A stretch of DNA of 34,354 nt, from contig CAIKLQ010001007.1 in the NCBI GenBank assembly GCA_903828255.1, forward strand, positions 1-34,354, read 5' to 3'. Below, piece by piece: positions 1 to 34,354 of this stretch. The stretch is from an uncultured Verrucomicrobiota bacterium. Its GTDB lineage: Bacteria > Verrucomicrobiota > Verrucomicrobiia > Limisphaerales > JADLHS01. Positions within the stretch are counted from its first letter, which is position 1; each line of letters opens with the position of its first letter. The position numbers and the translations under genes were made by a program. The notes under the pieces were generated by a model. It saw nothing but the letters and a program-made list of their open reading frames with translations. It did no database searches and had not been told where the DNA came from.

Positions 1-510
1 CGCAGGCTTGATGACCCAAGTGTAAACGGCGGTTGAAAAGTGCGGCGGGGGGCACATGGGTGACGAGGTTGGGGATCCAGCAGCCACACGCGTTGGGCTT
101 GGCCGTAACGCGCTTCGAACTTTTCGAGAAAACTTTTCCGCGTGGGGGGGGCCGCCGTGGTGCCGGGCAGAACTTCATAGGCCAGTGGTAATCCTTCGGG
201 CGTGACGACCAGCGCGATGACCCCTTGCGGACAATCGGGACGGGGATCGCGGCTGTAACCGTGACGGCGCGGATCAGCCGGATCGTTCGGCGTGTCGGTC
301 TCGAAATAGGTGCTGGTCAGATCGTAGAGGCGCACCTCGTACTTCGCGCCGAAGAGCTCGCGCCACTTGTCGCGCAGATGATCGAAGCGTTTTTCCTTGA
401 GCGGCAACACCTGATCCAGCGTGGCGTAAAGCTTGTGGATTTCAGCCAGGCCGAAATCGGCGCCGCGCCAGGCGGCCCGTGCGGGGCGTTCAAACCAGTC
501 GCGATGCCGC
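1..510 (-). pseudogene. IS1634-family (IS4-like DDE) transposase remnant
   Basis: Read on the minus strand, about 145 codons stay open and carry the hallmarks of IS1634-type transposases: a DWFERPARAAWRGADF stretch, then LFGAKYEVRLYDLTSTYFE with the first catalytic Asp (near 320), then SRDPRPDCPQGVIALVVTPEGLPLAYEVLPGTTA. The likeness stops near position 75, just after a WLLD motif where the family normally has a short RGIPTE-like block. What follows does not look like transposase, although the frame stays open to the window edge. The 5' end of the gene is missing, and the remnant butts directly against the truncated hsdR copy at about 510. It therefore lacks both ends inside the window and is very unlikely to be active. 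No terminal inverted repeats or target-site duplication could be seen. Confidence 0.7.
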
Positions 511-514
511 CGCC

Positions 515-757
515 ACACCGAAGAGCAGCTCGTCGAGCAACCCCCGATTCAACTTTTCAAGGAGCTTGGCTGGCAAACGGTGTCGGCGTTGGAGGAATCC
601 TTCGGCGCGACCGGCACGTTGCTGTGCGAGACGAAGGGCGAGGTGGTGTTGGTGTCCCGGTTGCGCGCGGCGCTGGAGTGGTTGAATCCCGCGCTGCCGC
701 CCGAGGCCATTACCGCCGTCGGAGATGAATTGACCCGCGACCGTTCGGCCACGAGCC
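515..757 (+). pseudogene. Truncated duplicate of the hsdR 5' end
   Basis: This stretch translates to HTEEQLVEQPPIQLFKELGW and onward. It matches the first about 80 residues of the hsdR copy at 1943-2185 in register over 243 bp, with about 13 differences in 79 residues. An ATG at 504 stands where the hsdR start would be, but it is two bases out of phase with the homologous frame, so normal initiation is lost. After the DRSA residues the likeness ends and the frame runs to a stop near 792. It is a fragment with no catalytic residues: the PD-(D/E)XK core of HsdR lies further downstream in the full copy. Together with 1930 onward it forms a direct repeat around the fic gene. Confidence 0.8.
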
Positions 758-801
758 GCAGTTCGGGGCAGATGCATTTGAAAAGGAATTGAACCAAAAC
801 C

Positions 802-1845
802 ATGATGACTCTCCGCCAACTGGCGACTGAACGGCCCACGATGCCCACGCGCACAGGCTGGTATCTCGCCGATCTCGGCGAGGCGCACGGCAAACAGGAG
901 TTGTTCACCCGCCAGTCGCCGCAAAAACTGAAACTGCTCCGCGAGCACGCGCTCATCGAAAGCGCCATTTCTTCCAACCGCATTGAAGGCGTCGAGGTGG
1001 ACAAGTCGCGCATCGGCACGTTGATGTTCGGCAAGCCCACGCTGCGCGACCGCGACGAGCAGGAAGTGCGCGGTTATCGCGACGCGCTGAAACTCATTCA
1101 CGAGCGCGGCGCGAAACTGCCCATCTCCGAGGCCACCACCAAGCAGCTCCACAAGCTGTGTCGGGGCGAAATCTGGGATGCCGGCGCTTACAAGGAGAAG
1201 GACGTGGACATCATCCAGGCCTACGCGGACGGCCGCAGCCGCGTCCGATTCAAAACGGTGCCGGCAAAACAAAGACCCAAGGCGATGGCGGAGATGGTGG
1301 AACTCTGGCAGCGGGGGGTGCAGGAAAAATGGGTTCACCCGCTCGTGCTGGCCGCCGCGCTGAATCTGGATTTCCTTTGCATCCATCCGTTCCGTGATGG
1401 CAATGGCCGCGCCTCGCGCCTGCTGTTCCTTCTCGCGTGCTACCACTGCGGGATTGAAGCCGGGCGTTACATCAGTCTCGAACGTATTATCGAGGACAAC
1501 AAGGAGCGTTACTACGAAGTTCTCGAACAAAGCTCGCAGCGCTGGCACGAAGGCAAACACGACCCGTGGCCGACGCTGAATTTCCTGCTCTTCATCCTCA
1601 CGCAGGCGTGCAAAGAATTTGAGCAGCGCGTCGGACAGCTCAAATCTCCACGGGGCGAAAAGACCGCGCTGATTGAGGAAGCCATTGCCCGCCAAGCGGG
1701 ACGATTCAGCCTGTCCGATTTGCGGAGCGCCTGTCCGGGTGTGAGCGTGGACCTCATTCGCAGCGTCTTGAAACGGCTCAAAGGCGCGTCCATTGAATGT
1801 CTGGGCCGTGGGCACACCGCGAAATGGAGGAAAACAGCCAAATAG
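802..1845 (+). CDS. Fic family protein (class II, C-terminal winged helix)
   Basis: The 347-aa product carries the complete Fic active-site motif HPFRDGNGR at residues 195-203, with the catalytic His195. Proteins with this motif usually AMPylate or otherwise transfer a nucleotide-phosphate group onto hydroxyls of target proteins. An N-terminal inhibitory motif of the S-x3-E-G type (Ser58 to Gly63) precedes the Fic core, so this is a class II, self-inhibited enzyme. The last about 60 residues look like a winged helix. Both ATG codons at 802 and 805 could start it. Fic genes with this architecture are often found between hsdS and hsdR of type I restriction systems, and here the gene lies between two damaged hsdR pieces, yet it remains intact. 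Its target is unknown. A perfect palindrome overlaps its stop codon and could be an operator bound by its own winged helix, which is inference. Confidence 0.92.
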   Translation: MMTLRQLATERPTMPTRTGWYLADLGEAHGKQELFTRQSPQKLKLLREHALIESAISSNRIEGVEVDKSRIGTLMFGKPTLRDRDEQEVRGYRDALKLIHERGAKLPISEATTKQLHKLCRGEIWDAGAYKEKDVDIIQAYADGRSRVRFKTVPAKQRPKAMAEMVELWQRGVQEKWVHPLVLAAALNLDFLCIHPFRDGNGRASRLLFLLACYHCGIEAGRYISLERIIEDNKERYYEVLEQSSQRWHEGKHDPWPTLNFLLFILTQACKEFEQRVGQLKSPRGEKTALIEEAIARQAGRFSLSDLRSACPGVSVDLIRSVLKRLKGASIECLGRGHTAKWRKTAK

Positions 1846-1859
1846 GTAATTACCTATTT
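1840..1859. promoter_or_regulatory. 20-bp perfect palindrome with trailing half-sites (operator candidate)
   Basis: The sequence is a perfect palindrome with half AAATAGGTAA, centred between 1849 and 1850. It is strikingly AT-rich in GC-rich surroundings. It includes the fic stop codon (1843-1845). Downstream, the half-site core recurs as GGGTA (1864-1868), CAGGTATT (1875-1882) and CAGGTATT (1892-1899), the last two exactly 17 bp apart, all before the hsdR start at 1930. This arrangement suggests a dimeric DNA-binding protein site controlling the downstream gene, but no regulator is proven. Confidence 0.55.
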
Positions 1860-1929
1860 AATCGGGTAGTGAATCAGGTATTAGCTCGAAACAGGTATTC
1901 AACGACGCAGCGAAACCCTTCACCCGCTC

Positions 1930-3146
1930 ATGCCCCACGCCTACACCGAAGACCAGCTTGTCGAGCAGCCCGCCATCGGGTTGTTCGCGGAGCTGGGCTG
2001 GACCACGGTGGCGGCGTTGGAGGAAACCTTCGGCGCGACCGGCACGTTGCTGCGGGAGACGAAGGGCGAGGTGGTGTTGGGGTCGCGGTTGCGCGCGGCG
2101 TTGGAGCGACTCAATCCCGCGCTGCCGCCCGAGGCCATCACCGCCGCCGTGGATGAATTGACCCGCGACCGTTCGGCCATGAGCCTGGAAGCGGCGAACC
2201 GCGAGGTGTATCTGCTGCTCAAGGAAGGCATCAAGGTGTCCGTGCCGGACCGAGAGCGCGGCGGGCAGAAGACGGAACGGTTGCGGGTGATTGATTGGGA
2301 AAATCCGGCGAACAATGATTTCCTGCTGGTCAGCCAGTTCAGCGTCACGGGCGCGCTATACACGCGACGGCCGGATCTGGTGGGTTTCGTCAACGGCCTG
2401 CCACTGGTGGTGCTGGAGTTTAAGAAGCCCGGAGTGCCGGCGCGCGTCGCGTTCGACGAAAACCTCACCTGTTACAAGGCGGACATTCCGCAACTCTTCT
2501 GGTTCAACGCGCTGCTCATCGCCTCGAACGGCACGGACAGCCGCGTCGGCTCGCTCACGGCGGATTGGGAACGGTTCTTCGAGTGGAAGCGCATCGAGCG
2601 CGAGGACGAGCCGCGCCGGGTGTCGCTGGAGGTGATGCTGCGCGGGACATCCGCGCGATGCTGGAGCCGCTTATTAACCTGAACAAGACCCGCGCCGATT
2701 TCGCGGAGAAGTTCGAGGAGTTGATCGAGAGCTACAACGCCGGCAGCCGGAACATCGAGGAGTTGTTCGAGGAACTGCTGAAGTTGAGCCGCAACCTGAG
2801 CGCGGAGCAACAACGTCATGTCCGCGAAAACATGAGCGAGGAAGAACTGGTGATCTTCGACATCCTGACGCGCCCGGCACCGGAGTTGAGCGCCGACGAG
2901 CGCGCCGAGGTCAAGAAAGTCGCCCGCGACCTCCTGAACCGGCTCAAGCAACTGCTGGTGCTCAACTGGCGGCAAAAGGCCGCAGCACGCTCGCAGCTCA
3001 AGCTCGCCATTGAGGACGTGCTCGACACTGGCTTGCCGCGCGCCTACGACAAACCCCTTTACCCGCAAAAGTGTTCCGCCCGCTTCGAGCACATCTTCGA
3101 GAGCTACCCCGAACGCGCCGCGGGTGTTTACGCGACAGCAAGGTGA
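1930..3146 (+). pseudogene. hsdR: Type I restriction endonuclease subunit R, internally deleted and frameshifted
   Basis: The first about 240 residues are the HsdR N-terminal nuclease domain: PD-(D/E)XK signature with Asp149 (RRPDLVGF), then Glu163 and Lys165 in VLEFKK. The frame then reaches the SLEVMLRGT block that normally precedes the helicase motor. At about 2640-2650 the helicase domain (several hundred residues in intact HsdR) is missing. The C-terminal helical domain resumes in another frame (MLEPLINLNKTRADFAEKF through SEEELVIFDIL to LPRAYDKPLY) and ends at 3146. The gene would make at most a truncated nuclease domain ending at 2682. No hsdM or hsdS is present in the window. The upstream partial duplicate at 515-757 shows that the locus has been rearranged. 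Start chosen at ATG 1930, which has no good Shine-Dalgarno. Confidence 0.88.
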
Positions 3147-3221
3147 TCGCGGTGCGCTTCCACCGCGATGGAAATGGCGGTTTCGAGGGGTGACATATCA
3201 GTGCTTTCCCGATTCAGGCTT

Positions 3222-3590
3222 GGGGGGCGAATTGTGCCGGCGCGGCGACCGGGCGCGTGTCGCGCCTGATCTGGTAGCTGTCCACGTCCAAAGTGTCACC
3301 ATCCGGGAACAGGTTGGCCTGACCGTGCCAATCACCCGCTTCGCTTTGTCCTCATCCGCACCGTCGCGCAGGCCGGGAATGGCGATGTCGGCGTTTTCGC
3401 AGAGTGAGTAAATCTCCGTTGCCGTCACTTTGCGGTTCAGTTCACCGGTCTGGTCAATCGCCAGCACAAGACTCCGCAGCCACACTAACGCCGGGTTGCT
3501 GAGCCGCCGCGTCACCCAGCGGCGCTAGGCATACACGGCAGCGTAGTCCAACTGCCCGCCCACAGGTTTGAGGCGGCCCAGAAATTCAAT
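3222..3590 (-). pseudogene. C-terminal remnant of an unidentified gene, with stop and frameshift
   Basis: On the minus strand a coherent protein can be read only by crossing two lesions. It starts near 3590 (EFLGRLKPVGGQLDYAAVYA), meets an in-frame TAG near 3529, and continues as RRWVTRRLSNPALVWLRSL and KVTATEIYSLCENADIAIPG to KRVIGT. A frameshift near 3330 follows, after which NLFPDGDTLDVDSYQIRRD leads to a TGA near 3222. The region LTATEIY...IPGL looks like a small winged-helix-type C-terminal segment such as those on element-encoded primase/helicase proteins, but I do not recognise the family with confidence. Its place next to the broken hsdR and the transposase remnant fits a dying mobile region. 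Confidence 0.45.
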
Positions 3591-3751
3591 TCATCCACTG
3601 AATAAAAATCAAAAATCCAATCTTGACCCACGCCAACGAAGGCGCGTTATCGGCAGCAACGCACCCGACGCAATGGCGAGTATGCTAGTGTCATCTTGCG
3701 TCCGAGAATCAATTGATTGTGTTTGCCGGCAGTTCAGTTTGTAGTTAGCTC

Positions 3752-3768
3752 CCGGGCGAATAGCCCGG
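3752..3768 (+). other. Hairpin just upstream of the pseudopilin start
   Basis: CCGGGC and GCCCGG form a perfect 6-bp stem with a GAATA loop, 14 nt before the ATG at 3783. It has no T-tract, so it is not a terminator. It could affect translation start or mRNA stability, but this is only inferred. Confidence 0.3.
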
Positions 3769-3782
3769 AAAATCCTGATTTT

Positions 3783-4652
3783 ATGAAAAACATTTTGCGC
3801 CATGTTACTCCTTGGATCCGATCGTGGCGGCGCGGTTTCACCTTGATTGAACTGTTGGTGGTGATCGCCATCATCGCGATTCTCGCCGCGATGCTGCTGC
3901 CCGCCTTGAGCCGGGCGAAGATGAAAGCCACGGGGGCGTATTGCCTGAGCAACGAGAAACAGCTCGCGCTGGCGATCATCATGTATTCGGATGACAACGT
4001 CGGGAAGATGCCGCCGCGCTATTTTCAACCCACCGGGAGCCCCGCACCGTTGGAAATGTATGCGGGCGGTTACTGGCCGTCCCCATCGCCTGATATCACC
4101 GCCGGCATTTCCGAAGCCGAGGCGATCAAGCGCGTTCAGACTGCCATGAGAAAAGGGCCGCTGTTCACTTACGCCGCCGCGTTCGGAGCGTATCATTGTC
4201 CGGGTGATTTGCGCTTTCGCCGGAAGGTCGGCGATCATTGGGCGTACGACAGCTACTCGAAAGTGGACGGGATGAACGGCGACTTTTGGGATGTTAATGT
4301 GCCTTCGATCGAGAAGCTGCCGAACGTTCCCGAACCCGCCAAAGCCATGGCCTTTATCGAGGAGGCTGATTCCCGGAACTACAACCTCGGGACCTGGGTG
4401 ATTGACGCGCCCGGCCACGGTTGGGTGGACTCTGTTGCGGTTTTTCACGCCAACTCCAGCACGGTGAATTTTGCTGACGGGCACGCCGAGAGTCACAAAT
4501 GGCTGGAGAAAACCACCTTGGATCAGGCGGCGGCGGCGCAAGCGGGGAGGGACGTCAACTTCGGCTGGACGAAAGTCCCGAATGATCGCGACTTCGCGTG
4601 GGTTGAACCGCGTTACAAATACAAGGGTTGGCCGAAATACTTGCCGAAGTAG
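3783..4652 (+). CDS. Type II secretion pseudopilin-like protein (prepilin-type N-terminus)
   Basis: The 289-aa product has a class III signal: a basic leader ending RRG, then [20 protein letters not shown] prepilin peptidase would cut before the Phe, and Glu5 of the mature form is present. The hydrophobic helix continues into [12 protein letters not shown], the usual start of the PVC family of orphan prepilin-like proteins. Near the C-terminus, [13 protein letters not shown] is the H-X9-DG-like motif that marks this family. Such proteins are abundant in Verrucomicrobia and Planctomycetes and usually have no pilus genes nearby, as here. The precise role is unknown. ATG 3783 was preferred over an upstream alternative start at 3717 because it gives a standard-length charged leader. 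Confidence 0.88.
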
Positions 4653-4686
4653 TCGCTTCGGCATGGCGGCCGAAAATTCTTTGCAT

Positions 4687-4714
4687 TTGACCTGGGCCTA
4701 AAACCACTGATAAC
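4687..4714 (+). promoter_or_regulatory. Candidate sigma-70-like promoter for the leu leader
   Basis: TTGACC (4687-4692) is followed after 16 nt by GATAAC (4709-4714), or after 18 nt by TAACTT. Either choice puts transcription start at about 4721-4723, right at the leader peptide's GTG. Match to consensus is partial, and the call relies on its position before the attenuator. Confidence 0.4.
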
Positions 4715-4722
4715 TTTTCGCC

Positions 4723-4797
4723 GTGAACGTGAATCTAAATCTGAGCCGGTTGCTTACGAACGCGCTGCTGCTGTGCGGCGCGGCAGTCGGGTTCTGA
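4723..4797 (+). CDS. leuL: Leucine-rich leader peptide of leuA attenuator
   Basis: A 24-codon open frame starts with GTG and reads VNVNLNLSRLLTNALLLCGA then AVGF and stop. Seven of 24 codons are leucine, including one CTA and a run of three CTG (4765-4773). No Shine-Dalgarno precedes the GTG, and the candidate promoter places the mRNA 5' end at or within two bases of it, so it may be translated as a leaderless message. It lies 25 nt before a strong terminator hairpin and about 185 nt before leuA, the first enzyme of leucine synthesis. Ribosome stalling at the Leu codons under leucine shortage would control read-through. The peptide itself needs no other function. The symbol leuL is given by analogy with enterobacterial leader peptides; this peptide is not homologous in sequence. 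Confidence 0.72.
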   Translation: MNVNLNLSRLLTNALLLCGAAVGF

Positions 4798-4856
4798 TTC
4801 GCGAAATCGAGATTTTCTGAACCCCACTGCCGATTGGCGGTGGGGTTTTTGTTTTT
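4782..4856 (+). terminator. Attenuator: antiterminator strand plus intrinsic terminator before leuA
   Basis: The terminator stem pairs CCCCACTGCC (4822-4831) with GGCGGTGGGG (4836-4845) around a GATT loop: 10 bp with one G-U pair. TTTTTGTTTTT follows (4846-4856). An upstream strand GGCAGTCGGG (4782-4791) overlaps the last leader codons and can pair with 4822-4831 in 9 of 10 positions, so it competes with the terminator. A ribosome stalled at the CTG run would leave this strand free and favour antitermination. A ribosome at the stop codon (4795-4797) would cover it and let the terminator form. This is the classic amino-acid attenuation layout. Confidence 0.75.
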
Positions 4857-4860
4857 GGAA

Positions 4861-4960
4861 TCTTAATCTTAATCGTAACTTTGCTCTTACTCTACCGCGC
4901 CGGGCGCGGAGCTTGGGGAGGGGGGGGGGATTAAGATTAAGAGGAAGATTAAGAGTAAGA
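4861..4960. repeat. Hexamer-type intergenic repeat with 14-bp inverted arms
   Basis: Perfect 14-bp inverted arms (TCTTAATCTTAATC at 4861-4874 and its complement at 4929-4942) enclose a small CCGCGC/GCGCGG hairpin and a run of ten G (4920-4929). The right side continues as a loose hexamer array of GATTAA, GAGGAA and GAGTAA units. GATTAAGAGTAAGA (4947-4960) recurs inverted at 26428-26441, where a G run of eleven is also nearby. It lies between the attenuator and the leuA start and would be in the leuA 5' untranslated region. Confidence 0.6.
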
Positions 4961-4981
4961 CGAATAACGAAAGACCAAGCC

Positions 4982-6637
4982 ATGCTCAAAGACCCGTCGA
5001 AAAAATATCGCGCGTTTCCACCGGTGGAATTGCCGGACCGTCGCTGGCCCAACCGCACGCTCACCCATGCCCCGCTCTGGTGCAGCGTGGACCTGCGCGA
5101 CGGTAACCAAGCCCTCGCCGTCCCGATGAACGTCAGCCAAAAGCTCGAACTCTTTCACGCTCTCGTGAAGTGCGGCTTCAAGGAAATCGAAGTTGGCTTC
5201 CCGTCCGCGTCGAACACGGAGTTCACGTTCAACCGGCGGCTGATCGAAGAACGCCGCGCCCCGGACGACGTCTGGTTGCAGGTGCTCGTGCAGGCGCGCG
5301 AGGATTTGATCGAGCGCACGTTCGAGTCGTTGGTCGGGGCTAAGCGGGCGATCATCCACATGTACAACTCCACGTCGCCGGCCCAGCGCCGCGTCGTGTT
5401 CGGGAAGTCCAAGGATGAGATCAAGGCCATCGCCGTGAACGGGGCCAAGTTGATCAAAGACCGCCTGCCCCGCCTCGCCGGCACGGAAGTGATGCTCCAG
5501 TATTCGCCGGAAAGTTTTTCGGCGACGGAAGTGGAGTTCGCGAAGGAGATTTCCGAAGCGGTCATGGATGTCTGGCAACCGACGCCGCAACGGAAGATGA
5601 TTTTGAATCTCCCGGACACCGTCGAGGTCGCGATGCCCAACGTGTATGCCGATCAAATCGAGTGGATTTGTCGCAACATCAAACAGCGCGACTCGCTCAT
5701 CATCAGCTTGCACACGCACAACGATCGCTGCACGGGCGTGGCCGCGACGGAGTTGGGCCTGCTCGCGGGCGCGGATCGAGTCGAGGGCACGCTCTTCGGC
5801 AACGGCGAGCGCACCGGCAACCTCGACCTCGTCACGGTGGCGCTCAACCTCTACATGCACGGCATTGATCCCCGACTCGACTTTTCGGATTTGAGTTCGC
5901 TCATTGAGGTCTATCAGCGCTGCACCGAAATGACCGTGCCGCAACGCCACCCGTATGCGGGTGAGCTGGTGTTCACGGCGTTCAGCGGTTCGCATCAGGA
6001 TGCCATCAAGAAAGGCCTTGCGGAATGGAGCGGCGAACCGCGCACCCACTGGGATGTGCCCTATCTCACGATTGATCCGGCGGACATTGGCCGCGAATAC
6101 TCCGAAGTCATTCGCGTGAATTCGCAGTCCGGCAAGGGTGGCGTGGCGTTTCTGCTCGATAGCGAATTCGGCATCGTGCTGCCCAAGGACCTGCAACGTG
6201 AGTTTGGGCCGATTGCCAATGTCGAGGTGGACCGCCTCGGCCGCGAAGTGAGCGGCGCGGAGCTCAAGGCCATGTTCTGGCGCGAATATGTGGAGCGCGA
6301 TTTCCCCTGGCAATTTGAAGGCTTTGAAACCGAGAGCCGCAATGGCGTGGTGAAATGCCGCGGGCGCTTGTTGCGCGAGGGCAACCCGGTCGAGCTGAGT
6401 GGCGAAGGCAACGGCCCGCTCGCCGCCCTCGTTCACGGCTTCAGCACCCTTGGCGTGCCGCGATTCGAAATCACCAACTACTTCGAACACGCGCTGAGTT
6501 CCGGTGAGGGCGCGAGCGCCATCTCCTACATCCAGATCAAGGGCGCCGACGGCAAGTCGCGCTGGGGCGCGGGCGTGGACACGAACATCGAACTCGCCTC
6601 CGTGCGCGCGGTCCTCAGCGCGCTGAACCGCTCGTAG
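4982..6637 (+). CDS. leuA: 2-isopropylmalate synthase
   Basis: The 551-aa enzyme condenses acetyl-CoA with 2-oxoisovalerate to give 2-isopropylmalate, the first committed step of leucine synthesis. The catalytic TIM barrel starts with VDLRDGNQAL (residues 37-46), which holds the metal-binding Asp. SLHTHNDR at about 242-249 supplies the two metal-binding His, and FGNGERTGNLDLVTVALN follows. The C-terminal about 130 residues (VECRGR-like start, VHGFSTLG, YIQIKGADG, GVDTNIELASVRAVLSALN) form the LeuA dimer/regulatory domain that normally binds leucine for feedback inhibition. Length and motifs match the longer LeuA type of yeast and actinobacteria. ATG 4982 was chosen because the frame upstream is translated repeat sequence. 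No strong Shine-Dalgarno is visible. Transcription is probably controlled by the attenuator at 4723-4856. Confidence 0.95.
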   Translation: MLKDPSKKYRAFPPVELPDRRWPNRTLTHAPLWCSVDLRDGNQALAVPMNVSQKLELFHALVKCGFKEIEVGFPSASNTEFTFNRRLIEERRAPDDVWLQVLVQAREDLIERTFESLVGAKRAIIHMYNSTSPAQRRVVFGKSKDEIKAIAVNGAKLIKDRLPRLAGTEVMLQYSPESFSATEVEFAKEISEAVMDVWQPTPQRKMILNLPDTVEVAMPNVYADQIEWICRNIKQRDSLIISLHTHNDRCTGVAATELGLLAGADRVEGTLFGNGERTGNLDLVTVALNLYMHGIDPRLDFSDLSSLIEVYQRCTEMTVPQRHPYAGELVFTAFSGSHQDAIKKGLAEWSGEPRTHWDVPYLTIDPADIGREYSEVIRVNSQSGKGGVAFLLDSEFGIVLPKDLQREFGPIANVEVDRLGREVSGAELKAMFWREYVERDFPWQFEGFETESRNGVVKCRGRLLREGNPVELSGEGNGPLAALVHGFSTLGVPRFEITNYFEHALSSGEGASAISYIQIKGADGKSRWGAGVDTNIELASVRAVLSALNRS

Positions 6638-6903
6638 CGGGTAGGGGCGCAGGCGTCCTCGCCTGCCTGTCCCTGCGGGCGTCTCGTCTGCAGTTTTTCC
6701 ACCAGCCGGGACGCCGCTGGGACGGTGACAGCCAGGACGACTGCCCCACTAGAGGACCACGCCTCACTCCCATTACAACAGTCTGATTCGGCGGGTCGTG
6801 AGTTATGCCCAGGCCTCGGAACAGGAACAGAGCCGGAGGCGCTTGCCTGCCGGCACCAGCGACGGCCGTCCTCAACCTTTCGAATGAGTGGGAGGAATTC
6901 ACT
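6638..6903. other. Gene-free stretch with dispersed-repeat hairpin
   Basis: No gene is supported here. A perfect hairpin GCAGGCG-TCCT-CGCCTGC (6649-6666) just after leuA lies in GGTAGGGGC-type repeat sequence that also occurs inside the helicase gene near 33430. The TGCCCCACTAG motif (6738-6748) has related inverted copies near 9545 and 21773. The rest shows nothing recognisable. Confidence 0.45.
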
Positions 6904-6933
6904 GCCGCGCGGCCGTTCGCGCGGCGGTTTTTT
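6904..6933 (+). terminator. Intrinsic terminator upstream of the sialidase-like gene
   Basis: GCCGCGCG (6904-6911) and CGCGCGGC (6918-6925) form an 8-bp stem with a six-base loop, followed by GG and six T. It probably ends transcription coming from leuA. It also argues against the longer open frame (from 6805) as the start of the next gene. Confidence 0.65.
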
Positions 6934-6969
6934 CTTGCGCGTTTTGGCCAAGCCGCTTCATTGAAGGCA

Positions 6970-8157
6970 ATGAATCGTTATTTCATCCTCGTCCGGTTAT
7001 TGCTGGCCTTCGGTCCGGGCGCTTTGCTTTCCTCCCACGCCGCATCCACGGACAGAAATTCGCCCGCCCTTCGCAAAGTCGCGGACCTCGTCATCTACCA
7101 AGACGAAAAATTCTACAGCGCCTTCCCTTCTATCGTGCGGCGCAAAGATGGCGAGTTGATCACCGCGTTTCGCCGCGCGCCGAATCGCAAACGGCTCGGG
7201 GAAAAATCCATCTCGCATACCGACCCGAACAGCTACCTCGTCCTCGTGCGCTCCCGCGATGGCGGCAAATCCTGGACGCAAGAGCCGGAGCTGATTTACG
7301 CCCATCCATTCGGCGGCTCGCAGGATCCGTGCATGGTGCAGTTGCGCGACGGCACGCTCCTTTGCACGAGTTACGGTTGGGCGCTCCTGGATCCCGACTT
7401 CGCCGCGCGAATGGACGCCTCTCTTCGCCACGGCAGTTTCGTTTTCCTGGGCGGCTACGTGTTGCGCTCGAAGGACGCCGGTCATTCCTGGCAAGGCCCG
7501 TTCCTGCCGCCGCCCGTCGGCGCGGATCCCACCCCTGACATTTTCGGGCAGCCGCTCCCCGCCTACAACCGCGGCGCTATGTGTCAGGGCAAGGACGGGC
7601 GACTCTACTGGGTCGTCGCGGCGAATAGCAGCGCGCTCCCCCGCCACACGGAAACGCACCTGCTGATTTCGACCGATCAAGGCGCGAACTGGAAATACTC
7701 CTGCCCCGTCGCCGCCGACCCCAAAGTCACGTTTAACGAAACCTCGATTTACGAAACGCCACGCGGCGACCTGGTCGCGTTTCTGCGCACGGAAGGTTTC
7801 AACGATCACACCGCCATCGCGCGCTCGACCGATCATGGAAAATCTTTTCAGCCGTGGCAGGACGCGGGCTGGCAGGGGCATCCGCATTACGCGCTGCGTC
7901 TGTCGGATAAACGCGTGCTGCTGGTCTATGGGTATCGCCACCCGCCGTTTGGCATTCGCGCGCGGGTGCTGGACGCGGAATGTGCGAACTTTTCCACCGC
8001 AGAGGAAATCATCCTGCGCGACGATGGCGGCAATGGCGACCTCGGTTACCCTTGGGCGACCATGATTTCCAAGACTCAGGCGCTGGTCGTTTACTACTTC
8101 AACCGCGCCGACGGCCCGCGCCACATTGCCGGAACAGTTGTGGAAATTGGGCGTTGA
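6970..8157 (+). CDS. Secreted sialidase-like protein with Asp boxes
   Basis: The 395-aa product begins with a signal peptide of about 25 residues (hydrophobic core ILVRLLLAFGPGALL, end SSHAA). The rest is a six-bladed sialidase-type propeller with four Asp-box motifs of the S-x-D-x-G-x-x-W kind: SRDGGKSWT, SKDAGHSWQ, STDQGANWK and the weaker STDHGKSFQ. An early FRRAPNRK segment may hold an active-site Arg. Family members remove sialic acid from glycans, but many BNR-repeat proteins of PVC bacteria act on other sugars, so the substrate is not certain. ATG 6970 was chosen because the longer frame crosses a terminator and ATG 6970 gives a clean signal peptide. The gene for an unknown exported protein follows 33 bp later and probably shares its transcript. 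Confidence 0.8.
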   Translation: MNRYFILVRLLLAFGPGALLSSHAASTDRNSPALRKVADLVIYQDEKFYSAFPSIVRRKDGELITAFRRAPNRKRLGEKSISHTDPNSYLVLVRSRDGGKSWTQEPELIYAHPFGGSQDPCMVQLRDGTLLCTSYGWALLDPDFAARMDASLRHGSFVFLGGYVLRSKDAGHSWQGPFLPPPVGADPTPDIFGQPLPAYNRGAMCQGKDGRLYWVVAANSSALPRHTETHLLISTDQGANWKYSCPVAADPKVTFNETSIYETPRGDLVAFLRTEGFNDHTAIARSTDHGKSFQPWQDAGWQGHPHYALRLSDKRVLLVYGYRHPPFGIRARVLDAECANFSTAEEIILRDDGGNGDLGYPWATMISKTQALVVYYFNRADGPRHIAGTVVEIGR

Positions 8158-8190
8158 GTTTAACCGGGCTACGTGGAAAGCTCCCGCCCC

Positions 8191-9423
8191 ATGAGCCGAC
8201 CTGAAAACTTGTTTTACTCCAGTGGATTGACCCACATTCGCGCCCACCGCTCGCTGCGGGTCGAAGTCGTATTCGGCACCCTTGCGCTCGTCGCTGGCTT
8301 GGGGATGCAAGACCTCCTTTCGCAACCCGCGCCCTTGCCGATTAAACTCCTCACCCAACCCTCGCTCACCCTACCGGTTGCCGCCGCCCTCCCTAATTCA
8401 CCCGCCACAAATCTGCCCCCGGCCCAACTGGTAACGAACCTCGTCACGATGGGTGTCGCGCGCGGTCCGCTCACGCCCGAGCAGGCCACCGTTTGGAAAC
8501 AGACCGTGAAAATTCTCGTGGCGAAAGGCCCGGCGGCGGTCCCCGCCATCAGTGAGTTCCTCGGCCGCAAGCAGGACATCTGTTATGACGCGCCGGGTGC
8601 CGAGGGGTTATTGGGGGTGACATCGCTGCGCCAGGCGTTGTTTGGCGCGCTGGAAGAAATCGGCGGCGGGGAAGCCATTGCCACGGCGCAAAAAACCCTC
8701 CAAGCCACGGCGGACCCGGCGGAACTGGTCGCCCTCATCAAATTTCTGAACCGCGCTGAACCGGGCAAGCATCGCGCCGAATTCGCCCGCGCCGCGAAAG
8801 AAACGCTCGCGCTAGCCGCTGCGGGCAATTGGGATGGCCGCGACGTGGCGCCGTTGTTTGAAATGATGCAGACCTTTGGCGGCCCGGCGGAACTCGCGGA
8901 TCTCGAACCCTACGCCAACGTCTGGTTCAATTACACGCCGATCACCCTGGCGCATTGGCCGGATGGGGCCGGCGTGCCGCTGCTCATCAAGCTGGCGCAA
9001 AATGCTAACGGCGCGCTGACCATCGGCCAGGAATCCTGTCAGCGGATGCTCGCCGAAACCGCCGTGAATTATCCCGCCGCCGCCACCGCCTTGGAGGAAC
9101 TCACCCGCGGAGACAAGATCGCGACCCTTACTTGGCCCGCGATCGGCCGAGCCTTGGGCGGCCAAACTTTGCATCTCGCAAAATCCTACTTCAGCCCGCC
9201 TCCGCCCGTGGTCTCGCAGCCGGACACGCGCTCCTACCACCTCGCTTATGGCAATCAGAATTTCCTCGAGGCCACGCTGCCCGCCGCCGCGCCGGCTAAA
9301 GCCGTGGGCGACCGCGTCCGCCTAGTGGACCGCCTGCTCAATGCCACGACCAACCCGCCGGCCATTGACGCCCTCCAAGTCGCACGCGTCGGACTCTCCG
9401 CGCGGTTGCCCAAAGCCAACTGA
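8191..9423 (+). CDS. Hypothetical exported or membrane-anchored protein, HEAT-like
   Basis: The 410-aa product is not recognised. A hydrophobic stretch (VVFGTLALVAGLGM, about residues 24-37) may anchor or export it, and a Pro/Leu-rich linker follows. From about residue 75 the protein is Ala/Leu-rich and helical: VPAISEFLGRK, SLRQALFGALEEIGGGEA and LVALIKFLNRAEPGK look like short HEAT-type helical pairs, which usually serve as protein-binding scaffolds. The C-terminal 80 residues contain a PPPPVVSQ linker and then no known motif. ATG 8191 was preferred to a GTG at 8173. Only 33 bp separate it from the sialidase-like gene, so the two are probably co-transcribed, and it may be a partner of that enzyme. 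Confidence 0.7.
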   Translation: MSRPENLFYSSGLTHIRAHRSLRVEVVFGTLALVAGLGMQDLLSQPAPLPIKLLTQPSLTLPVAAALPNSPATNLPPAQLVTNLVTMGVARGPLTPEQATVWKQTVKILVAKGPAAVPAISEFLGRKQDICYDAPGAEGLLGVTSLRQALFGALEEIGGGEAIATAQKTLQATADPAELVALIKFLNRAEPGKHRAEFARAAKETLALAAAGNWDGRDVAPLFEMMQTFGGPAELADLEPYANVWFNYTPITLAHWPDGAGVPLLIKLAQNANGALTIGQESCQRMLAETAVNYPAAATALEELTRGDKIATLTWPAIGRALGGQTLHLAKSYFSPPPPVVSQPDTRSYHLAYGNQNFLEATLPAAAPAKAVGDRVRLVDRLLNATTNPPAIDALQVARVGLSARLPKAN

Positions 9424-9444
9424 ACGCCAACCTCAGCCATAGCC

Positions 9445-9523
9445 GCCGACGTAAGGAGGCTCAAACCTCCTGATTTTGTGAACCACCACGCTCAAGAGTC
9501 ACCGCCTCCCTACTTACGTCGGC
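9445..9523. repeat. Nested inverted-repeat element
   Basis: GCCGACGTAAG (9445-9455) and its exact complement (9513-9523) enclose about 57 nt. The left arm overlaps a small hairpin, AGGAGG (9454-9459) with CCTCCT (9466-9471) and a six-base loop. There is no T-tract. It resembles the palindromic intergenic repeats common in Verrucomicrobia and carries no gene. Confidence 0.5.
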
Positions 9524-9632
9524 GCTAGTTTTCAAACCGGCTGTTAGTGGGGCAGCCATGCGGTAACAGGGTATCTCATTCGCCCATTTTCGCCTCGCCA
9601 AGTAATCAGCGAGCTATTAAGTTGCGCCCACC

Positions 9633-10634
9633 ATGAAACCAGCCTGCTTGTTCACAACCTTGTTTTGTTTGCTCGGGACCGTTTGCTTCGCGGCGGATGC
9701 CCCGTCGGAAGCTCCCCGCTCCATACCGGTGCGATTGAACGATGCCCCGCCAACGCCACCGGGCCTGCCGGCTATTGCCCCCGTCGTGACCCAGACCTCG
9801 CCGACGCCGCCGCCTCCCGCTCACGCCCCCTTTGTCGGCCGCATCAGCAGCGGCGTGTCCCCCGCTCAGCCCATGACCATGCCCGCCCCGCTCGGCACTA
9901 ACATCCTCGCCTGGGATTCGGAGTCGAAGGATTACAACGTCAAGCCAGGTGAAATGCAGGCCCAGTTCGTGTTTTACTTCACGAACATCTCCACCACCAA
10001 CGTCGTCATCGCCAACGCCGTCGCTTCCTGCGGCTGCACCGTGCCGAAAATGCCCGCCTTGCCGTGGACCAATGCCCCCGGGGCCACGGGCGAAATCCCC
10101 GTCACCATGAATCTGGCCGGCAAGAGCGGCACCGTCTGGAAAACCATCACCGTGAACACCGACCGGGGTCAGAAGCTTCTAAATGTCAAAGCCATCATCC
10201 CGCCGCCCCCCGCCGCCCCGACCGCTCCAGCGGCCCAAGTCGCGCCCGCCGCCCCCGCCGCCCCCTTAGACCGCAACAAGAATCAGGAAATGGCGAAAGC
10301 CGACCGCCAGGCCGTGTTCAAAGGCGACTGCGCCAGTTGTCACGTCGTACCCACAGTCGGCAAGCTGGGCAATGACCTCTACGACAAAGCCTGCGGCATC
10401 TGTCACGACGCGGAACATCGCGCCACCATGGTGCCCGACTTGCACGCCCTCAAGCACGCCACCAACGCGGACTTCTGGAAGACTTGGACGAGTCAGGGCA
10501 AACCCGGCACCCTCATGCCCGCCTTTGCCGTTTCGGAAGGCGGCCCGCTCACTGACGCCCAAATCACCTCCCTCGTACAATACCTCACGACTGCGATTCC
10601 CTCCCAATCCGTCGTCCCCGCCGCGGCGAAATAA
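9633..10634 (+). CDS. DUF1573 domain fused to cytochrome c
   Basis: The 333-aa product has a signal peptide (about 1-21, ending CFAADA) and a Pro-rich linker. A DUF1573 domain follows at about 88-190, with FVFYFTNIS and the hallmark ASCGCTVP (131-138). After an Ala/Pro linker comes a c-type cytochrome at about 220-325 with two heme-binding CXXCH motifs, CASCH (233-237) and CGICH (254-258). LMPAF supplies a candidate axial Met295. DUF1573 domains are Ig-like, and such modules typically serve in protein contacts outside the cytoplasm. The protein should lie in the periplasm or on the outer face of a membrane and carry electrons. The two CXXCH motifs are only 21 residues apart, so either a compact diheme domain or one unused motif is possible. 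It stands alone between repeat elements. Confidence 0.88.
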   Translation: MKPACLFTTLFCLLGTVCFAADAPSEAPRSIPVRLNDAPPTPPGLPAIAPVVTQTSPTPPPPAHAPFVGRISSGVSPAQPMTMPAPLGTNILAWDSESKDYNVKPGEMQAQFVFYFTNISTTNVVIANAVASCGCTVPKMPALPWTNAPGATGEIPVTMNLAGKSGTVWKTITVNTDRGQKLLNVKAIIPPPPAAPTAPAAQVAPAAPAAPLDRNKNQEMAKADRQAVFKGDCASCHVVPTVGKLGNDLYDKACGICHDAEHRATMVPDLHALKHATNADFWKTWTSQGKPGTLMPAFAVSEGGPLTDAQITSLVQYLTTAIPSQSVVPAAAK

Positions 10635-10777
10635 ACCGGTTCGGTTTCAGGTAACCGACTCCGCCGGCGCCACCGGTTGAAAAGTGCCCGCAGATTGGCC
10701 GTGAATTTTTTCCGCATTCGTTGAACCCCGAATCCGTTGGCGAAATCAAGCATCGGGACCGGCTGAGCAGGCTTTAC

Positions 10778-10927
10778 CGCAAAGACGCAAAGGCGCAAAG
10801 ACGCAAGGGTTATGAAAGCCCTTGATGGCAGTCGTCGTTATCACATTCGGGTGAGCGCTCGCCACTGTCGCGCGAGTTGGGATCTCGCCGTTTCTACTTT
10901 ACGGCTTTGCGCCTTTGCGCCTTTGCG
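10778..10927. repeat. CGCAAAG dispersed repeat in inverted pair
   Basis: A run of CGCAAAG/ACGCAAAGG units spans 10778-10806, and its inverse, CTTTGCG/CCTTTGCG units, spans 10905-10927. The two face each other across about 100 nt. This simple repeat is widespread in bacterial intergenic DNA. The right arm lies within the end of the minus-strand SGNH gene and supplies its last codons. Confidence 0.65.
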
Positions 10928-11907
10928 TTGAATTCCGACGAAATAGTGATCGCCAAGGTTTCGGTGTAGGACGGCACGGCGGACGGCTTGAGGTGGGTGG
11001 TGCGGGCGAATTGTTCGTCCGGCAAGGTGGCGGGCAAACCATCGAGCAGGGCGTCCGCGCCCAGCCAGTCCGCCCATTGCTGGAGCAGTTGGCGATGTTG
11101 CGCGGGAAAGGCAGCGCCGGCGAATTTTGCCGGCACCGGCGTCAAGCCGACGACCAGCTTCGCCCCCGGCGGCACGGCGGCGCGGAATTCCTTTGCGGCG
11201 GTTTTCAGTCCGGGTGACAGTCGGTACTCTGCGCTGCCGCTGAGCGGAACGGAGTCTGGCTCCACGGCGCTCCCGCGGTTTGCGGCCATGAGTCTTTCCA
11301 GGTCGTCGCTAAATCCGTATTGGCGACCGTAAGCTCCGCCCAGGGGCGCGGGTCGCACTCGGCTGAGGACGCGCCCTGCGAAAGTATCTACGCCAAGCAG
11401 GCAGGAGATTTGTCCGGCGGTGCTTTCGGTGCGGAAGTGATCGCGCGCGTCGAGGTAGTTGGTCAACACGTTGAGTTGATACGGTTCGGAGCCGGCGCGG
11501 CGCAGCGCCTCGGGGTGCATGAGCAAAATCACGGTGCGGAGGCGACCAGGATTGGCGGCGGCGAACTCGCGCAGTAGCCGGGCGTGAGCGCTGGGGTCGA
11601 GGTAACTGAGCGTGCCGAGGTTCAGCACTGGTTGGCCCAGTCGTATGGAAAGCTCCTTTGCGGAGACATCCATGAGGCAGGAGGAATCGCCTAAAAGTAG
11701 CACCTCGGCGTTGGCGGGCGTGCGGCTGGTCTGAGCTTGGTGAATGATGATCGTGCGGTCAGTGTCGAGCGTGGGGCGGGGCGGCGGCAGTAGGTGCAGG
11801 AGCGCGCCGCCGTGCATGAGCAAAGCGAACAGGGCCACCGGGATGAGCGGGCGACCCGCAAACCGCAATAGGTCTTTCCATTCAAATTCGCAGGTGTGGC
11901 TCTTCAT
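10894..11907 (-). CDS. SGNH-hydrolase-like membrane-anchored protein, partner of MBOAT
   Basis: The 337-aa product has an N-terminal membrane helix (about 20-40), then a periplasmic domain with VLLLGDSSCLMDV, where GDSS (73-76) matches the SGNH block I nucleophile site. TTHLKPSAVPSY near the end supplies His305, a candidate for the block V His, though the usual Asp before it is replaced (ARTTH). Proteins of this kind (DltD-, AlgJ/AlgX-like) help transfer acyl groups onto envelope polymers. The gene follows the MBOAT gene on the minus strand by 9 bp, so they form one operon. The last 11 residues (NAKAQRRKAVK) are encoded by the CGCAAAG repeat, so the original C-terminus was probably replaced. 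Confidence 0.75.
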   Translation of the reverse strand: MKSHTCEFEWKDLLRFAGRPLIPVALFALLMHGGALLHLLPPPRPTLDTDRTIIIHQAQTSRTPANAEVLLLGDSSCLMDVSAKELSIRLGQPVLNLGTLSYLDPSAHARLLREFAAANPGRLRTVILLMHPEALRRAGSEPYQLNVLTNYLDARDHFRTESTAGQISCLLGVDTFAGRVLSRVRPAPLGGAYGRQYGFSDDLERLMAANRGSAVEPDSVPLSGSAEYRLSPGLKTAAKEFRAAVPPGAKLVVGLTPVPAKFAGAAFPAQHRQLLQQWADWLGADALLDGLPATLPDEQFARTTHLKPSAVPSYTETLAITISSEFNAKAQRRKAVK

Positions 11908-11916
11908 AGTCAGTCG

Positions 11917-13386
11917 TCAGAATTGGAAATAAATAAAGGACACTTTATCCTTCTGCCAGAACAGCAGGATGCCGATGAGCAGCGCCCCTTGCAAAGCCGC
12001 CTTACCCCAATCGGGCAAGGTGAGTGGTGCGAGGAGGTTCTGGCGGCGGAATTGCCAAGTTTCAATCAATACCAGTGGCGCGGCAAAAAGTGTTAGGTTC
12101 CAAACGAAACTCCCTATCCAGACTGGCAAAGACCAATGGGCTAAGGCGCAGGTCAGGTCGAGAACCTGTTGCCAAGAGTTGGCGCGAAAGAGCAGCCAGC
12201 CGTAGAGCACGAACAGCAGCGTGGCGAACCACCGGAATGAAGAATGGCCGGCAGCGGCAGGGGAGGGAGTGCGGTGGGCCACCGTGCGCTCGATAGCCAG
12301 ACCAACTCCATGCCACGCCCCGAAGAGCACGAAGTGCCACGCGGCACCGTGCCAGAGTCCGCCGAGGAGCATTGTGACGATGAGGTTGAAGTAGGTGCGC
12401 GTCGGGCCGCGGCGGTTGCCACCGAGGCTGACGTAGAGGTAGTCGCGTAACCAGGTGGAAAGACTGATGTGCCAGCGGCGCCAGAAGTCGCGCAGGCTCG
12501 TGGCGGCGTAGGGGAGGTTGAAGTTCCATAAGATGTCGAAGCCGAGCACGCGGGCCGTGCCGCGGGCGATGTCCGAATAGCCAGAGAAGTCGCAGTAGAT
12601 CTGAAGCGCAAAAGCCACCGTGCCGAGGATAACCGTCGGCGCGGAGTAACTGGTGCTGTGGTAAACCATTTCGACGAGCGGCGCGAAGTTGTCCGCCAGC
12701 GCGACCTTCTTGAACAGTCCCCAGAGGATGAGCCAGATACCTTCCTCGAGCATCGTGCGGGTGATGACAATGCGGCGCTCGAATTGCGGAAGCAAATGGC
12801 TGGCGCGCTCGATCGGGCCAGCGACGAGTTGCGGGAAGAAGGAGACGAATGCGAGGAAGTTCACGAAGCTGTGCGTGGCGGGAATTTGCCGCCGGTAAAC
12901 ATCCAGCGCGTAGCTCATGGATTGGAAGGTATAGAACGAGATGCCCACCGGCAGGATGATCCCGAGCAGATGCACTTGCGGCGGCACGCCGAATTGCGTT
13001 AGCACGGTGGCGGTAGAGCCGATGAAGAAGTTACAGTATTTGAAGAAGCCCAGGACGCTGAGGTTGACCACGATGCTGAGCGCCAGCAGGAGTTTGCGGT
13101 TCCGGGGCGACTGTAACCTTTCCAAACCGAGGCCGACGAAGAAATCCAGCGCGCTCGTGGCGAGGAGCAGGCCAAGGAATCGGCATTGCCACAGCGCCGT
13201 TAGCGCGTAGCCGGTGAGGTCCTCCGAAAAGGTTTTCGCCACGCCGGGCGGCGTCCACCACGCATAGAAAAGATAGCTTGCCGCGACGATGAGGAGGTTG
13301 CGGGCCTTGAGACTGTACCGGGCCAGCCAGTAAAGGAGCAGGAAAGCGGCGAAGAATTGGAGGAAGACTCCCGAGTTAAACAGCAT
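11917..13386 (-). CDS. MBOAT family O-acyltransferase (AlgI-like)
   Basis: The 489-aa protein is highly hydrophobic with about ten or more membrane helices. It has the AlgI/DltB-type motifs YCDFSGYSDIARG (264-276), FWRRWHISLSTWLRDYLY (301-318) and LGGLWHGAAWHF, where His346 is the conserved catalytic His. Such proteins take an acyl group, usually acetyl, from the cytoplasm and pass it to an exported polysaccharide, together with an SGNH-like partner, which is encoded next. ATG 13386 was preferred over a start at 13428 because it begins directly with the first membrane helix MLFNSGVFLQFF. The polymer substrate is unknown: no alginate genes are present. The gene is divergent from the pseudopilin gene at 13683. 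Confidence 0.92.
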   Translation of the reverse strand: MLFNSGVFLQFFAAFLLLYWLARYSLKARNLLIVAASYLFYAWWTPPGVAKTFSEDLTGYALTALWQCRFLGLLLATSALDFFVGLGLERLQSPRNRKLLLALSIVVNLSVLGFFKYCNFFIGSTATVLTQFGVPPQVHLLGIILPVGISFYTFQSMSYALDVYRRQIPATHSFVNFLAFVSFFPQLVAGPIERASHLLPQFERRIVITRTMLEEGIWLILWGLFKKVALADNFAPLVEMVYHSTSYSAPTVILGTVAFALQIYCDFSGYSDIARGTARVLGFDILWNFNLPYAATSLRDFWRRWHISLSTWLRDYLYVSLGGNRRGPTRTYFNLIVTMLLGGLWHGAAWHFVLFGAWHGVGLAIERTVAHRTPSPAAAGHSSFRWFATLLFVLYGWLLFRANSWQQVLDLTCALAHWSLPVWIGSFVWNLTLFAAPLVLIETWQFRRQNLLAPLTLPDWGKAALQGALLIGILLFWQKDKVSFIYFQF

Positions 13387-13529
13387 GGCGGTAGGGCAGG
13401 GTGGAAGCTTCGGGTGCGGGGATTGCAAACCGGCTTCCCAAACCGTTACTGGGCGGCAATTGCCGGAATCGAATCGTACCCGCTATCGTCCGCGGATTAC
13501 CTTTTGGTTCGAGGACGAGAACGAGGAGG

Positions 13530-13556
13530 AAATGGGAGAACGTGATCTCCCCATTT
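13530..13556. other. Hairpin in the divergent intergenic region
   Basis: AAATGGGAGA (13530-13539) pairs with TCTCCCCATTT (13546-13556) apart from one bulged C, with an ACGTGA loop. There is no T-tract on either side. It follows a GAGGACGAGAACGAG-like repeat stretch. The function is unknown. The 296-bp region also contains a weak TTGACC-16-TAGCCT promoter candidate (13640-13667) for the pseudopilin gene. Confidence 0.3.
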
Positions 13557-13682
13557 CTGGTTAAAGTTTCGGGTTGAAATGATCCCGGCAGTTCGCGCGG
13601 TCGAGGGACCTGAACTTTAGCTTGGTTGGCGGGAACACTTTGACCATCGCGCATTTTCAAGTAGCCTAAGGGCAAAACCAGA

Positions 13683-14354
13683 ATGAAGGCCAGTTCATTT
13701 AGTGTTGCGACCGCCCGGCAGAAAGCTTTTACGCTCATCGAACTGCTGGTGGTGATCGCCATTATCGCGATCCTTGCCAGCATGTTGCTGCCGGCGCTCT
13801 CGCAAGCCAAGGCGCGGGCCAAGGCCATCTCCTGCATGAACAACCTGAAGCAGATCGGCCTTGCCACCTTGAGCTACGCGCACGATTCCGATGGCAAGGT
13901 CATGCTCGACAGCTTCGTGGGCGGGACGAACAACTGGGCCTTGATTCTCGCCACCAACACTACTCTGCGCGCGTTCGATAGCTTCGTCTGCCCCTCCTAT
14001 AAACCATTTCGCTGGACCAACTGGATGACCATTTACGGCATTCGGATGGATGCGCCCACCAATTGCACCAGCGGTCCGAAGCGGATTTATTTCCGGACGG
14101 ATTGCGTGGACAAGCCGGCGGAATATCTGCACTACGCGGACACTACGAGCCAGGCGCAGGGCGGCTACACGGCGTGGCAATACTACTTTTTCCGCGTGGC
14201 GTCCTCGTTGAAAACTGTCCACGCGCGACACGCGCGCCGGGCCAATGGGTTTTATCTGGATGGGCATGTGGAGGCGGCCAGCCAGTCGCGGCTTGAAAGT
14301 CTGGGCATCACCGCCGAATTCGGCAGCGACACCACCCAGGGCTATTTCCCTTAA
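13683..14354 (+). CDS. Type II secretion pseudopilin-like protein (second copy)
   Basis: The 223-aa product starts with a charged leader and the prepilin signal [21 protein letters not shown]. Here the residue before the cleaved Phe is Ala instead of the usual Gly, which still allows processing in many prepilins. [27 protein letters not shown] is the standard start of the PVC orphan prepilin family, and [12 protein letters not shown] is the C-terminal DG-type motif. It is shorter than the copy at 3783 and differs from it outside these motifs. AAGGG (13668-13672), 10 nt before the ATG, is a fair ribosome binding site. The next gene starts 9 bp after its stop and is likely in the same transcript. 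Confidence 0.88.
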
Positions 14355-14363
14355 CCTGACGTC

Positions 14364-15101
14364 ATGAATCGTCGCTTGTGGTTGCTCGTCGGTGGCGTCC
14401 TCCTGGCCGGAGGGGTGGGCGTAGCGTGGTGGCGACCGCCCGGTCCGCAGCGGGAGGCTTTGCAAGTCCGCGAGCTGGCAACGCGGGGGTTGGCGGAAAC
14501 GCTGGCGCGGAATTTTGCAGGGCATCGCGCGTTGGTAATCGCAAATCCCTACGCGCGGCAAAGTGGCTTGCCTCGCGCGATGCGGCAAATGGAGGCCGCC
14601 GGGCGGCGCGGATTGGAACAAGGGTTTGGAGCGAAGTTGAAACCTGCGGTGGTCGCCCTGCCGGAATTGAAGCCGGAGGCGAAGGAGAATCCGCGCGCGG
14701 TGTTCATTGACCCGGAATCCACCACGCCGCTGAGTTATCTGGTTGCGGAAGATGCCTTCGATAAGCTGGCCCGGCAGCATCCTGATTGCGATCTGATCGT
14801 GAGCCTGATTGGGTTGCCCGCCAATTTGCAACCGGTGCAATGCTGGCAAGACCCAGCCGGCCCGAAGTTCGCCTTACTGCTGCCGGACCTGCGCGTCATC
14901 GGGAATAACGCGGCGATTCGGCAGGCCATGCACCGGGGCAAGCTTGCCGCGTTTGTCTTGGCCCGGCCGGGCGCGCCGGAAACCCAGCTAGCCGCAGGGG
15001 CCGCGTTTGCCGCTGAATTCGAGAAACGGTTTGTGCTTGTGACCCCCGACATCGTGGACCAGGCGATGCAAATGTTTCCGCAGTTGTTTCCGGGGAATTG
15101 A
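14364..15101 (+). CDS. Hypothetical membrane-anchored protein
   Basis: The 245-aa product has an N-terminal membrane helix (LWLLVGGVLLAGGVGVAWW, residues 5-23), so the rest should be outside the cytoplasm. The rest shows alternating strand and helix segments: ALVIANPYAR, CDLIVSLIGLP, FALLLPDLRVIGN, LAAFVLARPGAP, and RFVLVTPDIVDQA near the end. This looks like an alpha/beta fold similar to periplasmic binding proteins, but I do not recognise a family. It lies 9 bp after the pseudopilin gene, which suggests a shared function. Its stop is only 5 bp from the stop of the convergent C39-like gene, so the transcripts may overlap. Confidence 0.7.
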   Translation: MNRRLWLLVGGVLLAGGVGVAWWRPPGPQREALQVRELATRGLAETLARNFAGHRALVIANPYARQSGLPRAMRQMEAAGRRGLEQGFGAKLKPAVVALPELKPEAKENPRAVFIDPESTTPLSYLVAEDAFDKLARQHPDCDLIVSLIGLPANLQPVQCWQDPAGPKFALLLPDLRVIGNNAAIRQAMHRGKLAAFVLARPGAPETQLAAGAAFAAEFEKRFVLVTPDIVDQAMQMFPQLFPGN

Positions 15102-15106
15102 TCGGG

Positions 15107-16342
15107 TCAGGGCGGCAGAAGTTGGACGCGAAAATAAGCCGCATCCACGCAACACTCCGGGAGGGTGATGGTCAAGTCTATCGTTGGCGAACCGACTGGC
15201 TGAAAGTCCGCTGGGTTTAGGGTGAGCGAGCGTTCGAGTTGGTAGTAGTGAAGCGCCGTCGTGGTCCCCATCACCACGTCGTAGAGTTGCGAAGCCGGGC
15301 CGTCCCAAGTGACCGTTACATTTGGACCGTTGAGGCAGACGGAGCGGACCTTCGGCTTAGGATGATAGCCGATGACCCCGCGGACGGATAGCGTTCCAGT
15401 CCATGGAGTGGCTGACCAGTCGTACGGTTGGGGGCTGTCCCCCCAACTCGTCCGGCAATACACGTTTGTGAAGGCCCCGGGGTAGGCCAAGTAACCATAA
15501 ACCAACATGCCGTGGATTTGTGGATTCGCTTTCGGCATGAGGCCGATCGAGCGAGAGAACTCAGTGTAGGGCTGGAGAAAAACCAACACCGGATATCCAG
15601 CATCAATTTCGGCTTTCAAGTTCGCGAACGTGAAGCCTTGCCCCGGCGGACAATTGGGGTTGAAGTCCACCAGTTGCGAGAAGACCTCGGCATCGCCACC
15701 GCGATACCGGGTCCAGGCGCGCAAACCCGACGGGATGTCCCGGACGGCATTGGTGCCCTGTGGCGGGGGGATGAAGTTGACCCGCTGGTTGCCGTTCGTG
15801 TCCCAGAAGACAAACGAGTAGCCGTCAATGTTGCCGTCACATTCGTTGTTCATGTTCGTCCACTTGTTTTGGCTCAAGCCGATGAAGTCGCCAATGCAGT
15901 CAGGTAAGTGCTCCGTGCGGTTGCCGAGGTAAGGATCGGAGTTGGCGCTCTCATAATCCACATAGTAATCATCCACATGGCCGGGCTTGTCGGTGGGCCG
16001 CCCGTCGAAACCTGCCTGGCTCGCCCACAGCGAACGAATGCCGGAGTAGATCGAAGTGCTATCGAGCGGGGCCAGGCCATCCCCGGTCGAGCCGGTGTAA
16101 AAATCCGGGAAACCGTGCCGATCCCAGTAGCCCATCAGATTGCCCGAGGCGGTGCCAAAACAGCCGACCTGCCAGTCGTAATTCGGCACTCCGGTCAACT
16201 GCACGTCGCGATCCGCCCGGGAACTCGACGGCGCTAACAGACCTGCGGCGAGGGCGACGGCGATCAACCAGGCCCTGGGCAGATTGAGGGCTGGGAGCCA
16301 ATTCGTGCTTGGCGCAAGGTTGGTTTTGGTGGGATTGTTCAC
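15107..16342 (-). CDS. Secreted C39-like papain-fold protein
   Basis: The 411-aa product has a signal peptide (hydrophobic core about 24-37, cleavage near SSSRA-D, residue 44). The mature part begins with VPNYDWQVGCFGTASGNLMGYW, in which Gln58 and Cys61 match the oxyanion Gln and nucleophilic Cys of C39/papain-like peptidases. QIHGMLVYGY gives the catalytic His277, and TSWGD (298-302) the region of the third residue. LKAEIDAGYPVLVFLQPY before the His is also typical of the C39-like fold. The last about 90 residues look like a fibronectin-type strand module (VTVTWDGPASQLYDVV). GTG 16342 is the only good start. It probably cuts proteins or peptides outside the cell. It is divergent from the sulfatase gene. 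Confidence 0.75.
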   Translation of the reverse strand: MNNPTKTNLAPSTNWLPALNLPRAWLIAVALAAGLLAPSSSRADRDVQLTGVPNYDWQVGCFGTASGNLMGYWDRHGFPDFYTGSTGDGLAPLDSTSIYSGIRSLWASQAGFDGRPTDKPGHVDDYYVDYESANSDPYLGNRTEHLPDCIGDFIGLSQNKWTNMNNECDGNIDGYSFVFWDTNGNQRVNFIPPPQGTNAVRDIPSGLRAWTRYRGGDAEVFSQLVDFNPNCPPGQGFTFANLKAEIDAGYPVLVFLQPYTEFSRSIGLMPKANPQIHGMLVYGYLAYPGAFTNVYCRTSWGDSPQPYDWSATPWTGTLSVRGVIGYHPKPKVRSVCLNGPNVTVTWDGPASQLYDVVMGTTTALHYYQLERSLTLNPADFQPVGSPTIDLTITLPECCVDAAYFRVQLLPP

Positions 16343-16456
16343 GGGAAGGTGTGGTCTTGGTGCGGGGCTATGAATTCGTTCAAGTTAGGGTCGTGCGACG
16401 AAGTCAACAAGCCACCTTGGGACGCAAATGTCAAGACGGGCCCGGTCCGTGCAGCA

Positions 16457-16504
16457 ATTCTCATTTTGGCGGAGCGCGGCTGGGTCGAAGACTAGCCGCA
16501 GCGC
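16457..16504. repeat. Dispersed repeat shared with 31086-31112
   Basis: The 27 bases at 16457-16483, beginning ATTCTCATTTTGGCGGAGCG, are an exact inverted copy of 31086-31112. The 3' half forms an imperfect hairpin: GCGCGGCT (16474-16481) with AGCCGCAGCGC (16494-16504), with one bulge. It fills part of the 306-bp divergent region between the C39-like and sulfatase genes, which otherwise shows nothing clear. Confidence 0.7.
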
Positions 16505-16648
16505 GGGGATATAAGAAACCCGCTGGTATAAACCCGCGCAATGCTCAAGCGGCCACCGCCATTACTCCCCACCCCTACTCCCGGACCGTCCAACTTCGGA
16601 AAGGCTTGACTCGACGCAGTACGGTAGAGGAGAATCAAACTGCCAAAT

Positions 16649-18835
16649 ATGAAACCAACTGCATTCCTCCAACGAAGGTTCCCAATCGTAACCACTTTGG
16701 TCGCCGCACTTTTGCTGCAGCCGATCCCCCGCAGCCATGCCGACAGTTCTGGCGACAGGCATGAAGTCCGGCATCCCAACATTCTTTTCATCATCATGGA
16801 TGACGTGGGGATTGACCAGTTGCACACCTTCAATCCGCTGGCGCCCCATGCCGTGCCCACGCCGGTTCTCGACACCTTGGTTCAGCATGGGGTCGCCTTT
16901 AACAATTTCTGGTCGCTGCCGGAATGTTCGCCCAGCCGCAGTTGCTTCTTCACGGGCCGCTTCCCTCTGCGCACCGGCGTCAAAGCCTCCATCCTCAGCT
17001 ACGTTTTGCCATCCGCCCAGACCTCGCCGTACGAAGTGACGACGCCGCGCGTCCTTGCGCGAGCCGGCTACCGCAGCGCCATGCTGGGCAAGTATCATCT
17101 CGGTGGTCCAGATAACAACCCGGCTGGCTATGGCGCGCCCTCCGCGCTGGGGTGGGACTATTTCAACGGAAACCTTCAAGGCGGCCCGCCGTCCATTGAC
17201 CCGACGCTCGGGGGCCAAACGACGAATACGGCGCTTTACCCCAGCGGCTTTCCCTTGGGGCAGGCGCGCGGAGCGGGCTGGTTTCAAGGACCGCAAAACG
17301 CCATTCACTGCGATGATAATCATGGCGCGGGTTACACGGGACAGGAGTGCGTGCAATTGGGCGGCATTCCGGCGCTAACCACCAGTGGCGGCTTCGCCCC
17401 GACTTGCTTGGAAGCCACGATCCAACCTGCTTTCAACCAGTACAACGGTTATTATGCCTGGCCTAGAGTGGTCAATGACGGCACCCAAGTAACTCCCTCC
17501 ACCATCGCCCGCAAATACATGACGACCGCCCAAACGGATGACGCCCTCCAGTGGATTCAGGCCCAATCTCCAAAAGGGCACCGGCGACGTTCGGAGCATG
17601 AATCCGATGACCGATCAGACAACCCTTGGATGTGTACGGTCAGCTATAATTCCATCCACACACCGTATCAGCAGCCGCCGACCAACTTGTACCCGCCGGG
17701 CTTTGTCTGGCCCGCAGCCATCCCCGAGGGCAACACCACTGCCGCACAGATTAAAATCGTCAGCGACCTGATGCTCTATGCGATGGATCAAGAAATCGGC
17801 CGCCTGCTCGTCGGCGCGGGGCTCGCGCGGCGCTTGCCCAACGGCCAACTGGATTACCGGCCGGAAGCCACGGACACCATGATCGTCGTGGTGGGCGACA
17901 ACGGCACCTATCTCTCCAGCGTGAATTTCCCTTACAACCCCCTCCGTTCGAAAGCGTCCCCCTACCAGACCGGCGTCACCACGCCGTTGATCATTTCCGG
18001 CCCCCTGGTGCGCCAACCGGGCCGCACCGTGACCAACATGGTCAACGCGGTTGATTTGTTCGCTCTGTTTGGCGAGATCGCCGGGATCAATGTCCGGGCC
18101 GCAGTCCCCAAATCTCACATTCTGGATTGCGTGCCCTTGCTCCCCTACCTGACGAACCCCGGACAAGATTCGCTCCGGAAATACAATTACACGGAACTCG
18201 GAAGCGGGAAGCCGCCGTCGGTCCAGACCTGGCCTTCCGTATTCAGCGTTGGGGGGGCGAAGATCGGCAACGATCTCTTGTTCGACACCGAGGAACTTTG
18301 CCTTGGACATGGGGGCGAGTGGTTTGGTCCGACTGCCAGCAATCCCACCGGAACGTATGCCACTTGCTGTGAAGTGCGCTCCAACGTCTATCCCGGTATG
18401 ATCGTTCAGCCGAATGCGGTTTGGGCCGTGCGTAACGACCGCTACAAGCTGGTCAAGTCGGAACGCGCTTCTTGCGATGCCGACCTGAACCCATACGAGT
18501 TTTACGACCTGCGGCCCACTTTGTTGAACCCGCTCGGTTTGGACAATTCCGTGGGCGACCTTTTGAGCCACCCGTTCCTCACTCCGGAGCAACAGGCCAG
18601 CTTCGCCGAGTTGAGCGCGGTCCTCGACGGAATATCGCGTTCGGAGCCGGTTTGTCCTGGCGATGGAAATCTGGACAAGGTGGTCAACGGAGAAGACGTC
18701 AAAGGAGTCCAAGACAACTGGGGGCATCCGAGCGTCTTCGACTTTAACTTGGACGGAACGACCGATGAAAAAGATTTGGAGACGGTGCTCGATAATCTCG
18801 GGCACAAGTGTCGTCCCGGTTGGTCACCTCACTAA
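16649..18835 (+). CDS. Secreted sulfatase with dockerin-like EF-hand tail
   Basis: The 728-aa product has a signal peptide (about 1-31, end RSHA-D). The alkaline-phosphatase-fold sulfatase domain begins with PNILFIIMDDVG, where Asp51 and Asp52 bind calcium. ECSPSRSCFFTGR carries the C-x-P-x-R signature, with Cys93 as the residue converted to formylglycine. GYRSAMLGKYHLG and VVGDNG are further conserved blocks. It should hydrolyse sulfate esters, probably of a sulfated polysaccharide. The C-terminal about 60 residues (DGNLDKVVNGEDVKGVQ and DFNLDGTTDEKDLETVL) are two EF-hand-like calcium loops arranged as in dockerin type I modules, which are common at the ends of secreted PVC enzymes. No formylglycine-generating enzyme is nearby, so it must act from elsewhere in the genome. 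Confidence 0.9.
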   Translation: MKPTAFLQRRFPIVTTLVAALLLQPIPRSHADSSGDRHEVRHPNILFIIMDDVGIDQLHTFNPLAPHAVPTPVLDTLVQHGVAFNNFWSLPECSPSRSCFFTGRFPLRTGVKASILSYVLPSAQTSPYEVTTPRVLARAGYRSAMLGKYHLGGPDNNPAGYGAPSALGWDYFNGNLQGGPPSIDPTLGGQTTNTALYPSGFPLGQARGAGWFQGPQNAIHCDDNHGAGYTGQECVQLGGIPALTTSGGFAPTCLEATIQPAFNQYNGYYAWPRVVNDGTQVTPSTIARKYMTTAQTDDALQWIQAQSPKGHRRRSEHESDDRSDNPWMCTVSYNSIHTPYQQPPTNLYPPGFVWPAAIPEGNTTAAQIKIVSDLMLYAMDQEIGRLLVGAGLARRLPNGQLDYRPEATDTMIVVVGDNGTYLSSVNFPYNPLRSKASPYQTGVTTPLIISGPLVRQPGRTVTNMVNAVDLFALFGEIAGINVRAAVPKSHILDCVPLLPYLTNPGQDSLRKYNYTELGSGKPPSVQTWPSVFSVGGAKIGNDLLFDTEELCLGHGGEWFGPTASNPTGTYATCCEVRSNVYPGMIVQPNAVWAVRNDRYKLVKSERASCDADLNPYEFYDLRPTLLNPLGLDNSVGDLLSHPFLTPEQQASFAELSAVLDGISRSEPVCPGDGNLDKVVNGEDVKGVQDNWGHPSVFDFNLDGTTDEKDLETVLDNLGHKCRPGWSPH

Positions 18836-19002
18836 AATCGGAGGGCAGGCAAGGGCAGCGGCATTTGTCCGCAGCGTGGTGCTGCTTCGCCCCGACCGAA
18901 CCTCCTCAACTACCCCCTTCCCGAGAAACGCCTTGCTTCGCATCCGCGCCGCTCTAAGGTTTGCCCGAAATTCGTCACCCGAATCACTTAAACGCAATGA
19001 TT

Positions 19003-21642
19003 ATGTCCAAACGTCCCGCTCAGTTTGCCAGTTTACTGGCGCTGCTTGCCATCGTTCCCGCGCTCGCCGCCGCGGAAGCCAAGCCCACTTCCGCCACGCC
19101 CGCGGCGCAACTCACGGTGCTGCCGGGCTTCAAGGTGCAGTTGCTCCATTCCGCGACTGCGGATGAAGGCTCATGGATTTGCATGACCACCGATGCCAAG
19201 GGCCGCCTGATCGTCTCGCCGCAAAACGACAAGCAACCGCTCCTCCGCATCACGCTCACCAAGCAAGGCGAAGTCGCCAGGATCGAGCCTATCCCTGCGC
19301 CGGTGCATCAGGCGATGGGCCTTTGCTACGCGCACGACAGCCTCTACATGAACGGCCACGGCCCGAACGGCACGGGGCTTTACCGTCTCGTGGACAAGAA
19401 TCATAACGACCGTTTCGATGCCGATGAAGTGACCTTCCTGAAGAAATTCGCCGGCGAAGGCGAGCACGGCTACCACGGCGTCGTCGCCGGGCCGGACGGG
19501 ATGATCTACGTGATGAATGGCAACCACACGAAGGTTCCGCCGGACATTAAGACGAATTCGCCCCATCGCAATTTTCAGGAGGACCAATTGTTGCCGCGCC
19601 AGTGGGACGCGAACGGCCACGCGGTCGGCATTCTCGCGCCCGGCGGCCACATCTTGCGCACCGACCCGGAGGGCCGTGAGTGGGAACTCATTCTCGCCGG
19701 CTTCCGCAACAGTTACGATTTTGATTTCAACGCGCAGGGCGAAATCTTCACCTTCGATAGCGACATGGAATGGGATTGGGGCACGCCGTGGTATCGGCCG
19801 ACGCGGATTATTCACTGTGTCGTTGGCGGCGAATACGGCTGGCGTTCCGGCTCCGGGAAATGGCCGGAGTACTACGCGGACAGCCTGCCGCCTGCGGATA
19901 ATATCGGCCTCGGCTCGCCCACCGGCATGAAGTTCGGCACGAAAAGCAATTTCCCGGAGAAGTATCGCAAAGCCCTTTACGCGCTCGACTGGGCATACGG
20001 TCGCATCTTCGCAACGCATCTCGAACCGAACGGCGCGAGCTACACCGGTCACTCCGAGGTCCTAGTCAAAGGCAAGGCACTGAACGTGACGGACATTGAA
20101 TTTGGTCGTGATGGCGCGATGTATTTTACCACCGGCGGCCGCGGCACGCAGACCGGCCTCTATCGCGTCACCTATGTCGGCGGCGAACCTGCCGCAGCCA
20201 AATCCAAAACCCAGAATCCAAATTCCAAGACCGAGAAGGCCGCTGCCAAGGCCCGTGCGCTGCGTCATCAGCTCGAAGCTTTTCACGGAAAGAAAAACCC
20301 CGCTGCCATTGACATCGCCTGGCCGCACTTGAACAGCCCCGATCGCTTCATCCGCAATGCCGCGCGCATCGCGATCGAAAGCCAGGACGTCGCCCTTTGG
20401 CAGAGCCGCGCCGTGAATGAGAAGAACCCCGAAGCCGCCCTCGCCGCGCTGCTGGCGCTCGCTCGTTGCGGCGGACAGGACACCCAAAAGGATTTGCTCA
20501 TGGCGCTCGGCAAGTTTCCCCTCGCCTCGCTCCCGGAGGAACAGCAACTCGCCAAGCTCCGCGTCATCGCGGTGAGTTTCGCGCGTCAGGGCCGGCCCGA
20601 ACCGGCGCTCGTCCAACTCGCGATTCAGAAACTCGACGCGCGTTATCCCTCGACCAGCGATCGCCTTAATCGCGAACTGGCGATACTGCTCGTTTATCTC
20701 GAAGCCCCCGGCGTCGCCGCCAAGACGCTCGACTTGCTCGACAAGGCCAAGACCCAGGAGGAGCAGATCCATTACATCTTTCAACTCCGCAATCTGAAGA
20801 CCGGCTGGACGCTGGAACAACGCCAGAAGTACTTCGACTGGTTCACCAAAATCCGCCAGAGCGGCAAAGATGATACCGCTACCCCCAGCACTGTTGCCTC
20901 CAGCCAGGCTCACGTCAGCCGCGCCCATCCGCCAGAACTGGTGCAGTGGTTCAAGGATGTGGACCGCGACTACTCGGATGGAGCGAGCTTCACGAAATTC
21001 ATCATCAACATCCGTAAGGACGCGATCGCCAAGCTCACCAGTGCCGAGCGCAGCGCCCTCCGCCCGTTGATCGAGGAGAACATTGACGCTCCAGCGTGGA
21101 AGCCGTCGCGCGAGCGGAAGTTTGTCAAGGACTGGACCGTCGCCGATCTCGCCGCCTCCCTTGATCAAGCTGCCAGCGGTCGCTCCTTCGAGAGTGGCAA
21201 GGCGGCCTTTAACGACGGCCAGTGCATTGCGTGTCATCGCATGGGGAATGAGGGTGGCTCGGTCGGCCCGGAGTTGACCGCCGTCGCCAGCAAATACACC
21301 CGGCAAGTCATTCTGGAATCGCTGATCGAGCCCTCGAAAGTCGTCTCCGACCAATACCAAAACACCGTCATCGTGAAGAAGGATGGCGACGACGTCACCG
21401 GGCGAGTCACGGGTGAAAACATTGAGCGCCTCATCGTCTTGCCGAACATGCTCGCACCAGAAACCACCGTCGAAGTCCGCGTCGCGGACATAATGAAACG
21501 CGAAGGCTCGAAAGTTTCTCCAATGCCCACGGGCGTGCTGAACAACTTCACCCAGGAAGAGATCCTGGACCTGATTGCCTATCTCGAAGCGATGGGCAAA
21601 TCCGGCGCGGCGAACTTCAAGAGTGGCGCGGCGCAAAAATAG
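19003..21642 (+). CDS. PVC-type propeller/HEAT protein with C-terminal heme-binding domain
   Basis: The 879-aa product has a signal peptide (about 1-25, LLALLAIVPALAAAEA). Residues about 30-400 form a sugar-dehydrogenase-like beta propeller of the PVC membrane-bound dehydrogenase type: YHGVVAGPDGMIYVMNGNH, VGILAPGGHILRTDPEG, FRNSYDFDFNAQGEIFTFDSDMEWD and GRDGAMYFTTGG. A helical HEAT-like part follows (AAKARALRHQLE to about 690). The end is the PVC heme-binding domain with CIACH (741-745), GGSVGPELTAVASKYTRQVILESLIEPS and NFTQEEILDLIAYLEAM. It is probably a periplasmic electron-transfer oxidoreductase for sugars or alcohols. ATG 18997 is an alternative start. It follows the sulfatase by 167 bp and may take part in the use of released sugars. 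Confidence 0.88.
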   Translation: MSKRPAQFASLLALLAIVPALAAAEAKPTSATPAAQLTVLPGFKVQLLHSATADEGSWICMTTDAKGRLIVSPQNDKQPLLRITLTKQGEVARIEPIPAPVHQAMGLCYAHDSLYMNGHGPNGTGLYRLVDKNHNDRFDADEVTFLKKFAGEGEHGYHGVVAGPDGMIYVMNGNHTKVPPDIKTNSPHRNFQEDQLLPRQWDANGHAVGILAPGGHILRTDPEGREWELILAGFRNSYDFDFNAQGEIFTFDSDMEWDWGTPWYRPTRIIHCVVGGEYGWRSGSGKWPEYYADSLPPADNIGLGSPTGMKFGTKSNFPEKYRKALYALDWAYGRIFATHLEPNGASYTGHSEVLVKGKALNVTDIEFGRDGAMYFTTGGRGTQTGLYRVTYVGGEPAAAKSKTQNPNSKTEKAAAKARALRHQLEAFHGKKNPAAIDIAWPHLNSPDRFIRNAARIAIESQDVALWQSRAVNEKNPEAALAALLALARCGGQDTQKDLLMALGKFPLASLPEEQQLAKLRVIAVSFARQGRPEPALVQLAIQKLDARYPSTSDRLNRELAILLVYLEAPGVAAKTLDLLDKAKTQEEQIHYIFQLRNLKTGWTLEQRQKYFDWFTKIRQSGKDDTATPSTVASSQAHVSRAHPPELVQWFKDVDRDYSDGASFTKFIINIRKDAIAKLTSAERSALRPLIEENIDAPAWKPSRERKFVKDWTVADLAASLDQAASGRSFESGKAAFNDGQCIACHRMGNEGGSVGPELTAVASKYTRQVILESLIEPSKVVSDQYQNTVIVKKDGDDVTGRVTGENIERLIVLPNMLAPETTVEVRVADIMKREGSKVSPMPTGVLNNFTQEEILDLIAYLEAMGKSGAANFKSGAAQK

Positions 21643-22141
21643 CGCCGTGCGGCGAAGCCGCGAACGCAGCAATCGGGGCGGATGCCGGAGATTGCGCCCC
21701 GGCACCCTCCCACCCCACCGATCCTGCGCCGCCCGAAACACCGGACTCGGATACAACGCCTCTCGATGGCGCTAGTGGGGCAAGTCCGACGGGCGTGGTG
21801 GCGTCATCAAGAACACCTTCCTCTCCAACACCGACAACCTCAAGGCGCTGCTATGAAGATACCCGACGCCCAAACCGAGAGCACCTACGGCACGGCAATA
21901 GACGCCACGCACGTCAGAAGCGCCAACGGCGCGGCTTCATACCATCCCAAGGCAACGCCCTGAGAACTGCGCCCAGGACGGTGCCACTCCAACCCTAAGC
22001 TGCTTTTGCCCCCCCCCGCGGCTTCACTACCTGCCGAGATCGCACTCGACATCCCGAACCTCTTTCCACAATCTGCGCGGCTCTTGGCCCGATGAGACGG
22101 TAATGGTCTCTCCCAGGAAAGACATTCTTGAATCACGAAAC
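21643..22141. other. Gene-free stretch
   Basis: No gene is supported in these about 500 bases. A short stretch near 21800-21850 reads VIKNTFLSNTDNLKALL and stop, which looks like a decayed C-terminus of an unknown protein. Near 21773 lies the TAGTGGGGCA motif also seen near 9545 and, inverted, at 6738. The DUF4337 gene could start at ATG 22103 instead of 22142. Confidence 0.35.
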
Positions 22142-22756
22142 ATGCAAACACACGACCTAGATGAATTGAAGCAACTGGTGGCGGAATTGAAAGCGGATCG
22201 CACCGCCCAGAAGGAAAAGGAAAAGCGCGAAGGCTGGACCAAATACGTCTCACTCTCGCTGGTGTGCATCGCGGTGCTCGCCGGCTTAGCCACGCTCAAG
22301 GGTGGTGGCTTCACCACCCGCACGCTCAAGGAAATGAACGAGGCGACCTTTAGTCAGGCGGGGGCGTCCGATCAGTGGTCGTTTTACCAGGCCAAATCCA
22401 TCAAACAGAACCTTTACGAGATTCAACTGGACCAAGCCAATGCCGCCGCCACCCCCAACGCCGGCCAAGTGGAGAAGTTGAAGGCAAAGGTGGAAAAGTA
22501 CGAGCGCGAGAAGGCCGAGATCATGGCCGGCGCGAAGCAGTTTGAAGTGTCCCGCGACGTCGCGCGGAAGACGGCCGCGAACGCTGCGGAACATTCCAAG
22601 AAGATGGGCATGGCCATCACGATCTTTCAAGTGGCCATTGCGCTGGGCGGTGTGTGCTTGATCGTGAAAAAGAAACCGCTGTGGATTGTCTCAGGCGTTC
22701 TCGGCACGCTGGCCACGGCGGAAATGGTCCAGGTGCTGTATTTCATGCCGTTGTGA
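22142..22756 (+). CDS. DUF4337 family membrane protein
   Basis: The 204-aa product has a charged N-terminal coiled region (LDELKQLVAELKADRTAQKEK), then EGWTKYVSLSLVCIAVLAGLATLKGG, a first membrane helix. The conserved block ASDQWSFYQAKSIKQNLYEIQ follows, typical of DUF4337 proteins. A long coiled-coil segment (VEKLKAKVEKYEREKAEIMAGAKQFEVSRDVARKTAA) precedes two C-terminal membrane helices (ITIFQVAIALGGVCLIV and LWIVSGVLGTLATAEMVQVLYF). The function of the family is unknown. Its usual length is about 200 residues, so this copy seems complete. An in-frame ATG at 22103 would add 13 residues with no clear benefit. Confidence 0.85.
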   Translation: MQTHDLDELKQLVAELKADRTAQKEKEKREGWTKYVSLSLVCIAVLAGLATLKGGGFTTRTLKEMNEATFSQAGASDQWSFYQAKSIKQNLYEIQLDQANAAATPNAGQVEKLKAKVEKYEREKAEIMAGAKQFEVSRDVARKTAANAAEHSKKMGMAITIFQVAIALGGVCLIVKKKPLWIVSGVLGTLATAEMVQVLYFMPL

Positions 22757-23381
22757 GCGGCGGCGGCGCGCTGACTTGGGCGAAAGCTTGTAGAACCGCA
22801 CGCCAGCGCGGGGTGCGCCCGGGTTCAACTTCGGAAGTAGAGCTAAAGGCTCGGAACGACCCCTACTCGTTCTGACCCCACTCCTGCCGCGCAGGGTGAG
22901 AATTCGCCGAACCAGACGCTCGCGCTATGACCCCTTGAACCCAAGCGCTGCGCAGGACGGAGGTTCGGGGGGTAGAGTGATTCAACGCCGAGGTCTTGGA
23001 AGCGCCGCTGGATGCTGACAGAACCACGGAACGCGCTGCAACCCCGCTGGGGTTGCGGAGCGTGGGCCGGGTGGCCCCAGGGTAGCTCGCTCCTCGCAAC
23101 CTTAGCTGGAGGACACAGTCCAGTTGAGATTGCAAACCCGGGTCAGGAGCAGGAGCAGAACTCCCTACCCGCAGTGGGGCTGTTCGACTCATCGGGAAAT
23201 GGGTTGGACTAGGGAGGCCGGTTCACGGTACCCGACCTCCAACGTCGGACGCGGTCTGGTAGGTCCGGGGACCTCCCCGGGCGGCTCCGCCAGATTCCCG
23301 GGGTCAGGAGCTCTGAGACCGGCGCTCCACTCGGTCTGCGGTTTCGTGCGGAGTCTGAATTATCCCGGCTAGGGAGTCGGC
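22757..23381. other. Gene-free, repeat-rich stretch
   Basis: No coding region is credible in these 625 bases. The 16-mer TGAGAATTCGCCGAAC at 22897-22912 is repeated in the same direction at 33359-33374 inside the helicase gene. The part from about 23020 to 23160, with CCCCAGGGTAGCTCGCTCC, has the look of the dispersed repeats of planctomycete and verrucomicrobial genomes that mimic genes. The rest is unassigned. Confidence 0.4.
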
Positions 23382-25121
23382 TCAGTGTTGAACCGTGCTA
23401 CCGGGTTCGGCCAGGCCGTTGGTCCCAGCCCCCGGCGCTTCGATCAACAGTTCCTTGAGGAACAGGTATTCAAAAACTTTTCCTTGGATTATTTGCACGA
23501 TCTGGCTGGACGTGTGGCGGCTGCCGAGGTCCACGCGTTGGCCAATGACTTTACTGCCATAGGAGTTAGTGGGGCTCGCAGTCATGGGCTGGCGCATCAC
23601 GAACAGCGGATAGCGGTGGCTCAGATCGGCAAGGGGCAGGTTCAGGTCGGAATTGTAAGGGTGAATGCTGGCCCCGGGCAGAAAGAACCGATAGCCTTCC
23701 TCCTTGGAGTTGAAGTTGATCGGCACCCAGACCTCCCGACCTTTCGCGAACTGTTGAACCGCCGCACTGTAAGTGCCCAGTGGCCCGTCGAGCGGTCGCA
23801 TGAAAGCGGCAAAACAAAGCAGCACCAGAATGGCTGCCACATTGACGACTGCCCGGGTACATTTGGGCATCCCTAGCCCGAGGACCACCAACAGACCGGT
23901 GCCGAGCAACAGTAACCAATAGGCCGGCGCATATATCTGGGTGCCTACCCCTTGCTGCAAGCGCCACGACAAATACGCCGCCACGGCCACCAAAACACCC
24001 GCCGTGATAAGGCTGGCATTGAATACCCAACGACTGATCCGCTCCCAATTCAGCGCGCATAGCACGGCCAGCGCAGGCATCGCGGGCAACAAGTAGCGCT
24101 CGTCGCGCTGGCTCGGCAGCGCAAACGCCACGAACAAGGTGCTGCCCCAAATCCACAGCAACTTTTCCCCGTCGCTCAATTCGGCGCGGCGGTTGAAACT
24201 AACGAAAAACAGTGCGATGACGGGAAAGCTCAGTAACCCTGCGTTCAGCGGATAGGACACGACCAACCGCCAGATGCTCGAATCGCCCCACAAAAAATTC
24301 CGCAGGTAGCCTCCGCCTTGCGAACCAAATTTCCCGGCGTTTTCTTTGAGCACAAATTCCCGGAAGATGGTCTGCGAATTCGGATCGAGCACAAACCACA
24401 ACCCGAAGACGGCCAGCGAAAGGACTCCTATAACCGCAATTTTCCAGGCGTCGCGCGTGAGAAAGGTTCTCAGCCGGTAATTGCGCTCACGGAGATACCA
24501 CCACGAGAGGCAGAGTACCACTGGCAACAACAGCGCGAACGATTTGTAGAGCAAGCCGACGCCGATGACCAAGCCCAGTAGCAGCGGCGCGAACAGGCGC
24601 GATGCGAACATCGCGGGGCGCCAATAGAGCATCGTGCAGAGTGGCACCGAGAGCCAGAAAACGAGGGGCGCATCGGTTAGGAACGGCCGCCCATAGCGAT
24701 AGGTGCTAAAGAAGGCGAGAAAGATCAGCAGCGCGAGGAGGCCGGTTTCCAGTTGCCGGGACAATTTCCATCCCAGCAGAAAAACCAGGCCCGCCGTAAG
24801 TAGAGTATAAATGACGCTCGGGTAGCGGAGGTGCCACAGGGTCCAGTTCCTGCCCCAGTCCGTGGACGCGATGCCCTGCCAAAACAACAGCGGCGGTTTG
24901 GTGTTCCGCATCCCTTCCAACTCGGACTGGAGCGGCAGCAAGTGGCCGCTGGCCGCAGTCACTCGCGTGATGTGCGCGTAGGGAAGTTCATCGCCATTCT
25001 TAGGAATATGATCGCTGCCCAGGCCGTAGAAATAGGTAAATACCGCGAGGGCGATAGCCAGTCCGTACCAAATTAGGAGTCTGCGTGACTTGGTGGAATC
25101 AGTTGCAACTAGCTCGGACAT
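23382..25121 (-). CDS. GT-C membrane glycosyltransferase (ArnT/PMT-like)
   Basis: The 579-aa protein has about ten to twelve membrane helices. The first helix (LLIWYGLAIALAVFTYFYGLG) is followed by a loop with KNGDELPYAHITRV, where Asp44-Glu45 sit at the usual place of the acidic catalytic residues of GT-C enzymes. LRYPSVIYTLLTAGLVFLLG, RPFLTDAPLVFWL, LLYKSFALLLPV and SQRDERYLLPAMPALAVL are typical ArnT/PMT_2 blocks. Such enzymes use lipid-linked sugars to glycosylate lipid A, proteins or other envelope molecules on the outer face of the membrane. The last about 140 residues form a periplasmic domain. ATG 25121 lies inside the end of the GT9 gene (13-bp overlap in another frame), which indicates translational coupling. 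Confidence 0.85.
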   Translation of the reverse strand: MSELVATDSTKSRRLLIWYGLAIALAVFTYFYGLGSDHIPKNGDELPYAHITRVTAASGHLLPLQSELEGMRNTKPPLLFWQGIASTDWGRNWTLWHLRYPSVIYTLLTAGLVFLLGWKLSRQLETGLLALLIFLAFFSTYRYGRPFLTDAPLVFWLSVPLCTMLYWRPAMFASRLFAPLLLGLVIGVGLLYKSFALLLPVVLCLSWWYLRERNYRLRTFLTRDAWKIAVIGVLSLAVFGLWFVLDPNSQTIFREFVLKENAGKFGSQGGGYLRNFLWGDSSIWRLVVSYPLNAGLLSFPVIALFFVSFNRRAELSDGEKLLWIWGSTLFVAFALPSQRDERYLLPAMPALAVLCALNWERISRWVFNASLITAGVLVAVAAYLSWRLQQGVGTQIYAPAYWLLLLGTGLLVVLGLGMPKCTRAVVNVAAILVLLCFAAFMRPLDGPLGTYSAAVQQFAKGREVWVPINFNSKEEGYRFFLPGASIHPYNSDLNLPLADLSHRYPLFVMRQPMTASPTNSYGSKVIGQRVDLGSRHTSSQIVQIIQGKVFEYLFLKELLIEAPGAGTNGLAEPGSTVQH

Positions 25122-26326
25122 GAGTCCTTCAATTTGACCATCTCGAGTGCCTTGGCCAGCACCTGCGCGGGTAGGATCTGCTTGAGACATTGGTTGTCGC
25201 CGTCGCAGGGCGACCGCCGGTGGTTGTAGGCCGTCAGGCACGGCGAACAGGGTAGCGGCAGATGGAAACAGAAAACATGCTTCGCCAGCGAACCATATAG
25301 CGCCGGCGTTTCCGGACCATATAGGATGAGGGTTGGAATCGGGGTGATGGCCGCGAACTGGCCCGGGCCACCGTCGTTGGTGATGAGCAACGCCGCCCGG
25401 TGGAAGAGCGCAAGCAAATGCCGGATGGACTTGGTGTAGCCTGTCAGATCAACACACTGCGGACTCTGGCAATGCGCCGTGAGGTCTTGGCCGAGCGGTT
25501 TGTCTTCCGGGAGGCCGATGATTCCCACCGCGTGGCCGGCGCGCAGCAGTTCCGCACAGAGGCGGCGGTAGTGTTCCGGCGGCCAGGCGCGAATCGGCAG
25601 CAACCCGCCGCTCGGATAAACCAAGACCAGAGACTTGTCCTTGAGCGCGGGAAAGTCCGCGTGCAACTGCGCGGCGACTTGTTGCAATTCCAGCTCGGGA
25701 AATTGTAGCAGCGGCGGCGGTCCGGGGCGCGGGATCACCGACTCCTTGCCGACCGGCACGGTCCGGGATTCGATGGCCGCGACGAGGGCGAGGTATTGTT
25801 GCGCGATGTGCTTGTAGGGATTGTAAAGCACCGGGCGATTGAGGAACGAGCCGCGATAGAGCCCCTCCTGCGTGTGCCGGTGAAATCCCACGCGCACCCG
25901 TGCGCCCGACAGATACGAGAAAATGCTGCTGCTGCGCGCGAACAATTCGCAATCAATCGCGACCTCGAACTTGAGCGCGCGCATGGTTCGCAAGACGCGG
26001 AAGCAATCCACGACGAACTGGCTCAAGGACCGGTCGTTCACCGTCAACACGTTTTCCTTGGAAATTACCCCGAGCAGGTCGAGCACTTCACGGCTGCGGG
26101 CGAAGAGCAGGACGTGGATCGTGGCGTCGGGATACTGCTGCTGCAACTGCTTGAACATGGCCTGCCCGAGCACGAGACTGCCCATTTCGGAAAGCAGGAT
26201 GACCAGCACCCGACGCGGCGGCGCGGTCAGTGGCTTGGGCCGGTGAAAGCGGTGCAGCAGGGAAAATAGCGCGCAAATAGGCACGCCTGCGAACCGGTCT
26301 GCAGCACGCTGAAAGTTGATGTTCAT
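25109..26326 (-). CDS. GT9 family glycosyltransferase (heptosyltransferase-like)
   Basis: The 405-aa product belongs to the ADP-heptose:LPS heptosyltransferase family (GT9, GT-B fold). VLVILLSEMGSLVLGQAMFKQLQQQYP (about residues 41-67) is the N-terminal nucleotide-fold start. DKSLVLVYPSGG and WPPEHYRRLCAELL begin the C-terminal domain, and ITNDGGPGQFAAITPIPTLILYGPETP carries the D-G-G-P motif of the donor-binding site. A Cys-rich end (CSPCLTAYNHRRSPCDGDNQCLKQI) is also found in many GT9 members. It probably adds a heptose or related sugar to lipopolysaccharide or another envelope glycan in the cytoplasm. It is the first gene of an operon with the overlapping GT-C gene. ATG 26326 gives the usual N-terminus; an in-frame start at 26383 is less likely. 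Confidence 0.88.
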   Translation of the reverse strand: MNINFQRAADRFAGVPICALFSLLHRFHRPKPLTAPPRRVLVILLSEMGSLVLGQAMFKQLQQQYPDATIHVLLFARSREVLDLLGVISKENVLTVNDRSLSQFVVDCFRVLRTMRALKFEVAIDCELFARSSSIFSYLSGARVRVGFHRHTQEGLYRGSFLNRPVLYNPYKHIAQQYLALVAAIESRTVPVGKESVIPRPGPPPLLQFPELELQQVAAQLHADFPALKDKSLVLVYPSGGLLPIRAWPPEHYRRLCAELLRAGHAVGIIGLPEDKPLGQDLTAHCQSPQCVDLTGYTKSIRHLLALFHRAALLITNDGGPGQFAAITPIPTLILYGPETPALYGSLAKHVFCFHLPLPCSPCLTAYNHRRSPCDGDNQCLKQILPAQVLAKALEMVKLKDSCPS

Positions 26327-26403
26327 GTCCGACGGATTGGGAAAAACAATGCCACGGTTATGGCGAACTCCGCAAGCTCTCATTCCACAGGGGGGGGGGG
26401 AGC

Positions 26404-26525
26404 GGAAGTGGCGGTCACGCCCTGGAGTCTTACTCTTAATCCTTTTCTAAACCGCAGGCGGCGCCGATTAAGGTTAAGCCGCCCGTTGACCGCCACTTCC
26501 TATCGCCCCCTGCCACGGGGGGCGA
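26404..26525. repeat. REP-like inverted repeats upstream of RAYT remnant
   Basis: GGAAGTGGCGGTCA (26404-26417) and its exact complement (26487-26500) are 14-bp perfect arms around about 70 nt. Directly after them, TCGCCCCC (26503-26510) and GGGGGCGA (26518-26525) form a second 8-bp hairpin. A run of eleven G (26390-26400) precedes, and the CTTACTCTTAAT motif shared with the leu repeat is inside. The pair lies about 75-195 nt before a RAYT remnant and could be its REP/REPIN. Confidence 0.55.
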
Positions 26526-26598
26526 CGAAAAGGGGTGATTAGAAGGAGGTCCGGTTCTGGAGATTGACAGGTGCGGTGGTGCGGGGCACTCTCCCGGC

Positions 26599-27044
26599 AT
26601 GGCCCGCAAACCCCGAGTCGAATATCCCAGGGCGGCTCCCCAGCCGCTTCTGCTGTGAGCATCAGCGTGACAAACGGCAGAAAGCGCGGCGCCCGACGCG
26701 CGCCGATCTTCCACGCCGCCGTGGTTCGCCGGCGCTGCGGCGCAATGCTGGGCGAAGCTTGTGCCAAGATAGTTTGGCAGGTTCCTGCCTGGATCCTCGG
26801 GTCGAATCATTTTCCCCTAACTCACCTACCCGGCGAAACGCCTCAGCCGTATCTGGTCGCCGGGATGAAATGGTTGCCCGGCACTTACCCGAGCCGCGGC
26901 ATCCGGCGGCCCAAGCTGCCCGGGACTCTTTTCGTCAGGCGCTCCAAGTCGCCGATAGGTGCTGTCTCCGGCAGTGGCTACCGCAAGCCCAGTTGCGACT
27001 ACGGGCCTCGCAATCCGGCGCGGGGGCAGCTTACTCTCGGGTGA
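26599..27044 (+). pseudogene. REP-associated tyrosine transposase (RAYT, Y1_Tnp) remnant
   Basis: ATG 26599 begins MARKPRVEYPRA, the canonical N-terminus of verrucomicrobial/proteobacterial RAYTs, but the frame soon stops. In another frame LGEACAKIVWQVPAWILGSN-HF follows. Here the HUH motif that should read SNHFHLV is changed to SNHFPLT, so one metal-binding His is lost. Then ETPQPYLVAGMKWLPGTYPS and GNGY-like SGYRKPSCDYGPRNPARG, with the catalytic Tyr region, lead to a TGA at 27042-27044. At least one frameshift and many substitutions have disabled it. Intact RAYTs move REP sequences. It ends 16 bp before the next gene and probably has no function. Confidence 0.72.
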
Positions 27045-27060
27045 CAATGGCTGTTGCACT

Positions 27061-28995
27061 ATGAAGGCGAACCGGGCGGCTGGGATTGGGATCGCGCTGA
27101 CGGTTTGGATCTATGTCGCCATGGGGCTGCGCGATGGCTGGCACGGGGCGGCAGTCCCGCCGGCGAAATTTGCGGTATCTCCGGTCTCGCTTACTGCTTC
27201 CAACGCGGCCCCATTCTTGCACGAGGAGTTCATTGATCCCCAGCCCAAGGAGAATTCCGCGCACGTCTCGTCCGTGTGCGAACTGTCGGAGGGCGGCCTG
27301 GCGGCAGCGTGGTATGCGGGCACGCGCGAAGGCGCGCGCGATGTGGCGATCTACTTCGCGACGCGCCCTTCCGGCACCAACGGCGGATGGTCGCACCCGC
27401 AGCAAGTGGTCACGCGGGAGTCCGCCGCCGCGGAAACTTTTCGTTACGTGAAGAAAGTGGGCAACCCGATGTTGTTCAGCGCCGGGGACGGACGAATTTA
27501 TTTGCTCTATGTCTCGGTTGGAATCGGCGGCTGGTCGGCCAGTTCGTTGAACCTTAAACACACCGACGATGGCGGGCGGACTTGGGCGCCCAGTCGGCGC
27601 CTGGGGCTAAGTCCGTTTTTCAATGTGAGCGAACTGGTGAAAAACGGTCCCGTTCCGCTCGGTGGCGGCGGCTGGGTGGTGCCTATTTACCACGAGTTGC
27701 TCGGCAAATTCCCGGAGCTGCTTTGGTTGCGCCTGCACCATGACTCGGGGATGGAGGTGGTCAAGACCCGGGCCTTCGGTGGCCGGCAGGCATTCCAGGC
27801 GGCGCTGACGCCGCTCGATGAACAACAGGCGCTGCTGTTTTGTCGGACGGCCAATGCCGAGCGCCGGATTCAAGTGGCCAAGACTTCCGACGGGGGACGA
27901 CACTGGACCGCGCCCCAGCCCATCGAACTGCCCAACTCGGATTCCGGTTTGGACGCCTTGCGGCTCGCCGATGGTCGCTTCCTGCTGGCCTTCAACGACA
28001 CCGCTTCCGGTCGTCACATTTTGCGCTTGGCCGTCTCCGCCGACCAGGCGGCGACCTGGCGGCGCGCGGGCACCATCGCTGAAGAAGCGGGCGCGGAGTT
28101 TTCCTATCCCTTCCTGTTGCAAACTAGCGATGGCTTGGTGCATCTGACCTACACTTGGAAGCGCCGCGGCATCAAACATGTCACCTGCAACCTCGCGTGG
28201 CTCGGGGCGCAAGCGGGAAAAAATTCCCCGGCCAGTGAGAACTCACGCCTCGCGCCGCTGGATCTGATAGGAGCGCCGAGCCCTGCCCCGGCCAATTGGA
28301 ATACAAACGCAGAAACGCGCCAGGACGATGCGCGGCACTCCGGGTCATCGGCGGTTGCACCCATGAATTCCTCGCTTCCAGCGATCCTAGTTTCGTTCGC
28401 GGCGCCCGCCCTGATTTTGCTGCTGCTGTTTCAGGCGCTGGCCCGCCGACTCCGCCGGCGAGCGCAAGGCTGGACTTGGTTTGCGGGACTGACGGCGATT
28501 GCGGTGGGGGTTGTCGTTCTACCGCTCCAAGGGCTGCCGCTCGCGCGCTGGGTGGCGGGCGTGGTAGATCATTGGAGCATCCCGCTGTTGGCGTTGCTGG
28601 TGGCGAACGTGGCCCAAAAGTTTTTTAGCGTCGAACTGCTCCGGCCTGCGGACGAGCAGGCGGCGGGTGTTTTCGGCGCGCTGGCGGGAGTGACGCTGTA
28701 TCCGCTGGCCCTGGGCTTGGGGCCGGTGGATCCCTACAGTTTCGGCTGGCACTTTGGACCGCTGTTTGTCGGGGTAGGAGTGGGGGCGGTGATTTTGCTT
28801 TGGCGGCGCAATCGCTTTGGGATCGTGCTATTCATGGCGGTGCTGGCGTGGGGCTTGCGGGTGCCTGAATCGGGCAACTACTGGGATTGCCTCGTGGATC
28901 CGTTTTACTTCCTCGCCGCGCTGGGCGGGCTCGGCTCGAAGCTGTGGCGCAAGCTCCTGCCACAACTCCCGCCACCCTCCAGCGCTTCCATCTGA
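27061..28995 (+). CDS. Sialidase-like domain fused to a multi-spanning membrane domain
   Basis: The 644-aa product has an N-terminal signal or anchor (IGIALTVWIYVAMG). Residues about 55-390 are a BNR/Asp-box propeller: FIDPQPKENSAHVSSVCEL, AAWYAGTREGARDVAIYFATR, KHTDDGGRTWAPS and KTSDGGRHWTAPQ are the typical blocks of the sialidase-like BNR_2 type. After a linker, residues about 437-635 contain about six membrane helices (ILVSFAAPALILLLLFQALA, GLTAIAVGVVVLPLQG, WSIPLLALLVANVAQ, VFGALAGVTLYPLALGLG, GPLFVGVGVGAVILLW, FGIVLFMAVLAWGL). The propeller would thus be held on the outer face of the membrane. I do not recognise the membrane domain. ATG 27061 is chosen because the upstream frame is the RAYT remnant. 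Confidence 0.8.
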   Translation: MKANRAAGIGIALTVWIYVAMGLRDGWHGAAVPPAKFAVSPVSLTASNAAPFLHEEFIDPQPKENSAHVSSVCELSEGGLAAAWYAGTREGARDVAIYFATRPSGTNGGWSHPQQVVTRESAAAETFRYVKKVGNPMLFSAGDGRIYLLYVSVGIGGWSASSLNLKHTDDGGRTWAPSRRLGLSPFFNVSELVKNGPVPLGGGGWVVPIYHELLGKFPELLWLRLHHDSGMEVVKTRAFGGRQAFQAALTPLDEQQALLFCRTANAERRIQVAKTSDGGRHWTAPQPIELPNSDSGLDALRLADGRFLLAFNDTASGRHILRLAVSADQAATWRRAGTIAEEAGAEFSYPFLLQTSDGLVHLTYTWKRRGIKHVTCNLAWLGAQAGKNSPASENSRLAPLDLIGAPSPAPANWNTNAETRQDDARHSGSSAVAPMNSSLPAILVSFAAPALILLLLFQALARRLRRRAQGWTWFAGLTAIAVGVVVLPLQGLPLARWVAGVVDHWSIPLLALLVANVAQKFFSVELLRPADEQAAGVFGALAGVTLYPLALGLGPVDPYSFGWHFGPLFVGVGVGAVILLWRRNRFGIVLFMAVLAWGLRVPESGNYWDCLVDPFYFLAALGGLGSKLWRKLLPQLPPPSSASI

Positions 28996-29131
28996 CTGCC
29001 CCCTGCCAGCGATTTTGCAGACTTCGGTTTGGGGTCTGGGACGCGAAACCAAAGGGACAACGGAGTGGTTGAAGAGCCCCGAAATTCAGCGGAAGAAAAC
29101 TCAATGCGGCTAGGCGCACTTCTAGGCCGTC

Positions 29132-29164
29132 GGGCTTCAAGCTGAGGGCTTCAAGCTGAGGGCT
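29132..29164. repeat. Short tandem repeat (14-mer)
   Basis: GGGCTTCAAGCTGA is repeated twice (29132-29145, 29146-29159), and the first five bases occur again (29160-29164). It lies in the convergent gap between the sialidase-fusion and glycosidase-like genes, and each unit contains the palindrome AGCTTCAAGCT only in part. No function is apparent. Confidence 0.6.
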
Positions 29165-29232
29165 ACAACTAGGTGGCTTCCGCCAAAGAGGTTTAGCGCA
29201 ATCGCCGCCAAGATTTCCAACCTTCCGGACGA

Positions 29233-30789
29233 CTATTCAGTTCCCGTTCGCAGCGCAAAGATATCGGCGTCTTTGAGCACGAACCGGAAACGCACGGGCT
29301 TGCCGATGAGGCTGGATAAATCGCTGCCGGATTTCCAAGTGATCACGGCGTCCAGTTCATCGCCGAAGAGTGGCGGCATATCGGCCAGCGACCGGCCTCC
29401 GATCGGTTTGCCTTGCTCGTCCTGCACTTCCACCTGAATGGAGCCGGCGGCTGAAGTTGCGTAATTCAGAATCAGATTCTTGCCGGTAAACGTCAGCGCC
29501 CGGGTCGTGAACTCGCCACCCGCCGCGCCGGCGTGGACCGAGGCAAAGCCGTGCCGCCGGACCGTGATGCGGCGCAGGCGGTGATCCGGCCATTCGTAGT
29601 GCTCGGTGATGTACATCGAGAACTCGTTGGGATCGAGTTGCACGATGCCCCAGGCGGGCATGTTGCTGCGTTGCGTCCAGTTCCGTTTGTCCAGGCCGGG
29701 ACGCACCCAAGCTTCCAGGAAGGTGCGATCCCAGTTCACGCCATCACGGCTGCTGAGGAACAGGGCATCGGAGACGCCCAGCTCGTGATAGTCGGCAAAC
29801 TTCTTGCGCTCTGGCACGAAGCGCTTGGGAAATGAGAGATACAGGTGCGGCGCTCCGGGACAAGGCCGCGTGCCGTTGGTATAGAAGTGTTCCTTGGGCG
29901 CGGTCTTGGGATAGCGATTCGGCGTCGGATCAATCCAGTGAATGAAATCCGTGGAAGTGCAACTCTGAACGGAACGCACGCCGCCGTCGCCGTAGCGCGA
30001 GAAGCAGCGATAGCTCTGCGTCCGCTCATCCCAGAAGGAGAGATTGAGCGAATCAAAGTCGCCCTTGGTCATAACCGGTTCGGCTTGCAGCTTTTGCCAG
30101 TGGATGCCGTCGGACGAGACGAAAGCATAGAGTTTGCTCAGAATGCCCGCGAGCGCCTTGTATCGCTCTTCTGGTTTGGCGGCGGGATTTCCGTCGCGGA
30201 ACGGCGCGAAGTTGTGCGACTCCTGGCCCCGATGAATGATGTTGTTCTCCTTCGAGCCTTGGAACTCAACCAAGCCCAAGTTGGGGCGGGTGAAATGAAT
30301 CCCATCCGTGCTCTCCGCGTAACAGGTGACCTGGCCGGTGGAGGTGTCCGCGCCGCCGGGTACCAGGCCGCGATAATAAAGCCGCACCAGCGGGCCGTCT
30401 TGAAACACGGTGAAGTAGGCGCTGTCCGGTCCTTCCCACGGTTTGTCAGTCACCAGAACGACCTCGCGCTTCACCGGCGGTTGCAGTTGAAGCGAAATTC
30501 CCCCGCGAGAGCGGGCGGTGTCAATCAGCCAATCATCCACAAACAACTCCATCCGCGTGCCGATGGCAACGGGGCTCGCCTCCGGTTCGGCGGGCGAAAG
30601 CAACCGCGATGCAAACCCGATCGCCAAGATCGTTGCGATCAACAAAGGAAGAGAACGCTTTGTCGGGAGCGCAGCTTTCCGAACCGTGGCCGCGGATGGG
30701 AGTCCGCGCTCAGCTTCAGCAGGTTTGCGCCGAGTCACGTCGGCGGCTATGGAGTTTTGAAAGTATCTCGAATGCATGGTTGGAATCAT
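29233..30789 (-). CDS. Membrane-anchored glycosidase-like propeller protein (GH43/GH32-like)
   Basis: The 518-aa product has a charged N-terminal tail of about 45 residues, then one membrane helix (LPLLIATILAIGFASRLL). The rest looks like a five-bladed propeller of the GH43/GH32-like sort that is common as a 'hypothetical glycosyl hydrolase' in PVC bacteria: MELFVDDWLID at the start, AYFTVFQDGPLVRLYYRG, CYAESTDGIHFTRPNLG, ENNIIHRG, AFVSSDGIHWQKL, LFLSSRDGVNWDR and FSMYITEHY. A beta-sandwich-like end (FTGKNLILNYATSAAGSIQVEVQDEQGKPI) follows. The catalytic residues are not certain. It should act on sugars outside the cytoplasm while fixed to the membrane. ATG 30777 is an equally good start. It is convergent with the sialidase-fusion gene. 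Confidence 0.75.
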   Translation of the reverse strand: MIPTMHSRYFQNSIAADVTRRKPAEAERGLPSAATVRKAALPTKRSLPLLIATILAIGFASRLLSPAEPEASPVAIGTRMELFVDDWLIDTARSRGGISLQLQPPVKREVVLVTDKPWEGPDSAYFTVFQDGPLVRLYYRGLVPGGADTSTGQVTCYAESTDGIHFTRPNLGLVEFQGSKENNIIHRGQESHNFAPFRDGNPAAKPEERYKALAGILSKLYAFVSSDGIHWQKLQAEPVMTKGDFDSLNLSFWDERTQSYRCFSRYGDGGVRSVQSCTSTDFIHWIDPTPNRYPKTAPKEHFYTNGTRPCPGAPHLYLSFPKRFVPERKKFADYHELGVSDALFLSSRDGVNWDRTFLEAWVRPGLDKRNWTQRSNMPAWGIVQLDPNEFSMYITEHYEWPDHRLRRITVRRHGFASVHAGAAGGEFTTRALTFTGKNLILNYATSAAGSIQVEVQDEQGKPIGGRSLADMPPLFGDELDAVITWKSGSDLSSLIGKPVRFRFVLKDADIFALRTGTE

Positions 30790-30864
30790 GGCGACGCAGG
30801 GGTGCTTTGAGAAGGATTAACGAAACGATCCCTATCCGGGTTGGCGCTCCGGCATCGCCGCGCC

Positions 30865-30905
30865 ATCCGGCAAGGCCGATCCGGGTGGGGCTTGGCCGGA
30901 TTTTT
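30865..30905 (+). terminator. Intrinsic-terminator-like hairpin without an upstream gene
   Basis: ATCCGGC-A-AGGCC (30865-30877) pairs with GGCTT-G-GCCGGAT (30889-30901): 7 bp, one mismatch, then 5 bp with a wobble. TTTTT (30901-30905) follows on the plus strand. No plus-strand gene ends before it: the nearest upstream neighbour is the 5' end of a minus-strand gene. It may end an unseen small RNA or act as an attenuator for the 31171 gene. Confidence 0.45.
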
Positions 30906-31170
30906 CGCGCCGTCCAAAAAGAGCTCGCCCAACTTTCGCCGCGTGGCGCGGGCTGAGCCAGATCAACGACCGGTTCGGTAGCTGCGCCGCCCCCGTCGCA
31001 AATGGTGGCGGCGGAGCCTCGTCGCCAGCGCGAAAGCACCAGCCGGACGGCCCGGTTTCGGTTTCTCGCGCCGAGGGCGCCGCGACCAGCCGCGCTCCGC
31101 CAAAATGAGAATGGCCGCACCGCCAGGGACACAACTTGATTTGGAAAGCGCATCGGCTATTCTCCGCGCC
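30906..31170. other. Gene-free stretch with inverted copy of the 16457 repeat
   Basis: Positions 31086-31112 are an exact inverted copy of the 27-base repeat at 16457-16483. Nothing else is recognised in this part of the region between the divergent genes at 30789 and 31171. Confidence 0.6.
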
Positions 31171-31332
31171 ATGAAATTCCTCGCCGCGATTGCGGTTTAT
31201 CTATGTATCGGGGTGGCGCTGGGCTGGGGCCTCTTGCTGGCCGTGAAAGGCAGTCTGTGGTTTTTGGTCGCTGGCTTCGTGGTTTACGTGCTCGCCCTGG
31301 CGAAACTCGGTTGTCTGCCAAAGCCTCATTAA
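31171..31332 (+). CDS. Small two-helix membrane protein
   Basis: The 53-aa product reads as two membrane helices (FLAAIAVYLCIGVALGWGLLLAV and SLWFLVAGFVVYVLALAKLGCL) joined by the short KGS turn, with a short basic tail. No family is recognised. It ends 12 bp before dtd and is probably in the same transcript. ATG 31171 is chosen: the in-frame upstream codons from 31105 come from repeat sequence. Small hydrophobic proteins of this kind are hard to assign, but the clean frame, helix pattern and close spacing support a real gene. Confidence 0.6.
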   Translation: MKFLAAIAVYLCIGVALGWGLLLAVKGSLWFLVAGFVVYVLALAKLGCLPKPH

Positions 31333-31344
31333 CCCCCGGCAGCG

Positions 31345-31797
31345 ATGCGGGCCGTGATTCAACGCGTCGCGGAAGCGCGAGTTACCGTCGCGGGCCGCGT
31401 GACCGGCTCAATTCAGAAGGGGCTGCTCGTCTTGCTCGCCGTCGAGGACCCGGACACGGCTGAAGACATCGAGTGGTTGAGCGGCAAGATCACCCGGCTG
31501 CGAATTTTCAGTGACGACACCGGCGTAATGAACCGTTCGGTGCCGGAAATTGGCGGTGACATTTTGCTCGTCAGCCAGTTCACGCTTTTCGCCAGCACGA
31601 AAAAGGGCAACCGCCCGTCGTACATTCGCTCGGCCCGGCCGGAGGTCGCCATTCCGCTCTACGAAAAATTCATCGCGCGGCTGACGCAGGACTTCGGCAA
31701 ACCGATTGCGACCGGCGAATTCGGCGCCCAGATGGACGTGAGCTTGGTCAACGACAGCCCGGTGACGATCATCATTGATTCCAAGCTCCGCGAGTGA
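31345..31797 (+). CDS. dtd: D-aminoacyl-tRNA deacylase
   Basis: The 150-aa product matches the usual DTD length and cleaves D-amino acids (and glycine from mischarged tRNA-Ala) from tRNA in the cytoplasm. MRAVIQRVAEARVTV at the start, the active-site SQFTLF block (residues 77-82), KKGNRPSYIRSARPE and FGAQMDVSLVNDSPVTIIID are the family signatures. In the C-terminal signature the normally invariant Gly-cisPro pair, which excludes L-aminoacyl substrates, reads Ser138-Pro139. This could weaken chirality checking or be a tolerated variant. The gene follows the small membrane protein by 12 bp. Confidence 0.93.
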   Translation: MRAVIQRVAEARVTVAGRVTGSIQKGLLVLLAVEDPDTAEDIEWLSGKITRLRIFSDDTGVMNRSVPEIGGDILLVSQFTLFASTKKGNRPSYIRSARPEVAIPLYEKFIARLTQDFGKPIATGEFGAQMDVSLVNDSPVTIIIDSKLRE

Positions 31798-31799
31798 CG

Positions 31800-32091
31800 C
31801 CGCCGCTCCGATGTAAGCTGGAAATCGCTCGCCGCTTCAACGCTCACCCGTTACGCTCGCCCGCATGAATCGGGCGGTGAAGGGGTCCGTGAAGGCGGAC
31901 CGGAGCGCGGTCAGTTTGCTCCCAGGACTGGCGGGACTGGCGACCCGAATCGGGAGTTTGCGCGCAAGAATATCGAGGTGCAACGCCGGGAGTTGATCGA
32001 AAATTACGACCGCGATGGCGGCAAACTGCCGCCGCCGTTCGCGCTCCCGCAAATCTCCCGCGGCCCGCAACAACCGCTTCCGCCGAAGTAA
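31800..32091 (+). pseudogene. Possible gene tail without a start codon
   Basis: One frame is open from just after the dtd stop to TAA 32089-32091, ending GGTGDPNREFARKNIEVQRRELIENYDRDGGKLPPPFALPQI and a Pro-rich tail. It has no ATG, GTG or TTG until well inside the sensible part, and the first half (ESGGEGVREGGPERGQFAP) is of low complexity. It may be the remains of a C-terminus or a chance open frame. A terminator follows directly, which fits the end of an old gene. I do not recognise the family. Confidence 0.3.
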
Positions 32092-32108
32092 CCGCGAATT
32101 CCTCCGCG

Positions 32109-32141
32109 CGCCCACAGCCCAAAGCTGCGGGCGTTTTTATT
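32109..32141 (+). terminator. Intrinsic terminator after the dtd transcript
   Basis: CGCCCACAGC (32109-32118) pairs with GCTGCGGGCG (32124-32133), 9 of 10 bases with one A-C mismatch, around a CCAAA loop, followed by TTTTTATT. It should end plus-strand transcription before the convergent helicase gene. Confidence 0.7.
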
Positions 32142-32154
32142 ACTCCCGGCCGCG

Positions 32155-34354
32155 TCAATGCCGCCGCAGTGTCAGTTGGTGTTCCACGCGCCGCGTTTGG
32201 TGATACTCCAGCGGCGGCAAAGTGGTGAGCGTCGGCGATTCCGTTTCGTCCAAAATCGTTTTCGCCATCGCCTGCAAGGTGCGCCAGCGCGGCCAGTCGA
32301 GTTCGGGCGCGTGGGAGATTTGTCTAAGCAAGCTGCGCCATTCGATGATAACGCGATCAATATCGCCGGGGCCAAGTAAGTCCGTGATCCACGCCTGCTT
32401 GGCGAGCGGATTGCGATGGACGGACTGCACGACCGCTTCCGCACCGGCGCCGTATTTCGGCGGCACGCCGTTTTCGAGGTAGCCGGGAAGGCTTTGCAGT
32501 CCATACTTTTCGTGACAGGCGATCGCCAGCCGTCCGGCCCAGCGATTTTCCTCGCCGCAGAAACGGAATCCGCCGTCCAGGTTTGCCAAGTCGTAAATCA
32601 ATTCATCCAATGGGTAACTCGCCTCCTCCAGTGCGGCGGCAACGGCCAGTCCGACGCCTTGAGAAAAGAAACTGACGATGCGCCCGCGCAAAGTGGGACG
32701 GCCCTGCGCATCCACGAGCTTGAGCCGCCGCCAGAGCAATGCCGTGCCGGTGGCGGAGGGCAGTAGTTTGCAGGTTTCGACAAGGGAACATTGCGCGCAA
32801 TCGTAGGACGAAACCTCGCGCTCCACTGGCCGCCAGAGGGCCACGCCATACTTGTCCACCGGAACGCGCAGGGTGAGTTCGGCGAGGCTGGTGTAGGCCA
32901 GAATGCGCTGCGCCTGGTTCACGAACCGCACCACGGGCGTTTTCTGCGCGGCGAGTTTCGCCTCGACGAGCGGGGCGATTTGTTCCCGCCACGCCGACAG
33001 GTCAACCTGGCGACCGTTCCAGTTGGTCAAACGGCGCACCCACTTGGCGATGATGACGCGGTCCTCGCCAAGCTTGTCCGCTACGGTTGAGGCGCGGCCG
33101 TAGATTTTTTGGCCCCCCGGTTCTTCCAGCAAGACAAGCATCCCTTGACCGACCTTCTCCAAAGCGACCTGCTCGGAGAGAACCGAGCGGAACTTGATTT
33201 GGGTTTCACGCTCGCCCTCACCCTGATCCTTTCCCCCGGGGAGAGGGAAAAGCTGTCCGGCGTTTTCTGTTGCCTCGGCGATCTTGGGGACATCGCCGAC
33301 TCCCGTTGTCGCGTGAGGTTGAATAAAATCCTCCCTCTTCTGGGGCAGCGGGTCAGGATGAGAATTCGCCGAACAAGAATGTCGCGGTTTGAACCCCGGA
33401 ACCAGAGGCTCCTCGGGGGCGGGCGCGGCGGTAGGGGCACGGGCGTCTCGCCGGTGCGGTTCGGTTCGCACGGGCGGAACCGCCGTGCCACTAGCCGGTT
33501 CCTGGGAAGGGTGGTTCAAAACCCAAATCTCCTTGAGTTGCCTCGCCACGAGTGCGGGATAGGTCTCCCACTCACCCCGACTGTTCCCCATCTCGCGTTG
33601 GCGCTTGTGGACGTGGCGGGCGCGCTCAGGGTCGGTCTTCAAGCCGCACGGCGTTTCCGGGTGCTTCAACGATTCTTCCACGCCGAGAAAAATCGGCTTG
33701 GTGGTGAATAGCCGTTCCTGGGCGCGGACGGCTTCGGTAAACGGGTCGCGACCATGATCGGCCGCCGTGGCCATGAGGCCGAGCAACGCGCTCCAGTCAA
33801 TCGCCCCGGTGCGCGACAGATAGCTCGCGCAGGCTTCCCGCAGGCGGATTTCGTTTCCAGTGATGAGCACATAGCCCGTTTCGTCCAGGCCGCGGCGGCC
33901 AGCGCGCCCGAACATTTGCAGAATTTCATCCGAGCGCAGCGGTTGCTCGATACCGTCGCGCCGGTAGGATTCCCCGGCGAGCGCGACGCTACGGAGCGAG
34001 AAGTTGATGCCGGCCGCCAATCCCATCGTAGCCACGACCACGCGCAATTGCCCGGCCTTGGCGAGCGGTTCGATTACGCCAGCGCGGGTGGCGTAGCTCA
34101 GGCCGCTGTGATGGTAGGTGATGCGGCTCTTGAGCAGTTTTGCGAGATGTTCGCCAACGATTTGCTTTTGTTCGGTGCTTAGGGTCAGCGGATTGGGCGT
34201 GGGCAGTTGGCGCACAAGCTCGGCGGCCATGCTCTCGGCGGCTTGCCGACGTGGGGCGAAAATCAGGATCGGCCCGAGGTTTTCGGCCAGCGCCTTCGCG
34301 ATCAACCGCGGCCAGTAACCGCGAATCTCGGTTGGGACGTGGTAGCTCAGATTA
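32155..34354 (-). CDS. Ski2-like DEAD/DEAH-box helicase, C-terminal part (5' end outside window)
   Basis: The open frame runs from the window edge (NLSYHVPTEIRGYWPRLIAK) to 32155, about 733 codons, so the N-terminal RecA domain with the Walker motifs is not seen. The second RecA domain is present: PILIFAPRRQAAESMA, VVVATMGLAAGINFSLRSV (motif V) and LQMFGRAGRRGLDETGYVL (motif VI, with the Arg finger), as in Ski2-type RNA/DNA helicases. About 33190-33512 encodes a repeat-derived, Pro/Glu/Arg-rich segment of about 107 residues that looks disordered. The C-terminal part (YDCAQCSLVETCKLLP with three Cys, LWRRLKLVDAQGRPTLRGRIVSFFSQGVGLAVAAALEE, YPLDELIYDLANL) resembles conserved tails of bacterial helicases of this group. 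The role is unknown, possibly RNA processing or DNA repair. Confidence 0.85.
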   Translation of the reverse strand, partial: NLSYHVPTEIRGYWPRLIAKALAENLGPILIFAPRRQAAESMAAELVRQLPTPNPLTLSTEQKQIVGEHLAKLLKSRITYHHSGLSYATRAGVIEPLAKAGQLRVVVATMGLAAGINFSLRSVALAGESYRRDGIEQPLRSDEILQMFGRAGRRGLDETGYVLITGNEIRLREACASYLSRTGAIDWSALLGLMATAADHGRDPFTEAVRAQERLFTTKPIFLGVEESLKHPETPCGLKTDPERARHVHKRQREMGNSRGEWETYPALVARQLKEIWVLNHPSQEPASGTAVPPVRTEPHRRDARAPTAAPAPEEPLVPGFKPRHSCSANSHPDPLPQKREDFIQPHATTGVGDVPKIAEATENAGQLFPLPGGKDQGEGERETQIKFRSVLSEQVALEKVGQGMLVLLEEPGGQKIYGRASTVADKLGEDRVIIAKWVRRLTNWNGRQVDLSAWREQIAPLVEAKLAAQKTPVVRFVNQAQRILAYTSLAELTLRVPVDKYGVALWRPVEREVSSYDCAQCSLVETCKLLPSATGTALLWRRLKLVDAQGRPTLRGRIVSFFSQGVGLAVAAALEEASYPLDELIYDLANLDGGFRFCGEENRWAGRLAIACHEKYGLQSLPGYLENGVPPKYGAGAEAVVQSVHRNPLAKQAWITDLLGPGDIDRVIIEWRSLLRQISHAPELDWPRWRTLQAMAKTILDETESPTLTTLPPLEYHQTRRVEHQLTLRRH
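33190..33512. repeat. Repeat-derived in-frame insertion inside the helicase gene
   Basis: This part of the helicase gene is made of intergenic-type repeats. A CCCTCACCCTGATCC...CCGGGGAGAGGG segment (33211-33252) is the dispersed CTCACCC/GAGAGGG palindrome. TGAGAATTCGCCGAAC (33359-33374) also occurs at 22897-22912. GGTAGGGGCACGGGCGTCTCG (about 33431) is related to the sequence after leuA (6641). The frame stays open all through. Confidence 0.6.

What the first reader, a model, noticed from the sequence alone, without database searches (positions are those of the whole stretch)
4687..4981. Complete leucine attenuator with a probably leaderless GTG leader peptide upstream of leuA
Seen: a 24-codon GTG frame with seven Leu codons, including three consecutive CTG; a 10-bp terminator stem with a T-tract at 4822-4856; and a strand at 4782-4791 that can pair with the 5' arm of the terminator in 9 of 10 positions while lying under the last leader codons. 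Known: this is the geometry of classical trp/leu/his attenuation. Inference: a ribosome stalled at 4765-4773 leaves the antiterminator strand free, and one at the stop codon hides it. The candidate promoter puts the mRNA start at the GTG, which would make the leader a leaderless ORF. I am not aware of a described leu attenuator of this form in Verrucomicrobia.
Basis: partly seen in the sequence, partly recalled or inferred. Interest (0 to 1): 0.75.

Follow-up and report, generated by a model that had tools for sequence, protein, structure and literature searches.

The report
Leaderless leucine attenuator before leuA
A whole order of Verrucomicrobia carries, just in front of a leucine-making gene, a short RNA switch in which a ribosome reading a tiny leucine-rich peptide decides whether transcription continues; the mechanism is the textbook one, but its presence here, and the peptide's apparent start at the very first base of the RNA, were not reported in the papers I could search.

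Summary
The finding is real and mostly correctly interpreted. The window lies in a Pedosphaera-like (Verrucomicrobia subdivision 3) MAG. In 54 related leuA loci the leader, Leu run, terminator and both alternative stems are conserved; the terminator covaries. Synonymous sites are fixed for antiterminator pairing. A covariance model finds it in 262 of 293 same-order genomes (113 of 118 genera) and in none of 240 phylum genomes outside the order. It also precedes a second, other-family leuA in two genomes, and ilvB in this order carries a matching valine attenuator; hisG and trpE have none. A TAnnnT box sits exactly 6 nt before the start codon in 32 of 52 loci, with TTGAC 34-36 nt upstream and rarely a Shine-Dalgarno: a leaderless promoter geometry. 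No regulation or transcript start was measured. I judge it a new, order-wide member of classical ribosome-mediated attenuation. Leaderless leader peptides are known in Streptomyces and Sinorhizobium.

The parts
4687..4716 (+). Promoter: -35 TTGACC (about 4688-4693) and -10 TAACTT (4711-4716)
   Evidence: Sequence; TTGAC at 34-36 nt before the start codon in 42 of 52 loci and TAnnnT exactly at -12..-7 in 32 of 52, at most one locus at any other offset tested
4723..4797 (+). Leader peptide ORF VNVNLNLSRLLTNALLLCGAAVGF*, GTG start, 7 Leu codons; predicted transcript start at the G of GTG
   Evidence: frame kept with indels of whole codons in 54 loci, lengths 20-24 codons, 4-9 Leu
4765..4773 (+). 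Regulatory Leu run CTG CTG CTG, predicted stall site under leucine limitation
   Evidence: last Leu run 8-10 codons before the stop in most loci
4781..4794 (+). Strand 2 (antiterminator), inside leader codons 20-24
   Evidence: 13 of 14 pairs with 4819-4832; pair counts; synonymous-shuffle and swap tests; codon tests
4819..4832 (+). Strand 3: 5' arm of the terminator, alternative partner of strand 2
4837..4848 (+). Strand 4: 3' arm of the terminator
   Evidence: 97.2% of cells paired in 54 sequences, 6 of 12 pairs changed on both sides, 0 of 500 shuffles as high
4849..4856 (+). T-tract of the intrinsic terminator
4982..6637 (+). leuA, 2-isopropylmalate synthase (551 aa), the regulated gene
   Evidence: NCBIfam PRK03739.1 806 bits (cut-off 455), TIGR00970 713 bits (cut-off 697)

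Best explanation
A classical ribosome-mediated transcription attenuator of leuA that senses charged leucyl-tRNA. Transcription starts at, or within a base or two of, the GTG of a 24-codon leader, so a ribosome starts on the RNA's 5' end without a Shine-Dalgarno. With leucine plentiful it runs to the stop codon at 4795, covers strand 2 (4781-4794), strand 3 pairs with strand 4, and RNA polymerase stops at the T-tract 4849-4856. With leucine scarce it stalls at the CTG run 4765-4773, strand 2 pairs with strand 3, the terminator cannot form and leuA is transcribed. Shown here: anatomy, conservation, covariation, RNA-level codon selection, promoter geometry, gene association. Inferred: the start site in vivo, termination, and the response to leucine.
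For: 54 homologous loci share the leader, Leu run, antiterminator strand and terminator. Terminator 97.2% paired, 6 pairs with both-side changes, above all 500 shuffles and all slid versions. 2:3 stem: 78% of cells paired against 32-55% when slid; energy -20.8 against -14.5 kcal/mol for synonymous versions, stronger than its own mean in 54 of 54; cognate strands beat swapped ones in all of 5000 permutations. Gly23 is GGG in 50 of 51 against 10% in leuA, and Ala21 ends in a purine in 46 of 47 against 50%. Folding with a masked ribosome and strand 4 not yet made gives 2:3 for a stall at CTG15-17 and none for a ribosome at the stop. 262 of 293 order genomes carry it. It also precedes leuA of the TIGR00973 family in two genomes. 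ilvB of the order has a valine counterpart; hisG and trpE have none by the same kind of scan. Leaderless geometry.
Against: No RNA-seq, 5'-end mapping or expression data. The 2:3 stem was examined on an alignment whose strand 2 also codes for peptide, and its pair-type and pairs-changed counts are not exceptional (169 and 34 of 500 shuffles as high). Sequences are related, so binomial P values overstate independence. 20 of 52 loci lack an exact TAnnnT at -12, several having near matches.
Confidence: 0.9

Rival explanations
1. Nascent-peptide arrest: the leader peptide's conserved end (GAAVGF) itself stalls the ribosome in response to leucine or another signal (TnaC-like), rather than empty tRNA at Leu codons.
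For: The C-terminal residues GAAVGF recur in most of 54 leaders.
Against: Residues there change to AVAGF, AADGF, GAVVGV, STAVGV, whereas synonymous positions that pair with strand 3 are fixed, so base pairing explains the conservation. Leu-rich leaders at leuA and Val-rich leaders at ilvB fit codon sensing.
Confidence: 0.05
2. The terminator belongs to the upstream pilin-like gene (ending 4652) and the small frame is a chance ORF; leuA has its own later promoter.
For: The upstream ORF 3717-4652 ends shortly before, and the 4849-4981 spacer is AT-rich in part.
Against: In-frame conservation and promoter-start spacing in 52-54 loci; many relatives have only about 45-55 nt between terminator and ATG; the element precedes two different leuA families.
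Confidence: 0.02
3. An RNA element read by a protein or small molecule (like the actinobacterial LEU element or a riboswitch), with translation of the ORF incidental.
For: Actinobacterial leuA leaders have a Leu-rich ORF yet a conserved pseudoknot and no classical terminator (PMC1262725).
Against: No Rfam family matches; here a terminator and a matching antiterminator exist; conserved bases outside the coding and stem parts are few.
Confidence: 0.03
4. Besides acting in cis, the terminated 130-nt leaderless RNA or its peptide acts in trans, as rnTrpL and peTrpL do in Sinorhizobium meliloti.
For: S. meliloti rnTrpL also begins at the leader ATG (PMC7298713); the leader here is conserved over an order.
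Against: No target was sought; conservation is explained by the cis function.
Confidence: 0.1

Closest known systems
Classical ribosome-mediated attenuators of Proteobacteria (trp, his, leu, ilv operons)
   Same: Leader peptide with codons of the product amino acid, antiterminator strand under the last leader codons, intrinsic terminator, biosynthetic gene downstream
   Different: Different phylum and sequence, no Rfam match, no Shine-Dalgarno in most leaders, start codon placed at the predicted transcript start; here apparently leuA alone
Leaderless LeuL1 (leuA) and LeuL2 (leuS) leader peptides of Streptomyces lividans (PMC8079986)
   Same: Leu-rich, transcribed leaderless; LeuL2 is followed by a hairpin and U-stretch
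   Different: LeuL2 regulates leuS; LeuL1 before leuA lacks a typical terminator; 12 and 15 residues and no shared sequence seen
Actinobacterial LEU element upstream of leuA (PMC1262725)
   Same: Leu-rich leader ORF upstream of leuA
   Different: Conserved pseudoknot with a base stem joining Leu codons to the leuA Shine-Dalgarno, no classical attenuator
Leaderless trpL attenuator of Sinorhizobium meliloti (PMC7298713)
   Same: Attenuator RNA whose 5' end is the start codon of the leader peptide
   Different: Tryptophan, Alphaproteobacteria, with a documented trans role
ilvB uORF attenuator of Corynebacterium (PMC11109978)
   Same: Branched-chain leader peptide, terminator and complementary antiterminator
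   Different: Corynebacterium only, ilvBNC; the ilvB valine attenuator seen here is the nearer parallel

Membership tests
Classical ribosome-mediated transcription attenuator | Short translated leader with codons for the end-product amino acid | tested here: met
   24 codons, 7 Leu; conserved in 54 loci with in-frame indels; translation itself not measured
Classical ribosome-mediated transcription attenuator | Intrinsic terminator between leader and gene | tested here: met
   13 bp stem plus T-tract; covariation 0 of 500 shuffles
Classical ribosome-mediated transcription attenuator | Mutually exclusive antiterminator whose 5' strand is hidden by a ribosome at the stop and free when it stalls at the regulatory codons | tested here: met
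   13 of 14 pairs; masked folding and synonymous-codon tests
Classical ribosome-mediated transcription attenuator | Downstream gene makes the sensed amino acid | tested here: met
   2-isopropylmalate synthase of two families
Classical ribosome-mediated transcription attenuator | Read-through rises when the amino acid is scarce | not testable with these tools
   Needs expression data
Leaderless mRNA | Start codon at or within a few nt of the transcript start, no Shine-Dalgarno | tested here: inconclusive
   Promoter geometry fits (TAnnnT-N6-GTG), SD-like sequence in 3 of 52; 5' end not mapped
Actinobacterial LEU element | Pseudoknot and base stem joining Leu codons to the leuA Shine-Dalgarno, no terminator | tested here: not met
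   A terminator is present and conserved; consensus fold shows only the terminator stem besides a trivial helix; pseudoknots were not searched for
Rfam RNA families (release 15), including leucine leaders | Score above the family's gathering cut-off | tested here: not met
   No match in the window; best sub-threshold hit 20 bits against 55

The most novel reading that the evidence does not exclude
An order-wide pair of leaderless or nearly leaderless attenuators (Leu at leuA, 0-nt 5' UTR; Val at ilvB, about 2-3 nt) is the standard control of branched-chain amino acid synthesis in Pedosphaerales/Limisphaerales. The leuA leader peptide descends from an older Verrucomicrobiota leader, sharing the in-frame dicodon CGA-CTT, whose read-out in sister orders is a different RNA structure without the terminator.
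Probability: 0.4. Interest if true: 0.65.

Novelty: new member of a known kind. Interest (0 to 1): 0.52.

Why it matters
Naville and Gautheret wrote in 2010 that, to their knowledge, leader-peptide systems had been shown only in Proteobacteria and Actinobacteria before their own Firmicutes case (PMC2965389), and I found no report for Verrucomicrobia in the library. An attenuator present in nearly all genera of a Verrucomicrobiota order widens that range. Because the ribosome apparently loads on the RNA's first codon, the system is a clean place to ask how leaderless initiation keeps step with RNA polymerase over only about 130 nt. It also gives annotators two ready RNA families (leuA-Leu and ilvB-Val) for a group known largely from MAGs.

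Tried and rejected
Rfam at gathering and relaxed thresholds: no family. Chance ORF plus upstream gene's terminator: rejected by conservation. Protector 1:2 hairpin: present in the single-sequence fold of the window but not in the consensus fold, so not claimed. Weak covariance-model hits elsewhere in the same genome: one was the ilvB valine attenuator (C123), another (C545) has no Leu run and its downstream gene was not identified, one (C435) is unconvincing. hisG and trpE upstreams as controls: none, with the limit that these genes may not lead their operons. Zheng et al. 2011 on leaderless genes does not mention Verrucomicrobia.

Full report
WHAT IS THERE. The window is contig C1007 of an 8.9 Mb, 1053-contig MAG. 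A genome of the same genus has its leuA on an 18,070-base contig, the length of a contig titled Pedosphaera sp. Baikal-deep-G230, and nearest leuA relatives are Verrucomicrobia subdivision 3 MAGs. NCBI places Pedosphaera in Verrucomicrobiota, Pedosphaerales; some hit titles say Limisphaerales. leuA (4982-6637) encodes 2-isopropylmalate synthase of the PRK03739/TIGR00970 kind. Upstream the sequence shows TTGACC, TAACTT, six bases, then GTG at 4723; a 24-codon frame with 7 Leu codons ending at 4797; and a 13-bp hairpin at 4819-4848 with a T-tract. The last five leader codons hold CGGCAGTCGGGTTC (4781-4794), which pairs with GAACCCCACTGCCG (4819-4832) at 13 of 14 positions.

CONSERVATION. All ten same-family genomes (the window's own included) with sequence upstream of a leuA start have the same arrangement. 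From 80 named leuA loci plus three same-family loci added by me, a script picked 52 leaders with terminator; with two more recovered by hand, 54 were aligned. Leaders are 20-24 codons with 4-9 Leu, and indels inside the frame are multiples of three. A covariance model of the alignment matches 262 of 293 genomes of the order at E <= 0.001, 147 of 154 good-quality ones and 113 of 118 genera; by my reading of the table roughly 220 are below 1e-9. In a phylum sample, none of the 240 genomes other than the window's own matched at E <= 1e-8. The element is therefore nearly universal in one order and absent, in this form, outside it.

TWO COMPETING STEMS. Terminator: 97.2% of cells paired, 6 of 12 pairs changed on both sides, no shuffle of 500 as high on any measure, and 35-63% paired when slid. 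Antiterminator: 78% paired against 32-55% when slid; covariation score above all shuffles, but pair-type counts ordinary. An independent test asked whether the leader's codon choice favours the antiterminator: with the peptide fixed, real 2:3 duplexes average -20.8 kcal/mol against -14.5 for synonymous versions, and all 54 exceed their own mean; strands from the same genome pair better than swapped strands in every one of 5000 permutations. Codon by codon, Gly23 is GGG in 50 of 51 (10% in leuA), Ala21 ends in a purine in 46 of 47 (50%), and Val22 avoids GTG, the one codon that would close the single mismatch: 1 of 44 against 50%. Relatedness of the sequences makes these P values optimistic, but the effect is large. 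The kept mismatch may ensure that the terminator wins when both could form; that is inference.

MECHANISM. With a ribosome masked at the CTG run (A site 4765-4771) and strand 4 not yet made, the predicted fold is the 2:3 stem; with a ribosome at the stop, strand 2 is covered and the terminator forms. In the masked folds with strand 4 present the terminator is still the minimum-energy fold, so antitermination must act kinetically, by 2:3 forming first, as in classical attenuators (established knowledge). Leucine codons, leuA and the stems fit sensing of charged tRNA-Leu. CTG and CTT dominate the leader Leu codons, whereas CTC, 36% of Leu codons in leuA, is nearly absent (12 of 343).

LEADERLESS START. 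In 52 loci TAnnnT lies exactly 12 bases before the start codon in 32, at most one locus at any other offset tested; TTGAC lies at 34-36 in 42; SD-like sequence in 3; start codon GTG in 46. The start of four leaders was shifted by hand to the upstream in-frame codon; without this the count at -12 is still 28. That places the transcript start on the start codon. It is a prediction. Leaderless leader peptides for leucine are already known in Streptomyces, and S. meliloti trpL RNA starts at its ATG.

FUNCTIONAL ASSOCIATION. In two genomes of the order the same Leu attenuator also precedes a leuA of the other family, TIGR00973. A weaker model match in the window's own genome is a valine leader, MNGKIRQVVMVVVVTGDAVGACRS*, with terminator, before ilvB. 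Among the ilvB loci examined, 22 of 23 recovered leaders are of this kind (the one from L168 was mis-picked; one search shows a better one), with TAnnnT mostly at 14-15 nt, i.e. a 5' UTR of about 2-3 nt, and 21 of 23 antiterminator duplexes stronger than synonymous means. The same kind of scan found no such leader with terminator before hisG or trpE in the same relatives. The match of amino acid to pathway, and the negative controls, argue strongly for product sensing.

LITERATURE AND NOVELTY. No Rfam family matches. The library held no paper describing such an element in Verrucomicrobia; subscription papers and supplements were not searchable, so a prior prediction cannot be excluded. The mechanism is known, so I file it as a new member of a known kind, with an unusual, order-wide leaderless design.

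LIMITS. Nothing here measures transcription, termination or translation. Leader starts were picked partly by a script that rewards Leu content and TTGA upstream, so the -35 count is biased upward; the TAnnnT offset was not used in picking the leuA leaders, though the four manual shifts were made knowing it. The order and phylum searches used strict filters that lose weak matches.

Noticed in passing
G000:C123:53286-53413 (minus strand), locus L137; relatives L143-L168: ilvB in the same order has its own valine-rich leader (e.g. MNGKIRQVVMVVVVTGDAVGACRS*) with terminator ACCCACGGCTG..CGGCTGTGGGT and a near-leaderless promoter geometry.
   Followed up: yes
L084-L112, about 120-170 nt before leuA: In Verrucomicrobiales and Chthoniobacterales leuA is preceded by other Leu-rich leader ORFs (e.g. 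MTTTATALLLLSLRLTQG*) without this terminator. An in-frame CGA-CTT dicodon is shared across orders: the hexamer CGACTT is in 33 of 80 upstream regions against 0.07 expected per 300 nt, although CGA is under 3% of Arg codons in leuA.
   Followed up: partly
L101, L103-L109, L111, L112, upstream of leuA: Verrucomicrobiaceae-type leuA leaders have a nearly invariant block CTGCGACTTACGCAAGGGTAGGCGGCCCGCGTTTCCTCGTCATG, in which the start region CATGAC can pair with GTCATG, followed by a GCCGTCACGTCACGGC hairpin; no T-tract. It may be a different leucine-responsive RNA.
   Followed up: partly
4861-4874 and 4929-4942: Perfect 14-bp inverted repeat TCTTAATCTTAATC / GATTAAGATTAAGA between the terminator and leuA; similar GATTAAG elements lie at several other places in the same genome and near 26434 in the window.
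   Followed up: partly
L010, L011, L017 (between terminator and leuA): Other genomes carry unrelated inverted repeats (ACCACGGATGAACAC type) at the same spot, as if the attenuator-leuA spacer were a landing site for hairpin repeats.
   Followed up: no
L132/L135 (genome G134), L133/L136 (genome G074): Some genomes of the order have two leuA genes of different families, both preceded by the Leu attenuator.
   Followed up: partly
A1 columns 70-72 (Val22 codon, window 4786-4788): The antiterminator keeps one mismatch at the Val wobble base; GTG, which would close it, is avoided (1 of 44 against 50%).
   Followed up: partly
window 3717-4652 and 6805-8157: Neighbours of leuA are a prepilin-type N-methylation protein upstream and a BNR-repeat protein downstream, so leuA does not appear to lead a leucine operon here.
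   Followed up: no
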